Shown: piece after piece, positions 1 to 64,000 of the stretch
Layout of the letters: each line of letters starts with the position of its first letter
Position numbering within the stretch: position 1 is the first letter of the stretch
NCBI RefSeq assembly: GCF_005144885.1
Contig: NZ_CP039690.1
Span: 1,612,001 to 1,676,000, forward strand
Length of the DNA: 64,000 nt
Source of the DNA: Phreatobacter stygius
Lineage (GTDB): Bacteria > Pseudomonadota > Alphaproteobacteria > Rhizobiales > Phreatobacteraceae
Reading direction: 5' to 3'
The notes under the pieces: model-generated
Told to the model about the DNA's origin: nothing
The model's input: the letters and a program-made list of their open reading frames with translations, nothing else
The model's database searches: none
Position numbers and translations under genes: made by a program

Positions 1-248
1 CGGCGACCGATCTCGCTACCGTCATCGGTGCGCTCGCCATCCCCTGCCTGGTGCTCGCCGGGACCATGGATCCGCTGCGGCCGGCCGAAGACCTGCGCGC
101 GCTCGCCGCCCGGTTTCGCGACGGCCATTTCGCCGAGGTGGCCAGCGGCCATCTCATGGCCGTCCAGGCGCCCGGCGCGGTCGCGCGCCATGTCGAAGAC
201 TTCACCACGGCCCATTCCCGCCTGGCCCCCGTGGCTCTTCACCCGTGA
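1..248 (+). CDS. alpha/beta hydrolase, C-terminal end (partial)
   Basis: The gene enters from the left edge; the reading frame is open from base 3 and ends in TGA at 246-248. The visible 81 residues contain I-P-C-L-V-L-A-G-T-M-D, the beta-strand and acidic residue typical of the alpha/beta hydrolase fold, and later the S-G-H-L context that carries the catalytic histidine. This is the usual C-terminal third of esterases and 3-oxoadipate enol-lactonase-like enzymes. The stop codon overlaps the GTG of the next gene, so they are co-transcribed with the catabolic genes that follow. The exact substrate cannot be told from this fragment. Confidence 0.75.
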   Translation, partial: ATDLATVIGALAIPCLVLAGTMDPLRPAEDLRALAARFRDGHFAEVASGHLMAVQAPGAVARHVEDFTTAHSRLAPVALHP

Positions 249-862
249 GGCCGCCCGTGTCCCACAAAGCCCTGCTGCTCGTCATGATGGAACCTCCGGC
301 AGGCCTCGAGGAGGAATTCAACGACTGGTACGACAGCGAGCATTTCCCCCAGCGCTCGGCCCTCCCCGGCTTCGAGACCGGCCGGCGCTTCGTCTGCCTG
401 GATGGCTGGCCGCGCTGGCTGGCGCTTTACGATCTCGCCTCGGCCGAGGCGCTTCAGACGCCGGACTATCGCGCCGTCTCGGGCGCCAACGCCACGCCCT
501 GGAGCCGCCGCATCCTGCCGCGCATGATCGGCCGGCACAGGCTGGTCGCCCGTCAGGTCTCGCCCGGCAACGCGATCATCACGGCGGCGCCGACCACGCG
601 CCTCGCGCTGGCGAAATATCCGGGCATCGGCAAGGCCGATGAACCGGCGGTCATCACGGCGCTTGGAGCGCGTCTCGAAGCGCTGCCCGCGGCGGCCCAG
701 GTGCGCGCCTTTCGCCCGATGGCCGATGATGGCGACGACCTTTGGCTCGTCTCGGCTTTCAACCAGCCGGTCGGTGCCGACGACCTGCGCCACGCGATCG
801 GCGCCGTCGATGGCCGGGGCGCCGAGATCCTCAACATTTACGCGCCCTACCGACGCAGCTGA
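245..862 (+). CDS. EthD/DUF4286-like dimeric alpha-beta barrel protein
   Basis: A 205-residue protein with the motif N-D-W-Y-D-S-E-H-F-P near residue 25, followed by R-x-x-L-P-G-F. This signature is typical of small ferredoxin-fold proteins of the EthD/DUF4286 type, which sit in operons for breakdown of aromatic or xenobiotic compounds; the length suggests two such folds in tandem. The GTG start at 245 overlaps the upstream stop (GTGA), and a second GTG at 257 is also possible. Its catalytic role is not established; accessory degradation function is inferred from family and neighbours. Confidence 0.65.
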   Translation: MRPPVSHKALLLVMMEPPAGLEEEFNDWYDSEHFPQRSALPGFETGRRFVCLDGWPRWLALYDLASAEALQTPDYRAVSGANATPWSRRILPRMIGRHRLVARQVSPGNAIITAAPTTRLALAKYPGIGKADEPAVITALGARLEALPAAAQVRAFRPMADDGDDLWLVSAFNQPVGADDLRHAIGAVDGRGAEILNIYAPYRRS

Positions 863-883
863 CCGGCGCGACCTGGAGACCAG

Positions 884-1036
884 ATGCAGGCAGACCGGGC
901 CATGCGATATCGGATCATCGTGCTGATCGCGACCGTTCTGCTGGTCGCCCCGGCGGTGGCGCAGGTTGCGCCACGGGCCGAGGCGACGGCTGCCACGGGG
1001 CAAGAGGCCAAGGAGGACATGTGGTGCGGCTGGTGA
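884..1036 (+). CDS. small putative exported protein (50 aa)
   Basis: A 50-codon frame starting with ATG at 884 and ending TGA at 1034-1036. Residues 7-27 form a basic-hydrophobic segment ending in A-x-A (R-Y-R-I-I-V-L-I ... A-V-A-Q), which reads as a signal peptide; the remaining mature part is only about 24 residues and carries a single cysteine near the end. It lies between the EthD-like gene and the carboxymuconolactone decarboxylase-like gene and overlaps the start of the latter in another frame. Translational coupling is possible. No family recognised, and chance cannot be excluded. Confidence 0.3.
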   Translation: MQADRAMRYRIIVLIATVLLVAPAVAQVAPRAEATAATGQEAKEDMWCGW

Positions 1037-1572
1037 CACCGGGACTTGACGAGATGACATCCGAGCAGCGGGCGGTCCATGACGAGGCGGTCGCGGGCAA
1101 GCGCGGCCGCATGCCGGCGCCCATGCGGGCCTGGATCCAGAGCCCGGAACTGGCCCGCCATGGCCAGCGGCTCGGCGCCTTCCTGCGTTACGACACGACG
1201 CTGGCGCCAAGGCTCTCCGAACTGGCGATCCTGGTGACGGCGCGCCACTGGACCTCGCAATACGAATGGTACGCCCACCGCTCCGAGGCGCTGAAGGCTG
1301 GCCTTGCGCCGGAGATCATCGCGGCCATCGCCGAGCGGCGGCCGCCGCCGTTCAAGGACGAGGCCGAGCGCATCGTCCATGACTATGCCCGCGCGCTGCA
1401 CCAGACGTCCGTCGTGCCCGACGCCCTGCATGCGGAGGCGGTCAAGGTGCTCGGCCAGCGCGGTGTGGTCGAACTGGTTGGCGTGCTCGGATATTACACG
1501 CTGGTCGCCATGACCCTGAACGCCTTCGAGATCGGCTTGCCCGAAGGCGAGCGCCCGGAACTGCGGCCATGA
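1021..1572 (+). CDS. carboxymuconolactone decarboxylase (CMD/AhpD-like) family protein
   Basis: About 183 residues from GTG at 1021 (or 1024). The sequence L-S-E-L-A-I-L-V-T-A-R-H-W-x-x-x-Y-E-W-Y-A-H near residue 65 is the CMD-family core; in this position many members have E-x-x-x-C or E-W-x-x-H and act as gamma-carboxymuconolactone decarboxylases or peroxidase-like proteins. There is no C-x-x-C pair, so an AhpD-type peroxidase is unlikely. The stop overlaps the next ATG (ATGA). A decarboxylase or isomerase role in the ring-cleavage pathway of this operon is inferred from context. Confidence 0.75.
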   Translation: MVRLVTPGLDEMTSEQRAVHDEAVAGKRGRMPAPMRAWIQSPELARHGQRLGAFLRYDTTLAPRLSELAILVTARHWTSQYEWYAHRSEALKAGLAPEIIAAIAERRPPPFKDEAERIVHDYARALHQTSVVPDALHAEAVKVLGQRGVVELVGVLGYYTLVAMTLNAFEIGLPEGERPELRP

Positions 1573-2369
1573 GTGGCCGGCTGCAGGGCAAGGTCGCCAT
1601 CGTCACCGGTGCCGGCTCTGTCGGCTCGGGCTGGGGCAATGGCCGTGCGACGGCGGTGGCGTTCGTCGAACAGGGGGCGAATGTCTTTGCCGTCGATCGC
1701 GACCGGCTGGCGCTCGACGAAACCCTGGCGCGGGCCGGCGATCTGGCCGACCGCATCACGCCCTATGCCTGCGACGCGACCCGGGCTGGCGACGTCACGG
1801 CCATGGTCGCGGCTGGCATGGCCCGCTTCGGCCGCATCGACGTGCTGGTCAACAATATCGGCGGCTCGGCCCCCGGCGGCCCGGTCGAGCTCAGCGAAGC
1901 CGCTTGGGACGCGCAGATCGATCTCAACCTGAAAAGCGTGTTCCTCACCTGCAAACACGTGCTGCCGATCATGGTCGCCCAGCACGGCGGCACCATCGTC
2001 AACACCGCCTCGACCTCGGGCCTGCGCTGGACCGGCGCGGCGCAGGTCGCTTATGCCGCCGCCAAGGCCGGGGTCATCCAATTCTCACGGGTGCTGGCGG
2101 TGCAATATGGCGAACACGGCATCCGCGTGAACACCGTGGTTCCCGGCCAGTTGCACACCCCGATGGTCGAGGCACGCCTGGCCGGCCAGCGCGCTGGCGG
2201 CAATGTCGAGGCTCTCCTCAAGCAGCGCGTCGCGCGCATTCCGCTCGGCTTCATGGGTGACGGCCGCGACACCGCCAATGCGACCTTGTTCCTGGCGTCC
2301 GACGAAGCCCGTTTCATTACCGGAACCGAGATCGTCGTCGATGGCGGCATGACCGCCCGCTGCGACTAA
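1569..2369 (+). CDS. short-chain dehydrogenase/reductase (SDR)
   Basis: A 266-residue classical SDR. Residues 13-25 hold the nucleotide-binding T-G-A-G-S-V-G-S-G turn, which is longer than the usual TGxxxGxG; N-N-I-G-G follows at about 95, the catalytic serine lies in the T-A-S-T-S segment near 147-150, and Y162-x-x-x-K166 completes the active site. The protein ends in the usual V-D-G-G. It probably oxidises or reduces an alcohol/ketone intermediate with NAD(P). It overlaps the upstream gene by 4 bases and is 20 bases from the amidohydrolase, so all belong to one operon. Substrate unknown. Confidence 0.9.
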   Translation: MSGRLQGKVAIVTGAGSVGSGWGNGRATAVAFVEQGANVFAVDRDRLALDETLARAGDLADRITPYACDATRAGDVTAMVAAGMARFGRIDVLVNNIGGSAPGGPVELSEAAWDAQIDLNLKSVFLTCKHVLPIMVAQHGGTIVNTASTSGLRWTGAAQVAYAAAKAGVIQFSRVLAVQYGEHGIRVNTVVPGQLHTPMVEARLAGQRAGGNVEALLKQRVARIPLGFMGDGRDTANATLFLASDEARFITGTEIVVDGGMTARCD

Positions 2370-2389
2370 GTCTCGTGAGAGCTCCTGCC

Positions 2390-3283
2390 ATGACCGACAC
2401 GTCCCTCGTTTCGCCCGAGCCGACCATTCCACCGCCTCTGGCCGCGCCGCGCCGGCCGCACCTGCGCTTGCCGCCGGGAAGCTGCGATTCCCATTGCCAC
2501 GTCTTCGGTCCGCATCACCGGTTTCCTTATGCGGCCGGGCGCAGCTTCACGCCCCACGACATGCCCGAGCAGCGGTTGAGAGCTCTGCACGATCATCTCG
2601 GTTTCGACCGCGCGGTGATCGTCCAGTCGGCCTGCCACGGCGCCGACCATGCAGCCCTGATCGACGCGCTTCGAACCGGCGCGGGCCGCTATCGCGGCGT
2701 CGCCCTGCTCGGCGCGGCGGCGACCGCGACCGACGTCGCCGATCTGCATGAGGCCGGCGTGCGCGGCGCCCGCTTCAATTTCCTGCCGCATCTCGGCGGC
2801 TATCCGCCGGAGAGCCTGATCCGCCATGTCGAGCGGCTGGTCGCGCCCCATGGCTGGCACTTCGCCGTCCATGTCACCGGCGCCGACCTGATCGCCTGCG
2901 AGGAGCTCATCCGGTCGATCCGCGTGCCTGTGGTGATCGACCACATGGCGCGTTTCGATATCCGCGAGGGGCGGGCGGGCCAGGCCTTCGCGACGCTCTT
3001 GAAACTGCTCGAAGGTAGCCGGATCTCGGTCAAGCTGAGCGGCGTCGATCGCCTGTCCCGGCAGGCAGCCCCTTACGACGACGCCCTGCCTTTTGCCCGG
3101 GCCCTCGCCGCGCATGCACCCGATCAGGTCGTCTGGGGCACCGACTGGCCCCACCCCAATCTTCACGGCCCCATGCCCGACGACGGCGACCTGGTCGACC
3201 TGATCGCCGGGATCGCCCCGGACAAAGCGGCCCGCCACAAACTGCTCGTCGCCAATCCGGCGCGGCTGTTCGGTTTCAATTGA
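2390..3283 (+). CDS. amidohydrolase, 2-pyrone-4,6-dicarboxylate lactonase-like
   Basis: A 297-residue TIM-barrel amidohydrolase of the COG3618/LigI group. The start at ATG 2390 is preferred over GTG 2375 because conserved sequence begins only at C-D-S-H-C-H-V-F-G-P (H35 and H37, the metal- or substrate-binding HxH). Further marks are F-A-V-H-V near 160, I-D-H-M-A-R-F-D near 185, and W-G-T-D-W-P-H-P-N near 255 with the catalytic aspartate. LigI hydrolyses the lactone ring of 2-pyrone-4,6-dicarboxylate in meta-cleavage of lignin aromatics; relatives act on other lactones. With the hydrolase, CMD protein and SDR it suggests a small lactone/aromatic catabolic operon. Confidence 0.85.
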   Translation: MTDTSLVSPEPTIPPPLAAPRRPHLRLPPGSCDSHCHVFGPHHRFPYAAGRSFTPHDMPEQRLRALHDHLGFDRAVIVQSACHGADHAALIDALRTGAGRYRGVALLGAAATATDVADLHEAGVRGARFNFLPHLGGYPPESLIRHVERLVAPHGWHFAVHVTGADLIACEELIRSIRVPVVIDHMARFDIREGRAGQAFATLLKLLEGSRISVKLSGVDRLSRQAAPYDDALPFARALAAHAPDQVVWGTDWPHPNLHGPMPDDGDLVDLIAGIAPDKAARHKLLVANPARLFGFN

Positions 3284-3286
3284 TAA

Positions 3287-3304
3287 CGATCGCTAACGCG
3301 ATCG
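3287..3304. terminator. possible intergenic hairpin between convergent genes
   Basis: CGATCGC and GCGATCG form a perfect 7-bp stem around a TAAC loop, exactly between the 3' ends of the rightward catabolic operon and the leftward ABC operon. There is no T run, so it would be a weak or Rho-assisted bidirectional stop at best. Confidence 0.35.
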
Positions 3305-3307
3305 GGG

Positions 3308-4369
3308 TCACGGCCTGACCGCGATCACCCCTTCCGGCGCCAGGCGAACGGTGACCTTGGCGCCGACCTCACGCGCCGCCAGGCGGTCGTGACAGATGGC
3401 GAAGAGGTCGCCGAGCGACGTCGCCAGGTGATATTCCATGTGCGAGCCCATATAGGTGCCGCGCGCGACGGTGCCGGCGAGCCCGGCCTGACCGGGATCA
3501 TCGAGGCTGATCGCCTCCGGCCGGATGACCACGTCGACAGGCCCCAGCGGCAGGCCACGATGCGGCAAGGTCAGCCTGACCTCGTCGAGAGCAACCGTCG
3601 CCTGATCGCCTGATATCGCCTCGATCCGGCCTTTCACCGCATTGGCTTCGCCCATGAAGGTCGCGACGAAGACGTTGTCGGGCATCGCGTAAAGCCGCGC
3701 CGGGCTGCCGGCCTGGGCGATCTCGGCATTGCGCATGACCACGATCGTGTCGGACACGGCGAGTGCCTCCGACTGGTCATGGGTGACATAGACGACGGTC
3801 AGGCCCAGCCGCTGCTGCAGCGCGCGGATCTCCTCGCGCATGGAGCGGCGCAGGCGTGCATCGAGATTGGACAGAGGCTCGTCGAACAGCAGCACATCGG
3901 GCTCGAGCACCAGGGCACGGGCGACGGCAACCCGCTGCTGCTGGCCCCCCGACAGTTCCGAAGGCAGGCGCCGGCCGAAGCCTTTCAGTCCGACCGTCTC
4001 GAGCGTCAGTTCGGCTCTGGCATGGGCGTCACGCTTGGCCGCGCCCGAGGAGATCAGCCCATAGGCGACATTGTCGAGCACGCTCATATGCGGAAACAGC
4101 GCATAGCTCTGGAACACCATCGAGACATTGCGCTCGCCGGCCGAGAGCAGCGTCACATCCTTGCCGCCGATGAACAGCTTGCCTTCGGAAGCCTGTTCGA
4201 GCCCGGCGATCATCCTGAGCAACGTCGTCTTGCCGCAGCCGGAAGGCCCGAGCAGCGTGACCAGCGTGCCACCCTCGATGATCAGGTCGAGCGGTTTGAC
4301 CGCGGTCACCTGACCATATCGTTTGGCGATGCCCTGCAGGCGAACCTCGGCGCCGGTCTTGTTCGTCAC
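3308..4369 (-). CDS. ABC transporter ATP-binding protein (FbpC/PotA type)
   Basis: A 353-residue ATPase from the GTG at 4369, which overlaps the permease stop as GTGA. Walker A is G-P-S-G-C-G-K-T-T, the signature is L-S-G-G-Q-Q-Q-R, Walker B is V-L-L-F-D-E-P-L-S-N-L-D and the H-loop is Y-V-T-H-D-Q. Residues after about 240 (V-I-R-P-E-A-I) form a TOBE-type regulatory domain as in iron(III), spermidine or 2-aminoethylphosphonate importers. An upstream in-frame extension exists but lies inside the permease gene and lacks family features. It energises the double permease encoded just upstream. Confidence 0.9.
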   Translation of the reverse strand: MTNKTGAEVRLQGIAKRYGQVTAVKPLDLIIEGGTLVTLLGPSGCGKTTLLRMIAGLEQASEGKLFIGGKDVTLLSAGERNVSMVFQSYALFPHMSVLDNVAYGLISSGAAKRDAHARAELTLETVGLKGFGRRLPSELSGGQQQRVAVARALVLEPDVLLFDEPLSNLDARLRRSMREEIRALQQRLGLTVVYVTHDQSEALAVSDTIVVMRNAEIAQAGSPARLYAMPDNVFVATFMGEANAVKGRIEAISGDQATVALDEVRLTLPHRGLPLGPVDVVIRPEAISLDDPGQAGLAGTVARGTYMGSHMEYHLATSLGDLFAICHDRLAAREVGAKVTVRLAPEGVIAVRP

Positions 4370-6582
4370 GCGCGACCTCCGACAACGATCGGCGCGGCGC
4401 CGCGCCGCCCGAGTTTTCTGTTGCCCACGAGCAGTTGAATGAGCCCGATCGCCGCCATCATCAGCACGATCAGAACCGCGCAATAAGCGATGGCGAGGCC
4501 ATAATCGCCATTGATCACCCGGTTGATGATGAACACGGTCGCCATCTCATATTCCGCCGAGACCAGGAAGATGACCGCCGAGACCGTCGTCATGGCGCGC
4601 ACGAAGGAATAGACGAGCGCGGTAACGATCGCCGGCTTCATCAGCGGCAGGACGATCGTGCGCAGCGTCCGGAAGGTCGAGGCGCGCAAGGTCGTCGCGG
4701 CCTCATCCAGCGACTTGTCGAGCTGGCTCATCGCCGCGACGCCCGAACGCACGCCGACCGGCAGGTTGCGGAACACGAAACAGGCAATCAGGATGGCCGC
4801 CGTGCCGGTGATCTCCAGCGGCGGCACGTTGAAGGTCAGGATATAGGCGACGCCGATCACCGTGCCGGGCACCGCAAAGGTCAGCATCAGCGCGAATTCG
4901 AGCGCGGTGCGGCCGGCGAAGCTCTGCCGGCTCAAGACCCAGGCGGCAAGCAGGCCTATGCCAGCGGTGATCGGTGCGGCAATCGTCGCGAGCCCGATCG
5001 TGGTGCCGAGCGAATGCCAGGCGCCGCCGGCGAACAGGATCGCGCCGTCGCGCGCCCATTCGACCGCGAAGGCACGCCGGAAATGGTCGAGCGTCAGCGT
5101 CCAGTCGCGGCCCCAGACCTTCACGAAGGCGCCGGCCAGCGCCATCGCATAGACGGTCAGCGTCAGCACCGCCCAGGGAATGGCGATGGCGAAGGCGAGC
5201 CGCCTGACCGGTGCCGGCAGCGGCGTCGGAAGGCCGCTGTCGCCCTTGCCGGTCATCGACACATAGGACCGCGTGCCGACGATGACCCGCTGCAGCATGA
5301 AGGCCACCAGCGCCATGACCAGCATGATGCTGGCGAGCACGGCGGCACGGCCGAAATCCTGCTGCGCTCCGACCACCGCGAAGAAGATTTCGGTCGACAG
5401 CACGCCGAAGGAGCCACCGAGCACGATCGGATTGCCGAAATCGGCGAGGCTCTCGACGAAGACGACGAGCCAGGCATTGGCGAGCCCGGGCAGCATCAAG
5501 GGCAAGGTCACCGTCTTGAAGGTGCGCATCGGACTGGCGCGCAGCGTCTGCGAGGCCTCTTCCATGCTTGGCGAAATGCCTTCGACGACGCCGATCAGCA
5601 CCAGGAAGGCGGTCGGCGTGAACGAGAAGACCTGGGCGAGCCAGACGCCGCTGAAGCCGTAGATCCAGCGGCCGAGCGCAACGCCGCTCACCGCCTCGAC
5701 CAGTTGGTTGAGCACGCCCGACCGGCCGAAGATCAGGATCAGCCCGAGACCGATGACGAAAGGCGGCGTGATGATCGGCAGAACGGTCAGCAGGCGCATG
5801 GCGCGCCGTCCCGGAAAACGCGAGCGGGTGACGATCAGCGCGAAGCAGAGGCCGAGAAGCGTAGCGGCGCTGGCGGTCGCGATGGCCAGGGTCAGTGTGT
5901 TCCAGAACACCCCGCAATTGGCCCCCCGGGTGACGCAGCCAAGGCCCCAGATCTTGCCGTCGACGAGGCGTTCGGCGAACGAGCCGATTATGCCGAGGTC
6001 ACCGCGCGGGATGAACATCTGGCCGAGAATATTGCCGACCGGCCAAGCGGTGAAAATGGCGATCGACAGGACCAGCATGCCGACCGTGCCAGCGATGAAG
6101 CGGTCGCCCCGGAACAGGCCCTTCAACGCCAGTCCGTCGGTGAACAGCACGAGACAACCGACGACAGCGAGCGTGCCGCCGAGGCCGATGCCGAATTGCC
6201 GGTCGCCGAGGTCGCCGAACAGGGCCTCGAGCCATGCCCAGGACCAGCCCTGGATGCCGATGGCGAGGCCCTGCAGCCCGATGGCCACAAGCCCGAGCCC
6301 GCCGCCAGCGAGCAGCAGGGTCGCGCGCCGGCCGCCGCCGAGCCAAGGCCAGGTGTCCGGCAAGGCCCCGAGCAGAGCGACAAGCAGCGCCGCGATCACC
6401 GGCCAGAACCAGAAGCGTCGATGCGCCAGCGCCTGCCACAAGGCGGATGCCGCCTCCGGATCGGACTGCCCGAACCCGACGAGGCCGGCGAGTTCGAGCC
6501 CCGACTGCTGCATGTGCCAGGGCACCACGACCGTCCCGATCACGGCGATGAACCAGAACGACAAAGAGCTGCGGGCGAACAT
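4366..6582 (-). CDS. ABC transporter permease, fused double domain (FbpB/ThiP type)
   Basis: A 738-residue membrane protein with two BinP-type permease halves. Each half has an EAA loop: E-E-A-S-Q-T-L-R-A-S near 340 and D-E-A-A-T-T-L-R-A-S near 640, both followed by L-P-L-M. About 180 extra N-terminal residues form four or so further membrane spans, common in this subfamily. ATG 6582 is chosen because it leaves 11 bases after the preceding gene, while the longer frame to 6627 would overlap it. It forms the translocation path for the substrate delivered by the two upstream binding proteins; iron(III), phosphonate or sugar-phosphate are the usual options. Confidence 0.88.
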   Translation of the reverse strand: MFARSSLSFWFIAVIGTVVVPWHMQQSGLELAGLVGFGQSDPEAASALWQALAHRRFWFWPVIAALLVALLGALPDTWPWLGGGRRATLLLAGGGLGLVAIGLQGLAIGIQGWSWAWLEALFGDLGDRQFGIGLGGTLAVVGCLVLFTDGLALKGLFRGDRFIAGTVGMLVLSIAIFTAWPVGNILGQMFIPRGDLGIIGSFAERLVDGKIWGLGCVTRGANCGVFWNTLTLAIATASAATLLGLCFALIVTRSRFPGRRAMRLLTVLPIITPPFVIGLGLILIFGRSGVLNQLVEAVSGVALGRWIYGFSGVWLAQVFSFTPTAFLVLIGVVEGISPSMEEASQTLRASPMRTFKTVTLPLMLPGLANAWLVVFVESLADFGNPIVLGGSFGVLSTEIFFAVVGAQQDFGRAAVLASIMLVMALVAFMLQRVIVGTRSYVSMTGKGDSGLPTPLPAPVRRLAFAIAIPWAVLTLTVYAMALAGAFVKVWGRDWTLTLDHFRRAFAVEWARDGAILFAGGAWHSLGTTIGLATIAAPITAGIGLLAAWVLSRQSFAGRTALEFALMLTFAVPGTVIGVAYILTFNVPPLEITGTAAILIACFVFRNLPVGVRSGVAAMSQLDKSLDEAATTLRASTFRTLRTIVLPLMKPAIVTALVYSFVRAMTTVSAVIFLVSAEYEMATVFIINRVINGDYGLAIAYCAVLIVLMMAAIGLIQLLVGNRKLGRRGAAPIVVGGRA

Positions 6583-6593
6583 CGGCCCTGCCC

Positions 6594-7619
6594 TCACCGC
6601 GGCAGCGAACCGATCTCGCGGTCCCACCGGTCGATCAACCGCCGCCGCATCTGGCTCGCGCCATAGGTCGCGATGTCATAGTCGATGAGCTTGATTTTGC
6701 TCATGTCCGGCACCCGCGGATCCGGGGTGGCGCCGCGATGCGCCGGGACATGCCACTGGTTGGCCTTGGACGCGATATCCATCGCGGCCGGCGTCAGATA
6801 CCAGTCGTAGAAGCGCCGGGCGGCGGCGACATTGCGCGCGCCGCGAATGATCGACAGGCAGGCGACCTCGTAGCTTGTCCCCTCGGCCGGATAGGTGACG
6901 GCGACCGGGAAGCCGGCCTGGATCACCGACTGGGCTTCCATGTTGAAGGTGACGGCAAGCGCGGTCTCGCCGCGCGCCACCGCCTGGATCGGGGCGGCGC
7001 CCGAACGCGTATAGGCGTTCACATTGGCATGCAGCCGGCGCAGGTAATCGAAGGCCCGATCCTCATCCCAGAGCTGAACCAGGCCGGCGATGATCGTATA
7101 GGCCGTGCCCGAAGAATTCGGATTGGGCAGCTGGATCTCGCCGCGATAGTCCGGCTTCAGCAGATCGGCCCAGCTCTGCGCCTCCGGCAGGTTCTTGCGC
7201 GTCTGCAGCTCGGTATTGGCGGCAATCCCGATGGCGCCCGAGGAGACGCCGACACAGCGCCCATTCGACTGGGCATGGACGCGCTGCGCCCAGGGATGGA
7301 GCTCGGCCATGTTGGGCGAGGTATAGGCCTGCAGCAGGTTCTCTTCCGCCGCCGCGAAGTGCAGTTCGGCCGAGCCGCCGAACCAGATGTCGGTGCGCGG
7401 GTTCTGCGCCTCGGCGCGAACCTGCGCCAGGATTTCGCCTGTCGACTTGCGTGTCATGTTGACCCGGATGCCGGTCTCGCGCTGAAACGCCGTGGCGATC
7501 GCCTCGCACCAGTCGGCCTGCGGCGCGCAGAGCATGTTCAATTGGCCCTGGGCGCGTGCGGGCGTCACTTGCCCGCAGACCAGCGCCAGCGCGACGCCGA
7601 GGATCGATCGAAGCAGCAT
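6594..7619 (-). CDS. ABC transporter substrate-binding protein, copy 2
   Basis: A 341-residue periplasmic protein with a signal peptide cleaved after A-R-A-Q (about residue 24). The mature start L-N-M-L-C and the segments D-I-W-F-G-G, P-N-P-N-S-S-G-T-A-Y and A-V-A-R-G-E-T-A-L belong to the SBP family that includes FbpA/FutA and phosphonate binders. It is clearly a paralogue of the next gene upstream (7653-8684), sharing the C-terminus W-D-R-E-I-G-S-L-P-R. Whether it binds the same ligand is open. RBS-like GAGG lies about 9 bases before the ATG. Confidence 0.88.
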   Translation of the reverse strand: MLLRSILGVALALVCGQVTPARAQGQLNMLCAPQADWCEAIATAFQRETGIRVNMTRKSTGEILAQVRAEAQNPRTDIWFGGSAELHFAAAEENLLQAYTSPNMAELHPWAQRVHAQSNGRCVGVSSGAIGIAANTELQTRKNLPEAQSWADLLKPDYRGEIQLPNPNSSGTAYTIIAGLVQLWDEDRAFDYLRRLHANVNAYTRSGAAPIQAVARGETALAVTFNMEAQSVIQAGFPVAVTYPAEGTSYEVACLSIIRGARNVAAARRFYDWYLTPAAMDIASKANQWHVPAHRGATPDPRVPDMSKIKLIDYDIATYGASQMRRRLIDRWDREIGSLPR

Positions 7620-7652
7620 GGGAAAGCCTCTGTCGGAGGTGCGAAACAGGGT

Positions 7653-8684
7653 TCAGCGCGGCAGGCTGCCGACGTCGCGATCCCAGCGCTCGATCAGCCG
7701 GCGCCGTTCGGCGGAGCGGCCATATCTGGCGAAATCGTAGTCGATCAGCTTGATCCGGGTGAGATCGGGTGCATTCGGCGGCAAGGGCGTCGCCCGGTTC
7801 GACGGCGTCTGCAATTGCCGGCCGACGTCATAACCGAGACGCTGGACATCGGCGGTCAGCGCCCAGTCGTAGAACCGCCGGGCCTGGGCGAGATTGCGCG
7901 CGCCGCGCAGGATCGACATGGAGCCGATCTCGAAGCCGGTGCCTTCGCAGGGCGTGGCATAGTCGACGGGAAAGCCGGCGTTCCGTTCGACCACAGCGTC
8001 ATGGACGAATGACAACGACACAGCGGTCTCGCCACGCGCCACCGCCTTGATCGGGCCGGTGCCGGCGCGCGCATAGGCGTTCACGTTCGGGTGCAGCTGG
8101 CGCAGATAGGTGAAGGCCTGGTCCTCGCCCATCAACTGCACCAGCGTCGCGATGATCACATAGGAGGTGCCCGAGGAATTCGGGTTGGCCAGCTGAACCT
8201 CGCCCTTGAAGCGTGGATCGACCAGATCGGCCCAGCAGCGCGGGCTGGCGATATTCTTGCGCCCGAGCAGCTCTGTGTTGAAGCCGAAACCGATGGCACC
8301 GGCGTAGACCCCGACAGCGCGCCGATTGGACTGGCGCCACTGGGTCAGCGCCCAGGGCTGAAGCTGCGCGCTGTTCGGGCTCTCGTAATCCTGCGTCAGG
8401 TTTTCTTCCGCCGCCGCCAGGTGCGGGTCGCCGGTACCGCCGAACCAGACGTCGGCGCGCGGGTTCTGCGCTTCGGCACGGATGGCGGCGAGGTTCTCAC
8501 CCGAGCCGCGCTGGGTCATGCTGACGCGGATGCCGGTGTCACGCTGGAAATTCGTGGCGATGGCCTGACACCACTCGACCTGAACCGAGCAATAGAGGTT
8601 GAGCGCGCCCTGCGCCCCAGCCGGCGTCGATGCCGCCGAGGCCAGCGCGATCGCCGCGCAGACAACCCTTTTCATTCCCGTCAT
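7653..8684 (-). CDS. ABC transporter substrate-binding protein, copy 1
   Basis: A 343-residue exported protein, first gene of the importer operon. The signal peptide ends near A-G-A-Q (residue 25). Motifs V-W-F-G-G-T-G-D-P-H, P-N-S-S-G-T-S-Y and A-V-A-R-G-E-T-A match the neighbouring paralogue along the whole length. A paired cysteine arrangement near the N-terminus (C-S-V-Q-V-E-W-C) is shared with the paralogue (C-A-P-Q-A-D-W-C) and suggests a conserved disulfide. GGAGG stands 7 bases before ATG 8684, which fixes the start. The two binding proteins probably broaden the ligand range of a single permease. Confidence 0.88.
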   Translation of the reverse strand: MTGMKRVVCAAIALASAASTPAGAQGALNLYCSVQVEWCQAIATNFQRDTGIRVSMTQRGSGENLAAIRAEAQNPRADVWFGGTGDPHLAAAEENLTQDYESPNSAQLQPWALTQWRQSNRRAVGVYAGAIGFGFNTELLGRKNIASPRCWADLVDPRFKGEVQLANPNSSGTSYVIIATLVQLMGEDQAFTYLRQLHPNVNAYARAGTGPIKAVARGETAVSLSFVHDAVVERNAGFPVDYATPCEGTGFEIGSMSILRGARNLAQARRFYDWALTADVQRLGYDVGRQLQTPSNRATPLPPNAPDLTRIKLIDYDFARYGRSAERRRLIERWDRDVGSLPR

Positions 8685-8749
8685 AGCGTCGCCTCCGTGG
8701 CCCTTTTTGATCGGACCTTGACGCTAGGATTAGAATGGCTTGGCAGCCT

Positions 8750-8778
8750 TGTCACGGGATTGTCACGATAGTGTCACG
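8750..8778 (-). promoter_or_regulatory. triple 11-bp direct repeat upstream of the ABC importer
   Basis: TGTCACG occurs at 8750, 8761 and 8772, i.e. three copies exactly 11 bp apart. Read along the leftward operon it is GTGACA-N5-GTGACA-N5-GTGACA ending about 65 bases before the first ATG. One-turn tandem repeats of this kind are typical binding sites of OmpR/PhoB-family response regulators (PHO box, ChvI-type boxes). The regulator is not known. Confidence 0.55.
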
Positions 8779-8842
8779 GGCATCTCGAGCGATCCGCGTC
8801 GCTCAGCCTCGTCGCCCCGGCCCGGAGGCGCGACGCTTCGAT

Positions 8843-9145
8843 CTATTTGGTGCCGACGGCTGGACGTTGACCGGCATCGGCCCCGGACGCCTTGGGCGGG
8901 CATGGCCGGGTAGCCCCCGGGGCTTCGCTGCCGCAGGCCCGGGCGCCGTTGAACACGCTATGGGCATGGTCGAAATCGTCGCGGGTGATGATCTGAATGG
9001 GGTTCGCCTGGCGGAGCGTCACCTGCCGGTCGACCTGACGAAGCGCCAGCAGGGCCGCGATCGCCAGAGCCGGGATCAAGCCGAGCGCCAGCAGCGCGGC
9101 AATGTCCAGAACCAGGATCCACCGCAGTGATGACCGGCCTGCCAT
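8843..9145 (-). CDS. small membrane protein beside the type I secretion genes
   Basis: A 100-residue frame. Residues 8-36 are a single strong hydrophobic segment (L-R-W-I-L-V-L-D-I-A-A-L-L ... A-L-L-A-L), then a charged stretch and a proline/glycine-rich tail with two cysteines. A purine-rich GGAG precedes the ATG. It points the same way as the HlyD and ABC exporter genes upstream of it, 111 bases away. No family recognised; an accessory role in the secretion locus is only suggested by position. Confidence 0.45.
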   Translation of the reverse strand: MAGRSSLRWILVLDIAALLALGLIPALAIAALLALRQVDRQVTLRQANPIQIITRDDFDHAHSVFNGARACGSEAPGATRPCPPKASGADAGQRPAVGTK

Positions 9146-9256
9146 GGGAGTCGCTCCGTCGGAGGATCCTGCTCTGCACGATCGACATCACCGATCCCGG
9201 GGGGCGCGGTCGTCAGCACCGGCCGGATCCGATCGCATCGGCTTCCCGCCGGTGGC

Positions 9257-10600
9257 TCATCTCTCCCTGAAGGCTCGCGACATGCTGTCCTTCAGGGGCT
9301 GCATCAGATATTCGAAGAAGGTCCGTTCGGCCGTCTGGATATAGATTTCCGCCGGCATTCCCGGCGTCGGTTCGAAGTCGGGTATTGTGTCGACATCGTC
9401 GCGCTGCAGCCGGACACGCACGACATAGAGGTCGCTCGGCTGTGCCGGCTGGCGATTTCTTTCATCCGGCAGCGCATCGGCAGAGAGGTAGATGACCTCG
9501 CCGGCGATCATCGGGGTGATCCGCTGGTTGAGTGCGGTCAGCCTGACCATCGCGTGCTTGCCGCGCTTCACCTTGTCGATGTCCTGCGGCCGGACGCGCG
9601 CCTCGATGATCAGCTCATCCTGCAGCGGCACGATCTCGAGAATGGCCTTGCCCGCCTCGATGACGCCGCCCGACGTGTGGTAGCGCAGCTTGACGACGGA
9701 GCCCCGGACCGGCGCGTCGATCCGCATGCGGTCGAGCACGCCGCGCGCCGTCCGCATGCGTTCCCGGACGTCGTTCAACTCGCCACCGGTTTCGTGGAGC
9801 TGTTCCACCGCCGCCTTGACCGCCGTCTTGCGCACACCGGCAATCTGCTCGCGGGTCCGGCCGATCCGCTCGCGCTGATCGCCGAGCTCGCCGATCAGCC
9901 GGCCGACCTCGCCCTGCAGATTGGCGTGAGCCCGCTGGATCGCCAGAACCTCGGGACGCCGGATCAGCCCCTGGCCCATCAGCTGCTCCTTGCCCTTCAG
10001 CTCCTCCGCGATCAGAACGGCCTGCCGCTCGACGGCACTCAGCTGCGTTCTCGTGCCCCGGATTCGTTCCTCGATGCCGTCAATCGCCCTTTCCAGGGCG
10101 ACGACGTCGGAGTTCACCATGTTCCGGCGCGCCGTGAAGGTAATCAGTTGCATGCCCAGGAGCGTCGCAACCTCGGGATCGCCGCCCCGGCTCTGCAGGC
10201 CGGGCGGAAAGCGCAGCGTATCCTGGTCGGAGATTTCCGCCTTCAACCTGGCCTCGATCGCTGAAAGTCGCGCTTCGCGCAGTTCCAGGCGGCGCAGTTC
10301 CGCCCGTGGCGCGGTGTCGTCCAGGATGACCAGCGTCTGGCCCGGCACGACGATGTCGCCCTCGCGCACCAGGATCTCGCGAATGACCCCGCCTTCGAAG
10401 TGCTGAACCGTCTTGTTCTGGCCGGTCGCGACGAAAGCGCCCGACGTGACGACCGCGCCGGAGATCGGCGCGGTATTGCCCCAGACGCCGAAGCCGAGGA
10501 CCACGAAACCGATGATCAGGATGCCCAAGACCGTCGGGACCTTGGTGGCCCGCGGCAAGGTGGCATACCAGGTCGGTGGAATGACGAGACTGTGGGCCAC
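9257..10600 (-). CDS. type I secretion membrane fusion protein (HlyD/PrsE family)
   Basis: A 447-residue periplasmic adaptor. A single membrane anchor spans about 24-44 (V-L-G-I-L-I-I-G-F). It is followed by the biotinyl-lipoyl-like half with Q-H-F-E-G-G-V-I-R-E-I near 75, a long helical coiled-coil hairpin rich in E, R and Q (about 105-290), the second half-motif I-D-A-P-V-R-G-S-V-V, and a beta-barrel domain. This is the standard HlyD_D23 layout that bridges an ABC exporter to a TolC-like channel; no TolC gene is in the window. GTG 10600 has a good GGAGG seven bases upstream. Confidence 0.92.
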   Translation of the reverse strand: MAHSLVIPPTWYATLPRATKVPTVLGILIIGFVVLGFGVWGNTAPISGAVVTSGAFVATGQNKTVQHFEGGVIREILVREGDIVVPGQTLVILDDTAPRAELRRLELREARLSAIEARLKAEISDQDTLRFPPGLQSRGGDPEVATLLGMQLITFTARRNMVNSDVVALERAIDGIEERIRGTRTQLSAVERQAVLIAEELKGKEQLMGQGLIRRPEVLAIQRAHANLQGEVGRLIGELGDQRERIGRTREQIAGVRKTAVKAAVEQLHETGGELNDVRERMRTARGVLDRMRIDAPVRGSVVKLRYHTSGGVIEAGKAILEIVPLQDELIIEARVRPQDIDKVKRGKHAMVRLTALNQRITPMIAGEVIYLSADALPDERNRQPAQPSDLYVVRVRLQRDDVDTIPDFEPTPGMPAEIYIQTAERTFFEYLMQPLKDSMSRAFRER

Positions 10601-10649
10601 TGACGACCTCCTGCCGTGTCCTGAACTGCGGTCTTCCGCGAACTGTCTC

Positions 10650-12716
10650 CTAGGCCTGCGCCGGGGCGAGGCCGCCGGCTGGCGCCGCGGGCGGCGTTAT
10701 GGGGGACGATGCGGTCGCAGCCGGCAGCGGGCGCTGACCGGTGACGAGCGGGATGACCTCGTCGCGCGGCCCGATGGCTTGAACCGCCCCATCCTTGATC
10801 ATCATGATCTTGTCGACACTGCGCAGCAGGGCCGGACGCTGGGTGATCGCCAGCACGGTGATGCCTTTCCGCTTGGCCTGTTCGATGGCACGCGCCAGCG
10901 CCATTTCGCCGGGCGTATCCAGGTTCGAGTTCGGCTCGTCCAGGACGACCAGTCGCGGATTGCCGAAAAAGGCCCGCGCCAGGCCGATCCTTTGCTTCTG
11001 GCCGCCCGACAGCGGGCTGCCATCCATGGCGATCTGCGTCTCGTAGCCTTGCGCGAATTGCGCGATCATCTCGTGCACATCGGCGATCGCGGCGGCTTCA
11101 AACACGTCCTCGTCACTGGCGTCGTCGCGCATCCGCGCGATGTTCGCCTTGATCGAGGCGGGGAACAGCTGCACATCCTGCGGCAGATAACCGACACTCT
11201 CGCCGAACTGGCGCGGATCCCAGTTCTTCAGGTCCATATGGTCGAGCCGGATGCTGCCGGCCGTGGGCATGATCGAACCGACGAGCATCTTGCCGAGTGT
11301 CGACTTGCCGGAGCCGGAGGCGCCGACGATCGCCAGCGACTCGCCGGGATGCAGCGAGAAGGTAATGCCGTTCAGGATCACCTTCTTGTTCGGCGGCGGC
11401 ACGTAGAGAATGCGCTCGACGTCGAGACGCCCTTCCGGCTGCGGCAGGCGCAGGCGCTCCATGTTCAGCGGCGAGGTCTGCAGCAATTGCTGGATGCGGG
11501 CGTAGGCGGCGCGCGCATGGATGAAGCTGCGCCACCCCTCGATCGTGCCTTCCAGCGGCGCCAGCGCACGACCGGCGACGATCGACGAGGCGATCACCAT
11601 GCCGCCGGTCAACTGGCCGGCGAGCGACAGCCAGGCGCCCCAGCCGAGCATGCCGATCTGGGTCCCCAGGCGCGTGAATTTCGACAGGCCGGTCATCAGC
11701 ACGTTGCGATCTTGCGCGATCACCTGCGCCCGCAGCGATTCCGCCGTTTCCCGCCCCCATATGCTGACGCCTTCGGGGATCATGCCCATGGCGTTCATCA
11801 CCTGGGCATTGCGCGCCATGGCGTCGGCCTGGAGATTGGCCCGCACGCTGAAGGCGCTCGCCCGCGAATAGGACACCGCCGTGATCTTCTGGTTGATATA
11901 GGCGAGAACGAACAGGATCAGGCCGGCCGCCACGACGATGTAACCGAGATCCGGATGGATCAGGAAAACCACCAGGAAATAGACCGGGGCCACCGGAGCA
12001 TCGAGCATGGTGAGCAGCACCGGCCCGGTCAGGAAGCTTCTGATGTTCTGGAGATCCGACAGGATCTGAAATTCGCGGCTGGAGCCGTTCTGGGCCGACC
12101 GGGCGGCGGCGGCGAGAACCGGTGCGCCAAGCCGGGCTTCGACGTCGACCGCGACGCGCGTCAGGATATAGCGGCGCATCATGTCGAGCAGCACATGGGC
12201 CAGAACTGCGATCATGACGATGATCGTCAGCATGATGAGCGTATCGATGCTGCGGCTGGTCAGCACCCGATCGGACATCTGGAACAGATAGATCGGGATC
12301 GCCAGAACCAGCAGATTGACCACGAGCGAGAAGATCGCAACGGTGACCAGGTTGCGCCTGACCCCCGCCAGCCCCTTGCTCAGCACCTGCCTGAAATCGC
12401 CGTCAGCGGTGCGCTGGACCATGCGCGGGGCCGCTTTGTTCTCGGCCACCTGCCGACCGGCGGCAGGCGCGACCGACGTCGCCACCCCCGTCACACCATC
12501 GAGAGGCGCAACGGAGGCGGCGTCCGACGCGACCGGCAACGGTGGGATTGGCGGAGGTGTCGCCGGGCGTGTGGAGGAAAAAGGCGCGAAAGCGTCGGCC
12601 CGGGGCAAGCCGCCGGCAGGCCCGATGCCATGGCCGTTGGGCGACCCTGACCAGCCCGATGGAACTGCCCGGCCATCCTTGCTGCCGTCGGCTGACCGAT
12701 CGTCATCGCGATTCAT
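10650..12716 (-). CDS. type I secretion ABC transporter, permease-ATPase (PrtD-like)
   Basis: A 688-residue half-transporter. The first ~110 residues are proline/alanine-rich and disordered, unlike a C39 peptidase domain. A five- to six-span membrane domain follows (from R-N-L-V-T-V-A-I-F), then the nucleotide domain with G-A-S-G-S-G-K-S-T, L-S-G-G-Q-K-Q-R and L-V-V-L-D-E-P-N-S-N-L-D. ATG 12716 is chosen: GAGAGGGG lies 8 bases upstream, while the longer frame would need TTG at 12737. It drives export of unfolded substrates in one step across both membranes with the adaptor encoded 49 bases downstream. Confidence 0.92.
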   Translation of the reverse strand: MNRDDDRSADGSKDGRAVPSGWSGSPNGHGIGPAGGLPRADAFAPFSSTRPATPPPIPPLPVASDAASVAPLDGVTGVATSVAPAAGRQVAENKAAPRMVQRTADGDFRQVLSKGLAGVRRNLVTVAIFSLVVNLLVLAIPIYLFQMSDRVLTSRSIDTLIMLTIIVMIAVLAHVLLDMMRRYILTRVAVDVEARLGAPVLAAAARSAQNGSSREFQILSDLQNIRSFLTGPVLLTMLDAPVAPVYFLVVFLIHPDLGYIVVAAGLILFVLAYINQKITAVSYSRASAFSVRANLQADAMARNAQVMNAMGMIPEGVSIWGRETAESLRAQVIAQDRNVLMTGLSKFTRLGTQIGMLGWGAWLSLAGQLTGGMVIASSIVAGRALAPLEGTIEGWRSFIHARAAYARIQQLLQTSPLNMERLRLPQPEGRLDVERILYVPPPNKKVILNGITFSLHPGESLAIVGASGSGKSTLGKMLVGSIMPTAGSIRLDHMDLKNWDPRQFGESVGYLPQDVQLFPASIKANIARMRDDASDEDVFEAAAIADVHEMIAQFAQGYETQIAMDGSPLSGGQKQRIGLARAFFGNPRLVVLDEPNSNLDTPGEMALARAIEQAKRKGITVLAITQRPALLRSVDKIMMIKDGAVQAIGPRDEVIPLVTGQRPLPAATASSPITPPAAPAGGLAPAQA

Positions 12717-12777
12717 GACTGGTCCCCTCTCTCCCAAAGGCGGGAATGCCGGCGCGACGGGCCTCGTCGCTGGCGCA

Positions 12778-14769
12778 TCAGGTCATGACATTGCCCAGGC
12801 TATCGTGGTTGGCCGGGTCTGGAACGGAACATGGCGTGCTGTCGGGCTCTTGGTCCTGGCTTTCGGCGCCGACAAAAACGACGACCTCGGACACCAGCAG
12901 TTCGGTGTCGTGGGTGACCACCTGGTCCTCGTCGGTGATGATGTTGGTCTGGACCAGGATGCTCTCCTCATAGGCCTCGCCGCCCAGATATTGGGAATCG
13001 GCGAGCGTCCCGACATCGATGATCCTGGCGTCGTTGGCCACGGTATTCGCGCCGGAGACGACCCCCTGAGTTACGCCGGTGCCGGCCGCCGGGAGCAGTC
13101 CCTGCTGGACCGCAAGGTCCGTGTCGCTGATGACGTTGGTCTGGGCGATGACGTTGACGTCCCAGTAGTCGCCCTTGATGTAGAGGATATGGAGCTTTCC
13201 CGAGAGATTGCCGCTGAGATGCCAGTCGGCATTCGGGGTCAGCACCTTATCGCCCCGGTCGAGCGCATCGATGAGCTGTTGCTGCAACGGGCTGATGTCG
13301 CCGAAGGCCTTGGCGTCATAGGTCTCGATGGTGGCGTCATTGGTCAGCGCGTTCAGCCCGGTGGCGACGGTCTGCGACCCGCCCTGCTTCTCCGCGCCGA
13401 GAAACAATTTCACATAGTCTGCATCGATGACGATGTTTTTCTGAAATATCCAATCGGCCCGATGGTAATCGCCGGCGATGACAATGATGTCGTAGTGGCC
13501 GATATCGATGAGCTTGACGAAATTGATGTCGAGATTTTCACCGGTGCTGAGCGCATAAAAACTCGAATTGGTCTCCTGGACGGTGATGTCGTTGTCTACG
13601 AGATGATTGGTCTGCTGGATCGACTTCACATCGTAGAAATTTCCGTCCAGGGAATCGACCTTCCAACGCGCGGTGGCGAATGCCCCGGCGACCTTGATGG
13701 TCGATTCATGCGTGACGAACTCGGCAATGTTGTGCACCTCGTTGCCCGAGGCGGACAGCGCCTGGAGCGCGGCCGGAGCGCTCGCCTCGACATAGTCGCT
13801 GTCGACGAAAATATTGACCTGGATGATCGCCTTGCTGAAGAAGGCATCGCCGGTGACGATCAGCGAGCCGGTCATCTCCGAACCATCGAAGATGACGGCG
13901 ACGTTCTGCACCGCGTTGGCACCGACGACAGCCGTCGTGCCGATACCATGGCTCGGGCCCGTCAATGTGCTGGTCGCGGTATTGCCGGCAATCTCGGTAA
14001 CGGCGATGGCGGCAGGTTCGAGCGACGGCGCCTCAGCCGGTTTCGCCACGGCCTCCTGAGTGAGCACCCCATCGACATAGCGGCCGGCCTCGACCCGATG
14101 TCCGGACCAGTCCGAGGCTGAATCGGCGCCGGCCTTCCACTGCGCGTCGCGCTCGGCGACGAAGCCGGGAAGCAGGGCACCGCCACCCGAAATGGGCAGG
14201 ACAAGCGAAGCAGGCGTAGACCCCTCGGCGGCGCGCACCATCGCATCCAGCGACGCGGCGGTGTTTGGCGGGCTGAGATCGGCCGATTGATCGGACGCAC
14301 CGACGATCACCACGTCATTGTCCGTGACGCGATCGTTGTCGGTCATGGTGTTGAGCTGGCGAATGTCCAGCTTCAGTTGCGCAACGTCGGTCGTATATTC
14401 GACGCTGATCGCTCGCCCGGAATGGACCTCGGCCTGAATAGTGGCCGGCTGGATTTTGGGCGCCGCAGCCGCCTCGACCTTGGGCGACGGGAGCATCGCC
14501 AATTTCGCAACCGGCATGTCCGCGCGCAAAACGGCACCTTGCGCGACAGGTGGCTCCGACAACTCGACCGCCGGCGGCCGCGTTGCCTTGCCTTCGAGTT
14601 CATCATCCTCGAACCGATTGAGCCCGGATTGCCGATGCGAGAAGGCGTCTTCGCGGATCCGGGCCTGGTCATTCCCGTCATAGCGCTCCGGGTCGCGCCA
14701 GGTGTCCTCGAAGATCCGGAGATAGCCGGCAAAATGCCATATGGTTTCGGTGAAGCTACCGGATAGCAT
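12778..14769 (-). CDS. putative type I secreted protein with Q-x-N-x3-D-x-D repeats
   Basis: A 663-residue acidic protein directly upstream of the exporter. AGGAGG precedes ATG 14769. There is no Sec signal peptide. Six copies of the pattern Q-x-N-x-x-x-D-x-D occur at residues 138, 317, 386, 443, 543 and 607 (for example Q-T-N-I-I-T-D-E-D), 57 to 179 residues apart, each within a strand-like hydrophobic block such as G-D-Y-W-D-V-N-V. Asp/Asn spacing could bind calcium as in RTX proteins, but classical GGxGxDxUx nonapeptides are absent. Four residues before the stop are D-S-L-G-N-V-M-T, with no clear export signal. I assign substrate status from gene order only. Confidence 0.7.
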   Translation of the reverse strand: MLSGSFTETIWHFAGYLRIFEDTWRDPERYDGNDQARIREDAFSHRQSGLNRFEDDELEGKATRPPAVELSEPPVAQGAVLRADMPVAKLAMLPSPKVEAAAAPKIQPATIQAEVHSGRAISVEYTTDVAQLKLDIRQLNTMTDNDRVTDNDVVIVGASDQSADLSPPNTAASLDAMVRAAEGSTPASLVLPISGGGALLPGFVAERDAQWKAGADSASDWSGHRVEAGRYVDGVLTQEAVAKPAEAPSLEPAAIAVTEIAGNTATSTLTGPSHGIGTTAVVGANAVQNVAVIFDGSEMTGSLIVTGDAFFSKAIIQVNIFVDSDYVEASAPAALQALSASGNEVHNIAEFVTHESTIKVAGAFATARWKVDSLDGNFYDVKSIQQTNHLVDNDITVQETNSSFYALSTGENLDINFVKLIDIGHYDIIVIAGDYHRADWIFQKNIVIDADYVKLFLGAEKQGGSQTVATGLNALTNDATIETYDAKAFGDISPLQQQLIDALDRGDKVLTPNADWHLSGNLSGKLHILYIKGDYWDVNVIAQTNVISDTDLAVQQGLLPAAGTGVTQGVVSGANTVANDARIIDVGTLADSQYLGGEAYEESILVQTNIITDEDQVVTHDTELLVSEVVVFVGAESQDQEPDSTPCSVPDPANHDSLGNVMT

Positions 14770-14911
14770 GACCGCCTCCTGACGCACTCGACGCAGCATT
14801 CATCGGCCCGTCGCCTCCGATACGAAGCCGCCGGCCCGAAGGATCACGATGTTCGCAGGACAGTGCGGGCCCGCGCGTGACGGCGCGCGGACCCAGTCGT
14901 CAGGACGGTGA

Positions 14912-15769
14912 TCAGAAGCTGTCGAGGACGTCGCCACCGGCAACGTTCTGGTCGATCTGGTTGAACTGGACGTTCGAACCCATCGAGATCGTCTGGGTGA
15001 AGGCTTCCTGGGTCAGCGTCGTGTTGGCGGCTGTGGCGCCGATACCCGAGAGGTTGCCATCATCGCCGGTGATCGATCCGAGCACGGCACCTACCGCGCT
15101 GCCGCCGCTCGCCGTCGCGGTCAAGGCGAAATTGCCGGCGTCGCCGCCACCGCCGCCATCGCCGCCGGCGCCGCCGGCGCCGCCGAGGGCACCGCCGCCG
15201 CCGCCACCACCGCCGCCGCCACCGCCGCCACCGCTATTGGTGCCGGAATAGGACACGGAGGGATTGGACAGCGAATCGTTATCGGCCAGATTGTTGATCT
15301 GGTCGATATTGAAGTTGTTGCCATCGTTGAGGGTCTGCCAGACCACATCCGGCATCACGACGCTATCGTCAATGCTCTGGATATAGTCGATATCGATGAC
15401 ATCGTTGTCTTCCGGCGGGGTGAGACGAGCCGTGACCCCGACATCGACGGTGACATCCACGTCGACAGTGTTGGTGTTGGTATTGGTATTCTCGTTGATA
15501 TTGGCATTGCCGTTGAGATTCAGATTGCCATTGCCATTCAGGTTGACATTGCCATTGAGGTTGGCGTTGTCGTTCCAGACGGACGTATCAACCGACTGAG
15601 CGGCATGTTGATACTGGCCCTGACCTTGGCCCTGAGCTTGGCCTTGACCCTGGCCTTGACCTTGGCCTTGGCCTTGACCTTGACCCTGGCCTTGCTTCTG
15701 CGCCTGGAGTTCCGCCTGGAGCTGAGCCTGTGCTTCGAGCTGGGCTTGGAGTTGAGCCTGTGTAGGCAT
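14912..15769 (-). CDS. low-complexity putative type I secreted protein
   Basis: A 285-residue protein of striking composition: Q/A-rich 1-25, an uninterrupted Q-G dipeptide run about 26-52 (DNA 15614-15691), an Asn-rich L-N-G-N block 70-100, a Val-Asp block 102-111, then a glycine run 180-193 and a Gly/Ala/Asp tail. The motif Q157-I-N-N-L-A-D-N-D165 matches the repeat of the neighbouring 663-residue protein, tying the two together. The C-terminus ends D-V-L-D-S-F, a hydrophobic/acidic end seen in type I substrates. A GGAG lies before ATG 15769. Likely an extracellular or surface protein exported by the adjacent system; no family recognised. Confidence 0.7.
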   Translation of the reverse strand: MPTQAQLQAQLEAQAQLQAELQAQKQGQGQGQGQGQGQGQGQGQAQGQGQGQYQHAAQSVDTSVWNDNANLNGNVNLNGNGNLNLNGNANINENTNTNTNTVDVDVTVDVGVTARLTPPEDNDVIDIDYIQSIDDSVVMPDVVWQTLNDGNNFNIDQINNLADNDSLSNPSVSYSGTNSGGGGGGGGGGGGGGALGGAGGAGGDGGGGGDAGNFALTATASGGSAVGAVLGSITGDDGNLSGIGATAANTTLTQEAFTQTISMGSNVQFNQIDQNVAGGDVLDSF

Positions 15770-16998
15770 GGTGATCTCCTCATCGAAGATGGAGACACCA
15801 GAACCTTAGCGCTTGTCCGCGTCTCTTCTGGGTCGCGGCACAAACCATGAGGCCTGTGTGTCTGCTTCGGCTGATTGAAACGCGATGCAACAGAATGAAT
15901 GAATGCTGCTCTGCGGTCTTGGGCTCCTGAGCTACCCGGGCATGATGACCTCCCTGGTTGTCGTGGAACGGGCAAATCTCCGCCGCTTCCACTGACGGAC
16001 GTCGCCCGCCGCGGATACGAAACAGCCGGATACACGGCGTCGGAGGACGCATTGCCCGTAAGAGTTTGATCTGAGCACCGGATGCGGAAGGCGAAGCCGG
16101 CACGGACGCGACGCGCCCGCCGGCACAGGCGATGTGCCTGCGGCTACATTCCGGTCTGGCGTGGAATTGAAGGTCGCCCGAAGGCTGCGGCCATAGGCCT
16201 GGATTGGGTTATCGCTACCCGACAGCACCCATAAACTGAGCCCAGGACATGATACTCCCCCTGTCTCTGTACTCCGGCGCCGGTCAAATACGCTGACGGT
16301 CACCGGCCAAATAGCAATGAAGTCTTGCCGATACTCCGGATGATGGGTGGCCCCAAGCGTTTTCGTCAAGTTCTAGAATGGCCACCAAAACCCGGGAAAC
16401 GCATCCTCGAACCACAACCCGCGAGACCCGAACGCGTCCTATAAGCCGGACCCATCGGTAAAATTATGGACCTCACGGTCATCATCGTGTAATGGATTGA
16501 TCATCGAGGCACCATGATACCTGCCTCATCCGAGATGGCTTCGTTTGCGCCGATCGTCGGGCGCCGGGCCATGAGAGAGATTCTGCGGCCGGACCTACTC
16601 CGAAAGCGGCTTGACGGAATCCAGGAACCGCATGTCGGACGGCGAGCACCGTTCGACATCACGAGGGCTGGAGAACCACAGCCGGCCAATGACAGCCGGC
16701 ACAGGAGCTGGCAACGTCCAGGCTCGGAGCATGAAGCGACCCGTCCAGCGCCAAGGCTCTGCCATGACGCGGAAGGGGTATTTTTGTCCGCAAGTCATTC
16801 TGCAAACTCCAAAGGTCGGCCGACAAGATCGCGTCGCGGTCGGATCGCAGCCGGCTTCAGCCTCCGCGGCGGGCTTCGACGCCTGTCCGCGGTAAGTGCG
16901 TCCAACGGCGCGAGCTTCGGTTGCGATCGATTAAGAGCACCCAAGGCGACGCCTCGTGGTCAATCCTGATATCGTCTCCGATTGGGGTGGGGATTGTG
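15770..16998. other. 1.2-kb intergenic region without a convincing gene
   Basis: No frame here has a family match, a good start or high-GC third-position bias consistent with its neighbours. Base composition is visibly less GC-rich than the surroundings, for example around 16310-16520. It must contain the leftward promoter of the low-complexity protein gene and the rightward promoter of the zinc-ribbon gene. I see no clear palindrome, tRNA or insertion-sequence end. Degraded coding remnants or an untranslated RNA cannot be excluded. Confidence 0.5.
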
Positions 16999-17706
16999 AT
17001 GTCGATCAATCTCGAAGACATGCAAGACGAAGACGCGGCCTGCCGATTTCTGGAATATTGCCTTGATCTCGATAATTTGAACTGCCCTCACTGCGGGGAA
17101 ATCAAGCGAATTGGACGCCTCGAGGGCAGGTCGACGCGCAAGTCAACCTTCAAATGCTATTCTTGCCGCAAGTCATTCTCGCTGCGTGCCGGTACGATCT
17201 TCGAAGGCAGCCATATTCCGCTGCACATCTGGCTCCAGGCGCTTTTTTTGACGGTCGCCTCGCGCGGGCGGCTTGGCGCCCATAATCTCGAACGCCTGCT
17301 CCATGTTTCGCTGATGTCGGCTTGGAGCCTGAAGCGCAAGATTATCCACGCGGTCGGCTGGGACCTGATTTGCCCGGAACGCGACGCCGGTGACGCCACG
17401 GCCGGGCCGCCGATCCGGTGGCCCGCCATACCCGCGTCCTTGGACGGTCAACGCAAGCAGACCGTGGCCCAACAGCGCATGGAAAACCTGCGCCTCGCCT
17501 CCGAGATTTTCGACCACCCACAACTGGCCGAGCGTTTCGAGGAAGCCGTTATCCGGCTCCTGCTATTCAATCCCAAGAGCGCGACGGTTTCGAGCGCCGC
17601 AGGTTCGAGCGCCGCAGCCTCGGACGCCGCAGGCTCGGAGCCCGGCCTGTTCCGGGGCCTGGAAGCTCAAGGTCAATTCGACCTGTTCATGCGCGCCGAC
17701 AAATAA
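16999..17706 (+). CDS. IS1595-type zinc-ribbon protein lacking a DDE domain
   Basis: A 235-residue protein from ATG 16999. Residues 30-58 contain C-P-H-C-G and C-Y-S-C-R-K-S-F-S, a four-cysteine zinc ribbon, followed by R-A-G-T-I-F-E-G-S-H-I-P-L-H-I-W, the sequence that starts IS1595/ISXO2 transposases. In transposases a DDE nuclease domain of about 150 residues follows; here the protein instead runs into a helical segment and an S-S-A-A-G repeat region (about 197-215). No terminal inverted repeats were seen. It may be a domesticated DNA-binding protein or a truncated transposase; the intact frame and good start favour a kept gene. Confidence 0.7.
   Translation: MSINLEDMQDEDAACRFLEYCLDLDNLNCPHCGEIKRIGRLEGRSTRKSTFKCYSCRKSFSLRAGTIFEGSHIPLHIWLQALFLTVASRGRLGAHNLERLLHVSLMSAWSLKRKIIHAVGWDLICPERDAGDATAGPPIRWPAIPASLDGQRKQTVAQQRMENLRLASEIFDHPQLAERFEEAVIRLLLFNPKSATVSSAAGSSAAASDAAGSEPGLFRGLEAQGQFDLFMRADK
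17589..17645 (+). repeat. 15-bp tandem repeat inside the zinc-ribbon gene
   Basis: TTCGAGCGCCGCAGG-like units start at 17589, 17604, 17619 and 17634 (last partial). They encode S-S/D-A-A-G pentapeptides near the C-terminus of the zinc-ribbon protein. Copies differ by a few bases, so this is a degenerate coding minisatellite that can change length without a frameshift. Confidence 0.7.
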
Positions 17707-18230
17707 GCATCGACATGCTCCGCCCAGATCTCGGCAAGCAGGGCCTGGTCATGCTCCGACCGGATGAGCCCGGTCTGGATGGGCGCCTTGGCGATCGCCA
17801 GAAGGGCGATCATCGGATCGCCGTCCGGGCCGTCCGAACCGGTGTCCCGAAAGATCGTGCGGAAGAATGCCAGCGCGCCGCGGCATCCCTCCTCGAAGGC
17901 CGGATGCCTTTGCGCGCTGAGCAGCAGCACTTCTTCGCCGATCAGATCCGGCCCCAATCCGGACAAGGCGGCCAGGACGCCGGTCTGCGCGTCGCCGAGC
18001 GCGCTCTGACCGAGCCGACCAACGCGCCGCCGCGCGACGGCCGTGACGAACATGGCGAGAAAACCGACGACATGGGGATGCAGCCAGGCATCGGGCTCGA
18101 TCAGCGCCTTGTCCCGGTCGCGCTTGCCGGCAAAGGGCGCCAGTAGATCGATTGCCGTCGTCTTGACTTGCCGCGCCTTCCAGAAGTCTAGCATTCGAGC
18201 CTCAAGCGCGCGCAAAGCCAGCTTGTTCAT
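17673..18230 (-). CDS. hypothetical protein, helix-rich
   Basis: A 185-residue frame converging on the zinc-ribbon gene (34-base overlap of the 3' ends) and diverging from the HEPN-like gene with only 15 bases between the two ATGs. It shows helical blocks (P-H-V-V-G-F-L-A-M-F-V-T-A-V-A-R-R; E-G-C-R-G-A-L-A-F-F-R) and ends in D-A-Y-L-S-A-R-M. No signal peptide, no membrane span long enough for certainty, and no family recognised. The tight divergent arrangement means the promoter of each gene must lie within the other coding region. Confidence 0.6.
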   Translation of the reverse strand: MNKLALRALEARMLDFWKARQVKTTAIDLLAPFAGKRDRDKALIEPDAWLHPHVVGFLAMFVTAVARRRVGRLGQSALGDAQTGVLAALSGLGPDLIGEEVLLLSAQRHPAFEEGCRGALAFFRTIFRDTGSDGPDGDPMIALLAIAKAPIQTGLIRSEHDQALLAEIWAEHVDAYLSARMNRSN

Positions 18231-18245
18231 GATAGAGTTAGGTGC

Positions 18246-18845
18246 ATGACCTGGTCGTCGCTACCCCCGCGCCCAGACTTTGCGGCCATCGAAGCTGCAG
18301 CCGCGACATCGGCGGAGCGGCGCAAGACCATCATGGCCCTGATCGGTGACCTGAACTTCAGCTGGACCAACAACGAGAGCCTGTTCATTTATGTCCTGAG
18401 ATTGCTGCTCGGCACGGACGACATGTCGGCGGCCATTGTCTTTTCGACACTCAACACCACCCGCGCACGGCTCGATCTGGTGACACGGCTGGCCAAGGCG
18501 CATGTGACCGATGTCCGCCTCCGGCGCGAGATCAGCCGGATCGTCGCGACCTTTTCCAAGCTGACGCACCTGCGCAACGAGCTGACCCATTGCATCTTCG
18601 TGGTCGACGAGCACGGCGCTATCACCGATACCCAGACCATGAAGATCGAAGAATCCCGTCGCCGCATGCGTTTCGGCGTCCGTCATCCGTTCGACGACGC
18701 GCGGATTCAGGAGCTCACCGCGGCGATCGGCGAATTGAACGGCCTCAATCGCAAGATCTGGGATCTGCTGCCGCAACTGGAGGCGCATCGCAATGGCCCG
18801 GCCGGACGCCCGGCCGGCGACGCCGGCGCTTCGACCGGATCCTGA
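18246..18845 (+). CDS. HEPN-like protein with R-N-E-L-T-H motif
   Basis: A 199-residue, mostly helical cytoplasmic protein. Residues 110-115 read R-N-E-L-T-H, an Rx4H motif preceded by a helical L-T-H-L; this is the active-site pattern of HEPN-superfamily RNases (RNxxxH). The surrounding conserved-looking blocks are F-S-W-T-N-N-E-S-L-F-I-Y-V (38-50) and T-L-N-T-T-R-A-R-L-D-L-V (68-79). HEPN proteins act as RNA-cleaving toxins or as non-catalytic RNA-binding domains. No nucleotidyltransferase partner (MNT) is adjacent, so this is not a standard HEPN/MNT pair. Assignment rests on motif and fold impression only. Confidence 0.55.
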   Translation: MTWSSLPPRPDFAAIEAAAATSAERRKTIMALIGDLNFSWTNNESLFIYVLRLLLGTDDMSAAIVFSTLNTTRARLDLVTRLAKAHVTDVRLRREISRIVATFSKLTHLRNELTHCIFVVDEHGAITDTQTMKIEESRRRMRFGVRHPFDDARIQELTAAIGELNGLNRKIWDLLPQLEAHRNGPAGRPAGDAGASTGS

Positions 18846-18864
18846 CGCTTAGCGGAAACCCGCC

Positions 18865-18915
18865 GCAACTCCCTGCAATCCGCAGCAATGCCGCAGCCGC
18901 CGGCGTCGGCTTATG
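18865..18915 (+). promoter_or_regulatory. GCAA-decamer promoter, site 1
   Basis: GCAA starts at 18865, 18875 and 18885, exactly 10 bp apart, and a CTTATG hexamer begins 25 bp after the last GCAA (18910). The same spacing is found at sites 2-4 below. It lies 66 bases before the ATG of the small exported protein. Confidence 0.6.
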
Positions 18916-18980
18916 GATCTCCTCGACAGCGAGCGACGCTGTCCGAGCCCAAGAGTGTCCAAGCCCAAGAGGAGCCAGCC

Positions 18981-19343
18981 ATGCCCTTCACGCATTTTCG
19001 CGCCACCGCCGCGGGCCTTGCCATGGCCGCCGCCGTCCTGGTTGCCGGTACCGGCGCGGCCAGCGCCTGCGATCGCGGCGAGGACGTCTGTTCGTTCCGC
19101 CTGATCAACAATACCAGCGTCGAATTGCACTCCTTCTGGGCGTCGCCGCCCAGCGTCTCCAACTGGGAGAACGACATCCTTGGCGACAGCACGCTCGGTG
19201 CCGGCCGCAGCATCAATATCAACATGTCGGACGGCCGGCCCAACTGCGTCTACGACTTCAAGTTCAGGTTCGCCGACGGCGATATCGTCGAGAAGCGCCG
19301 GATCAACATCTGCCGGCTCGGCCGCTACACCCTGAACGAGTGA
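18981..19343 (+). CDS. small exported protein, single W-D-C domain
   Basis: A 120-residue protein from ATG 18981 with GAGGAG eight bases upstream. The signal peptide ends at A-S-A-C (about residue 30). The mature 90 residues contain R-L-I-N-N-T-S-V, N-W-E-N-D-I-L-G, L-G-A-G-R-S-I-N, C-V-Y-D-F-K-F-R-F and a final C. The same order of motifs (W-G-R-D-R-L, C-I-W-D/N-x-K/R, terminal C) appears twice in the exported protein at 25080-26462, so this is a free-standing version of that domain. Periplasmic or extracellular; three or four cysteines suggest disulfides. Function unknown. Confidence 0.75.
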   Translation: MPFTHFRATAAGLAMAAAVLVAGTGAASACDRGEDVCSFRLINNTSVELHSFWASPPSVSNWENDILGDSTLGAGRSININMSDGRPNCVYDFKFRFADGDIVEKRRINICRLGRYTLNE

Positions 19344-19372
19344 CGCGACCGTCATCGCCCGTCCCGCATCCA

Positions 19373-19403
19373 CGACCCGCCCGGCGTCACGCTCGGCGGG
19401 TCG
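19373..19403 (+). terminator. hairpin terminator after the small exported protein gene
   Basis: CGACCCGCC and GGCGGGTCG pair perfectly (9 bp) around a 13-base loop and are followed by TTGCCGTTTT, 30 bases after the stop codon. A moderately good intrinsic terminator for the upstream gene. Confidence 0.6.
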
Positions 19404-19413
19404 TTGCCGTTTT

Positions 19414-19471
19414 GGCGGCTTTCGCCCGGTTGCCGGCCGCCCGGCACGCCGGCAACCGGGCGAAAGCCGCC
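19414..19471. repeat. perfect 23-bp inverted repeat
   Basis: The 23 bases 19414-19436 are exactly complementary to 19449-19471 with a 12-base loop between. It starts 10 bases after the terminator hairpin and ends 10 bases before promoter site 2. Such length and perfection exceed a normal terminator; it may act as a transcription stop for both directions or as a protein-binding or RNA-processing structure. Confidence 0.85.
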
Positions 19472-19481
19472 GGAACCAGCT

Positions 19482-19532
19482 TCAAGACGCTGCAATGCCC
19501 GGCAATGCCGCCGGCCGCGCCTTCTCGCTAAG
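19482..19532 (+). promoter_or_regulatory. GCAA-decamer promoter, site 2
   Basis: TCAA at 19482 and GCAA at 19492 and 19502 (10-bp period), then GCTAAG at 19527-19532, 25 bp after the last block. It lies 55 bases before the ATG at 19588, which supports that small frame as a gene. Confidence 0.65.
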
Positions 19533-19587
19533 CCTGTTTCCAACGCCCCGCGCTGTTGCCGCGGGCAGGCCAAAACGAGACCGCACC

Positions 19588-19896
19588 ATGACCACCCACC
19601 CCGACAACAAGACAGGCATCTTGAGCCGCATCGACCGGCGTCATGCCTCGTTCCTGCTCGCCACCCTGGCAAGCCTGGCGCTGCTCTCCGGCATCGTCGC
19701 CTCGGCTCACGGCGACGCCTCCGCCGCCATCCAGGCCGGCGCGCCGGTCCAGCGCGTCCTCGAACGGGCCGACGAAACCACGCTCGCCCCCGCCCGCCTG
19801 CGCGCGCCGCGCCTGCCGCGCAGCCCCCAGCGCTTCGCCGGGACCGCCGAAGGCAAGCGGCTGTCCGACCGCCACCGCGCGTCCACCTTCGCCTGA
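19588..19896 (+). CDS. small protein with one membrane/signal segment
   Basis: A 102-residue frame placed right after promoter site 2. Residues 20-42 (A-S-F-L-L-A-T-L-A-S-L-A-L-L-S-G-I-V-A-S-A) make an N-terminal hydrophobic segment after a basic stretch, so it is exported or anchored. The rest is rich in Ala, Arg and Pro with no recognisable domain. The RBS is poor. The caspase gene follows 130 bases downstream. Kept mainly because of the promoter match and the hydrophobic segment. Confidence 0.45.
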   Translation: MTTHPDNKTGILSRIDRRHASFLLATLASLALLSGIVASAHGDASAAIQAGAPVQRVLERADETTLAPARLRAPRLPRSPQRFAGTAEGKRLSDRHRASTFA

Positions 19897-19969
19897 GACC
19901 GGCGCGGCACGGATCGGCGATGCCGGCCGCTCGACCGGCGCGACCAACAGGCTGCGGCACGACGGATCG

Positions 19970-19998
19970 TTGAATTGACGGGGCTGGCGATCTATCTT
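19970..19998 (+). promoter_or_regulatory. sigma-70-like promoter before the first caspase gene
   Basis: TTGAAT at 19970-19975 and TATCTT at 19993-19998 are separated by 17 bp and lie 28 bases before the ATG at 20027. No GCAA blocks accompany it, so this caspase gene seems to be controlled differently from its neighbours. Confidence 0.45.
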
Positions 19999-20026
19999 CG
20001 CCGCCTTTCATGACGACCCACGAGCC

Positions 20027-21802
20027 ATGCCTCCTCGGTTTTTCGGCGACGATGATTCAGGTTGGACAGCCCCGGCCGCGCCCCCGTCGCGCCGGGTTGC
20101 GCTGGTCGTCGGCAATGGCGCCTATCGAACCAGCCGGCTGGAAAATCCGGCGCGCGACGCACGGCTGGTGGCCGGCGCCCTCGACCAGCTCGGTTTCGAC
20201 ACCGAACTGGCGATCGACGCCAGCAAGACCATTCTGGAAACCGCCATCGTGCGGCTGGGCGAGCGGCTGGAAAAGGCCGGGCCCGAAGCCGTCGGCTTCT
20301 TCTATTTCGCCGGTCACGGCATCCAGCACCAGGGCGCCAACTATCTGGTGCCGATCGATGCCCATATTCCCGACACGCGCTACCTGAAAAGCGGCGCCAT
20401 CCTGGTCGACTATCTGGTCGAGGAGCTCGGCCGGACCCATTCGCTCGCCAATGTCATCGTGCTCGACGCCTGCCGCGACAGCGCGGTGCGCGACACCGGC
20501 GGCAGCCTGACCCAGGGGCTCGCCTCGATCCAGAACCTGCCCGACGGCACGCTGGTGGTGTTCTCGACCGCCGCCGGCCAGGTCGCCGATGACGGCTCGG
20601 GCGACAACAGCCCCTATGCCGGGGCGCTGGTGCGCCATCTGCTCGAACCGAACCGGCGGCTCGAGGAAATCTTCTTCTCGGTCTCGCGCGACGTGGCCCT
20701 GACCACCGGCAACAGCCAGCGCCCGGCGCTGTTCGTCCAGGGTGCCATCGCGCCGCTCGTGCTGAAACCGGCGCCCGAGCCGCCGAGCCTGCCGCCGCCC
20801 GGACCGGTCTGGATTGCCGCGCCCCCGGCCGTCTTGCCGCCACCGCCGCCGGCTCACGCCGCGGTTGAAGCCCGGGCGACACCAAGAACCGTCGAAGCCA
20901 CCATCGAGGCCCCGACCGAGCCGGCGCCCTGGCCAACCAGCATCGGCAATGGCGCCACGCCGACGCCGGCTGCCGCGAGCCCATGGAACGCTCCCGCCAC
21001 GGCAACACTCGCTCCCGCCCCAGTCCGGAGCCGGCCGCAGACGCTCGCCGGCGATTTCTCCGGCCCCAGCCTGCGCACCAGGCTTGAGGACGCCGCGCGC
21101 CTGCTGCCGTCACGATCGGTCCTCGGCGGCGCTCTGGCGCTGGCGCTGGCCGCGCTCATCGGCGGCTACGCGCTGTGGCCGGCGCGCCTCGCCGTCGATG
21201 TCGGCGACCCCGCCTCCTGGCCGGTCGCACCGGACGGCGCGCTGGTCTGGCGGGCGCCGCCGGATCAGCCTTGCCGCGACGGCTGGACCCGCGTGCTCGA
21301 CGGCCTCTATTGCCTCAGGTCCGGCCAGCCGCTCGGCGCGATCTGGGAGGCCGGCCGCCTGGTTGCGCCGCTCGCCGGTGCGGTCAACCTGAAGATCTCG
21401 GCCAAGACCGGTGGCCGCTGCCCGGCCACCAGCCTGTTCGAAGCCGAGACCGCCTGTCTCGACCCGGTCACGCCATCCTGGTTTTCGACCGGCGCCCGTG
21501 CCGCCGGCCCATCCGCCATGACGATTGCGGGCGCCAGCGCCGGCATGGCGGTCCTGACCCCCAAGACCTCGGTCGACTGCGCCTCGTCCTCGGCCCAGTT
21601 TCCCTTCGCCGGTTATTGCCTGATCGGCGCGGCGCGCCTCGGCCTGGTCACGCCGACGGCGCTCGGCCACGAGCGCCTGTCCGGTCTCGACGGCAGCGCC
21701 GGTGCCATAACGCTGACCGCCTACCAGCGGCTGGCAAGCTGTCCACCGCAAACCACCGTGCTGGAAAACGACAAATATTGCCTGGCCATGGCCTTGTGGT
21801 AG
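20027..21802 (+). CDS. caspase-family (peptidase C14) protein with C-terminal membrane anchor
   Basis: A 591-residue protein. Residues 23-250 are a caspase-like p20 domain: R-V-A-L-V-V-G-N-G-A-Y near 23, F-A-G-H97-G with the catalytic histidine, and V-I-V-L-D-A-C149-R-D with the nucleophile. A proline-rich linker (about 255-340) leads to one transmembrane helix (about 364-386), and the last 200 residues hold a cysteine-containing domain with paired C-P-A-T/C-L-D and C-P-P-Q segments. No signal peptide, so the protease would be cytoplasmic and the C-terminal domain periplasmic (or the reverse). Bacterial metacaspase-like proteases cut after Lys/Arg; the target here is unknown. Confidence 0.88.
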   Translation: MPPRFFGDDDSGWTAPAAPPSRRVALVVGNGAYRTSRLENPARDARLVAGALDQLGFDTELAIDASKTILETAIVRLGERLEKAGPEAVGFFYFAGHGIQHQGANYLVPIDAHIPDTRYLKSGAILVDYLVEELGRTHSLANVIVLDACRDSAVRDTGGSLTQGLASIQNLPDGTLVVFSTAAGQVADDGSGDNSPYAGALVRHLLEPNRRLEEIFFSVSRDVALTTGNSQRPALFVQGAIAPLVLKPAPEPPSLPPPGPVWIAAPPAVLPPPPPAHAAVEARATPRTVEATIEAPTEPAPWPTSIGNGATPTPAAASPWNAPATATLAPAPVRSRPQTLAGDFSGPSLRTRLEDAARLLPSRSVLGGALALALAALIGGYALWPARLAVDVGDPASWPVAPDGALVWRAPPDQPCRDGWTRVLDGLYCLRSGQPLGAIWEAGRLVAPLAGAVNLKISAKTGGRCPATSLFEAETACLDPVTPSWFSTGARAAGPSAMTIAGASAGMAVLTPKTSVDCASSSAQFPFAGYCLIGAARLGLVTPTALGHERLSGLDGSAGAITLTAYQRLASCPPQTTVLENDKYCLAMALW

Positions 21803-21836
21803 CGCTTGCCGCGACGCGCCGCCTGACCGCCCGGCA

Positions 21837-22904
21837 TCAGCGCCATTCCGCGGTGCCGTAACGACCGCCGGAGCTCATCGCGCTGCGCCGTTCGGCCCGG
21901 CCGCCGCCGGCCTCGCCGGCGACTGCGGTATTATATTCCCAGGCGCGGCCACGGCCGCCGTCGCCGAGCGGACGCGCCACGTTCATGTCGCCGTTGCGTC
22001 CGCGGGCCGGGGCCAGGGTCGACAGCCGCTCCAGCGGCGCGACACGGCCATCCCGGCGATCGAACGAGGCCCGGTCCTGGCGCTGGCCGGGCAGGAAGGC
22101 GGTCACCGGGCCGGCCACGCCACGCGCCAGATGGACCGGACGCACCAGCGACGAGCCTTCCCAGGGGTTCTGGGCATTGGCGCCGCGGCTGGCGACCCTT
22201 TGCTCGACCAGGGCGCGGGTCTGCTGGGTCAGGTCGCGCACCTCGATGCGGTCGTTGCGGCGCATGACCTCGAGCAGCGACGAGGTATAGAGGCTCAAGC
22301 CCACCGAACCGCCCCAGTCCTGCGACAGCTGGCCGGAGGCGGACGAGAAACTGACCAGGGCATGGGTGGCCGGCCGGCGCCGCTCGGCGCGTCCGGCATT
22401 GGCGGTCGCCAGCGCGGTCCGGCCATTGGCCTCCAGGAACGGATTGCCGCGGCAGGCATCGACGATGACAAATTTGAAATCGACGCCCGCCGTCTGCAGG
22501 CGGTCGAGAATGCCGTTGACGGTGAAATCGTCGCGCTGGAAGGTCTCCGGCCGGTCCGCACGGGTGTCGCTCGCCATCATGTAGACCTCGCCGTTCACCT
22601 GCAGGCCGTGACCGGAGAAATAGACGATCGCCGCCTCCGCGCCGCGGGCGCTGGCGATGAAGGCGTCGACGGCGGCCTTGAATTCCTCGGAATTCGGATC
22701 CTTGGCCAGCGTCACCGCGAAACCGAAACCGGCAAGTGCCCGGGCCATCTCGGTCGCGTCCTTGACCGGGCTCGGCAGCGGCGACGAGCGATAGGCGGAC
22801 ACGCCGATGGCGAGCGCGACCCGCGGGCCGGCGGCGGCATGGGCCGCGCTCAGGACAAGTGACAGGGCGGCGAGAAGCGCTACGATAAGGCGGCGACTGC
22901 GCAT
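21837..22904 (-). CDS. exported caspase-family (peptidase C14) protein
   Basis: A 355-residue protein from ATG 22904 (GGAG upstream). A signal peptide ends at A-H-A-A (about residue 24). The caspase domain follows at once: R-V-A-L-A-I-G-V-S-A-Y, Y-F-S-G-H99-G and V-I-V-D-A-C151-R-G-N-P-F, so both catalytic residues are present. The C-terminal 110 residues are Arg/Gly-rich and probably disordered. It converges with the membrane-anchored caspase gene (34-base gap). A four-copy GCAA repeat lies about 80 bases upstream. Longer in-frame sequence exists upstream but reads through the divergent gene and is not coding. Confidence 0.88.
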   Translation of the reverse strand: MRSRRLIVALLAALSLVLSAAHAAAGPRVALAIGVSAYRSSPLPSPVKDATEMARALAGFGFAVTLAKDPNSEEFKAAVDAFIASARGAEAAIVYFSGHGLQVNGEVYMMASDTRADRPETFQRDDFTVNGILDRLQTAGVDFKFVIVDACRGNPFLEANGRTALATANAGRAERRRPATHALVSFSSASGQLSQDWGGSVGLSLYTSSLLEVMRRNDRIEVRDLTQQTRALVEQRVASRGANAQNPWEGSSLVRPVHLARGVAGPVTAFLPGQRQDRASFDRRDGRVAPLERLSTLAPARGRNGDMNVARPLGDGGRGRAWEYNTAVAGEAGGGRAERRSAMSSGGRYGTAEWR

Positions 22905-22981
22905 GGCCGGAACTCCATCCTGGTTCGACAGGCGTCGTCGCTGTCCGGCTGAACCCTGCGATGCGTGCCGGCCGGCCGGAA

Positions 22982-23015
22982 TTGCAGCGCCTTGCACGGC
23001 GTTGCGGTGCCTTGC
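22982..23015 (-). promoter_or_regulatory. GCAA-decamer repeat, four copies, facing the exported caspase
   Basis: On the minus strand GCAA starts at 23015, 23005, 22995 and 22985, exactly 10 bp apart. The expected -10 position 25 bp downstream reads CGCAGG, a poor match, so promoter strength may depend strongly on an activator. The end of the block is 78 bases from the caspase ATG. Confidence 0.6.
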
Positions 23016-23075
23016 CCGTGGTCTTTCCCGCGGGCGCAAGATCTGGCTGATTGGGCCGCGAACCGGAGATGACCG

Positions 23076-24002
23076 ATGGCCAACGCTATCCCCAATCTGT
23101 TCCTGAAATGGCTCGCCGTTCGCGAGCTCCTGCGCCTGCCCCAGTCCAATGCCGAAATCGCCACCCGGCTGTGGGGGCCGGACGACGGGCCCTCGAAGTT
23201 CTCCAAGATGTTGCGCGGCGACTATGGCTGCGAACCCGATGTCGCCGGCGAATTGGCCGATGTGGTCAACAAGCGCGTGGCGGTGGTCCGCGGCGCCGCC
23301 GGCCGGACGCAGCCGGCGGCCTATGCCTTCCGGCCGCTCGATTTCGAATCGCCTGTTCTGTCCTTCACCCGCCAGCTCATCGACACCACCGAGGTCATCG
23401 ACCAGGACGTGCTCGATCGCACCCACAAGGCGCTGGTCCGCGAATTCGCGCCTGACGCACCCAACAATCCCGGCAGCCTGCAGGTCGCCATCGAACAATA
23501 TGGCTCGACCCGCTTCTTCGAAGGCGCCTCGGCCGCGGCCTCCGGACCGCCGGTCTTCGAGATCGGCCGGCACAAGGGTCTGTTCGCCATTGACGGCATT
23601 CCGGCCGAGGCCGCCGCCGGCGCCTTGAAGGTCTATGTCATGTTCTCGCGCGACCCATCCATGCTCGGTGGCCGGATCTGGGACATGACCTTTCAGGACG
23701 TCGTGCGCTGGCTGCCCTCGCCCTTCGAACCCACGGTCAAAGACGGCCGCATTCTCCTGATGCGCGAGCCGAAGCCGGTCCAGCCGATCCCCGGCCGCTT
23801 CCGTTTGACCGCCATCGTGGTGCGCAATCCCGATATTCTCGGCCGGCTCGATCCGCGTGGCGGCAATCCACCGCCGGCGCCGCTCGACGAGGAGGAGACC
23901 GCCCGTTTCCTGACCAATCTCGCCCGCCTGACCAAGAGCCATGCCAATGCCGTCGGCTTCTGCGGCAGCGATTATGTCGTGCGCGAGCCCAAAGCCGCCT
24001 GA
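23076..24002 (+). CDS. unknown protein with cro-like N-terminus
   Basis: A 308-residue cytoplasmic protein, divergent from the exported caspase gene; GGAG stands before ATG 23076. Residues 1-70 look like a helix-turn-helix (S-N-A-E-I-A-T-R-L-W-G; F-S-K-M-L-R-G-D-Y-G; V-A-G-E-L-A-D-V-V-N-K-R). The remaining 230 residues are mixed alpha/beta with L-K-V-Y-V-M-F-S-R-D, W-D-M-T-F-Q-D-V-V-R-W-L-P-S and E-T-A-R-F-L-T-N-L-A-R-L. I recognise no family. It could be a regulator or a sensor protein of the caspase locus. Confidence 0.75.
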   Translation: MANAIPNLFLKWLAVRELLRLPQSNAEIATRLWGPDDGPSKFSKMLRGDYGCEPDVAGELADVVNKRVAVVRGAAGRTQPAAYAFRPLDFESPVLSFTRQLIDTTEVIDQDVLDRTHKALVREFAPDAPNNPGSLQVAIEQYGSTRFFEGASAAASGPPVFEIGRHKGLFAIDGIPAEAAAGALKVYVMFSRDPSMLGGRIWDMTFQDVVRWLPSPFEPTVKDGRILLMREPKPVQPIPGRFRLTAIVVRNPDILGRLDPRGGNPPPAPLDEEETARFLTNLARLTKSHANAVGFCGSDYVVREPKAA

Positions 24003-24060
24003 CCCAGATTTGATGACCCGGGTTTGAGGTGTAATCCCGGGCCACCGCCCGACACCGGTC

Positions 24061-24111
24061 GCAAGTCCCTGCAACATCCAGCAATGCCCGGCCGACGGGC
24101 TCCCGTCTAGT
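24061..24111 (+). promoter_or_regulatory. GCAA-decamer promoter, site 3
   Basis: GCAA at 24061, 24071 and 24081, then TCTAGT at 24106-24111, again 25 bp after the last block. It precedes the small frame at 24156 by 45 bases. Confidence 0.65.
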
Positions 24112-24155
24112 CAGGTTGCAAGCGGTTCAGCCGCCTTGCACCTCGGGAGCCCGCC

Positions 24156-24389
24156 ATGCGCTTCACTGCCTTTCTCACCCTCGCTGCCGCGCTGCCCTGG
24201 ATGATTGCCATGGTGTCGCTCTGCCGCCACGCCCGGCGCCGGCGCGCTCCCGCGCTGATGGCCTGCGCCCGGCGCTCCAGCGCGGCGGCGGTCGCCGGCG
24301 ATACCCGCATGCCCCTCCGGCGCGCCCGCCCCATGTCCCGCAACACGTCGCAACGTTGTGCAATGCCGCACATCGCGGCCGCTCGCTAA
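24156..24389 (+). CDS. small membrane/exported protein (77 aa)
   Basis: A 77-residue frame behind promoter site 3 with GGGAG before the ATG. Residues 4-22 (T-A-F-L-T-L-A-A-A-L-P-W-M-I-A-M-V-S-L) are hydrophobic and preceded by M-R-F, then the chain becomes strongly basic (many Arg). The TAA stop at 24387-24389 is also part of the -10 hexamer of promoter site 4, and the last coding bases are the GCAA blocks of that site. This double use suggests either a very compact arrangement or that the frame is only fortuitously open at its end. No family recognised. Confidence 0.45.
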   Translation: MRFTAFLTLAAALPWMIAMVSLCRHARRRRAPALMACARRSSAAAVAGDTRMPLRRARPMSRNTSQRCAMPHIAAAR

Positions 24390-24390
24390 G
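24340..24390 (+). promoter_or_regulatory. GCAA-decamer promoter, site 4
   Basis: GCAA at 24340, 24350 and 24360, then GCTAAG at 24385-24390, 25 bp after the last block and identical to the hexamer of site 2. The ATG of the next exported protein is 54 bases downstream. Confidence 0.68.
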
Positions 24391-24443
24391 CCCTAAGCAG
24401 ACGGAGCGGATCAGCCATCCGCCCTGACCTCAAGGAGCAGGAT

Positions 24444-24920
24444 ATGTCGGCCATCACTACGCTTCTGACCGCGGTCGCGATCGCCTCGGGCTTCGCCGCC
24501 GCTCCGGTCGAGGCCGGGCCCTATCGGCAGGACCGGTTTGTCGAGGCGGTGGTCAACGACCGGATCATCGACCTGTTCCATCATGCCACCCCTGCGACCC
24601 GCAGCGAGCGGACCAACTATCTCGCCGGTTTCACCCTCTGGTATGACAGCAATTGCGACTTCCTGCCGATGCCGACCTTCGAGGCGATCCGGCGGCTGGT
24701 CAAGGACGCCAACCAGACCCATGATTCGCGGGCGGCAGGGGCGGTCGAGGCCGGCTATCAGGATGCCAGGGCCTTTCTCGGCGAAAAGGGCTGCTCCAGC
24801 CGCGACGCGACCGCCGCGCGCGGCGCCCTCGGCCGCTTCTGGGATGGCATCGCGCGGCCGCGCGACCGCCAGGGCAGCCAGGGCGGCATCGAGCGCGCCC
24901 ATGACGACGGCCGTTTCTGA
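24444..24920 (+). CDS. exported protein of unknown function (158 aa)
   Basis: AAGGAGCAGG lies directly before ATG 24444, a strong RBS. The signal peptide ends at V-E-A-G (about residue 25). The mature protein is helical with V-N-D-R-I-I-D-L-F-H-H, L-A-G-F-T-L-W-Y-D-S-N-C-D-F-L-P and a second cysteine in G-E-K-G-C-S-S, which could pair with the first. It is controlled by promoter site 4. No family recognised; periplasmic location is the only safe inference. Confidence 0.72.
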   Translation: MSAITTLLTAVAIASGFAAAPVEAGPYRQDRFVEAVVNDRIIDLFHHATPATRSERTNYLAGFTLWYDSNCDFLPMPTFEAIRRLVKDANQTHDSRAAGAVEAGYQDARAFLGEKGCSSRDATAARGALGRFWDGIARPRDRQGSQGGIERAHDDGRF

Positions 24921-25079
24921 CCGGCGGAACGGCAGGCCCCGACGGCCGATGACCAGCCGTGCTTGACCCATCGGCCGCGTGATCGGTGCTTGGCCGATCC
25001 GCCCGATCCGGCCTGCCTGCGTGACAGCCGATGACGCGCCGTCTAAGTTCACCGACCGATCAACAGATGGCATTCGTCG

Positions 25080-26462
25080 ATGCGGTTTCCGCGCGTCCTG
25101 AGCACACTTGTCGCCCTTGGCCTGAGCGTTGCAGCAATGCCGAGCGTCGCGGTGCTGTGGCCGCCGGCCGTCCATGCCCAGCAGCGCGGGGGGGCCGACC
25201 GCAACAATCCCGACGTGTTCATCGTCAATCGTTATTCGGCCGCCATCACCAGGCTCTACGCCTCGCCGGTCAGCGATGACAATTGGGGCCGCGACCGGCT
25301 GAGCGGCACCAGCATCGCCGCCGGCCAGCGCGGCGAACTGCGCCCGGAGCGCGGCCGCGGCTGCATCTGGGACATCAAGGTCATCTACCAGAATGGCCGG
25401 GAAGAGGAAAAGCGCCGGCAGGGCCTGTGCGAGGTCAGCGAAGTGGTGTTCGACGGCGCCAATGCCATCTTTCCGCAGGGCAACCAGGCAACCAACCCGA
25501 CCCAGCCGACCCAGCCGGTCCAACCCACCCAACCGACCCAGCCCACCCAACCGGCCCAGCCCACCCAACCGACGCAGCCCGCCCAGCCGCCACGCGCGGC
25601 CGATACGATGATCATCAACCAGGGGCCGGCGGTCATCGTTCAGCTGTTCGCGCAGGGGCAGAATGCCACCGACTGGGGCCGCGACCGGCTGAGCACCAGC
25701 ACCTTGCGCGCCACCGGCCGGTTCCACCTCAGGCTCGCCAGCGACCAGGGCTGCATCTGGAACCTGCGTTTCGTCTTCGCCGGCGGCGGTGTCGAAACCC
25801 GCCAGGCCCAGAACCTCTGCGAATTGCCGGAGCTCACCGTCGCCGCCCGCGCCCAGCCCGGGCAGGTCATCTCGTCCGGCACCGGCTTTTACGTCAGCCG
25901 TTTCGGCCATGTCCTGACCACCTTCCATTCGGTGCGCAATTGCTCGGCCGTGTCGATCGCCCGGCCTGGCGGGCAGCGCGTCACCATGGTCCGGGTCGCC
26001 GATGACGCCGAATTCGACCTGGCGCTTTATCAGGTGCCGGATCTGGTCAGCCCGGTTGCGCCGTTCCGGCTCGGCTCCGCCGGGTTGCGGCTGGGCGAAA
26101 CCGTGGTGATCGTCGGTTACCCGGCGCGGCGCGTGCTCGGCGCGGTCGCCGTGGTCAGCAGCACGGTCACCGCGACATCAGGCTCGGGCAGCGACCAGAA
26201 CCGCTTCCAGTTCCAGGGCGGCGCGGTCGAGGAGCCCTGGGGTGCGCCGATCTATGACGGCAATGGCCTGGTCGTCGGCATCGCCAACGATCCGCAATTC
26301 ATCGGACGGCCGGGAACCGGCATCCAGCGCGACGCCATCGCCCGCTTCCTGCGCCGCAACAATGTCGAGATCACCGAAGTCGCCCAGGGCGAGGCGCGCC
26401 GGCTGCCGACCACGCAGGACTATGCCTTTCCGGTGGTGCTGCCGCTCGACTGCGTCCAGTAG
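25080..26462 (+). CDS. exported trypsin-like pseudoprotease with two W-D-C domains
   Basis: A 460-residue exported protein (signal peptide ends at V-H-A-Q, about residue 36). Two copies of the W-D-C domain follow: about 45-120 (N-W-G-R-D-R-L, C-I-W-D-I-K, L-C-E-V) and about 178-255 (D-W-G-R-D-R-L, C-I-W-N-L-R, L-C-E-L), joined by a P-T-Q repeat linker coded by 9-bp DNA repeats at about 25497-25590. The C-terminal half is a trypsin-like fold with G-T-G-F-Y-V, T-F-H283-S-V and F-D313-L-A-L. The nucleophile motif GxSGxP reads E-P-W387-G-A-P, so serine is replaced by tryptophan and hydrolysis is unlikely. It may bind peptides or act as a scaffold. Confidence 0.8.
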   Translation: MRFPRVLSTLVALGLSVAAMPSVAVLWPPAVHAQQRGGADRNNPDVFIVNRYSAAITRLYASPVSDDNWGRDRLSGTSIAAGQRGELRPERGRGCIWDIKVIYQNGREEEKRRQGLCEVSEVVFDGANAIFPQGNQATNPTQPTQPVQPTQPTQPTQPAQPTQPTQPAQPPRAADTMIINQGPAVIVQLFAQGQNATDWGRDRLSTSTLRATGRFHLRLASDQGCIWNLRFVFAGGGVETRQAQNLCELPELTVAARAQPGQVISSGTGFYVSRFGHVLTTFHSVRNCSAVSIARPGGQRVTMVRVADDAEFDLALYQVPDLVSPVAPFRLGSAGLRLGETVVIVGYPARRVLGAVAVVSSTVTATSGSGSDQNRFQFQGGAVEEPWGAPIYDGNGLVVGIANDPQFIGRPGTGIQRDAIARFLRRNNVEITEVAQGEARRLPTTQDYAFPVVLPLDCVQ

Positions 26463-26501
26463 CTGTGATCCGAGGCGAAGCCCGGCTGCTTGGCCGCCGG
26501 C

Positions 26502-26542
26502 CCAATGCTGGCGCAATGCTGGCGCAATGCCCGGATGCTAAC
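26502..26542 (+). promoter_or_regulatory. variant GCAA repeat before the response regulator gene
   Basis: CCAATGCTGG at 26502 and GCAATGC at 26513 and 26524 repeat every 11 bp rather than 10, and GCTAAC stands at 26537-26542, 24 bp after the second copy. The ATG is 35 bases downstream. If it is the same kind of site, the response regulator controls its own gene. Confidence 0.5.
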
Positions 26543-26576
26543 GGCCTTGCGGGGCTGCACTGCAGCGAAGGGATTG

Positions 26577-27254
26577 ATGGTGCGTGTTTTGTTGGTGGAC
26601 GACCAGCCGGAAATGGCTTCGGCGCTTGGTGCGGCCCTGAAACGATATGACATGATCGTCGACCATGTGGCGACACTGACCGATGCCCACGAAGCCATCG
26701 CCTCCTGCGCCTATGGCGCGATCCTGCTCGACCGACAATTGCCCGACGGCGAAGGCCTGACCCTGATTCCCGCGCTGCGCGCCAAAGGCATCGCCGTGCC
26801 GATCATCGTCTTGACCGCGCGCGGCGATCTCGCCGACCGGATCGCCGGGCTCGACAAGGGCGCCGACGACTATCTGGCCAAGCCCTTCGCCGTCGAGGAA
26901 CTGCTGGCGCGGCTGCGCGCGGTGCGCCGCCGTTCCGCCGAACTGTCCGCCGACATCATTCGGGTCGGCCGGCTGTCCTTCGATTTCAGCCACCGCGAGG
27001 CGAGCATCGACGGCGCCGCCCTGGAATTGCCGCGGCGCGAGCTCCTGGTGCTGGAAACCCTGCTGCGCCGCATGGGCCGCACCGTCCAGCGCTCGTCGCT
27101 CGAGGAGGCCGTCTACAGCATGGATGACGAGATCCAGTCGAACGCCCTCGACACCCACGTCTCGCGGCTGCGCCGCAAGCTCGCCGACGCCGACGCCGGC
27201 ATTGCCATCCACGCCATCCGCGGCATCGGCTATCTCCTGAAACATGCGCCGTGA
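26577..27254 (+). CDS. OmpR-family response regulator
   Basis: A 225-residue two-domain regulator from ATG 26577 with AAGGGA upstream. The receiver domain has V-D-D at 7-9, phospho-acceptor D52 in A-I-L-L-D-R-Q, T in V-L-T-A-R and the lysine in L-A-K-P-F. The C-terminal winged helix contains L-P-R-R-E-L-L-V-L, the recognition-helix region A-L-D-T-H-V-S-R-L-R-R-K-L and I-R-G-I-G-Y-L-L, the OmpR/QseB hallmark. The kinase gene follows 38 bases later. OmpR proteins bind tandem repeats of about 10-11 bp, which fits the GCAA blocks seen upstream of several nearby genes. Confidence 0.93.
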   Translation: MVRVLLVDDQPEMASALGAALKRYDMIVDHVATLTDAHEAIASCAYGAILLDRQLPDGEGLTLIPALRAKGIAVPIIVLTARGDLADRIAGLDKGADDYLAKPFAVEELLARLRAVRRRSAELSADIIRVGRLSFDFSHREASIDGAALELPRRELLVLETLLRRMGRTVQRSSLEEAVYSMDDEIQSNALDTHVSRLRRKLADADAGIAIHAIRGIGYLLKHAP

Positions 27255-27292
27255 GACACGTGCCGTGATCCGAAAGCGATGAAGCTGCCGCG

Positions 27293-28687
27293 ATGATTTT
27301 CGGCCGCGTCCGATCCCTGAAATGGCGCCTGGTCTGGCGGCTGGTGCTGCTGCAAGGCGCCATGCTGGCCTTGCTGCTGGTGCTCGCCGTCGGCACGCTC
27401 TGGGCGACCGGTTACCTGATCGACGAGCCGGACGAGGACGCCGTCGCCGATGCGGTCCAGGTGGCGCTGACGCGCGACGCCGAGGGCCGGCTGATGCTGC
27501 GCCGGACCAAGGAGCTGGTCCAGCTCCGCCAGGACAGCCCCAATCTGTGGTTCATCGTGCGCGACCGCCAGGGCCAGGTCCTGTCCGAGGGGCAGGCGCC
27601 GCCGGAATTCGCCCGTATCGGCGACGCCCTCGATCATATCAGCCAGGCCCGCCTCGGCTGGCAGATCGGCGACGAGCCGGGACTGCCGACCGCCCGGGTC
27701 AAACGGGTCGATACCGCGGCCGGCAATGTCCAGATCATTTCCGGCTCGGGCGGCAAGCTGCTGCTGCGCAAACTGGTGCTCGGCGCCTCCATCCTGTTCC
27801 TCAGCGCCATCCTGCCCAATCTCGTGCTGATGACGCTGGCGACCATCATCGCCACCTCCATGGTGGTCCGCCGGGCGCTGGCCGGCCTTGGCGAAGCGGC
27901 GGCGGAAGCCGAACGTATCGACATCGACAAGCGCGGCATGCGCCTGCCGGCCGACACCGTGCCGACCGAGGTGACGCCGCTGGTCAAGGCGGTCAACGAT
28001 GCGCTCGGCCGGCTCGACGAGGGTTATGAACGGCACAAGCGTTTCCTGGTCGACGCGGCCCATGAGCTGCGCACGCCGATCGCCATCCTGCAGACGCGGC
28101 TGGAGGCGCTGCCCCAGACGCCGGACAAGACGCGGCTTCTGGAAGACATAGCCAGGCTCGCCAATCTTGCCGAGCAATTGCTCGACCTGCAGCGTCTCAA
28201 CCAGCGGGTCGGTCATTTCGCGCCGATCGACCTGGTCACGATCGGCCGCCGCGTCGCCACCGACCTGGCCCCGCTCGCCATCGCCGCCGGTTATGAACTG
28301 TCCTTCGACACCGCCGCCCAGGCCGTTCCCGTCATGGGCGACCAGGCGGCGCTGGAACGGGCGCTGACCAACCTGGTGCAGAACGCTATCCAGCATGGCG
28401 GCCGGCGCGGCGCGATCACCATCGCGGTGACCGCCGACGGCTCCGTCGAGGTCGCCGACGAGGGCGACGGCATTCCGGCCGACCAGCACGAGCGGATCTT
28501 CGAGCCGTTCCATCGGCTGACACCACTCGACCGCGGCGCTGGCCTCGGTCTCAACCTGGTGCGCGAGATCGCCGACATCCATGGCGGCGACGTCAGCGTG
28601 TTCGAGCGGCCGGGCGGCGGCGCCTGTTTCCGGTTGACCGTGCCGCGGCTTGCTCGCCCGTCGCCCGGCCGTACAGCCGAAGTATGA
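27293..28687 (+). CDS. sensor histidine kinase
   Basis: A 464-residue membrane kinase. Two transmembrane helices (about 14-40 and 165-190) enclose a periplasmic sensor region of about 125 residues. The dimerisation helix carries D-A-A-H257-E-L-R-T-P, the phosphorylated histidine; the ATPase domain has N-L-V-Q-N-A-I-Q-H (N box), D-E-G-D-G-I (G1), F-x-P-F and G-L-G-L-N-L-V-R-E-I (G2). It should phosphorylate the regulator encoded upstream. The signal sensed is unknown; the neighbouring exported proteins suggest an envelope cue. Confidence 0.92.
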   Translation: MIFGRVRSLKWRLVWRLVLLQGAMLALLLVLAVGTLWATGYLIDEPDEDAVADAVQVALTRDAEGRLMLRRTKELVQLRQDSPNLWFIVRDRQGQVLSEGQAPPEFARIGDALDHISQARLGWQIGDEPGLPTARVKRVDTAAGNVQIISGSGGKLLLRKLVLGASILFLSAILPNLVLMTLATIIATSMVVRRALAGLGEAAAEAERIDIDKRGMRLPADTVPTEVTPLVKAVNDALGRLDEGYERHKRFLVDAAHELRTPIAILQTRLEALPQTPDKTRLLEDIARLANLAEQLLDLQRLNQRVGHFAPIDLVTIGRRVATDLAPLAIAAGYELSFDTAAQAVPVMGDQAALERALTNLVQNAIQHGGRRGAITIAVTADGSVEVADEGDGIPADQHERIFEPFHRLTPLDRGAGLGLNLVREIADIHGGDVSVFERPGGGACFRLTVPRLARPSPGRTAEV

Positions 28688-28922
28688 TCGAGCACGATCG
28701 GCGGCCTTCCGGCGGCTTTTGAACTATTCCTTCGTTGCCGCCTGCTATCCGCAATGTTCGCACAATTGGCATATCGCATCATTTGCTGACCGGGAGAGCT
28801 TCGCCTTGCATTGATTGCGAGGCGGCGGCCCTTCTTTGCCTTATTGCGACAGCGTGACCGGCGATTATTTGGACATTGCACAAAAGATCGAGGCACGGCG
28901 CCGTCAAGCTACGAGGCTTCGC

Positions 28923-30341
28923 GTGATCGCGATCGCCACGCGTGGCGGGCCACGGCGCGGCCTTGCCGCGCTCCTGTGCCTGCTGCTTGCGGCCTGCGCG
29001 ACCTCCGACATCAGCCCGGTCAACGGCCCGCTCCTGCCGGCCGTGACCACCACGCCGGCCACGCTTTCGCCGGGCCCGCTTCCGCCGGACGCCGATACCG
29101 GCATCGTCTTGGCTTTTTCCGGCGGCGGCGCCCGCTCGGCCGCCTTCGGTTACGGCGCGCTCACGGCTCTCGCCGAACGCCCGTCGGGCCATCGGGGGCG
29201 CAGCCTGGCCGACGACGTGCTGGTCGTTTCCGGCGTCTCGGGCGGCGCGATCCTCGCCTCCTATTACGCACTCAACGGACCGGCCGGCCTCGAAACATTC
29301 CGCCGGGCATTCCTCGATCAGGACGTCGAGGCGGCGCTGCGCACCTCCCTTACCCCGGTCAATCTCCTGCGCGCCTATCAGGGCGGGGTGAACGACCTCA
29401 CCGGCCTGCCGGCCTGGCTCGACGCCAACCTGTTCCATGGCGCGACCTTCGGCGATCTTCGGCGCGCCTCGCGCCCGCGCCTGATCGTGCACGCCACCGA
29501 TCTCTACAACCGGGCGCCTTTCGTCTTCGATCAGCCGTCTTTCGCCGCGCTGTGCAGCAATCTCGACGGTTTCCCGCTGTCCCATGCGGTCGCCGCCTCG
29601 GCCGCGGTGCCGGTGGTGTTCTCGCCCATCGTGCTGCGCAATTTCAACACGGCCTGCCCGGTCGGCCCGGCCGCCCAGTGGCGCCAGCTGAGCCCGGCCC
29701 GCAGCATCGACCCGGCCCTGACCGAGCGAGACTATCAGGCAGCGCTCGTGCGCTACCGCACCGCGCCGGACCTCAACTTCCTCAAGCTTTATGACGGCGG
29801 CCTGGTCGACGGCCTCGGCACCCAGAGCCTGATCCATCTGATGCGCCGCGGTGCGCCCGAACCCTTGTCGGCGGCCCAGGCGGAGCGGCTGCGTCGGGTT
29901 GTCTTCATCGTCGTCGACGCCTCGACCCGGATCGGCGGCGACATGTCACGGACCGCGGCGGGGCCGAATGCGATCGACGCCATTGTCGGCGCGACCGACG
30001 CGATGATCGACAGCGCCAGCCGGCATAGCGTCGATGCCCTGACCCTGCAGGCCAAGGCCTGGCGCGACAAGCTGGTGCGCTGGCGCTGCGCCCGCCCGCA
30101 ACATCTGGCGGACTGCGCAAGCTTCGATGTCGAGGTCATCAGGATCGCGCTCGCCGACGTCACCGACCACTCGCGGCGGCAACGCATTCTGGCCTTGCAC
30201 AACAAGCTGACCTTGAGACCTGACGATGTCGGCCTGGTCGCAGGCCTCGGCCGCCGGCTTTTGACCGGCGACCCGACCTTCCAGCGCGTCTTCGCCGGAC
30301 GGCCCCGCCTGCCGCGGGGCCCGGCCATGGCGCGGCGCTAG
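28923..30341 (+). CDS. patatin-like phospholipase lipoprotein
   Basis: From GTG 28923 the protein has 472 residues and begins with a lipoprotein signal peptide whose lipobox is L22-A-A-C25. The patatin fold shows the oxyanion loop S-G-G-G-A-R-S-A-A-F, nucleophile elbow G-V-S106-G-G and the dyad aspartate in Y-D291-G-G. It is therefore predicted to hydrolyse acyl lipids at the outer membrane or in the periplasm. An in-frame extension to TTG 28815 has no RBS and would bury the signal peptide, so GTG 28923 (ACGAGG upstream) is preferred. Several extra residues between the elbow and D291 make it longer than minimal patatins. Confidence 0.85.
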   Translation: MIAIATRGGPRRGLAALLCLLLAACATSDISPVNGPLLPAVTTTPATLSPGPLPPDADTGIVLAFSGGGARSAAFGYGALTALAERPSGHRGRSLADDVLVVSGVSGGAILASYYALNGPAGLETFRRAFLDQDVEAALRTSLTPVNLLRAYQGGVNDLTGLPAWLDANLFHGATFGDLRRASRPRLIVHATDLYNRAPFVFDQPSFAALCSNLDGFPLSHAVAASAAVPVVFSPIVLRNFNTACPVGPAAQWRQLSPARSIDPALTERDYQAALVRYRTAPDLNFLKLYDGGLVDGLGTQSLIHLMRRGAPEPLSAAQAERLRRVVFIVVDASTRIGGDMSRTAAGPNAIDAIVGATDAMIDSASRHSVDALTLQAKAWRDKLVRWRCARPQHLADCASFDVEVIRIALADVTDHSRRQRILALHNKLTLRPDDVGLVAGLGRRLLTGDPTFQRVFAGRPRLPRGPAMARR

Positions 30342-30364
30342 ACGGACGATGCCATTCCGCGCCC

Positions 30365-31285
30365 TCAGCTCTCGCCGATCAGGCCGATGTCGAAGGGTGT
30401 CGTCTGGTAGATCTCGTTGATCCAGTTCGACAGCAGCAGATGGGCATGCGAGCGCCAGCGGTTCTGCGGCGGCCGTGACATATCGTCGTCGGGAAAATAG
30501 TTGAATGGCAGCTTGATCGGCACCTTGGCCTTGATGTCGCGAAAATACTCGTCCGCCAGCGACCCCGCGTCATATTCGAGATGATCGAGCACATAGAGGC
30601 GCCGGCCCCGTCTGTCCTCGACGATGCAGGCGCCCTTCTCGTCGGAATGGGCCAGCAAGGTGAGGTCGGCGTGGCCGGCCAGATCCGTGGGCCGGATCTC
30701 GGCCCAGCGCGATATCGGAATGGCGAAATCGTCGGCGAAGCCGCTGAGATAGGGTGACGACGGCTTCAGGATTTTCTGGCCGTAGACCCCGAAGGCTTTC
30801 TCGGCAAGCTGGTGTTTCGGCACGCCATGGAAATGATAGAGCGCCGCCATCGCGCCCCAGCAGACATTCATCGTCGAATGGACATGGGTTTGCGTCCATT
30901 CGAAAATGTCCTGCATTTCCGGCCAGAAGGTCACGTCCTCGTAGGGGATCGTCTCGACCGGCGTGCCGGTAATGAGGAAACCGTCGAACTTCCGGTCCCG
31001 GGCCGTCTCCCAGGCCTGATAGAAGGCCTGCATGTGGTCTTCCGACGTATTTTTCGGCCGGTGATTGCCGATCCGGATCAGCGACAGTTCGACCTGCAGC
31101 GGCGAGGCACCGAGCAGGCGCGCCATCTGCAGCTCGGTCCTGATCTTGTTGGGCATGAGGTTGAGCAGGCCGATCTGCAGCGGCCGAATGTCCTGGCGGA
31201 CCGCCGCCGTCTCGGTCATCACCCGCACGCCCTCGTTCACCAGGGCGTCGAATGCAGGCAGGGTGTCGGGAATTTTGATCGGCAT
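30365..31285 (-). CDS. metA: homoserine O-acyltransferase MetA
   Basis: A 306-residue MetA starting M-P-I-K-I-P at 31285. The nucleophile lies in N-V-C-W-G-A, and H-L-E-Y-D provides the His and Glu of the active site. In the G-T-P-V-E-T segment the residue that governs acyl-CoA choice appears to be Glu, as in acetyl-CoA-using MetA, whereas succinyl-CoA-using E. coli has Gly; so homoserine O-acetyltransferase activity is likely (family knowledge). It performs the first committed step of methionine synthesis. A SAM-II riboswitch lies 50 bases upstream. Confidence 0.93.
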
Positions 31286-31336
31286 GGCGGTCACCAGAAT
31301 AACGGCAATAGATCGCTTCTGGTCCGCACGCGGCCC

Positions 31337-31388
31337 TTTAGCGATTTTTTTAACGTGGCTGCAAGCCGGCCGGCCAAATCACCACGGC
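31337..31388 (-). ncRNA. SAM-II riboswitch (metA leader)
   Basis: On the minus strand the leader has the conserved SAM-II core: GTGGTGATTTGG, then GCTTGCAGCCACGTTAA, an A-rich run and CGCTAAAG. These elements form the H-type pseudoknot that binds S-adenosylmethionine and hides the ribosome-binding site. It stands in front of metA, its standard target in alphaproteobacteria. High SAM is expected to shut down translation of metA. Confidence 0.93.
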
Positions 31389-31451
31389 ATCTTTATTACA
31401 AGACACAGGGCCGGATGGCTACGGCCCCGATGGACCGATACCCCAAGGCCC

Positions 31452-31517
31452 GAAACCCAAGACCCGAGACCCGAGACCCAAGACCCAAGACCCGAGACCC
31501 AAGACCCAAGACCCGAG
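31452..31517. repeat. heptanucleotide tandem repeat (ACCCAAG/ACCCGAG)
   Basis: About nine head-to-tail units of RAGACCC lie between the SnoaL-like gene and the metA leader. Variants alternate A and G at one position. The units are contiguous without spacers, so it is a minisatellite and not a CRISPR array. It may be prone to slippage. Confidence 0.85.
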
Positions 31518-31521
31518 CGCC

Positions 31522-31971
31522 TCAGAACATGCCGTTGCTATTGGCCGCGGTTTCCGGCACCGGCTGGATCACATCCCAGTGCTCGACGATCTTGCCGGCC
31601 TCGAGCCGGAAGATGTCGACGATGGCGAGGCCCCGGTCGGCCGGCTCGCGCCTGGAATGGACATGCAGGGCGACCAGGTCGCCATCGGCCAGCACCCGCT
31701 TGATCTCGTTGCGGCCATTCGGGTTGCGCTCTTTCAAGAACGCCAGGAACCGCCGGAAACCCTCGATCCCGTCGGGCGCGGTCGGGTTGTGCTGGATATA
31801 GCGGTCGCCGAAATGTTTGGCCGCCGCCTCGAAATCCCGCTGGTTGAGCGCCTTTTCGTAGAAGTCGAGAACCACCTTCTTGTTGGCCTCCAGCGTGGCA
31901 TCGGCGGCCATCGCGGGAACCGCGGCGACCGGCGCCGCAACCAGCGCCAGCCCAAAGCGTCGTCTATCCAT
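31522..31971 (-). CDS. exported SnoaL-like / NTF2-fold protein
   Basis: A 149-residue protein with a signal peptide (M-D-R-R-R-F-G-L-A-L-V-A-A, cleavage after M-A-A or near 22; the double Arg could be Tat). The mature part is an NTF2-like cone: N-K-K-V-V-L-D-F-Y-E-K-A-L, Y-I-Q-H-N-P-T-A-P-D-G, and K-I-V-E-H-W-D-V-I-Q-P-V-P. H-N-P and E-H-W-D are typical of SnoaL-type polyketide cyclases and ester-cyclase-like proteins. Many members have no known substrate, and none can be assigned here. Confidence 0.82.
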   Translation of the reverse strand: MDRRRFGLALVAAPVAAVPAMAADATLEANKKVVLDFYEKALNQRDFEAAAKHFGDRYIQHNPTAPDGIEGFRRFLAFLKERNPNGRNEIKRVLADGDLVALHVHSRREPADRGLAIVDIFRLEAGKIVEHWDVIQPVPETAANSNGMF

Positions 31972-32061
31972 GACAGGTCTCCAATCTGAGCTCGTCCCAG
32001 ATCATTCCGTCGGCGAGGCTATATCAACCCTGTCGCTTTGCGCGGCCCTGGCCCGGTCACA

Positions 32062-32724
32062 TCAGGGCACATTCGCGTGATGGCGGCATTGGCCGCCGTG
32101 TAAGTCCGGGGGCTCCGGCGCAACCGGCAGCAAGGCGTGCCAGGCGGCCATGGCACAATCGACGATGGTGTTCATCGTCCGTGGGTCCGCGCCGTCGCGG
32201 GCCTGGATCGACAGGCCCTGCAGCACGGTCGAATAGAAGTCGGTCAAGGCGGCGGTGTCGGTGCCATCGGGCAGGTCGCCGTCGCTGATGCCACGGTTCA
32301 GCCGCTCTTCCAGCGCCGCGCGCGCCTGGCGGCGCAGCTCCATCAGGAACTGGCAGACCGCGTCGCTCTGCGAACTGGCGGTCGGGGCGGCCAGCGTCAC
32401 CATGCAGCCGGTCGGATGGTCAGGCCGGACAAAGGCTGCCGCATTGCTGCGCAACATGCCATCGACCGCCTGGCGGGCGGTCGCGCCTTCACGCAATGCG
32501 CAGGCCGTCAGCTTGCCGTCGGTCTCGCCATAAAGCGCCACCGCGTCGCGGAACAATTGTTCCTTCGAGCCGAAACAGGCGTAGAGGCTCGGCGAGTTGA
32601 TGCCCATCGCCGTCGTCAGGTCGGCCACCGAGGCGCCGTCATAGCCGCGCCGCCAGAACAGCTCCATGGCTTTCTGCAGCACCTCGACCCGGTCGAAACG
32701 GCGTGGACGGCCACGTTCGGCCAT
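32062..32724 (-). CDS. TetR-family repressor
   Basis: A 220-residue regulator from ATG 32724 (AGGGAGAG upstream). The N-terminal HTH contains F-W-R-R-G-Y-D-G-A-S-V-A-D-L and M-G-I-N-S-P-S-L-Y-A-C-F-G-S-K-E, the classic TetR DNA-binding helices. The ligand domain has A-L-T-D-F-Y-S-T-V-L-Q-G-L-S near its end, as in the AcrR/YxaF group. It is divergent from an SDR and an MFS exporter; it probably represses both and itself through the palindromes between them. Confidence 0.9.
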   Translation of the reverse strand: MAERGRPRRFDRVEVLQKAMELFWRRGYDGASVADLTTAMGINSPSLYACFGSKEQLFRDAVALYGETDGKLTACALREGATARQAVDGMLRSNAAAFVRPDHPTGCMVTLAAPTASSQSDAVCQFLMELRRQARAALEERLNRGISDGDLPDGTDTAALTDFYSTVLQGLSIQARDGADPRTMNTIVDCAMAAWHALLPVAPEPPDLHGGQCRHHANVP

Positions 32725-32737
32725 GGCTCTCCCTTTC

Positions 32738-32814
32738 TGTGACGATCGATAAATAATTCTCTTGACGCGGTTGTGCAACTTCGATCTTATTTATGTATCG
32801 ATCATCACATAAAT
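32738..32814. promoter_or_regulatory. TetR operator region between divergent genes
   Basis: ATTTATGT at 32789-32796 and ACATAAAT at 32807-32814 are perfect inverted 8-mers with a 10-bp spacer holding ATCGATCATC. The inner motif TATCGATCATCACA (32796-32809) returns in inverted orientation as TGTGACGATCGATA at 32738-32751 with one mismatch. So there are two related operator copies, one next to each start codon. TTGACG at 32762 may be a -35 element of the rightward promoter. Confidence 0.7.
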
Positions 32815-32824
32815 GGAGTTTCCG

Positions 32825-33565
32825 ATGAGCAGGCTTGCTGGCAAAGTCGCCCTCGTCACCGGTGGCAGCCGCGGCATCGGCGCCGCCATCGCCAGGCGAC
32901 TGGCCGAGGACGGCGCCGACGTGGCGCTGACCTATGTCAGTTCGCCGGCCAAGGCCGATGCCGTCGTCGCCGAGATCAAGGCGCTCGGCCGCAAGGGCCT
33001 GGCGCTCGCCGCCGACAGCGCCGATGCCGCCGCGGTGGTCAGCGCCGTCGAGCGCACGGTCGAGGTGTTCGGCCGGATCGACATCATCGTCAACAATGCC
33101 GGCATCTTCATCGGCGGCTCACTCGACAACGACACGCTGGAAGACATCGACCGGACGCTCGCGGTCAATGTCCGCGCCGTCTATGTCGGTTCGCAGGCGG
33201 CCGCGCGCCACATGGGCAAAGGTGGTCGGATCATCTCGATCGGCAGTTGCCTCGCCGAACTGGTCGGCGATCCCGGCATCACGCTCTATTCGCTGAGCAA
33301 GGCCGCGCTGGTCGGACTGACCAAGGGAATGGCGCGCGACCTCGGTCCCCGCGGCATCACCGTCAATATCGTCCATCCCGGCCCGACCGACACCGACATG
33401 AACCCGGCCGAAGGCGCGCATGCCGACCAGCAGCGCTCGCGGCTGCCGCTCGGCCATTACGGCAAGGCCACCGACATTGCCGCCGCGGTCGCCTATCTCG
33501 CCGGCGAGGATGCCGGTTTCGTCACCGGCGCCGCGCTCGCCGTTGACGGCGGTTTCGCCGCCTGA
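32825..33565 (+). CDS. short-chain dehydrogenase/reductase (SDR)
   Basis: A 246-residue classical SDR; GGAG six bases before ATG 32825 fixes the start. It has T-G-G-S-R-G-I-G (12-19), N-N-A-G (90-93), S138/S141 in I-S-I-G-S-C and Y155-S-L-S-K159, ending in V-D-G-G-F. Resembles 3-oxoacyl-ACP-reductase-type detoxifying SDRs that are paired with TetR repressors and exporters. It is probably the first gene of an operon with the MFS pump 30 bases downstream. The substrate is likely the ligand of the repressor (inference). Confidence 0.92.
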   Translation: MSRLAGKVALVTGGSRGIGAAIARRLAEDGADVALTYVSSPAKADAVVAEIKALGRKGLALAADSADAAAVVSAVERTVEVFGRIDIIVNNAGIFIGGSLDNDTLEDIDRTLAVNVRAVYVGSQAAARHMGKGGRIISIGSCLAELVGDPGITLYSLSKAALVGLTKGMARDLGPRGITVNIVHPGPTDTDMNPAEGAHADQQRSRLPLGHYGKATDIAAAVAYLAGEDAGFVTGAALAVDGGFAA

Positions 33566-33595
33566 CGCCAGCCGTCTACCTCAGGGTTCATCAAC

Positions 33596-35134
33596 ATGAC
33601 CGTTCAGACGGCCGCCCGTTCGGGCAGCACCGACAAATTGCTCATTCTTGCGGCCGTCTGTTTCGCCGGCCTCTGCATGCCCTTGAGCTTCACCGCGCCG
33701 AGCGTGGCGCTGCCGGCGATCGGCCGGAATTTCGGCGTCAGCCCGGTGGCGCTCGGCTGGGTGATGAATGCCTTCATCCTGGCCTTCGGCTCCACCGTCA
33801 TGGCCGCCGGCGCGCTCGCCGACCGCTACGGCCGCAAGCGCCTGTTCACCATTGGCATGGCCGCTTTCACCGTCATCTCGGCGGTTATCGGTTATGCGCC
33901 CAATCTGCTCGTCCTCGAGCTTCTGCGCGCCGTCCAGGGCGTCGCCGCCGCGCTTGCCATGGCCGGTGGCGCCGCCTCGCTCGCCCATGAATTCGACGGC
34001 GAGGCGCGCACCCGCGCCTATGGCATGCTCGGCACCAGTTTCGGCGTCGGGCTGGCGCTCGGGCCGGTCTGGGCCGGCTACCTGATCGAGACTTTCGGGT
34101 GGCGCTCGGTCTTTCTGACCGGCGTGGCGATCGGTCTTCTGGTCCTGGCTTTCGGCGTGCCGCGCATGAGCGAATCGCGCGATCCCGATGCCACCGGCGT
34201 CGATCCCTGGGGCACCGCGACCTTCACCGCGACGCTTCTCCTGTTCACCTTCGCCGTCATGGAAGCACCGCACCGGGGCTGGTCCGATGCCGGCGTCATC
34301 GCCATGCTGGCGGGGGCCGCCCTGATGCTCGGCCTGTTCATCCTGGTCGAGAAACTGCAGCAGCGCCCAATGCTCGATCTCAGCCTGTTCGCCTATCCGC
34401 GTTTCCTCGGCGCCCAGGCCCTGCCGCTCGCCACCGCCTTCGGTTTCGTCGTGCCGCTGGTCATCTTGCCGGCCCGTTTCATCGGTGCCGAGGGCATGAC
34501 CGAGATCGAGGTTGGCCTGATGCTGCTGCCGCTCTGCCTGCCGATCGCCATCGTGCCGCTTCTCGGCGCCTTCCTCACCCGCTGGATCCCGGCAGCCACT
34601 CTTGCCGCCATCGGCCTGACACTGGCCGCGGCGGGGCTTGCCTGGCTCGCCACCGTCTCACCCGGCTCGCCGCGCATGGCCTTCATCCTGCCGCTGGCGC
34701 TGATCGGCATTGGCAGCGGCCTGCCCTGGGGGCTGATGGATGCGCTCGCCGTCAGCGTCGTGCCGAAGGAACGCGCCGGCATGGCAACCGGCATCTTCAG
34801 CACCGTCCGGGTCGCCGGCGAGGCCCTGGCGCTCGCCGCCACCGGCGCGGTGCTGATGGGCCTGACCCGGGCCGGCCTCGGCCCTGTCGCCGGCCGCGGC
34901 GAGGCGCAGTTGACCACGCTTGCCAACGAACTCGCCGGCGGCGGGCTGGCCCAGGCGTCGGTGCTGGCGCCGGAGCTCAGCCGCGCGGCGATGATGCTGG
35001 TCTATGGCGACGCCTACCGGTCGACGCTCATCGTGCTGGCGCTGATCAATCTCGCCACCGCAGTGATCGCGCTCTTGACCCTCCGGCCGCAACGCGCGGC
35101 CGGCATCGATGGGCATCAGGCCTGCCGGGCCTGA
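33596..35134 (+). CDS. MFS exporter, DHA2 (14-TMS) type
   Basis: A 512-residue membrane protein. Motif A is present as G-A-L-A-D-R-Y-G-R-K-R between helices 2 and 3 and motif C-like G-x-x-x-G-P in helix 5 (G-L-A-L-G-P-V-W-A-G-Y). Length and hydrophobic pattern fit 14 spans of the EmrB/QacA group, proton-driven multidrug exporters. It follows the SDR and is probably controlled by the TetR repressor on the other strand. Two strong hairpins overlap and follow the stop codon. Confidence 0.9.
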   Translation: MTVQTAARSGSTDKLLILAAVCFAGLCMPLSFTAPSVALPAIGRNFGVSPVALGWVMNAFILAFGSTVMAAGALADRYGRKRLFTIGMAAFTVISAVIGYAPNLLVLELLRAVQGVAAALAMAGGAASLAHEFDGEARTRAYGMLGTSFGVGLALGPVWAGYLIETFGWRSVFLTGVAIGLLVLAFGVPRMSESRDPDATGVDPWGTATFTATLLLFTFAVMEAPHRGWSDAGVIAMLAGAALMLGLFILVEKLQQRPMLDLSLFAYPRFLGAQALPLATAFGFVVPLVILPARFIGAEGMTEIEVGLMLLPLCLPIAIVPLLGAFLTRWIPAATLAAIGLTLAAAGLAWLATVSPGSPRMAFILPLALIGIGSGLPWGLMDALAVSVVPKERAGMATGIFSTVRVAGEALALAATGAVLMGLTRAGLGPVAGRGEAQLTTLANELAGGGLAQASVLAPELSRAAMMLVYGDAYRSTLIVLALINLATAVIALLTLRPQRAAGIDGHQACRA

Positions 35135-35177
35135 TGCCGCCGGACCGGCGCCGCTTCCGCCGGCGGCGTCGGTCCGG
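35112..35177. terminator. two adjacent hairpins between convergent MFS and cyd operons
   Basis: GGCATCAGGCC / GGCCTGATGCC (35112-35122 and 35128-35138) form a perfect 11-bp stem across the MFS stop codon. A second stem pairs 35140-35154 with 35163-35177, 14 of 15 positions matching. No T runs, but the position between converging genes and the stability suggest a bidirectional termination region. Confidence 0.6.
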
Positions 35178-35191
35178 ACATCGTGAGGCGG

Positions 35192-35356
35192 TCAGGTGCT
35201 GACATAGTCGGACGCGCGATCCGCCGCGCGATCAGCGGCTGACGCCTGCTGCGCCTTGTCGCGCGCCGCGTCCTCCATCAGCTCGTACCACATGGCGTTG
35301 AGCACGGCGAAAGCGGCGGCCAATGGCAGGCCGAGAAGCCAGGAAAAATACCACAT
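35192..35356 (-). CDS. cydX: cytochrome bd oxidase small subunit CydX
   Basis: A 54-residue protein starting M-W-Y-F-S-W-L-L-G, the diagnostic CydX/YbgT N-terminus, followed by one transmembrane helix (to about residue 23) with E in W-Y-E-L. CydX binds the CydAB interface and is needed for stable haem incorporation. Its C-terminal tail is longer and more charged than in E. coli. The gene is 14 bases downstream of cydB and is easily missed because a longer unrelated frame covers it. Confidence 0.9.
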   Translation of the reverse strand: MWYFSWLLGLPLAAAFAVLNAMWYELMEDAARDKAQQASAADRAADRASDYVST

Positions 35357-35370
35357 CGTTTTGCTCCGTC

Positions 35371-36525
35371 TCAGTAGGCGTGGCCGCCATGATCGGTGAC
35401 CGAGGCTTCGTCGACCTTGCCCCACAGCACCCAGTAGACCCAGCTCGTATAAGCGATGATCAGCGGCAGGAAGATCGCGCAGGACACCAGCATGATGAAC
35501 AGGGTCAGATGGCTGGAGGACGAATCCCACACGGTCAGGCTGGCGCGCGGATCGATCGACGAGGGCAGGATGAACGGGAACATCGCGACACCGACGGTCG
35601 CCACGATGCCGATCACCGCAAGCTTGCTGGCGCCAAAGGTGGTCAGTTCGCGTTTCGACCTGAGGCCGAAAAAGGCACCGAGCGCGCCGAGGAAGCCGAG
35701 CGCCGGCACGGCCAGAAGCCAGGGCCTCGCCGCATAATTGGCGAACCAGACGCCGTGCTCGCGGGCGACCGTCTTCAGAAGCGGGTTCGACGGTCCGTTG
35801 GTCACCAGCGCGCTGGTGATGCGATAGCCGTCGACGAACAGCCAGAGGATGACGCCGCAAAGCGCGAACAGCGCAATGACCGCGAGTGCCGCCAGGCTGC
35901 CATAGGCCCGCGCCCGGTCGCTCACCGGACCTTCGGTCTTGAGCGCCAGCCAGGCGCCGCCATGCATGATCATCATGGCGACCGACAGGAGCCCGCACAA
36001 AAGCGCGAAGGGGTTGAGCAGGCCGAAGAACGAACCGTCATAGAAGATGCGCAGGTCGGCATCGAAGCGGAACGGCACGCCCTGCAGCACATTGCCGACC
36101 GCCACGCCGAAGATCAGCGCCGGCACGAAGCCGCCGGTGAACAGCGCCCAGTCCCAGGCCTGGCGCCAGCTCGGGCTCTCGCGCTTGCTGCGGTACTTGA
36201 AGCCGACCGGACGAAGGATCAGCGCCGCCAGCACCGCGAACATGGCGAGATAGAAGCCGGAGAACGACACGGCATAGAGCGCCGGCCAGGCGGCGAAGAT
36301 GGCGCCGCCGCCGAGGATCAGCCAGACCTGATTGCCCTCCCAGACCGGCCCGATGGTGTTGATGGCAACGCGCCGTTCGAGATCGGTGCGGCCGACGAAG
36401 GGCAGGAGGATGCCGACGCCAAGATCGAAGCCGTCGGTCACGGCGAAGCCGATCAGCAGCACGCCGAGCAGCACCCACCAGATCAGGCGCAAGGTTTGAT
36501 AGTCGATCAGTTCGTGCAGGATCAT
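35371..36525 (-). CDS. cydB: cytochrome bd oxidase subunit II
   Basis: A 384-residue membrane protein with about eight to nine helices. It begins near I-W-W-V-L-L-G-V-L-L-I-G-F-A-V-T-D-G-F-D-L-G, the CydB signature, followed by N-T-I-G-P-V-W-E-G-N-Q-V-W. CydB supports the haem-binding subunit and the oxygen/proton channels. GGAGTGAAG lies before ATG 36525. It is five bases downstream of cydA and is followed by cydX. Confidence 0.95.
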   Translation of the reverse strand: MILHELIDYQTLRLIWWVLLGVLLIGFAVTDGFDLGVGILLPFVGRTDLERRVAINTIGPVWEGNQVWLILGGGAIFAAWPALYAVSFSGFYLAMFAVLAALILRPVGFKYRSKRESPSWRQAWDWALFTGGFVPALIFGVAVGNVLQGVPFRFDADLRIFYDGSFFGLLNPFALLCGLLSVAMMIMHGGAWLALKTEGPVSDRARAYGSLAALAVIALFALCGVILWLFVDGYRITSALVTNGPSNPLLKTVAREHGVWFANYAARPWLLAVPALGFLGALGAFFGLRSKRELTTFGASKLAVIGIVATVGVAMFPFILPSSIDPRASLTVWDSSSSHLTLFIMLVSCAIFLPLIIAYTSWVYWVLWGKVDEASVTDHGGHAY

Positions 36526-36530
36526 GGTCT

Positions 36531-38108
36531 TCACTCCGCAGGCACGACGAGGGGCGACAGCAGGGCCGCTTCCGGCTCCTGGTCGGGTTCGGGCCCGGCC
36601 TTGATCGCCCGGATCATCAGGCCCATCTCGATGACGAACAGCACCGTGTAGATCAGTGCGAAACAGATGATGGTGAACAACACCTGGCCGACGCCGAGGC
36701 TCGACACCGCGGCGGCCGTCGGCAGCACGCCCTCGATCACCCAGGGCTGGCGGCCGAGCTCGGCGACGATCCAGCCGGCCTCCGCCGCGATCCAGGGCAG
36801 CGGAATGGCCATGACCGCGATGCGCAGCAGGATCGGATAGCGGTCCAGCATGCGCCGCGCCGACAGGATGAAGAAGGTCGCGGTCAAGAGGATGAAGAAC
36901 ATGCCGAGCCCGACCATGATCCGGAACGACCAGAACAGCGGCGCCACCGCCGGCACGGTATCCCAGGCCGCCTTGTCGATCTGGGCATCGGTCGCCAGGC
37001 GCGGGTCGTCGACATAACGTTTCAAGAGCAGGGCATAACCGAGCTCGGCGCCATTGGTTTCGAAGGCGGCCCTGGCCTCCGCCGGGATGGCGGCGGTGCT
37101 GCCGGCGGCGCGGATCTTCTGCAACGCGTCGTAAGCCGTGATGCCGAGCCGGATGCGGGTCTTGGCCCGCTCGACCAGATTGGTGATGCCGGGGATCTCG
37201 GTGGTCAGCGAGCGCGTGCCGATCAGGCCCATCACCCAGGGCACGTGAATGGCATAATGGGTCTCGCGCGCGGCCTGGTCGGGAAAGCCGATCAGGGTGA
37301 AGGCGGCGGGCGCCTCCTCGGTCTTCCACATCGCCTCGATCGCCGCGAGCTTCATCTTTTGATGCTCGGTGGAGAGGTAGCCGCTCTCGTCGCCCAGCAC
37401 GACCACCGACAGCGAGGCGGCCAGGCCGAAGGAGGCGGCGACCGTCATCGAGCGCTTGGCGAGATCGATATGCCGGCCCTTCAGGAGATACCAGGCGGAG
37501 ACGCCGAGCACGAAGATCGACGCGACCACATAGGCCGCCGAAACCGTATGAACGAACTTCGCCTGGGCCACCGGATTGAACAGCACCGCGTAGAAGTCGG
37601 TCACCTCCATGCGCATGGTCTGCGGGTTGAACGCAGCCCCCACCGGGTTCTGCATCCAGCCATTGGCGATCAGGATCCATAAGGCCGAAAAGTTCGAACC
37701 GGCGGCGACCGCCCAGGTGGCGATGAGATGGCCGACCTTGGACAGCCGGTCCCAGCCGAAAAAGAACAGGCCGACGAAGGTCGCCTCGAGGAAGAAGGCC
37801 ATCAGGCCTTCAAGCGCCAGCGGCGCGCCGAAGATGTCGCCGACATAATGGCTGTAATAGCTCCAGTTCATGCCGAACTGGAACTCCATCACCAGGCCGG
37901 TGGCGACGCCGAGCACGAAATTGATGCCGAACAGCCCGCCCCAGAACTTGGTCATCTCGCGCCAGATGATCCGGCCGGTCATCACATAGACGGTCTCCAT
38001 GATCGCCAGGAGCACGGCGAGACCGACGGTCAACGGCACGAACAGGAAATGATAGAGAGCCGTCAGTGCGAATTGCAGGCGCGAAAGCGCGACGATGTCG
38101 AGTTCCAT
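36531..38108 (-). CDS. cydA: cytochrome bd oxidase subunit I
   Basis: A 525-residue quinol oxidase subunit. S-R-L-Q-F-A-L-T-A-L-Y-H-F at the start includes the haem b595-ligand histidine; H-T-V-S-A-A-Y (b558 ligand region), the GRQPW motif in E-L-G-R-Q-P-W-V-I-E-G-V-L-P-T, and the methionine region M-V-G-L-G-M-F near 400 follow. It oxidises quinol and reduces oxygen with high affinity, useful under low oxygen, nitric oxide or cyanide. The insert in the periplasmic Q loop suggests the full-length form. It starts 86 bases after cydC. Confidence 0.95.
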   Translation of the reverse strand: MELDIVALSRLQFALTALYHFLFVPLTVGLAVLLAIMETVYVMTGRIIWREMTKFWGGLFGINFVLGVATGLVMEFQFGMNWSYYSHYVGDIFGAPLALEGLMAFFLEATFVGLFFFGWDRLSKVGHLIATWAVAAGSNFSALWILIANGWMQNPVGAAFNPQTMRMEVTDFYAVLFNPVAQAKFVHTVSAAYVVASIFVLGVSAWYLLKGRHIDLAKRSMTVAASFGLAASLSVVVLGDESGYLSTEHQKMKLAAIEAMWKTEEAPAAFTLIGFPDQAARETHYAIHVPWVMGLIGTRSLTTEIPGITNLVERAKTRIRLGITAYDALQKIRAAGSTAAIPAEARAAFETNGAELGYALLLKRYVDDPRLATDAQIDKAAWDTVPAVAPLFWSFRIMVGLGMFFILLTATFFILSARRMLDRYPILLRIAVMAIPLPWIAAEAGWIVAELGRQPWVIEGVLPTAAAVSSLGVGQVLFTIICFALIYTVLFVIEMGLMIRAIKAGPEPDQEPEAALLSPLVVPAE

Positions 38109-38194
38109 CCTGTTTCCGCCGAGACGACCCGGCGTCCTCTGCTGTGCGCCGGCGCCGCAACGGGCGGGACCGGCCATCCAAACGAAGGCCTCAC

Positions 38195-39883
38195 TCAATC
38201 CGGCCGCAGGCCAGCGAGTGCGGTATCAAAACCAGGTTCGCCGCGTCGCGGCCTGGCGACGATGCGGCCGGGTTCCATGATCAGCAAGCGGTCGGTGAGT
38301 GCCGCCTCGCGCCTCAGATGCGTGACGACGACGAGCGAACGTCCCGCGAGCCGCTCAGCCAGGCGGTCGAGCACGTCGCGCGCGGTCTCACGATCGAGGC
38401 CCTCGGTCGGCTCGTCGAGCAGCCAGAGCGGTTCGTCGCGCAGCATCAGCCGGGCCAGCACCAGCCGCCGCGCCTGGCCGCCGGAGAGGCCGAGGCCGCC
38501 CTCGCCGAGCCTGGTGTCGAGGCCGCGCGCGCTGGTGCGCATGGCCGGCCCGAGGCCCGCCGCATCGAGCGCATCCCACAATTGCCGGTCATCGGCGGCC
38601 GGATTGGCGAGACCAAGGTTTTCGCGCAGGCTGTCGTTGAACAGTTCGGTCCGCTGCGTCAGACGCGTGCTGGCGATCGCCCGGACCTCGCCTGCCTCCG
38701 GCGCGATCTCGCCGGCGATCAGGCCGAGCAAGGTGGATTTGCCGGCGCCGCTCGGGCCAATGACCGCGACCCGTTCGCCACCGGCCAGGGTCAGCGACAG
38801 CGACTGCAGAAGCGGTGTAGCGGCCCCGGCATGCCGGACCGAGACATCGGTGAGCCGCACCGCGCCGGCGCCATCGGGTGCCAGCAGGCGCGCGGGTTCG
38901 GCCGCGGCCCGAAGCCTCGGCGACAGCCGGCGCGCGGCGAGCAGCGTGCGGCCGAGCTCGACGGCGCCGCGCCGAAGGCCGGCGAAGGGTTCGACCGATC
39001 CGAGCGCGATCAGCAGGCCAAGGGCCGCGACCGGCGCGCCGATCAGGCCCGCCTCGGCCAGCAGGGCGACGCCGACAAGGGTGCCGGCGAGCGCGACCGC
39101 CGTGGCGACGGCGAAGCCTGCGGCAACGCCGGTCTCGATCCGGTTGAGATGATCCTCGGCCACGGCGAGCCGGCGGTCGGCGGCCTCGACCGCCGCGCGC
39201 TGGGCGCCAAGCCGGCCGGCCATGACAAGCTCGGTCTGGCCGGCGACCAGGTCGATGCTGCGCGAGCGCAGCGCCTCGACGGCATGGGCGCGCCGGCGTG
39301 ACCATGGCCCTGCCCGCCGCGCCGCAAGCAGCGGCAGGCCGAAGCCGACCAGGACGAGCCAGCCGGCCAGCGCCAGGCCGAGCCCGGCATGCATCAGCCC
39401 GAGCGCCACGCCGGCGACGAGCGCCGCTGCAAGCGCTGCCGCGGCCGGCACCATCAGGCGCAGATAGAGCGAGTCCAGCGCATCGATATCGGCGGTCAGC
39501 CGGAACAGCAGCTTGGCCGGCCGGACCAGCAAGGCGCGCGCCGCCTGCGGTTCGGTCCAGCCGCGAAACAGCCGCTCGCGCAGGGCCGCCAGGATCCGCA
39601 GCGTCGCGTCATGGGTCACCAGGCGCTCGCCATAACGTGCGCCGGTGCGCGCCAGCGCCAGGAAGCGGATGCCGGCGGAGGGCGCGAAGACGTCGAAGGC
39701 CAGCGCCGTCGCAGTGGACGCCCCGGCAATCGCGGTCGCGGTAATGAACCAGCCGGAAAGCCCGAGCAGCCCGACACCGGCGAGCACGGTGGCGGCCGCC
39801 AGCGCCGCGCCGCCGGCCATCAGGCCCCGGCGTTCGCCGGCGAACAGGGCAAGCACCGGACCGAGGTCGCGCCGGATCGTCAT
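38195..39883 (-). CDS. cydC: thiol/haem-assembly ABC exporter subunit CydC
   Basis: A 562-residue half-transporter with a six-helix membrane domain, then G-P-S-G-A-G-K-S-T (Walker A), L-S-G-G-Q-A-R-R signature and L-W-L-L-D-E-P-T-E-G-L-D. ATG 39883 overlaps the cydD stop (ATGA). CydDC exports glutathione and cysteine to the periplasm, or handles haem, and is needed to assemble cytochrome bd; genes here are directly upstream of cydAB. The membrane part begins with R-R-D-L-G-P-V-L-A-L-F, typical of CydC. Confidence 0.93.
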   Translation of the reverse strand: MTIRRDLGPVLALFAGERRGLMAGGAALAAATVLAGVGLLGLSGWFITATAIAGASTATALAFDVFAPSAGIRFLALARTGARYGERLVTHDATLRILAALRERLFRGWTEPQAARALLVRPAKLLFRLTADIDALDSLYLRLMVPAAAALAAALVAGVALGLMHAGLGLALAGWLVLVGFGLPLLAARRAGPWSRRRAHAVEALRSRSIDLVAGQTELVMAGRLGAQRAAVEAADRRLAVAEDHLNRIETGVAAGFAVATAVALAGTLVGVALLAEAGLIGAPVAALGLLIALGSVEPFAGLRRGAVELGRTLLAARRLSPRLRAAAEPARLLAPDGAGAVRLTDVSVRHAGAATPLLQSLSLTLAGGERVAVIGPSGAGKSTLLGLIAGEIAPEAGEVRAIASTRLTQRTELFNDSLRENLGLANPAADDRQLWDALDAAGLGPAMRTSARGLDTRLGEGGLGLSGGQARRLVLARLMLRDEPLWLLDEPTEGLDRETARDVLDRLAERLAGRSLVVVTHLRREAALTDRLLIMEPGRIVARPRRGEPGFDTALAGLRPD

Positions 39884-41697
39884 GACCGCGCCTCAAGCCT
39901 GATGATCCGGTCCATGCGCGCGGCCAGCACCGGATCATGGGTGGCGAGGATCAGCGTGCGGCCCGCGGCAACCGCGATCAGGCCGTCGGTGACCTCGGCG
40001 GCCGTCGCGCCGTCGAGATGGGCGGTCGGCTCGTCGACCAGCAAGAGGTCGGTCCGGCCGTCGGCGGCGGCCCGCGCCAGCGCCAGCCGCAAGATCTCGC
40101 CACCGGAAAGCCCGGTGCCGCCTTCGCCGATCTCGGCATCGGATCTCGCCGAAGCAACCTTGTCCAGCGCCACCACCTTGAGTGCGGCGGCGACGTCGGT
40201 CGGCGTCACATCCGGCCGGCCGAGCGCGATATTGGTCCGGATCGAACCGGCGAAGATATGCGGGCGCTGGCCGATCCAGGCCATGCGCCGGCGCAGCGCC
40301 GCCGATGTCTCCGGGCCGAGCGCGACATCACCAATGCTGATGCGGCCGGACCCCGCCGGCGCCAGGCCGGCGACCAGTGCCAGCAGCGTCGATTTTCCCG
40401 ATCCGCTCGGGCCGAGCAGGGCAACCCGTTCACCCGCCGCGACCGTCAGGTCGAAATCCTCCAGGACGGCCGCGCCGGCGCCGGCATGGCGAAACCCGAG
40501 GCCCTCGATCCGGACCGCCGGCGGACCTGCCGGCCGGGTCGCCGGTGGATTTGCGGCCGATTCGACATCGCCGGCCGCACCGGGCAAGGCAAGGCGATGG
40601 AGCGACAGGCGGTGCAGCGCGCCGATCGCCGCCTCGCCCGCGGCGCGATCATGCCAAACCGCCGACACATCGCGCAGCGGCTCGAAAAAGGCCGGCGCCA
40701 GCAGCAGGATGAACAGGCCCTGGGCCAGGTCGAGCTTGGCGCCCCAGGCGCCGAAGGGCAGCTGGCCGAGCAGGTGAAAGCCGATATAGACGGCAACCAT
40801 GGCGACACCCAGCGCCGCGAACAGTTCGAGCACCGCCGAGGACAGGAAGGCGATGCGCAGCACCGCCATGGTGCGGCGGCGCAGCGCCTCGGCATTGGCG
40901 CGCAGGCGGCGCGCCGTCAGGTCGACCGCGCCGAGGCCGCGAATGGTGGCGAGCCCGCGCAGCCGGTCGAGCAGGAAAGCATTCATGCCGCCGAGCTCGA
41001 CCATCTGCGCCTCGCTGGCGGCCTTGGCGCGCCAGCCGATCAGCGCCATGAAGATCGGGATCAGCGGCGCGGCGATCAGCAGGACCAGCGCGGCGGTCCA
41101 GGACAGCGGCAGGACCGCGGCGAGGATCACCAGCGGCACGACGGTTGCGCGCAGCCGGGCCGGCTGAAACCGGGCGAGGTAGGGCGTCACGGTATCGGCC
41201 TGTTCGGCGATGACGCTGGCGGCGAGGCCCGAGGCCGGGCGGGCGCTGTCGAGCGGCGAGCCGGCGGAGAGCGCCGAGACCGCCCGGTCGCGCAGGTCGG
41301 ACAGGGTCGCGCGCGCCGCGCGGAAGGCAAGACGGCTTCCCGCCGCCTCGATCCCGGCACGGGCGAGGCCAAGCCCGAGCACCAGGGCGGCCGGCCAGAC
41401 GACCGCCTCGACGCCGCCGCCATCGGCCAGCCGCCCGACCGCCTGGGCGATGAGCGCGGCCTGCGGCAGCCACAGCAGCGATGCCGCAACCTGCAGCCAG
41501 CCGCCGATGCGAAGACCTGGCCGATGCGCGGCAATGGCTTGCGCTCCCTGCTCCGCCGTCGTCGCATTGGAGGCTGCGCCGGGCGTTCCGCCATCGGGCT
41601 TTCCCCGGCGCCGGCCCTGCGGGAAACCCCGAAGCGCCGCCGCGGCGCCCCGCCCCGCCTGGGTCAGACCGAGATCGGCTCGGGCGTTTTCGTCCAC
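39880..41697 (-). CDS. cydD: thiol/haem-assembly ABC exporter subunit CydD
   Basis: A 605-residue half-transporter. The start is taken as GTG 41697, where AAGGGG stands nearby upstream and the preceding gene ends at 41702. The first ~65 residues are Arg/Gly/Ala-rich and have no membrane span, unlike typical CydD, so a later start is possible. Nucleotide-domain motifs are G-P-S-G-S-G-K-S-T, L-S-G-G-E and L-L-L-V-D-E-P-T-A-H-L-D. It works as a heterodimer with CydC in assembly of the bd oxidase coded downstream. Confidence 0.92.
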   Translation of the reverse strand: MDENARADLGLTQAGRGAAAALRGFPQGRRRGKPDGGTPGAASNATTAEQGAQAIAAHRPGLRIGGWLQVAASLLWLPQAALIAQAVGRLADGGGVEAVVWPAALVLGLGLARAGIEAAGSRLAFRAARATLSDLRDRAVSALSAGSPLDSARPASGLAASVIAEQADTVTPYLARFQPARLRATVVPLVILAAVLPLSWTAALVLLIAAPLIPIFMALIGWRAKAASEAQMVELGGMNAFLLDRLRGLATIRGLGAVDLTARRLRANAEALRRRTMAVLRIAFLSSAVLELFAALGVAMVAVYIGFHLLGQLPFGAWGAKLDLAQGLFILLLAPAFFEPLRDVSAVWHDRAAGEAAIGALHRLSLHRLALPGAAGDVESAANPPATRPAGPPAVRIEGLGFRHAGAGAAVLEDFDLTVAAGERVALLGPSGSGKSTLLALVAGLAPAGSGRISIGDVALGPETSAALRRRMAWIGQRPHIFAGSIRTNIALGRPDVTPTDVAAALKVVALDKVASARSDAEIGEGGTGLSGGEILRLALARAAADGRTDLLLVDEPTAHLDGATAAEVTDGLIAVAAGRTLILATHDPVLAARMDRIIRLEARS

Positions 41698-41701
41698 CGC
41701 A

Positions 41702-42274
41702 TCACCCCTTGTCGCCGGCGCGCCGGGAACGGCCAAGGGACACGATCTTGTCCTTGGTTTCCAACAGCCGCGTGACCTTGGCGCCCAGCGTCAGGAGCGT
41801 CGTCAGCCGCGTCGTCTCCAGCTGCTTGACCTCGTCATACCAGGTGGTCAGGCGCTCGATCAGGCCGTGCATCTCCGACATCCGCGCCTGGGCATGGCGT
41901 TCGGCATCGCTCGCCGGCTGCTGCATCAGGATCTCACGCAAGACCGACAGGGTCGGATCGACCTCGCGCTTCTTCCGCTCCTCGGCCAGCGTGCGCAGGA
42001 TCTGCCAGACGTCGTCGGGGGTGGTGAAGAAGTCGCGCCGGTCATTGGGCAGGTGTTTCAGCAGGACCAGGTTCCAGGCCTGCAGCTCCTTCAGGCTCAT
42101 CGAGACATTGGACCGGGAAATGCCGAGTGCCGCGACGATCTCGTCGGCGCACAGCGGATCCGGCGAGACATAGAGCAAGGCATAGACCTGCCCGACCGTG
42201 CGGTTGATGCCCCAGCGGCTGCCCATCTCGCCGAAATGCAGCACGAAGGCCTGGACCAGCGGCGGCAGGTTCAT
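41702..42274 (-). CDS. GbsR/MarR-type transcriptional regulator of the cyd operon
   Basis: A 190-residue winged-helix protein beginning M-N-L-P-P-L-V-Q-A-F. The DNA-binding segment is G-I-N-R-T-V-G-Q-V-Y-A-L-L-Y and L-G-I-S-R-S-N-V-S-M-S-L-K-E-L, as in GbsR-type MarR relatives; a long C-terminal helical domain follows (L-I-E-R-L-T-T-W-Y-D-E-V). No cysteine cluster of an iron-sulfur sensor is seen. It is the first gene of the cyd transcription unit, four bases before cydD, so it very likely controls this operon and itself via the palindrome at 42298. Confidence 0.85.
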   Translation of the reverse strand: MNLPPLVQAFVLHFGEMGSRWGINRTVGQVYALLYVSPDPLCADEIVAALGISRSNVSMSLKELQAWNLVLLKHLPNDRRDFFTTPDDVWQILRTLAEERKKREVDPTLSVLREILMQQPASDAERHAQARMSEMHGLIERLTTWYDEVKQLETTRLTTLLTLGAKVTRLLETKDKIVSLGRSRRAGDKG

Positions 42275-42297
42275 CGTCAATTTTCCTAAAGTCGGTC

Positions 42298-42317
42298 ATT
42301 TCAGTAATTTCTGAAAT
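42298..42317. promoter_or_regulatory. palindromic operator upstream of the cyd regulator
   Basis: ATTTCAG and CTGAAAT form a perfect inverted repeat with a TAATTT spacer, 24 bases before the regulator ATG. It is AT-rich in a GC-rich context. It does not match the FNR consensus (TTGAT-N4-ATCAA), so the encoded MarR/GbsR-like protein is the likely ligand. Confidence 0.6.
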
Positions 42318-42434
42318 CACAGTACAAGCTGGCGCGAGGCTCTGACAAGCGAGACGCAATGCCGCAGGTGGCGCCGACGCACCGGCGAGGTGGAACGCGA
42401 TCGGCCAGCGATCGCAGCAGAGCGGCATCGAGGC

Positions 42435-42454
42435 AAAAAGCGCAGCTTTTTTTT
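42435..42454 (-). terminator. putative intrinsic terminator after proC
   Basis: AAAAAGC and GCTTTTT pair across a three-base loop, and in the leftward direction the stem ends in five T residues. It starts 9 bases after the proC stop. The stem has only two G-C pairs, so it is weak. Confidence 0.5.
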
Positions 42455-42462
42455 CTACGCCC

Positions 42463-43299
42463 CTACCCCCTGCTCAACGCCGCCGCCCGCTCGCGGGCCG
42501 CGCGGACCGTGCCCTCCAGCAGTTCGGCGAGGCCGGGTTGGCCCTCGAGCACGCTCAACCCCGCCTCGGTGGTACCACCGGGGCTGCAGACCATGCGCTT
42601 CAGGGCGCGGGCCTCGGCGCCCGGCTGGTTCATCAGGGCCACGGCGCCGACCAGCGTCGCCCGCGCGAGTTCGGCCGCGAGCGCCGCCGGCAGGCCAGCC
42701 GCGGCACCGGCGGCGGCCAGGTGTTCGGCGAAAGCGAAGACATAGGCCGGGCCACTGCCGGAGACGGCGGTCGCCGCATCGATCAGCTCCTCCCGGTCGA
42801 CCCAGGCCGTCGCGCCGACCGCCTGGAACAGGCGCTCGGCGCTCTGCCGGTCGGCCTCCGCGAGCCCGGGCCCGCCATGAAGCACGGTCATGCCCTGGCG
42901 AACCAAGGCCGGCGTATTGGGCATGGCCCGGATCACCCGGGCCTGCGGGCCGAGCCGCGACCGGATGGCGTCGTGGCCGACGCCGGCGGCGATCGACACG
43001 ACCAGCGCGCCGGCATCGATCAGGCTGCGATAGCCGGCGAGCACCCGGGGAACCAGGGCCGGCTTCACCGCCAGCACGATCATGCCCGGCTGGCCGGCAA
43101 TGCCCGCCGGGGAATCGATGAGCGTGACCGCGACGCCGGCCGGCAGTTTCGCGCGGGCCCGCTCCGGCGACGGATCCACCACCGTCACGGCCAGGGCGCC
43201 GGTCGCGGCGAAACCGGCGGCGAGCGCCAGGCCCATATTGCCGCCACCGACAATCACCACGCCGGCCTCGGCCGGATGAGCGGAATGGCTGGCGATCAT
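42463..43299 (-). CDS. proC: pyrroline-5-carboxylate reductase
   Basis: A 278-residue NAD(P)-dependent reductase. The Rossmann motif is V-V-I-V-G-G-G-N-M-G-L-A near residue 14, A-V-K-P near 78 binds the nicotinamide part, and the C-terminal signature A-A-T-A-V-S-G-S-G-P-A-Y-V-F and C-S-P-G-G-T-T-E-A-G are present. It makes proline from P5C. It starts three bases after the putA stop, so it is very probably co-transcribed with the gene for the opposite direction (proline to P5C to glutamate), an odd pairing. Confidence 0.93.
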   Translation of the reverse strand: MIASHSAHPAEAGVVIVGGGNMGLALAAGFAATGALAVTVVDPSPERARAKLPAGVAVTLIDSPAGIAGQPGMIVLAVKPALVPRVLAGYRSLIDAGALVVSIAAGVGHDAIRSRLGPQARVIRAMPNTPALVRQGMTVLHGGPGLAEADRQSAERLFQAVGATAWVDREELIDAATAVSGSGPAYVFAFAEHLAAAGAAAGLPAALAAELARATLVGAVALMNQPGAEARALKRMVCSPGGTTEAGLSVLEGQPGLAELLEGTVRAARERAAALSRG

Positions 43300-43302
43300 C
43301 GC

Positions 43303-46300
43303 CTAGCCGATGCTCATCAGGCTGGCATTGCCGCCGGCCGCGGCGGTGTTGGTGCTCACCGCCCGTTCGCGCAAGAGCCAGACGATCGGATAGTCCTCGG
43401 CGCCCGAGGCCAGCGCTTCGCGGGCGACGCCGAAGACCGGCACGATCGGCCCGGCAAGCTCGGCCAGCTTCTGGTTGAGCTCGCGCAGCGTGTCGCTGTC
43501 GCCTTCGAACAGCGCCGCGCCAAAGGGCTCTGCCGCGATATCGGCGACCGGCGTGATCCAGTCCTTCAGGTCTTTCGGCAGCGACGCCTTGAGCGGCCCG
43601 AACAGCGGCTCGGCGCCAAGCACGGCCGCCCGGTTGCCGGTGGCCAGCGCCGCGCCGATCTGGGCGAGAAGGCCGGTCTCGGTCTGGGCCAGGCAAAGCA
43701 CCGTGCCGCGGCCTTCGAGCACGTAGAGGTTGCGCTCGCCGACCGGGCCGGGCAGCTCCTTCACCGCGCCGGCGCGCGAGCGCTCGCGATATCTGGCAAA
43801 GCGGCTGGCCGCGTCGCCGAAACCCTTGGCACCGAGCCAGGCTTGAAAGGCCTTGGCCGCCGGCATCGGCTGCTCGGAACGCGGCAGGCTCTCGCTATCG
43901 GCCGGGTAGGCGGCGACCAGGCGGCGCATGTAAAGCGGCCCGCCGGCTTTCGGCCCGGTGCCCGACAGGCCATGGCCGCCGAACGGCTGCACGCCGACCA
44001 CCGCGCCGATCATGTTGCGGTTGACATAGATATTGCCGGCTTCGACCTTGGCCGTGACATGGGCGATGGTCTCGTCGATGCGCGTGTGCAGGCCGAAGGT
44101 CAGGCCATAACCGGTGCGGTTGATGTCGGCGATCAGGCCGTCGAGATCCTGGCGCCGGTAGCGCAGCACATGCAGCACCGGGCCGAACACCTCGCGCTCG
44201 AGCTCGGCGAGCCCGCCGATCTCGATCATGGTCGGCGCGACGAAAATGCCATTGCGGCAGTCCGCTGGCAGGTCCAGGGCATGGACCTTGTGACCCTTGC
44301 CGCGCATCGCCTCGACATGGCCGCGCAGCCGGTCCTGCGCCTCGGTGCTGATCACCGGACCGACATCGGTCGACAGCCGGTCGGGATTGCCGACGACCAG
44401 TTCGGCGAGCGCCCCCTTCAGCATGGTCATCACGTGGTCGGCGATCTCCTCCTGCAGGCAGAGCACACGCAGCGCCGAGCAGCGCTGGCCGGCCGAATCG
44501 AAGGCCGAGAGCAGGACATCCGCCACCACCTGTTCGGCCAGCGCCGAGGAATCGACGATCAGCGCATTCTGGCCGCCGGTCTCGGCGATCAGCGGGATCG
44601 GCCGGCCCTCCGGGCTGAGCCGGCCGGCAAGCTGACGCTGGATCAGCCGGGCCACCTCGGTGGAACCGGTGAACATGACGCCGCGCACGCGCGGATCGGC
44701 CACCAGCGCCGCGCCGACGTCGCCGGCGCCCGGCAGCAACTGCACCGCGCCGGCGCCGATGCCGGCCTCGTGCAGGATGCGCACGGCCTCGGCCGCGATC
44801 AGCGGGGTTTCTTCCGCCGGCTTGGCGATCACCGGATTGCCGGCGGCAAGCGCCGCTGCGACCTGGCCGGTGAAGATCGCCAGCGGGAAATTCCACGGGC
44901 TGATGCAGACGACCGGCCCGAGCGGCCGGTGCGTGTCGTTGGAGAAGCCCTGGCGCAGCTTGCCGGCGTAATAGCGCAGGAAGTCGACCGCCTCGCGCAC
45001 CTCGCCGACCGCATTGGCCAGCGACTTGCCGGCCTCGCGGACGATCAGGCCGAGCAGCACCGGCATGCGCGCTTCCAGCAGGTTGGCGGCACGGTCGAGG
45101 CAGGCGGCACGCTCCTCCGGCGGGGTCGACTGCCAGATCGGCGCCGCCGCCACCGCGTGGCCGAGCGCCGCCTCGACATCGCCGGGCGTCGCCTCCAGCA
45201 CATGGCCGACGACATCGCGCCGGTCGGCCGGGTTGAGGATATCGCGGGCAGGCCCCTGGCCGGCGGCCTCGGCATGGGTCGGCGCGGCCCGCCAGGGCTC
45301 GGCGGCATTGAGCAGGAGCGCCGCCGAGAGCGACGCCAGGCGCTGTTCGTTCGACAGGTCGATGCCGGCGGAATTGGCCCGTTCGGCGCCGAACAGGTCG
45401 GCCGGCAGGGCGATCTTGTCATGCGGCGCGCCGAGCGGTGTGATCGACCGGGCGATATCGGCGGGCTCGGCGATCAATTCCTCGATCGGCAGCGACAGAT
45501 CGGCGATGCGGTTGACGAAGGAGGTATTGGCGCCGTTCTCCAGGAGGCGGCGCACCAGATAGGCGAGCAGCGTCTCGTGGGTGCCGACCGGGGCATAGAT
45601 CCGGCACGGCCGGTTCAGCTTGTCGCGGCCGACCACCTCTTCGTAGAGCGGTTCGCCCATGCCGTGCAGGCACTGGAACTCATATTGGCCCGAGTAGAAA
45701 TTCTCGCCGGCCATCGAATGGATGGCAGCCAGCGTATGGGCATTGTGGGTGGCGAATTGCGGGAACAGCGCATCCGGCACCGCCAGCATCTTCTTGGCGC
45801 AGGCGAGATAGGACAGGTCGGTGTGGACCTTGCGGGTGAACACCGGGAAACCCTCGAGGCCGTCCTGCTGGGCGCGCTTGATCTCGCTGTCCCAATAGGC
45901 GCCCTTGACCAGGCGCACCATCAGCCGCCGGCCGCTGCGCCGCGCCAGGTCGATCAGGTGGTCGATCACGAACAGCGCGCGCTTCTGGTAACCCTGGACG
46001 ACGAAGCCGATGCCGTTCCAGCCGGCGAGCTCCGGGTCGAAGCAGATCGCCTCCAGGAGATCGAGCGACAGTTCCAGCCGGTCGGCCTCCTCGGCATCGA
46101 TATTGAGGCCGATGTCATAGCGCCGCGCCAGCACGGCCAGCGTCTTCACCCGGGCCAGCAGCTCGCTCATCACCCGGTCGCGCTGGGCGCGTGAATAGCG
46201 CGGATGCAGCGCCGAGAGCTTGATCGAAATACCCGGCCCTTCATAGATGCCGCGGCCGCCGGCGGCCTTGCCGATGGCGTGGATGGCCTGTGTGTAGTCG

Positions 46301-47178
46301 GCAAAATAACGTTCGGCGTCGCTCGCCGTCATCGCCGCCTCGCCCAGCATGTCATAGGAATAACGGAAGCCGCGCGCCTCCATCTTGCGGCTGTTGGCGA
46401 GCGCCTCCGAGATGGTCTGGCCGGTGACGAACTGCTCGCCCATCATGCGCATGGCAATGTCGACGCCCTTGCGGATCACCGGCTCGCCGCTGCGGCCGAT
46501 CAGCCGGGTCAGGGCCGAGGACAGGCCAGCCTCGCTCGAGGTCGAGGTCAGGTGGCCGGTGACCAGCAGGCCCCAGGTCGCGGCATTGACGAAGACCGAG
46601 GCGCTGTGGCCGAGATGCGACTTCCAGTCGCCATGGCTGATCTTGTCGCGGATCAGCGCGTCGCGGGTCGCCCGGTCGGGAATGCGCAGGAGCGCCTCGG
46701 CGAGACACATCAGCGCGACGCCCTCCTGGCTCGACAGGGCATATTCGTGGATCAGCCCCTCGACGCCGCCGCGCTGCCCCTTGTCGCGCAAAGCCTCGAC
46801 CAGCTTGCGGGCGAGCTTCTGGGTCGCGGCGACACGCGGCTCCGGCATGGCGGCTTCGGCCAGCAGCACCGGAACGCATTCCGGCTCGGGACGCCGATAG
46901 GCGGCGGTGATCTTGGCGCGCAACACGCTTTGCGGCTGCACCGACTGGGCGAAGGCGAGGAACGGCAAGGCCAGGCCGTGGTCGCCGTCGGACGGCCCGG
47001 TTGCGCCGGCGGCGCTGAGGAAGTCCGGCAGGGCATCGCCGCGATCGAGATGTTCCAGCACCGACAGGATCGAATGCTTGATCAAGGCATGGGGCGACCG
47101 GCCCTGGCTTTCCGCGGCCGCCTTCAGCCGGTTGCGCAGGTCCTCGTCGATCTTCACACCGATCGTCGTATTGGCCAT
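43303..47178 (-). CDS. putA: trifunctional proline dehydrogenase / P5C dehydrogenase / regulator PutA
   Basis: A 1291-residue protein from ATG 47178. Residues 1-50 are a ribbon-helix-helix (T-T-I-G-V-K-I-D-E-D-L-R-N-R-L), the DNA-binding part that makes PutA its own repressor. Next come the helical arm and FAD-binding PRODH barrel (about 150-480; G-P-G-I-S-I-K-L-S-A-L-H-P-R-Y). The aldehyde dehydrogenase domain (about 540-1000) has E-T-G-G-Q-N-A and the nucleophile in G-Q-R-C-S-A-L. A C-terminal ALDH-like domain to the end is typical of long type-B/C PutAs. It oxidises proline to glutamate with substrate channelling. A longer frame upstream lacks an RBS. Confidence 0.95.
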   Translation of the reverse strand: MANTTIGVKIDEDLRNRLKAAAESQGRSPHALIKHSILSVLEHLDRGDALPDFLSAAGATGPSDGDHGLALPFLAFAQSVQPQSVLRAKITAAYRRPEPECVPVLLAEAAMPEPRVAATQKLARKLVEALRDKGQRGGVEGLIHEYALSSQEGVALMCLAEALLRIPDRATRDALIRDKISHGDWKSHLGHSASVFVNAATWGLLVTGHLTSTSSEAGLSSALTRLIGRSGEPVIRKGVDIAMRMMGEQFVTGQTISEALANSRKMEARGFRYSYDMLGEAAMTASDAERYFADYTQAIHAIGKAAGGRGIYEGPGISIKLSALHPRYSRAQRDRVMSELLARVKTLAVLARRYDIGLNIDAEEADRLELSLDLLEAICFDPELAGWNGIGFVVQGYQKRALFVIDHLIDLARRSGRRLMVRLVKGAYWDSEIKRAQQDGLEGFPVFTRKVHTDLSYLACAKKMLAVPDALFPQFATHNAHTLAAIHSMAGENFYSGQYEFQCLHGMGEPLYEEVVGRDKLNRPCRIYAPVGTHETLLAYLVRRLLENGANTSFVNRIADLSLPIEELIAEPADIARSITPLGAPHDKIALPADLFGAERANSAGIDLSNEQRLASLSAALLLNAAEPWRAAPTHAEAAGQGPARDILNPADRRDVVGHVLEATPGDVEAALGHAVAAAPIWQSTPPEERAACLDRAANLLEARMPVLLGLIVREAGKSLANAVGEVREAVDFLRYYAGKLRQGFSNDTHRPLGPVVCISPWNFPLAIFTGQVAAALAAGNPVIAKPAEETPLIAAEAVRILHEAGIGAGAVQLLPGAGDVGAALVADPRVRGVMFTGSTEVARLIQRQLAGRLSPEGRPIPLIAETGGQNALIVDSSALAEQVVADVLLSAFDSAGQRCSALRVLCLQEEIADHVMTMLKGALAELVVGNPDRLSTDVGPVISTEAQDRLRGHVEAMRGKGHKVHALDLPADCRNGIFVAPTMIEIGGLAELEREVFGPVLHVLRYRRQDLDGLIADINRTGYGLTFGLHTRIDETIAHVTAKVEAGNIYVNRNMIGAVVGVQPFGGHGLSGTGPKAGGPLYMRRLVAAYPADSESLPRSEQPMPAAKAFQAWLGAKGFGDAASRFARYRERSRAGAVKELPGPVGERNLYVLEGRGTVLCLAQTETGLLAQIGAALATGNRAAVLGAEPLFGPLKASLPKDLKDWITPVADIAAEPFGAALFEGDSDTLRELNQKLAELAGPIVPVFGVAREALASGAEDYPIVWLLRERAVSTNTAAAGGNASLMSIG

Positions 47179-47240
47179 GGCCGTCAGCTCCGCGTGCGAT
47201 CCGTTCGAGAATATCGCATTTGGTAGCACCAGTTTGCGCA

Positions 47241-47275
47241 GAGGCGCAACCCGAAAGGACATGAGGCGCAACCCG
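47241..47275 (-). promoter_or_regulatory. direct repeats upstream of putA, possible PutA sites
   Basis: GAGGCGCAACCCG occurs at 47241-47253 and 47263-47275, 22 bp (two helical turns) apart. On the putA strand each contains GTTGCG, one base from the GTTGCA sites bound by E. coli PutA; an exact GTTGCA lies at 47369-47374 on the same strand. Autoregulation by the RHH domain is plausible. Confidence 0.4.
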
Positions 47276-47386
47276 GCGAGATCGACAAGGAGTCTTCGGC
47301 CCCTGTCGGGGCTGCCTCCCGGCATCGCGCATGGACAGCACGCGGATCACCGGAAAAGACTGAGGCCCTGCAACCGGAGCCATCAG

Positions 47387-48076
47387 ATGATCGACGATCC
47401 TCCCCTGATCACGCTGCGCCGCCAGGTGCCGCGCCCGACCGCCGCCCAGATCGCGGCGCTTGACGGCGTGCCGACCGGTTTCATCGTCGACGCGCTCGGC
47501 GGGCGCGGCGCCATGGCGCCCGAGATCAAGCCGGTGGTGCCCGAACAGGCGATCTTCTGCGGCGTCGCCGTGCCTTGCCATGCCGGGCCGGCCGACAATC
47601 TCGCGGTGTTCGCCGCCTTCCCGCTCGTCCAACCCGGCGACGTGCTGGTCGCCGCCGCCGACGGCTATCGCGAAACCGCGGTGGTCGGCGACCTCGTACT
47701 CGGCATGGCGCGCAATCTCGGCGCGGTCGGTTTCGTCACCGATGGCTGCGTGCGTGACGTGCCCGGCATTCGTGAGGTTGGCCTGCCCTGTTTCGCCTCG
47801 GGCGTGACGCCCAATTCGCCGGCCAAGACCGGCCCCGGCACGGTCAACCTGCCGGTTGTCGCCGGCGGCGTGCAGATTGCCCCCGGCGACATCGTCATTG
47901 CCGATAGCGACGGCGTGGTGGTCGTGCCCTTTGCCCGGATCGACGGCGTCATCGCGCGCCTTGCCGCGATCAAGGCCGCCGAGGCCGCACTGGTTGCCCG
48001 CGTCAAGGCCGGCCTGACCATTCCCGACTGGGTAAAGGATCTCCATGCCGGCGGCCGCGTCCAAGAAATCGATTGA
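47387..48076 (+). CDS. RraA-like aldolase/demethylmenaquinone-methyltransferase-like protein
   Basis: A 229-residue member of the RraA/HMG-aldolase family from ATG 47387. Hallmarks are G-D-L-V-L-G-M-A-R-N-L-G, F-V-T-D-G-C-V-R-D (the Asp/Arg pair that binds metal and oxaloacetate-like substrates) and V-A-D/G-D-x-D-G-V-V-V-V-P near the end. Members are class II aldolases or decarboxylases for 4-hydroxy-4-methyl-2-oxoglutarate and related acids; some are RNase E inhibitors in enterobacteria. No neighbours point to one substrate. It is transcribed away from putA. Confidence 0.88.
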   Translation: MIDDPPLITLRRQVPRPTAAQIAALDGVPTGFIVDALGGRGAMAPEIKPVVPEQAIFCGVAVPCHAGPADNLAVFAAFPLVQPGDVLVAAADGYRETAVVGDLVLGMARNLGAVGFVTDGCVRDVPGIREVGLPCFASGVTPNSPAKTGPGTVNLPVVAGGVQIAPGDIVIADSDGVVVVPFARIDGVIARLAAIKAAEAALVARVKAGLTIPDWVKDLHAGGRVQEID

Positions 48077-48113
48077 ACCTCGATCGATTGAACCCGGGTC
48101 GACTGAACCGGTC
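48069..48113. repeat. 15-bp imperfect tandem repeat at the end of the RraA-like gene
   Basis: TCGATTGAACCTCGA, TCGATTGAACCCGGG and TCGACTGAACCGGTC are consecutive units at 48069, 48084 and 48099. The first unit overlaps the stop codon. Small and degenerate; function unknown. Confidence 0.6.
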
Positions 48114-48191
48114 ATGTCGACCGGCCTTGAACCTTGCCAGTGTCCTGCGTTATGGCTCGCCTCCCGCCATCGCGGACAGGCAAGACCTAAA

Positions 48192-49265
48192 ATGAACAGC
48201 ACAGGCCTCGGCACAGGCGCCGCCGCCAGAGAGGCCGTCCTTTGGCGTTATGGCCGCCTGGTCCGGCGCCGCGTTGCGATCGTCGCGGTGCTTGCCCTGC
48301 TGCTTGCGTCGGCTTTCGTGCTCGATCTCGCCACCGGTCCCTCCGGCCTCGGTCTGCGCGATGCCTTGAACGCGCTGGTCGCGCCGGGTTCGGTCAGCCG
48401 CAGCACGGCCGTCATCATCTGGGACGTTCGCCTGCCGCCGGCGGTCATGGCCCTGCTGGTCGGCGTCGCCCTGTCGCTGGCCGGCGCCGAGATGCAGACC
48501 ATCCTGAACAACCCGCTGGCGAGCCCCTTCACCCTCGGCGTCTCCTCGGCCGCCTCGCTCGGCGCGGCGCTCGCCATCGTGCTCGGCATCGGCTTGCCCG
48601 GCATACCGGCCGGCTGGATCGTCACCGGCAATGCCTTCATCTTCGCTTTCGCCTCCGTGCTCTTGCTGCAGAGCGTCGCGAGCCTGCGCGGTGCCGGCGT
48701 CGACAGCCTCGTGCTGTTCGGCATCGCGCTGGTCTTCACCTTCAACGCCCTGGTCGCCCTGGTGCAATACGTGGCTTCCGCCGACGCCCTGCAACAACTG
48801 GTGTTCTGGGGCATGGGCAGCCTCACCCGGGTTACCTGGGAGGCGATCGGCGTGCTCGCCGTGGTGGTGGCGCTGACCTTTCCCTTTTCCGTTGCCGCCT
48901 CCTGGAAACTCACCGCGCTCCGGCTCGGCGAAGACCGCGCCCGCAGCCTCGGCGTCGATGTCGGCCGGCTGCGCTTCTTCTCCCTGTTCCGCATCAGCTT
49001 GCTCGCCGCCACCTCAGTCGCCTTTGTCGGCACCATTGGTTTCATTGGCCTGGTCGGGCCGCATATTGCCCGCCTGTTGATCGGCGAGGACCACCGCTTC
49101 TTCCTGCCGGCGAGCGCCTTGACCGGCGCGCTGGTCATGGCGCTCGCCGATGTCGCCTCCAAGTCGATCGCGCCCGGCGTCATCCTGCCGATCGGCATCG
49201 TCACCTCGCTGGTTGGCCTGCCGGTCTTCCTCGCCTTGATCCTGCGCCGGCGCGAGCCGCTCTGA
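48192..49265 (+). CDS. iron-siderophore ABC transporter permease (FecCD family)
   Basis: A 357-residue membrane protein from ATG 48192 with about ten spans. Characteristic sequences are R-L-P-P-A-V-M-A-L-L-V-G, L-A-G-A-E-M-Q-T-I-L-N-N-P-L-A-S-P-F-T-L-G and the coupling loop F-I-G-L-V-G-P-H-I-A-R, all BtuC/FhuB/FecCD hallmarks. Only a single permease gene is present, so it should act as a homodimer. Its stop overlaps the ATPase start by one base. With the receptor and binding protein downstream it forms a siderophore import system. Confidence 0.92.
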   Translation: MNSTGLGTGAAAREAVLWRYGRLVRRRVAIVAVLALLLASAFVLDLATGPSGLGLRDALNALVAPGSVSRSTAVIIWDVRLPPAVMALLVGVALSLAGAEMQTILNNPLASPFTLGVSSAASLGAALAIVLGIGLPGIPAGWIVTGNAFIFAFASVLLLQSVASLRGAGVDSLVLFGIALVFTFNALVALVQYVASADALQQLVFWGMGSLTRVTWEAIGVLAVVVALTFPFSVAASWKLTALRLGEDRARSLGVDVGRLRFFSLFRISLLAATSVAFVGTIGFIGLVGPHIARLLIGEDHRFFLPASALTGALVMALADVASKSIAPGVILPIGIVTSLVGLPVFLALILRRREPL

Positions 49266-50056
49266 TGACCTCGGGCCCGCTCGCCATTACCGGTTTCAGC
49301 GCCGGCTACCGCAACCGCCCGGTGCTGACGGATTTTTCGCTGTCGCCCATCCCTGAAGGCAGCGTCACCGCGCTGGTCGGGCCGAACGCGGCCGGCAAAT
49401 CGACCTTGCTGCGCGGCCTTGCCGGCCTGCTGCCGGCCGCCGGCTCGGTCCGGCTCGGCGGCATCGAGCTCTCGGCGCTGGGCCTGGCCCAGCGCGCCGG
49501 CCATGTCGCCTTCATGCCGCAGAGCCTGCCGCAGGGCGCCGAGCTCAGCGTGCTTGAGGCTGTCATTGGCGCCTTGAAGGCCTCGCCTTTGGCCGAATTC
49601 GACGGTGGCCTCACCGAAGCCCGGCGGCGCGCCGTCGACGTGCTCGACCGGCTCGGCATTGTCGACCTGGCGCTCGACGGCATTGGCCGGCTTTCCGGCG
49701 GCCAGCGCCAGCTTGCAAGTCTTGCGCAGGCCATGGTGCGGGCGCCGAAACTCCTGCTGCTCGACGAGCCGACCAGCGCGCTCGATCTCCGCCACCAGCT
49801 TGATGTGATGACCGTGGTGCGCGAACTCGCGCGTGAAGGCCGCATCGTCGTCGCCGTGCTGCACGACCTGACGCTCGCCGCCGCCTGGGCCGACCATGTC
49901 GTGGTGCTCGACCATGGCCGCTGCGCGGCGCAGGGCCGACCCGAGACCGCCATCACGCCGGAGATCCTGCGCAGCGTCTATGGCGTCGACGCCCGGGTCG
50001 AGCGCTGCTCGCGCGGCCGGCTGCACATTGCGGTGGATGGGCCCGTCCCTGGCTGA
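49265..50056 (+). CDS. iron-siderophore ABC transporter ATPase (FecE/FepC family)
   Basis: A 263-residue ATPase. Motifs: G-P-N-A-A-G-K-S-T-L-L (Walker A), L-S-G-G-Q-R-Q-L-A (signature), L-L-L-L-D-E-P-T-S-A-L-D (Walker B) and V-L-H-D-L-T (H-loop). The A-A-G-K variant of Walker A is common in FecE/FepC-type proteins. It energises the permease encoded immediately upstream (TGATG overlap). Confidence 0.93.
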   Translation: MTSGPLAITGFSAGYRNRPVLTDFSLSPIPEGSVTALVGPNAAGKSTLLRGLAGLLPAAGSVRLGGIELSALGLAQRAGHVAFMPQSLPQGAELSVLEAVIGALKASPLAEFDGGLTEARRRAVDVLDRLGIVDLALDGIGRLSGGQRQLASLAQAMVRAPKLLLLDEPTSALDLRHQLDVMTVVRELAREGRIVVAVLHDLTLAAAWADHVVVLDHGRCAAQGRPETAITPEILRSVYGVDARVERCSRGRLHIAVDGPVPG

Positions 50057-50131
50057 ACCGGCGAGGTCATTGCACGGCGATCAGCCGATCTGCAGCGCTT
50101 TTCCTTCCCCACTCGCCACCCGCTATTCCCC

Positions 50132-50953
50132 TCAAAACCCCTCCGGCTCCAGCGGCGTCATGGTTGCCGCCATGGTCCGGCGCATCATGTCGCGCAGCGC
50201 ATTGGTGCTGCGGTAACCGGCGGTCTGGGCGGCGAGCCTGAGCGGCGCGCCGTCGGCGCGTAGCGTCAGCGCGTGCAGCATGCGCAGGCGCCGCCGCCAT
50301 TCGGCGAAGCTCAAGCCCGTCTCGGCGCGGAACCGGCGGGTGAAGGTGCTGCGGCTGACCCCGATGCGGTCGGACCAGCCGTCGAGGTCGAGCGCCAGCG
50401 ACGGCGTCTGGATCAGCTCACGGCAGAGCTTGCGCAGCGTCTTGTTTTGCGGCACCGGCAGGGCGATCTGGATTTCCGCGGCCTTGGTGATCTCATCGGT
50501 GATCAGTGCCGCGAGATGCCCGCCGCGCCCGCCAAGATCATAGAGCAAGGGTCCCGCCGCCAGCGCCCGCAGCGCAATGTCGAGCAGTTCGGAGACCGCA
50601 ATCACCCGGCAGGTGGTCGGCAGGGCCAGACCGAGCGCCTCGTCGGTCAAGAAGGCCGCGCGCATCTCCGAACAGCCGTAAGCGGCGAGCTCATGCGGCA
50701 CATTGGCCGCCACCAGCAGCGCGTGGCCAGCCGGCGCGGTCCAGGTGCCGTCCTCGGTGTTGAGCACCAGAAGCCCGCCCGAGGCATGCACAAGCTCGGT
50801 GCGCCGGTGGCTGTGCCAGCGAGTGCGGGCGCCGTTCGGAAAGCTCTGGTCCAGCACGGTCACCGGCCGGGGCGTTTCCTCGGGCAGCGGCAGCTTGTCG
50901 ACGATGGGCGGACCCGGATGACCCGTTTGCGGTGCTTTTGCCTGTTTTGCCAT
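50132..50953 (-). CDS. AraC-family regulator of the siderophore locus
   Basis: A 273-residue protein with an N-terminal cupin (R-T-R-W-H-S-H-R-R-T-E-L near 45; A-P-A-G-H-A-L-L-V-A near 75) and a C-terminal pair of HTHs (I-G-V-S-R-S-T-F-T-R-R-F-R near 200; A-A-Q-T-A-G-Y-R-S-T-N-A near 250). AraC regulators encoded beside TonB receptors typically activate uptake genes when the siderophore is present (as PchR, YbtA). It is divergent from the receptor gene and lies between the two halves of the transport locus. Confidence 0.9.
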   Translation of the reverse strand: MAKQAKAPQTGHPGPPIVDKLPLPEETPRPVTVLDQSFPNGARTRWHSHRRTELVHASGGLLVLNTEDGTWTAPAGHALLVAANVPHELAAYGCSEMRAAFLTDEALGLALPTTCRVIAVSELLDIALRALAAGPLLYDLGGRGGHLAALITDEITKAAEIQIALPVPQNKTLRKLCRELIQTPSLALDLDGWSDRIGVSRSTFTRRFRAETGLSFAEWRRRLRMLHALTLRADGAPLRLAAQTAGYRSTNALRDMMRRTMAATMTPLEPEGF

Positions 50954-51119
50954 ATCTCAGCGGATTTTGACCTGATCTCGGTGAACTATGATCCACACGT
51001 GAAACAGGGGCAAGACTATAATATTCGAGCGACTGCGCTTGGTTAGAATGGATCAAATGTAGTAATATCAGAAATAACTGTACAACAATTTTGTCTCTAT
51101 AAAGTCATATGAGCCTCTT
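50954..51119. promoter_or_regulatory. AT-rich divergent promoter region, AraC gene / TonB receptor
   Basis: This 166-bp gap is the most AT-rich stretch nearby (for example around 51010-51110), with TATAAAG at about 51097-51103 that could be a -10 element for the receptor gene. I could not find a convincing Fur, RirA or Irr box by eye. AraC half-sites are expected here but cannot be assigned. Confidence 0.4.
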
Positions 51120-53372
51120 ATGTCGATATCGCCCCCGCGTCTTCAGCCACCCCAGCCGCATCACGCGCGTCCGTTTAAGAAAAGAACGGTATTCGCCGGC
51201 TCATCGGCTGTCGCCATGGCTTGCCTGACCCAAGCAACACTGGCCCAGACCGTTGTGCCGGCAGATCCCAACCGCCCGGTGCAGCTCGACGAGATCGTCA
51301 TCCAGGGCGCCAGCGCCGCCGGCCCGTTCGGCCCCGATTCCGGCTATGTCGCGCGCCGCACGCTGGCCGGCGCCAAGACCGATACGCCGGTCATCGAGAT
51401 CCCCCAGACCGTCAACATCATTCCGGCTGACCAGATCCGCGTGCAGGGCGCACAGACCATTGGCGAGGCCTTGCGCTATTCCGCCGGCGTCGCAGCCGAG
51501 ACCTATGGCGCCGCCTCGCGATTCGACAGCTATGTCCAGATCCGCGGCTTCAAGGCCGACATGTTCCTGGACGGCATGCGCCTGCCCGACGGCAGCGCCA
51601 CCGCCGACTGGACCACTTCCGTCGTCGAGCCCTACGGCCTGGAGCGTATCGAGATCCTGCGCGGCCCCTCCTCCGGGCTCTACGGCCAGAGCGGCCCGGG
51701 CGGCATCGTCAACATGGTGTCCAAGCGTCCGACCGCGACGCCGCTGCGCGAGGTGCAAGTCCAGACCGGCAGCTTCTCGCGCCTGCAGGGATCGTTCGAT
51801 TTTGGCGGACCGATCGATGCCGGCGGCACCTTCCTCTACCGGCTCACCGGCGTGGTCAGGCAGTCGCAGACCCAGGTCGACTTCATGCATGACGACCGGC
51901 TGTTCCTGGCGCCGGCCTTCACCTGGCGGCCGGGCGACGACACCACGCTGACCATTCTCGGCCAGGTGCTGCGCGACCGGAACGGCCATGCGAGCTTCAA
52001 CTACCTGCCGACCTCGGGCACGCTGAACCCCAATCCGGTCAACGGCCGCCTGCCGTTCAACCGTTATGCCGGCGAACCGACCTTCGACCGCTTCGACCGC
52101 GACCAGGCCATGGTCGGTTATGCCCTGGACCATCGCTTCAACGACACCTTCAGCTTCAGCCAGAACCTGCGCTACACGGCAAACGACATCTATCTGCGCG
52201 CGCTGAACCGCAATGGCGAGCTGCAGCCGGACAACCGCACGCTGAACCGCAACGCCTTCCGCATCGATGCCACGGCCCGCGCGGTGACCTTGGACAATCG
52301 CCTGGTCGCGCGGTTCCAGACCGGCGCGCTGGCGCATACCATGCTGTTCGGCCTCGACTACCGCAACGAGCACAGCACCTATGATGTCGGCCGTGGCGGC
52401 GCCCCCGCGATCGACATTTTCAACCCGACCTATGGCCTTGCCGTCACCGACCCCGGCATCAATTTCCAGCGCAAGACCGCCGATCTCCGCCAGCTCGGCG
52501 TCTATGCCCAGGACCAGATCAAGTTCGGCGGTTTCATCGCGACCTTCTCCGGCCGTTACGACTGGTCGAGCGTGCAGACCCGCACCACCACGGTCTCGAC
52601 CAAGGCGCTGGTCGCCGCCACCGCCGACGACCGCGCTTTTTCCGGCCGAGCGGGCCTCAGCTATGTCTTCGACAATGGCCTGGCGCCTTATGTCAGTTAT
52701 TCCAGCGCCTTCCAGCCGACGGCTGAGACTGACTTTTTCGGCCAGGTGTTCCGGCCGCTGACATCAAGGCAATACGAGGCCGGCATCAAATACCAGCCGG
52801 CCGGCGTCAACGCTTCGATCACCGCCGCCATTTTCGACATTCGCCAGCAGAACAGCCTGACCGGCGACACCAACCCCGCCCATCCCTTCGCCCGGGTCCA
52901 GCTCGGCGAGGTCTCGGTGCGCGGTTTCGACGTCGAGGCGCGCGCCAGGCTCGGCGAAGGCTGGGGCATCATTGCCTCCTATGCCTATCTCGACCATGAG
53001 GTGACCAAAAGCTCGGTCGCGGCCGACGTGGGAAAAAGGCTGGCGGCAACGCCGGTGCACCAGGCTTCGCTCTGGGCCGATTACACCGTGCAGTCGGGCG
53101 GGCTCGCCGGCCTCACCGTCGGCGCGGGCCTGCGTTATGTCGGCGGGACCTTCAACGGCACCAACAGCGTGCAGGTGCCGGCCTATGCCCTTGTCGATGC
53201 CAGCCTGCAATATGATCTCGGTAACGCTTCGCCGCGGCTGGCCGGGGCCAGGCTTTCGGTGGTGGCCAAGAACCTGTTCGACACCTATTACGTCTCCCAA
53301 TGCGGCAATGTGCCGGGCTGCACGCTCGGTTCGCGCCGCACCGTGCTGGCAACCTTGAGCTATCGGTGGTGA
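51120..53372 (+). CDS. TonB-dependent siderophore receptor
   Basis: A 750-residue outer-membrane protein. After a basic start and a signal peptide ending near T-L-A-Q (about residue 43) comes the TonB-box/plug: D-E-I-V-I-Q-G, I-P-Q-T-V-N-I-I-P, I-R-G-F-K-A-D, R-I-E-I-L-R-G-P-S-S-G-L-Y-G and G-G-I-V-N-M-V-S-K-R-P. A 22-strand barrel follows and ends A-T-L-S-Y-R-W with the C-terminal aromatic residue. This is the FhuA/FpvA-like receptor class for ferric siderophores. Transcribed away from the AraC gene; its stop overlaps the binding protein start. Confidence 0.94.
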   Translation: MSISPPRLQPPQPHHARPFKKRTVFAGSSAVAMACLTQATLAQTVVPADPNRPVQLDEIVIQGASAAGPFGPDSGYVARRTLAGAKTDTPVIEIPQTVNIIPADQIRVQGAQTIGEALRYSAGVAAETYGAASRFDSYVQIRGFKADMFLDGMRLPDGSATADWTTSVVEPYGLERIEILRGPSSGLYGQSGPGGIVNMVSKRPTATPLREVQVQTGSFSRLQGSFDFGGPIDAGGTFLYRLTGVVRQSQTQVDFMHDDRLFLAPAFTWRPGDDTTLTILGQVLRDRNGHASFNYLPTSGTLNPNPVNGRLPFNRYAGEPTFDRFDRDQAMVGYALDHRFNDTFSFSQNLRYTANDIYLRALNRNGELQPDNRTLNRNAFRIDATARAVTLDNRLVARFQTGALAHTMLFGLDYRNEHSTYDVGRGGAPAIDIFNPTYGLAVTDPGINFQRKTADLRQLGVYAQDQIKFGGFIATFSGRYDWSSVQTRTTTVSTKALVAATADDRAFSGRAGLSYVFDNGLAPYVSYSSAFQPTAETDFFGQVFRPLTSRQYEAGIKYQPAGVNASITAAIFDIRQQNSLTGDTNPAHPFARVQLGEVSVRGFDVEARARLGEGWGIIASYAYLDHEVTKSSVAADVGKRLAATPVHQASLWADYTVQSGGLAGLTVGAGLRYVGGTFNGTNSVQVPAYALVDASLQYDLGNASPRLAGARLSVVAKNLFDTYYVSQCGNVPGCTLGSRRTVLATLSYRW

Positions 53373-54553
53373 ACGTGTTGCGTTTGGGCTTTCCACCGGC
53401 CTGGCGGACTTTGGTGCGGCTGCTGGCCGCCGGCCTCTTGCTGGCGCTGGCCTTGCCGCCCGAGGCGCGGGCCCGCGCCATGCCGGAACTGCCGATCAAG
53501 GTCACCGACCTCGCCGGCCGCGAGGTGGTGCTGCCGCGGGCCGCCCGCCGCCTGGTGCTCGGCGCCTGGGTCAGCCTCGATGCCCTGTCGCTTCTGCATC
53601 CGGACCCCGTCGGCCTCGTCGTCGGCTGGGCCGAGGGCGGCGCCAACACTATCCAGCCGGCCATTGTCCGGGCCCGCTATCCGGCCGTCGACCGGATCCC
53701 CGCCATTGGCCGCGGCACGCTCGACAGCCTGTCGGCCGAGACGATCATCGCGCTGAAACCCGACCTGGTGGTGCTCAGCAGCTTCGACCTGCAGCGTTAC
53801 GGTTCCGGCCCGGCGTCCTATCCGCCGGCCTTCGGCCAGCTCGAGGCCGCCGGCATTGCCATTGTGGTCGTCGACTTCTTCCTGCAGCCGCTCGAGAACA
53901 CCGAGCCGAGCCTGCGTTTGCTCGGCAAGCTGATTGGCCGCGAGGCCCAGGCCGAAGCCTATATCGGCTTTTACCGCGGCCGGCTCGACCGCATTGCCGG
54001 GCGGCTGGCTGACGCCAAACAGCCGCGGCCGGCGGTGTTTTTCCATGCCTTCGCCGACCGGCCGGACTGCTGTTTCACCGCCGGGCCCGGCACCGTCGAC
54101 GGCATGATCCGCGCCGCCGGCGGGGTCAATATCGGCAGCGAGCGCCTGACCGGGCCGATCGGCCAGGTCAGCCTGGAATTCCTGATCAGCCGCAACCCGG
54201 ATGTCTATGTCGCCAGTGCCATCGGTGCTCCCGCAGGCCTTGCCTTTGGCCCCGGCATTGCCGCCGAGCGCGCCGCGTCGGGCTTCGCCGCGCTGATCCG
54301 CCGGCCGGATCTCGCGGCGCTCGGCGCCATGGCGGGCGGCCGGGCCCATGGCCTCTGGCATCTCTTCGTCCACACGCCCGTGCATGTGGTGGCCATCGAG
54401 CGCCTGGCCAAATGGCTGCACCCGCGCCTGTTCGCCGATCTCGACCCCGACGCAACGCTTTACGAGATCAACACGCGCTACCTGGCGGCACCGCTTGACG
54501 GCTCCTTCTGGACCGACGGTCCGCCCGCGGCGCCTGCCCCCACGCGGCGCTAG
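53369..54553 (+). CDS. iron-siderophore binding protein (FecB/FepB-type SBP)
   Basis: A 394-residue exported protein starting at GTG 53369 (GTGA overlap with the receptor stop; GTG 53375 also possible). Signal peptide ends at A-R-A-R-A (about 32). Residues V-T-D-L-A-G-R-E-V-V-L-P open the Periplasmic_binding_2 fold, with L-S-A-E-T-I-I-A-L-K-P-D-L-V-V and N-P-D-V-Y-V-A-S as further marks. It delivers the ferric siderophore from the receptor to the FecCD-type permease at 48192. Slightly longer than E. coli FepB. Confidence 0.88.
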   Translation: MNVLRLGFPPAWRTLVRLLAAGLLLALALPPEARARAMPELPIKVTDLAGREVVLPRAARRLVLGAWVSLDALSLLHPDPVGLVVGWAEGGANTIQPAIVRARYPAVDRIPAIGRGTLDSLSAETIIALKPDLVVLSSFDLQRYGSGPASYPPAFGQLEAAGIAIVVVDFFLQPLENTEPSLRLLGKLIGREAQAEAYIGFYRGRLDRIAGRLADAKQPRPAVFFHAFADRPDCCFTAGPGTVDGMIRAAGGVNIGSERLTGPIGQVSLEFLISRNPDVYVASAIGAPAGLAFGPGIAAERAASGFAALIRRPDLAALGAMAGGRAHGLWHLFVHTPVHVVAIERLAKWLHPRLFADLDPDATLYEINTRYLAAPLDGSFWTDGPPAAPAPTRR

Positions 54554-54681
54554 CCATTTCCCGCGCCATGCTCCCGTGCGGTGCTCGGCGTTGTCGGCTG
54601 CGGCCTTTCTTGTCATGGTTCGGCTAGAGGTCGGTGAGCCACGTCAAGATGGGCCATGCCGTCGCCTCGGGGAGTGACGGC

Positions 54682-56220
54682 ATGAGCGCTTTATCGACAA
54701 GACTGCGGCCGGCGCTGACCGCCGCGCTGCTCTCGCTCGTCCTCGGCGGGAGTCCGGCCGAAGCCGGCAAACGTGACGACACGCTGCGCTGGGCCTCGAC
54801 CTTCGCCATCCCCTCGGGCGAGCCCTATTACAATTCGTTCCGCGAGGGTGTGCTGTTCATTGGCCAGATGGTCTGGGACACGCTGATCCATCGCGATCCC
54901 GACACCTCGCAATACAAGCCCCTGCTCGCCACCGCCTGGCGCTGGATCGACCCGCTGACGCTGGAGCTCGATCTGCGCCGCGATGTCAGCTTCCACGACG
55001 GCCGGGCCTTTTCCGCCGACGACGTCGTCTACACCCTCAACTTCGTCATCGACCCCGCCAACAAGGTCAACAATCCGAGCAATGTGAACTGGATCAGGCG
55101 CGCCGAAAAGACCGGCCCGCACCAGGTCCGCCTGCTGCTTCACGCGCCCTTCCCGGCGGCACTCGAATATCTCTCGGGCCCCATTGCCATCATGCCCGTC
55201 GATTTCTACCGCGATGCCGGCGCCGGCCGGGCGGTTCCGGCGGCGCGGCTGATCGGCACCGGGCCCTATCGCTTCACCCGCTGGGACCCCGGCAAGGAAG
55301 CCCAGTTCGAGATCAATCCGGCCTATATGGCCGACAGCCCCAAGGGCCGGCCGTCGATCCGGCGCGTGGTCATGCGGGTCGTGCCGGATGCCGGCACGCA
55401 AATGGCCGAGCTGATGGCCGGCGGCGTCGACTGGATCAGCCAGCTGCCCGAGGAGACCGCGCAGAAACTCGCGACCGTGCCCAATATCGCGGTGCTGTCG
55501 GCCGAGACCATGCGCATCATCTTCCTGCAGTTCGACGTCGAGGGCCGCGCCGGCCCGAACCCGTTCCAGGATCGCCGGGTGCGCGAGGCGGTGGCCCATG
55601 CGATCGACCGCGACGCCATCGTCAAGAACCTGATCGGCGCCGGCTCGCGCACCTGGCACGCCTTCTGTTTCGAGACCCAGTTCGGCTGCACCACCGAGGT
55701 CCGGCGCATCGCCTACGATCCGGCACGAGCCCGCCAGCTGCTGAGCGAGGCCGGTTATCCCAACGGCTTCGACACCGAGATCCTCGGCTTCCGCTCGCGT
55801 CCGCGCATCGAGGCCTTGAACGGCTTCCTGGCCGCCGCCGGCATCCGCACCAGGCTCTCCTTCATGGCCTATGCGGCGGTGCGCGACCGCCAGCACAAGG
55901 GCCAGGCCCGCCTGGTCGACACCTCCTGGGGGTCCTATTCGCTCAACGACACCGCGGCCATGGTCAACCCGTTCTTCACCCACCTGCCCGACGACATGGT
56001 GCGTGATGCCGAGATCAAGGCCTGGGCCGAGGCCGCCTCCACCGCCATCGACCCGGAGGAGCGCAAGCGCCTCTATGGCCTGATCCTGCGCAAGATCGCC
56101 GACAATGTCTTCGTCCTGCCGCTCTATACCAACCCCTCGGTCACCGCCTTCACCAGCGATCTCGCCTACCGGACCTGGCCGGACGAGAACCCACGTTTCT
56201 ACATGCAGCGCTGGCGCTGA
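54682..56220 (+). CDS. family-5 (peptide/nickel type) substrate-binding protein
   Basis: A 512-residue exported protein; GGGGAG eight bases before ATG 54682 defines the start. Signal peptide ends near A-E-A-G (about 30). Typical SBP_bac_5 sequences are T-L-R-W-A-S-T-F, D-V-S-F-H-D-G-R-A-F-S-A-D-D-V-V-Y-T, G-T-G-P-Y-R-F and V-R-E-A-V-A-H-A-I-D-R. No permease or ATPase genes of this importer are present here, but the gamma-glutamyltransferase gene follows 38 bases later; gamma-glutamyl peptides or glutathione are possible ligands (inference). Confidence 0.9.
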   Translation: MSALSTRLRPALTAALLSLVLGGSPAEAGKRDDTLRWASTFAIPSGEPYYNSFREGVLFIGQMVWDTLIHRDPDTSQYKPLLATAWRWIDPLTLELDLRRDVSFHDGRAFSADDVVYTLNFVIDPANKVNNPSNVNWIRRAEKTGPHQVRLLLHAPFPAALEYLSGPIAIMPVDFYRDAGAGRAVPAARLIGTGPYRFTRWDPGKEAQFEINPAYMADSPKGRPSIRRVVMRVVPDAGTQMAELMAGGVDWISQLPEETAQKLATVPNIAVLSAETMRIIFLQFDVEGRAGPNPFQDRRVREAVAHAIDRDAIVKNLIGAGSRTWHAFCFETQFGCTTEVRRIAYDPARARQLLSEAGYPNGFDTEILGFRSRPRIEALNGFLAAAGIRTRLSFMAYAAVRDRQHKGQARLVDTSWGSYSLNDTAAMVNPFFTHLPDDMVRDAEIKAWAEAASTAIDPEERKRLYGLILRKIADNVFVLPLYTNPSVTAFTSDLAYRTWPDENPRFYMQRWR

Positions 56221-56258
56221 CACGCCGCCGCTACCGTCAATCAGAGGACGAGCCAGCC

Positions 56259-57875
56259 ATGGACAATGCGATGGTCGTTGCCGCCCAGCCCGAGGCGGCC
56301 GAAGCCGGCGCGCTGATGCTGATGCGCGGCGGCAATGCGGTGGATGCGGCGGTCGCCGCGGCGCTCGTCCAGACCGTGGTCGACCCCTTGATGTGCGGCA
56401 TTGCCGGCTTCGGCAGCATGGGCATCTACCGGCCGGGCAAGAGCCACGACTATATCGACTTCCACGCCCCCGCGCCGCTGAAGGCGACGCCGACCATGTG
56501 GCAGGACCTGATCGAGGGCGAGACCCGCGACGGTTTCGGTTTCATCCTGAAGGGCGGTGTCAACGATGTCGGTTACGGTTCGATCGCGATGCCGGCGACC
56601 CTCAAGGCGCTCGACATCGCCCACCGGACCCATGGCCGCCTGACCTGGGCCGACGTGCTGGCGCCGGCGATCCGCTTCGCCGAGGCGGGCTGGCTGGTGC
56701 GTCCGGCGGTCGTCTCGTTCTGGACCGACGAGGGCAGCATGGGCCGCGCCTCCAACCAGGACCGGGTCAATTACACCGCCGCCGGCCGGGCGCTCTACCG
56801 CCGGCCCGACGGATCGCCGAAGCGCCTCGGCGAGCTGATCCGCAATCCCGATTATGCCGCGACGCTCCGGCGGATCGCCGAAGCCGGGGCGCAGGATTTT
56901 TACACCGGCGAGATCGGCCAGCGGATCGCGGCCGACATGCGCGCCAACGGTGCCCTTCTCAGCGGCAAGGATCTCGCGCTCTTCGAGCCGACCCGCCAGG
57001 CGCCGCTGGAGGGCACTTATCGCGGCCGCCGCATCACCACCAACCAGCCGCCCGGCGGCGGCATCATGCTGGTCCAGATGCTCAACATCCTGGAGAATTT
57101 CGACCTTCGGGCGCTCGGTCACAACACGCCGGAATATATCCGTGTCGTCTGCGAGACGATGAAGCGCTCGACCATCGACAAAGACCGTCATGTCGGCGAT
57201 CCCCGTTTCGTCGATATCCCCGTCGAGCACCTGCTGTCGAAACGTTATGCCCGCGAAGCGGCGGCCGAGATCAAGGCCGGGATCAAGGCCCATGTCACCC
57301 GCTACCAGGCCTCCGAAGTGCCCAAGGATACCACCCATGTCAGCGTGGTCGATGCCGAGGGCAATTGCGTCACCGTCACCCATTCGCTCGGCATGCCCTC
57401 GGGCGTCATCACCGAGGGGCTCGGCTTCATGTACAATGGCTGCATGGGCGTGTTCGATCCGCGCCCGGGCCGCGCCGGCAGCATCGCGCCGGGCAAGAGC
57501 CGGTTCAGCGCCATGTGCCCGACCATCGTGTTCAACGGGGATAAGGTCGAGCTGGTGATCGGCGCGCCCGGCGGCACCCAGATCGTCATGGGCGTCTTGC
57601 AGGCGATCCTCAACGTCGTGGATTTCGGCATGGACATGCAGCAGGCGGTGAGCGCGCCGCGCTTCTCCGCCACCAGCAATGCCATCGACGTCACCAACCG
57701 CATCCCGCGCTGGATCACCGAACCGCTCGAAGCCATGGGCTACGAGGTCATCCGCAATCCGATGAGCCACTATTTCGGCGTCGTCCACGGCATCCGGGTG
57801 ACCCCGGACGGCCGGCTCGAGGGCGGCGCCGATCCCGGCCGCGACGGCGTCGCCTATGGCGTCAGCGTCACCTGA
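56259..57875 (+). CDS. gamma-glutamyltransferase family protein
   Basis: A 538-residue Ntn-hydrolase of the GGT family. R-G-G-N-A-V-D-A-A-V-A-A-A-L near 30, N-Q-P-P-G-G-G-I near 265 and the autoprocessing site D-T-T-H-V-S-V-V-D near 355 are present; the first Thr becomes the N-terminal nucleophile after self-cleavage. G-G-T-Q-I and P-R lie in the small subunit. No signal peptide, so it is cytoplasmic, unlike E. coli Ggt. It would cleave gamma-glutamyl amides or other N-acyl substrates imported by the preceding binding protein system. Confidence 0.9.
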   Translation: MDNAMVVAAQPEAAEAGALMLMRGGNAVDAAVAAALVQTVVDPLMCGIAGFGSMGIYRPGKSHDYIDFHAPAPLKATPTMWQDLIEGETRDGFGFILKGGVNDVGYGSIAMPATLKALDIAHRTHGRLTWADVLAPAIRFAEAGWLVRPAVVSFWTDEGSMGRASNQDRVNYTAAGRALYRRPDGSPKRLGELIRNPDYAATLRRIAEAGAQDFYTGEIGQRIAADMRANGALLSGKDLALFEPTRQAPLEGTYRGRRITTNQPPGGGIMLVQMLNILENFDLRALGHNTPEYIRVVCETMKRSTIDKDRHVGDPRFVDIPVEHLLSKRYAREAAAEIKAGIKAHVTRYQASEVPKDTTHVSVVDAEGNCVTVTHSLGMPSGVITEGLGFMYNGCMGVFDPRPGRAGSIAPGKSRFSAMCPTIVFNGDKVELVIGAPGGTQIVMGVLQAILNVVDFGMDMQQAVSAPRFSATSNAIDVTNRIPRWITEPLEAMGYEVIRNPMSHYFGVVHGIRVTPDGRLEGGADPGRDGVAYGVSVT

Positions 57876-57939
57876 CCAGCGCCTGAACTCCCGGTCATCT
57901 GGTCCGGCGGTCCCGGCCGACGCTTGACAGTTGACGCCA

Positions 57940-57955
57940 TTTAGATCGTTCTAAT
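57940..57955 (+). promoter_or_regulatory. palindromic operator, copy A
   Basis: TTTAGATCGTTCTAAT, with TTAGA/TCTAA arms, lies directly downstream of TTGACA/TTGACG -35-like elements (57924 and 57931) and about 80 bases before the SDR start. It matches the palindrome at 59508 (copy B) in 12 of 16 positions, mostly the left arm and centre. Confidence 0.6.
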
Positions 57956-58037
57956 AGATAAGAACGAGGCGATCGCCTGGGGGCTTCCGGCCAGTGCCGG
58001 AAGCAATCGGCGCGATCGCGGGAGAACACCAGCGCGC

Positions 58038-58856
58038 ATGAGCGGGCTGCGCCAGTCGAGGACCAAGGGCATGGCCCAAACAGCATCGGACGGCCCATCG
58101 CCGGTCGCCTTCGTCACCGGCGCCGGCCGTGGCATCGGCCGCGCCATCGCGCTCGCCTTGGCCGACCGGAAATTCCGCCTGGTCGTCAATGATCTCCAGG
58201 CCTCGCCCGAACTCGAGGAAACGCTTGGCGCGCTGCGGGCGCGCGGCGCCGAGGCCAAGGCGGTCGCCGGCGACATTGCCGATCTGGCCGGCCATGGCGC
58301 GCTTGTCGACGCCGCCTGGTCGGGCTTCGGCCGCATCGACTGCCTGGTCAACAATGCCGGCATATCGGTGAAGACCCGCGGCGACATTTTCGACGTCTCG
58401 GCCGAAAGTTTCGACCGGCTGATCGGCACCAATCTGCGCGGGCCGTTCTTCCTGACTCAAGGCGTGGCCAGGCGGATGACCCTGGCGCCTTCGGCGGCCT
58501 TCCGCAGCATCATCACCATCTCCTCGATGAACGCCGAGGCCGCTTCCCCCGATCGCGCCGAATATTGCATCTCCAAGATCGGGCTGAGCATGATGAGCAA
58601 GGTCTTCGCGCTGCGGCTCGCCGGCGAGGGCATCCACACCTACGAGATCCGCCCCGGCGTCATCCGCACCGCCATGACGGCGGTCGCCAAGGCGCGCTAC
58701 GACCAGATGTTCGCCGACGGCTTTTCGCCGATCTCGCGCTGGGGCGAGCCGGAGGATGTCGGCCGCGCGGTCGCAACCCTGGCCAGCGGCGCGCTCGCCT
58801 ATACGACCGGCGAGATCGTCCATGTCGACGGTGGGCTGTCGATTTCCAAGCTGTGA
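58038..58856 (+). CDS. short-chain dehydrogenase/reductase (FabG-like)
   Basis: A 272-residue SDR: T-G-A-G-R-G-I-G (27-34), N-N-A-G (105-108), S162 in I-S-S-M and Y176-C-I-S-K180, ending H-V-D-G-G. An alternative ATG at 58071 (AAGGG upstream) gives a 261-residue protein of usual length. It is 15 bases before the MaoC-type hydratase gene; ketoreductase plus hydratase suggests processing of an acyl-CoA or related side chain. Confidence 0.9.
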   Translation: MSGLRQSRTKGMAQTASDGPSPVAFVTGAGRGIGRAIALALADRKFRLVVNDLQASPELEETLGALRARGAEAKAVAGDIADLAGHGALVDAAWSGFGRIDCLVNNAGISVKTRGDIFDVSAESFDRLIGTNLRGPFFLTQGVARRMTLAPSAAFRSIITISSMNAEAASPDRAEYCISKIGLSMMSKVFALRLAGEGIHTYEIRPGVIRTAMTAVAKARYDQMFADGFSPISRWGEPEDVGRAVATLASGALAYTTGEIVHVDGGLSISKL

Positions 58857-58871
58857 CGGGGGCACAAGAAC

Positions 58872-59384
58872 ATGAGTGAACCGCCGATGAGCGAGACGAA
58901 CAAGGACGCAACACGGCTGCTCGGGCCGGGCGAATATTGGTTCGAGGATCTGCGCGTCGGCGATCATTACACGACCGGCCACATCGTCATCACCGACGCC
59001 CATATCGTCGGCTTCGCCGGTCTCTCCGGCGACTTCTTCGACCTGCACATGGACGACGAATTCGCCCGCTCGCAAGGGTTCCAGGCGCGCGTCGCCCATG
59101 GCCTGCTCGGCCTTGCCATGGCCGACGGGCTGAAGAACCGCTCCTCGGTGCGTATCATGGCGGTGGCGTCGCTCGGCTGGAACTGGAACTTCAAGGGCCC
59201 GATCCTGGCCGGCGACCGGATCGGCGTGACGGTCGAGGTGAAAGCCAGGCGCCTGACCAGCAAGGGCGACCGCGGCATCGCGACCCTCGGTTTCACCGTC
59301 ACCAATCAGCACGGCGCGGTGGTCCAGGACGGCGAGACCGCCCTGCTGACCCGGCTGAAGCCGCAAGGAGACACGGCCGCCTGA
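58872..59384 (+). CDS. MaoC-like (R)-specific enoyl hydratase
   Basis: A 170-residue single hotdog-fold protein. A-G-L-S-G-D-F-F-D-L-H-M-D-D-E-F-A and R-V-A-H-G-L-L-G-L carry the catalytic Asp and His of MaoC dehydratases. G-D-R-I-G-V-T-V-E-V follows in the later strands. It would hydrate a trans-2-enoyl-CoA or a mesaconyl/itaconyl-type CoA. Second gene of the operon with the SDR. Confidence 0.87.
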   Translation: MSEPPMSETNKDATRLLGPGEYWFEDLRVGDHYTTGHIVITDAHIVGFAGLSGDFFDLHMDDEFARSQGFQARVAHGLLGLAMADGLKNRSSVRIMAVASLGWNWNFKGPILAGDRIGVTVEVKARRLTSKGDRGIATLGFTVTNQHGAVVQDGETALLTRLKPQGDTAA

Positions 59385-59507
59385 GCATGGGCGGCGCCGC
59401 GGCCCGGCAGGCGCGGCACCGCGCGGATTGACGGGACCGGCGACCCGACGCAAAGTTCGGCTCCCCACGTCGGGAGACGGCGATACGGGGCTTTGATTTG
59501 CCCGCAA

Positions 59508-59523
59508 TTTAGATCGATCCAAA
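59508..59523 (+). promoter_or_regulatory. palindromic operator, copy B
   Basis: TTTAGATCGATCCAAA is a near-perfect palindrome (TTT-x-GATCGATC-x-AAA) 57 bases before the binding-protein ATG. Its left half ATTTAGATCG is identical to copy A at 57940. The two transcription units are thus likely controlled by one unlinked regulator. Confidence 0.6.
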
Positions 59524-59580
59524 ACAACCGCAGCCGAGCTCGAACCTTGGCGCAGCAACAACGATCAGGGAGAAACGACG

Positions 59581-61206
59581 ATGGCTTTCGAAAAGGGTTG
59601 GATGGACCGGCGCGAGCTGATGAAGCTGCTCGGCATTGGCGGCGCCGCGATCGCCGCCGGCTTGCCCGAGCGGGTCTATGCCCAGACGCGCCGGAATACG
59701 CTGGTGATCGGCATCGACATCAGCGACACGATCACCCTCGATCCGGCCCGCCAGGCGCAATATACCCCGCCGATGACGCTGCTGGCCGCCTATGACATGC
59801 TCGTCACCATGGCGCCCGGCGACTACATCACCATTCGCCCCTCGCTCGCCACCAAATGGGAGCGCACGCCTGACGGCAAGGGCTGGCGCTTCACGCTGCG
59901 CGACAACGTCAAATTCGCCAGCGGCAATCCGATGACCGCCGAGGACGTCAAGTGGTCGATGGACCGCGTGCTCCATATCGGCGACCAGACCTCGCAATAT
60001 ATCTCGCATGTCGAGCGCACCGAGATCGTCGACGCCAAGACCGTCGACATCATCCTGAAGGACCCGACCCAGCCGCTCCTGACCATCATCGCCGCCCCCG
60101 GCTTCGTCATCTATGACCGCAAGCTGGTCGAGCAGCATGGCGGCGACGCCAGCCGCGAGGCCAAGACCAAGGACAAGGCGACCACCTGGCTGAACGAGAA
60201 CTCGGCCGGCACCGGCGCCTACCGGCTGACCCGCTGGGAGCGCAACGCCCAGATCCAGTTCACCCGCAACGACAATTACTGGCGCGGCAAGCCGCCCTTC
60301 GAACGGGTGATCATCCGCCATATCGGCGACAGCGCGGCCCAGCTCCTGTCGATCCGGCGCGGCGATATCGACATTGCCTTCAACCTGATCCCCGAGCAGG
60401 TCTCGACCATCAAGGCCGATCCGAACCTGCGCCTGGAAGCTCTCACCAGCCTCGACTTCGTCTACATGGCGGTGACCCAGGAGGTCGAATACAACAAGGC
60501 GCTGGCGCAGAAGGGCGCACGCCAGGCCATCGGTTATGCCATCGACTATGACGGTATCATCAAGAACCTGCTCGGCGGGGCGGCCCTGCACCCGGCCCAC
60601 TTCCTGCCGATCGGGGTTGCCGGATCGACCGAGGAGATCGCCAGGCAGATCGGCTTCCGGCAGAACCTCGACAAGGCCAAGCAGCTCCTGCAGAGCGCCG
60701 GGCTCGCCGACGGTTTCGAATTCGAGATCGCCTATGGCAATGCGGCGATCGCCGGCGTCACCTACCAGACGCTGGCCCAGAAGATCCAGGCCGACCTCGC
60801 CCGGGTCAATATCCGCGCCCGGCTCAATCCGATGGATCAGGTCAACCTGCGCACCACCTATACCGGCAACAAGGCGCAGGGCGGTCTCCTGACCTTCTGG
60901 AACCCGCCGGCGGTGGAGAACCTGCTCTGGGCCGCCGCCACCGTCGAACGCGTCGCCAAGCGGGTCCATTGGGAGGTGCCGGCCGACGTCACCAAGCTGG
61001 TCCGCGACGCCGCCGCCGAGACCGACGCCAAGAAACAGGCCGAGCTCTGGGTCGAATATCAGAAGCGCCTGGTCGACCAGGCCAACCTGATCATGCTGTT
61101 CCAGCCGGTCTACCAGATCGCGGTGCGCAGCAATCTCTCGAAACTGCCGCTGACCGCGGCCGGCTGGATGCTCGACATGTATGACGTGAAGCCGGTCTCG
61201 TCCTGA
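59581..61206 (+). CDS. family-5 substrate-binding protein with Tat-like signal
   Basis: A 541-residue SBP_bac_5 protein. The N-terminus D-R-R-E-L-M-K-L-L-G-I-G-G-A-A-I-A-A reads as a Tat-type signal. Typical blocks are F-T-L-R-D-N-V-K-F-A-S-G-N-P-M-T-A-E-D-V-K-W-S, G-T-G-A-Y-R-L and R-Q-A-I-G-Y-A-I-D-Y. AGGGAG stands before ATG 59581. No other importer genes accompany it within the window. Control by the same operator as the SDR/MaoC operon suggests a ligand related to that pathway. Confidence 0.9.
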   Translation: MAFEKGWMDRRELMKLLGIGGAAIAAGLPERVYAQTRRNTLVIGIDISDTITLDPARQAQYTPPMTLLAAYDMLVTMAPGDYITIRPSLATKWERTPDGKGWRFTLRDNVKFASGNPMTAEDVKWSMDRVLHIGDQTSQYISHVERTEIVDAKTVDIILKDPTQPLLTIIAAPGFVIYDRKLVEQHGGDASREAKTKDKATTWLNENSAGTGAYRLTRWERNAQIQFTRNDNYWRGKPPFERVIIRHIGDSAAQLLSIRRGDIDIAFNLIPEQVSTIKADPNLRLEALTSLDFVYMAVTQEVEYNKALAQKGARQAIGYAIDYDGIIKNLLGGAALHPAHFLPIGVAGSTEEIARQIGFRQNLDKAKQLLQSAGLADGFEFEIAYGNAAIAGVTYQTLAQKIQADLARVNIRARLNPMDQVNLRTTYTGNKAQGGLLTFWNPPAVENLLWAAATVERVAKRVHWEVPADVTKLVRDAAAETDAKKQAELWVEYQKRLVDQANLIMLFQPVYQIAVRSNLSKLPLTAAGWMLDMYDVKPVSS

Positions 61207-61214
61207 CCCACGGC

Positions 61215-61245
61215 GCGGCTCCCGGCCTGCTGGTTCGGGAGCCGC
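61215..61245 (+). terminator. hairpin after the binding-protein gene
   Basis: GCGGCTCCCG and CGGGAGCCGC form a perfect 10-bp stem with an 11-base loop, 8 bases after the stop codon. No T run follows, but position and stability suggest transcription termination. Confidence 0.55.
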
Positions 61246-61286
61246 GGCATTGCGATCGGTCCAGGGAATTTCGCGACGCCGACTGA

Positions 61287-61316
61287 TGTGCTACATTGTA
61301 CTGATCATGTAACACA
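61287..61316 (+). promoter_or_regulatory. operator of the toxin-antitoxin module
   Basis: TGTGCTACAT and ATGTAACACA are inverted repeats (9 of 10 positions match) with a 10-bp spacer, ending 14 bases before the antitoxin ATG. Ribbon-helix-helix antitoxins bind such palindromes and repress their own operon. Confidence 0.7.
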
Positions 61317-61330
61317 AGAGGCTTGGTGTC

Positions 61331-61618
61331 ATGACCGAGGCAACCTTCACTTTCCGTGTCGAGGAGACCCTGAAAGAACAATTCGCCGCGGCGGCAAAGT
61401 CCCGCGACCGCACCGGCGCGCAGCTACTGCGCGACTTCATGCGCGATTTCGTACGGCAGCAGCAGGACGCTGCCGAACATGACGCCTGGTTCCGTCGCCA
61501 GGTCCAGGCTGGGCTGGATTCCGCTGCCGCGGGCCGCCTTGTCGCAAACGAGGATGTGGAAGCGGAATTCGCCTCTCGCAGGAGCCGGACACGCCGCAAG
61601 CTCACCACCCCATCTTGA
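61331..61618 (+). CDS. ribbon-helix-helix antitoxin
   Basis: A 95-residue protein. Residues 4-40 (T-F-T-F-R-V-E-E-T-L-K-E-Q-F followed by two helices with R-T-G-A-Q-L-L-R-D-F-M) form a ribbon-helix-helix DNA-binding domain. The C-terminal half (from E-H-D-A-W-F-R-R-Q-V) is an acidic/basic tail suited to wrap a ParE-like toxin. The stop overlaps the toxin start codon (TTGA), and the promoter carries a matching inverted repeat, as expected for an autoregulated type II antitoxin. Confidence 0.85.
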   Translation: MTEATFTFRVEETLKEQFAAAAKSRDRTGAQLLRDFMRDFVRQQQDAAEHDAWFRRQVQAGLDSAAAGRLVANEDVEAEFASRRSRTRRKLTTPS

Positions 61619-61971
61619 GGTTGTTCTGGACCCCGGAAGCTCTCGATGATCGCCGTGCGATCTACGATTATGTCGAGGCCGCCAATCCGAGCGCCGCGCT
61701 CGGCCTCGACGAACTGTTTTCGCAGAAGGCCAGCGGTCTTCTCGATCATCCGGGCCTCGGGCGCCCTGGTCGTGTTGCCGCCACCCGCGAACTGGTCGCG
61801 CATCAGAATTACATCCTGATCTACGATACGGCCGGCGACCTCGTCCGTATCCTCCGTCTGCTGCATGTTGCGAGGCAGTGGCCGCCGGCGAGAACTGTCG
61901 ATGAGGCCCGTCGACCGGACGGCGAACCAGGCGCCAGCTCGGAAATCGCAAAACGCGATGATCCGCCATGA
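61615..61971 (+). CDS. ParE/RelE-family toxin
   Basis: A 118-residue protein from TTG 61615. L-F-W-T-P-E-A-L-D-D-R-R-A-I-Y-D-Y, H-P-G-L-G-R-P-G-R, R-E-L-V-A-H-Q-N-Y-I-L-I-Y and I-L-R-L-L-H-V-A-R-Q-W-P are the standard ParE marks. ParE proteins block DNA gyrase; RelE relatives cut mRNA; sequence favours ParE. The C-terminal ~25 residues after Q-W-P-P are an extra hydrophilic tail. Coupled translation with the antitoxin ensures balanced amounts. Confidence 0.87.
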   Translation: MRLFWTPEALDDRRAIYDYVEAANPSAALGLDELFSQKASGLLDHPGLGRPGRVAATRELVAHQNYILIYDTAGDLVRILRLLHVARQWPPARTVDEARRPDGEPGASSEIAKRDDPP

Positions 61972-62026
61972 GCCGGGGCGGGTCCGAGGCGCACCATGAA
62001 TCAGCGTCGCGAATTTTCGAAACCGA

Positions 62027-62887
62027 TCAGCCCTGCCACGGCGGCGTCTGCCCCATGGCCGCCAGCTCCCGCAGCCCGGCAATGCCATCCGCGGCGCCTT
62101 CCGCCGCCTCCACCGCACGCGCCAGTTGGTCGGCCGAGGCGAGCCCCTTGTCGCTGAGACCTTTGCTGGGCGAGGTCGCGTTGCGCCAGCTGTCCCACGC
62201 GGACATAGGTTGGTTCGTCAGCGCCAGAAGATCTCGCTGAAGATTGACCCTGAGAAACCACAGGCCATTTGAATCGCCGTGGCCGAATTGGTCCGGCGCG
62301 GCGGCACCTGCCCGCACCAGCGTCCATGCGCGCACGCCGTCGAGAAAAGTTCCTGTTGGCATGTCGGCGCAGTCGAAGGTGATATCCAGTCGATCGCGGT
62401 GAAGCTGGTCGAGCTGTGCGTCGGCACGAACCCAGCGCTGCTCGAGGCCGATCCAATATTCGACGATCCAGTGATCCTGGTATGGCCCGGCGCTGAAATA
62501 GGTTGCGAAACCACATCTGACCCGCGCCGGGACCGACCGCTGTCTGAGCATGCTGCAGAGCAGCAACGAATAATCGCGGCAGGTGCCGAACGTCCGTCTC
62601 TCGGCTGGGCGCTCTGCCGCAAGCGGCCCGGGACAATTCTTCTGGATCAGTTGCAGTCGATCGGCGACCGATTGCGTCTCGCGCGGCATGGCGGTGTCGG
62701 GCGAGATGCCGTATTGCGCAGCCCAAGACACGTGAATGATGAGCCCTGAAACGATGTCGCGCAGGGCCCCGGGCTCGGCAGGCAGGTCGTCATACAGCGC
62801 CGCGAGCCCGCCGGGATCGGTGACGTGATCCTGCTTCGCGTAGACCTCCAGACTGCCTGAAAGGGCCCGCGGCCCGGTTTGGGTCAC
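62027..62887 (-). CDS. transglutaminase-like cysteine-protease-fold protein
   Basis: A 286-residue protein starting at GTG 62887, overlapping the upstream stop (GTGA). The triad is visible: cysteine in F-G-T-C-R-D-Y-S-L-L-L-C, histidine in Q-D-H-W-I-V-E-Y-W and aspartate in V-R-A-D-A-Q-L-D. The fold fits the transglutaminase-core domain (Pfam PF01841). No signal peptide. Members without a known partner may be cytosolic proteases or amidases; function is unknown here. Confidence 0.82.
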   Translation of the reverse strand: MTQTGPRALSGSLEVYAKQDHVTDPGGLAALYDDLPAEPGALRDIVSGLIIHVSWAAQYGISPDTAMPRETQSVADRLQLIQKNCPGPLAAERPAERRTFGTCRDYSLLLCSMLRQRSVPARVRCGFATYFSAGPYQDHWIVEYWIGLEQRWVRADAQLDQLHRDRLDITFDCADMPTGTFLDGVRAWTLVRAGAAAPDQFGHGDSNGLWFLRVNLQRDLLALTNQPMSAWDSWRNATSPSKGLSDKGLASADQLARAVEAAEGAADGIAGLRELAAMGQTPPWQG

Positions 62888-63918
62888 TCGATTCTCACCT
62901 TCGTCTCCTCGACCACCTTCTTCCAGAAGACGATCTCGTCCTTCAGCACTGCGGCGAATTCCGCCGGCCCCTTGTTGACCACGTCGAAGCCGACGTCGGC
63001 GAGGCGCTGGCGTGCTGCCGGCTGCTCGAGGAATTCCGCGATCTCACGGTTGATGGTCGTCACGACCTCTTCCGGCGTGCCCTTGGGCGCCATGATGCCG
63101 ACCCAGGTGTCGCCGACGACTTCGGGGAAGCCTTGTTCGATCATGGTCGGCACATCAGGCAGCAGCTTCGAGCGCGTTTGGCCGGTGACGGCCAGCGCCT
63201 TCAGGCGGCCGCCGGCGATCATCGGGCCGGCGGAGGCCATGGTGGTCCAGGCGCTCGATATCTGGTTTGCGACGACGGCCTGGATCGCCGGTCCCGCGCC
63301 CGGGAAGGTGACCGCCACCATGTCGAGGTCTTGCGTGACCTTCAGGCGTTCGGCGAGCAGATGGCCCTGGGTGCCGAGGCCGCCATGCGCATAGTTCTGG
63401 TTGGGCCTTGCTCTCAGGTCGGCGACGAATTCCCTGGCGCCTTTGGCGGCAACCGAAGGGTGGACCGAGACCACATGGGTGGAGGAGACCGACAGGTTGA
63501 TCGGCACGAAATCGGCGACGGGATCATATTGCAGATTGCTGAATATCGACGCGTTCACCGCATGCGTGCTGAGCGCGAACAAGAGCGTGTAACCGTCCGG
63601 GGTTGAGCGGGCTGCCTGGGTGGTGCCGCGATTGCCGGTGGCGCCGGCGACATTCTCGACGACGAATTGCTGGCCGAGCTTCTGCGACAGATGCTGGCAG
63701 GCAAGGCGGGCGTAGACGTCGACCGTGCCACCAGGGGCGAAGGTCACGATGGCGCGAACCGGGCGGGCCGGATAGGCCTGCGCGGAGGCGATGCGCGGTG
63801 CTGCGACCAGCGCGGCCGAACCGCCGACAAGCCCGGCGAAATGCCGGCGGCTGATGGCGGCATTGCCGGTCGGTTCGGACGACGGCATGGACCGGCCGCG
63901 ATCGAAAGCTTTGCTCAT
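62884..63918 (-). CDS. Bug/TctC-family substrate-binding protein
   Basis: A 344-residue exported protein from ATG 63918 (AAGGGA upstream). I-S-R-R-H-F-A-G-L-V-G-G is a Tat-type signal, cleaved near A-S-A-Q-A. Mature motifs Y-P-A-R-P-V-R-A-I-V-T-F-A-P-G-G-T, N-R-G-T-T-Q-A-A and N-Y-A-H-G-G-L-G-T-Q-G-H-L match tripartite tricarboxylate transporter binding proteins. The membrane subunits (TctAB) are not adjacent, as is usual for orphan Bug proteins. Its gene overlaps the transglutaminase-like gene downstream by 4 bases. Confidence 0.9.
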   Translation of the reverse strand: MSKAFDRGRSMPSSEPTGNAAISRRHFAGLVGGSAALVAAPRIASAQAYPARPVRAIVTFAPGGTVDVYARLACQHLSQKLGQQFVVENVAGATGNRGTTQAARSTPDGYTLLFALSTHAVNASIFSNLQYDPVADFVPINLSVSSTHVVSVHPSVAAKGAREFVADLRARPNQNYAHGGLGTQGHLLAERLKVTQDLDMVAVTFPGAGPAIQAVVANQISSAWTTMASAGPMIAGGRLKALAVTGQTRSKLLPDVPTMIEQGFPEVVGDTWVGIMAPKGTPEEVVTTINREIAEFLEQPAARQRLADVGFDVVNKGPAEFAAVLKDEIVFWKKVVEETKVRIE

Positions 63919-64000
63919 CTGTCCGTTCCCTTGATCTTTCCGGAAGGTCCGCCCACCCATGGCACGACATTGCGAGGCCACGGGATACCGGCGGACATTG

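Follow-up and report, generated by a model that had tools for sequence, protein, structure and literature searches.

Which protein reads the tandem GCAA blocks that stand before several genes around a secreted caspase-like protease of Phreatobacter stygius? The DNA studied was retrieved from assembly GCF_005144885.1 (NZ_CP039690.1, forward-strand positions 1,612,001 to 1,676,000). The window is this whole stretch of 64,000 nt, and all coordinates are positions in the 64-kb window. To our knowledge, the role of bacterial caspase homologues is largely open. It is likewise called open in the abstract of PMC3501461. A dedicated regulon would name the genes that are probably switched together with the secreted caspase, and it would give a handle on the trigger. 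Protein E, a previously undescribed neighbour of the caspase, is the likely controller of this GCAA switch, judging from sequence comparisons. They covered 12 congener genomes (including G005, G006, and G008), 397 genomes of the order, and neighbourhoods of 30 kb and 11 kb in two genomes of other families (G437 and G759, respectively).

Table 1. GCAA arrays and neighbouring genes in the window. Export and hydrophobic-stretch calls for genes A, B, C, D, and G were made by eye.
Feature	Positions	Strand	Remarks
GCAA array, three blocks at 10 bp	18865..18888	+	-10-like CTTATG 18910-18915; upstream of gene A
Gene A, 120 aa, N-terminus suggests export	18981..19343	+	downstream of 18865 array
Array TCAA, GCAA, GCAA	19482..19505	+	-10-like GCTAAG 19527-19532; upstream of gene B
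Gene B, 102 aa, one hydrophobic stretch	19588..19896	+	downstream of 19482 array
Gene C, caspase-domain (Peptidase_C14), probable transmembrane stretch	20027..21802	+	
Gene D, caspase-domain (Peptidase_C14), exported by N-terminus	21837..22904	-	
Four-block array facing gene D	22982..23015	-	CAGGGT 22958-22953 in -10 register
Gene E, 308 aa, no known family, proposed cognate activator	23076..24002	+	
Array, three blocks	24061..24084	+	-10-like TCTAGT 24106-24111; upstream of small ORF F
Small ORF F, 77 codons	24156..24389	+	downstream of 24061 array
Array, three blocks	24340..24363	+	-10-like GCTAAG 24385-24390; upstream of gene G
Gene G, 158 aa, exported by N-terminus	24444..24920	+	downstream of 24340 array
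Gene H, trypsin-like (Trypsin_2), N-terminal part related to gene A	25080..26462	+	
11-bp CAAT repeat before response regulator	26502..26540	+	different geometry
OmpR-type response regulator, candidate of the preliminary description	26577..27254	+	
Histidine kinase gene adjoining 26577 regulator	27293..28687	+	

The window contains five arrays (Table 1). As the preliminary description had stated, the four rightward sites (18865, 19482, 24061, and 24340) contain three blocks 10 bp apart, and at all four a -10-like hexamer lies 25 bp past the start of the last block. The four-copy set said to face the exported caspase is present on the minus strand (23015-22982). Runs of at least three KCAA at period 10 form only these five arrays on both strands of the 64 kb. 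Runs of at least three GCAA in the window have period 10 exclusively, and the cluster contains 10 pairs of GCAA spaced 10 bp apart. At 18865, TTA stands in place of CTA, which is present in the orthologous array of G006. The four-block array contains no CTA. It is kept in four genomes, with much of its flanks divergent, and all four have CA...T in the -10 register. The repeat that had been described as an 11-bp variant before the response regulator does exist (CAAT copies at 26503, 26514, and 26525), and the 11-bp GCAAT repeat is also kept in G006. Its geometry differs. The CTA lies 14 bp, not 26 bp, past the last GCAA, so it is probably a different element, and we rejected it as a further array.

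Arrays directly upstream of genes C and H were looked for, and none was found. ORF F reads through the 24340 array and terminates at a TAA within that array's -10 GCTAAG. A homologue of ORF F was retrieved from G006 with a shortened query, and the corresponding position in G005 and G008 is occupied by an ORF of 71 aa. Arrays in G005, G008, and G759 precede genes for proteins weakly similar to that of gene A (25-27%).

A genome-wide search, which had been proposed as a check, placed the arrays far above random frequency. The 7.35-Mb genome contains seven matches to KCAA-N6-GCAA-N6-GCAA, six of them (five arrays, two matches being overlapping halves of the four-copy array) inside the 5.5-kb cluster. 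The expectation from window word frequencies was about 1.4 for the whole genome, and the reversed-pattern control gave 0 matches. The only match outside the cluster, at genome position 4200068, is taken as chance because its last block has no following T, there is no CTA at +26, and our own gene calls place no same-strand gene within 700 bp. The fuller pattern of the preliminary description, ending in CTAAG, matched once in the genome with a permitted spacer of 15-25. The two-block pattern with one mismatch permitted gave 14 matches (6 in the cluster and 8 elsewhere) against 2 for the control.

Conservation in related genomes, another check that had been proposed, is established for both the arrays and their spacing. 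Offsets are counted from the start of the last block. CTA lies exactly 26 bp after that start in 20 of 37 arrays from this genome and its relatives, and 30 of 37 have A at +28, in line with the general class-II-type activator promoter, which has its site at -35 and a fixed distance to the -10. The seven arrays without A at +28 are L145, L150, L153, and four of the five G437 arrays. The fixed spacing to the -10 recurs in about eleven promoters that are non-orthologous by our own grouping. With A at +28 taken as -11, the last GCAA would end about where the -35 begins. The arrays look like activator-type promoters. Two arrays are doubtful: L150 (G008:C8:32344) has its CTA one base early, and L145 (G005:C14) has no same-strand gene downstream within 700 bp.

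The arrays occur together with E. Strict arrays are present in 4/4 congeners with E and 0/8 without it. Perfect matches to GCAA-N6-GCAATGCC-N18-CTA number 16 in the four E-bearing congeners and 0 in the other eight. Among the 397 genomes of the order, 6 encode E, 10 contain a strict array, and 5 have both (hypergeometric 1.9e-8, with relatedness ignored). Outside the genus the overlap is weak (1/2 E genomes, p 0.03). Two distant E homologues (44% and 38%) in other families also have a caspase gene and GCAA arrays nearby. With the cluster genes as queries, just E and caspase-domain proteins were found near E in all of G005, G006, G008, G437, and G759.

Searches of Pfam, NCBIfam, PHROGs, and PADLOC gave no match to E. 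The six E proteins gave no Pfam match at E-values up to 10, and none matched PHROGs. Of the first 77 residues, 73 are identical in all four orthologues. The structure model, which is of poor quality (mean pLDDT 48), predicts helices at 5-19, 25-33, 38-46, and 54-74 with low confidence, and Foldseek with this model retrieved nothing at E 0.001. All PDB matches were weak and none was a DNA-binding regulator; the middle part of E weakly matched ribosomal L24 (E 0.0028). In a comparison with helix-turn-helix regulators, the E profile gave 0.5% probability against one XRE domain. A phage or plasmid origin was considered and rejected, as no relatives of E were found in viral contigs, phages, or plasmids. 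E would bind DNA through its N-terminal helices.

Chance, or copying of a dispersed repeat between promoters, has a negligible probability as the source of the arrays. They are restricted to one cluster in this genome, as copying would allow, but counts are far above those simulated. The window has 6 matches against a mean of 0.015 and a maximum of 1 in 200 first-order Markov runs, and in the 41 kb of E neighbourhood from G437 and G759 a looser pattern finds 6 arrays, against means of 0, 0, and 0.007 per stretch. In G005, G006, and G008, arrays also occur at several loci that are not linked. The blocks and distances are kept while spacers and flanks vary, and this conserved geometry already contradicts such an origin. 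The preliminary description took the adjacent OmpR-type response regulator at 26577 as the binder. It adjoins the cluster, its family binds tandem repeats at -35 (PhoP, in the parts of PMC3335776 on this box), and the GCAAT repeat retained in G006 precedes its gene. That repeat, however, differs from the arrays in spacing and -10 distance. A close orthologue of the regulator is present in G006 only among the 12 congeners; in G005 and G008 the cluster and arrays persist although the best match is 38% identical. Of 80 loci around relatives of the regulator, only L059, in G006, contains period-10 GCAA arrays. The other 79, our control loci (1.55 Mb in total, around relatives at 61-77% identity), contain none, and the looser pattern also gave 0 there. 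No match to the regulator was found in the 30 kb and 11 kb around the G437 and G759 arrays. The regulator was rejected on co-occurrence, since it is not kept with the arrays across genomes. The array binder is probably a different protein, and we regard binding by this one as very improbable. From the earlier activator-site reading, the in-phase tandem blocks at a fixed -10 distance and the local regulon stand, and the OmpR-type binder is not supported.

Binding of the arrays by some other regulator, whose gene lies elsewhere and was inherited along with the cluster, is unlikely. Only E and the 26577 regulator were traced across genomes, the DNA-binding fold of E is a prediction (poor model, no Foldseek match), and an unlinked regulator co-inherited with E would be compatible with the co-occurrence data. 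Yet the E-bearing congeners (4/12) are not one clade, two changes being needed on the DnaN tree, and in two distant genomes E lies together with a caspase gene and arrays. E might also bind the arrays and repress the promoters. The arrays stop beside the -35, where a bound protein could block polymerase. Judged by eye, however, the promoters lack a good -35 and their -10s are weak, and the blocks continue upstream while holding a constant phase to the -10, as activator sites would; repression is unlikely.

We consider it probable that these are activator-dependent promoters with E as the most likely binder, serving a programme that comprises a secreted caspase-like protease and a set of small proteins, most of them exported. 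The candidate activator would occupy three or four direct GCAA repeats head to tail, one helical turn apart. The bound array would abut a poor -35 region, and the bound protein would recruit RNA polymerase to a -10 that is weak and of the YA type. The activator is most likely E, whose gene has that of the exported caspase on one side and those of small exported proteins on the other. Sequence comparison shows the arrays, their spacing, their conservation, and the co-occurrence with E; we infer activation by E, the promoter elements, and any signal. A proteolytic link between the caspase and E was considered; we found no evidence for it and do not claim it. The chances appear even that E founds an activator family without sequence relationship to known ones. 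Its members would assemble head to tail on the GCAA repeats, three or four protomers in a chain, and in scattered Alphaproteobacteria they would govern a dedicated programme made up of a secreted caspase-like protease and other exported proteins. If so, the family would have a simple, recognisable operator. Its countable and shiftable repeats would allow clean tests of how promoter strength depends on the number and phase of protomers.

The preliminary description knew of no described motif of this form. This needs qualification, as the lambda CII and SARP PimR sites are similar. In the CII operator, TTGC lies on the coding strand, whereas here the coding strand has GCAA. CII binds TTGC-N6-TTGC, a direct repeat at -35 (parts of PMC4651098 and PMC2629481). 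GCAA-N6-GCAA is its reverse complement, with equal core and spacing. CII has two blocks that flank the -35, whereas the arrays have three or four and would end upstream of it. E also differs from the CII family in that the six E proteins had no PHROGs or Pfam match.

SARPs contain an OmpR-type DNA-binding domain and a BTAD domain. Neither domain was found in E (Pfam, 6/6 E proteins). PimR binds three CGGCAAG heptamers with 4-bp spacers, and the sites of SARPs other than PimR are described as overlapping the -35, which PimR's own site does not (parts of PMC3367932). Both kinds of site are tandem GCAA-core repeats on one helix face, but the heptamer period is 11 and the array period is 10. The PhoP box is bound head to tail as direct repeats, with hexamers 11 bp apart, and some boxes overlap the -35 (parts of PMC3335776). 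The arrays are also direct repeats fit for head-to-tail binding, whereas their period differs from that of PhoP and the adjacent OmpR-type member is not kept with them. Genes C and D share Peptidase_C14 with bacterial caspase homologues (metacaspases or orthocaspases; PMC6426788 and PMC3501461). Our literature searches found no paper tying bacterial caspase genes to a GCAA motif. We read the promoters as a variant of a known activator-promoter kind with an unfamiliar candidate activator.

The arrays of GCAA or KCAA blocks at 10-bp steps lie among genes for small proteins and caspase-domain proteins. In the window, period-10 KCAA runs of at least three blocks occur only at the five places where the preliminary description had put them. 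The window contained 6 array matches, against a mean of 0.015 in 200 first-order Markov simulations of it. The host genome is one contig of 7,354,671 bases, of which the window spans 1612001-1676000. The proposal of a local regulon was supported there, with 7 matches genome-wide, 6 of them inside the cluster, and 0 in reversed controls.

Cluster genes, in order, followed by neighboring and distant features
Feature	Position	Strand	Remarks
A			small protein
B			small protein
C			caspase (Peptidase_C14)
D		-	caspase (Peptidase_C14)
E	23076-24002	+	308 aa
E, profile positions 118-188	about 23430-23640		weak match to ribosomal protein L24 (E 0.0028)
F	24156-24389		small ORF
G			small protein
H			trypsin-like
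Response regulator	26577-27254		OmpR-type
Kinase			histidine kinase
Low-complexity protein	14912-15769		many Q/G and N/G repeats; no Pfam match at 0.01
Zinc-ribbon protein	16921-17706		weak Zn_ribbon_IS1595 (transposase zinc-ribbon) match, below cutoff; no transposase catalytic domain match
Patatin-like phospholipase gene	28815-30341		adjoins two-component genes
Paired arrays, distant genome G437	L242:10512-10583		back to back, about 24 bp between, divergent-promoter-like; CTA at +26 in neither

The start codons of A, B, F, G, and D come 75 to 96 bp after the start of the last block, as read from the sequence. This is a normal promoter distance. The reading frame of F crosses the array of the next promoter, and its stop codon falls within that promoter's -10. 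Promoter and coding sequence are overlaid at F. In congeners G005 and G008, a 71-aa ORF at the position of F seems to terminate in like manner.

Geometry was scored from the start of the last GCAA. The 28-array set comprised the window, L139-L154, and L158, with L155-L157 excluded. CTA stood at +26 in 16 of these 28 and occurred 3 further times within the first 60 bp. The 37-array set (23 sources) adds L209, L216, L236, L242, and L244 and accepts CCAA as the first block. It had CTA at +26 in 20/37, A at +28 in 30/37, and an upstream fourth NCAA block in 10/37; many of these arrays are orthologous pairs, so a binomial value on the counts overstates independence. By our own grouping, the exact distance is common to about eleven nonorthologous promoters. 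At the array that faces caspase D, the -10 register reads CA...T in 4/4 genomes. With the A at +28 set as -11, the last GCAA would lie at -39 to -36, and the TGCC after it would fall in the -35 region.

A pattern search of 12 genomes of the genus gave some match in 7, with just one apiece in G001, G009, and G011. KCAA-N6-GCAA-N6-GCAATNCC was searched in 397 genomes of the order. It matched 5 times in G000, 5 in G005, 8 in G006, and 4 in G008, with 0 matches in the remaining eight of the 12 congeners. Six of 385 noncongener genomes had a single match each. GCAA-N6-GCAATGCC-N18-CTA had 3, 4, 6, and 3 perfect matches in the same four congeners and none in the other eight, one of which (G003) had a match at one mismatch. 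At two mismatches there was little signal (totals of 15, 14, 22, and 10 versus 8, 12, 12, and 11 in the reversed control).

The preliminary description named the OmpR-type regulator as the obvious candidate for the binder. This was not supported. A close orthologue was found in G006 only (95%), and the best matches in G005 and G008 were at most 38%. Both of the latter genomes retain caspase D, E, G, and H plus arrays. Period-10 arrays were absent from 79 other loci with response regulator relatives (61 to 77%).

We propose E as the activator. It was found in 4/12 congeners, the same four that carry strict arrays, and in a class-wide sample in 1/385 genomes, the window's own. These four are not one clade in a DnaN tree; two changes are needed, and one change sufficed in 0% of 200 bootstrap trees. 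A profile search with E retrieved two additional genomes of the order, G437 (44% identical) and G759 (38%). Both have caspase genes near E. The six noncongener genomes with a strict array include G437, where the array and E share a contig and are separated by about 9 kb. With a looser pattern, the distant E neighborhoods contained six arrays in 41 kb (simulated means of 0, 0, and 0.007 in three stretches). CTA stood at +26 in 2/6, one ahead of a weak (25%) homologue of A and the other ahead of a small exported-looking protein. In G759, one array precedes a low-scoring 152-aa ORF, and E itself comes next. The other four G437 arrays of the 37-array set had CTA at +26 in 0/4 and A at +28 in 0/4, which speaks against a shared geometry in G437.

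Searches of E against Pfam, NCBIfam, PHROGs, and PADLOC returned no match. Residues 1 to 77 contain 73 positions invariant across four orthologues, while whole-protein identity falls to 79 to 80%. F-S-K-x-L-x-G-D is unchanged in all six E proteins. These features might fit a DNA-reading part. The AlphaFold model has four N-terminal helices at low confidence, so we only infer a DNA-binding domain. The middle part with the weak L24 match is perhaps a small beta-barrel.

Several arrays in G005, G006, and G008 are sited apart from the caspase cluster. Most precede a small protein in our own gene calls, often exported (here and throughout, by inspection of N termini by eye). L142 (G005) precedes a thioredoxin-domain protein, and the same array was found in G008. 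L151 precedes an 84-aa protein that does not look exported. No same-strand gene was called within 700 bp downstream of L145. Six of seven scanned proteins after such arrays had no Pfam match. L152 is associated with an exported family of six copies, of which G006 has four and G005 and G008 have one each; G000 and the eight congeners without E have none. An array is directly upstream of 4/6 (G006:C3, G006:C9, G005:C13, and G008:C33), with the last block degenerate at G006:C9. The copies without one are G006:C58 and a second G006:C3 copy, 3' of the first.

The preliminary description knew of no motif of this form. The literature searched contained no account of three or four 10-bp-spaced blocks in such a position, nor of E. 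The statement needs qualifying for the promoter kind and the core, as this kind of promoter is already known. The cited papers describe CGGCAAG repeats as operators of PimR and related SARPs (PMC3367932), the PhoP box as tandem hexamers with five bases between (PMC3335776), and the lambda CII site as TTGC-N6-TTGC (PMC4651098, PMC2629481). The GCAA-N6-GCAA core of the arrays is the CII site read on the opposite strand.
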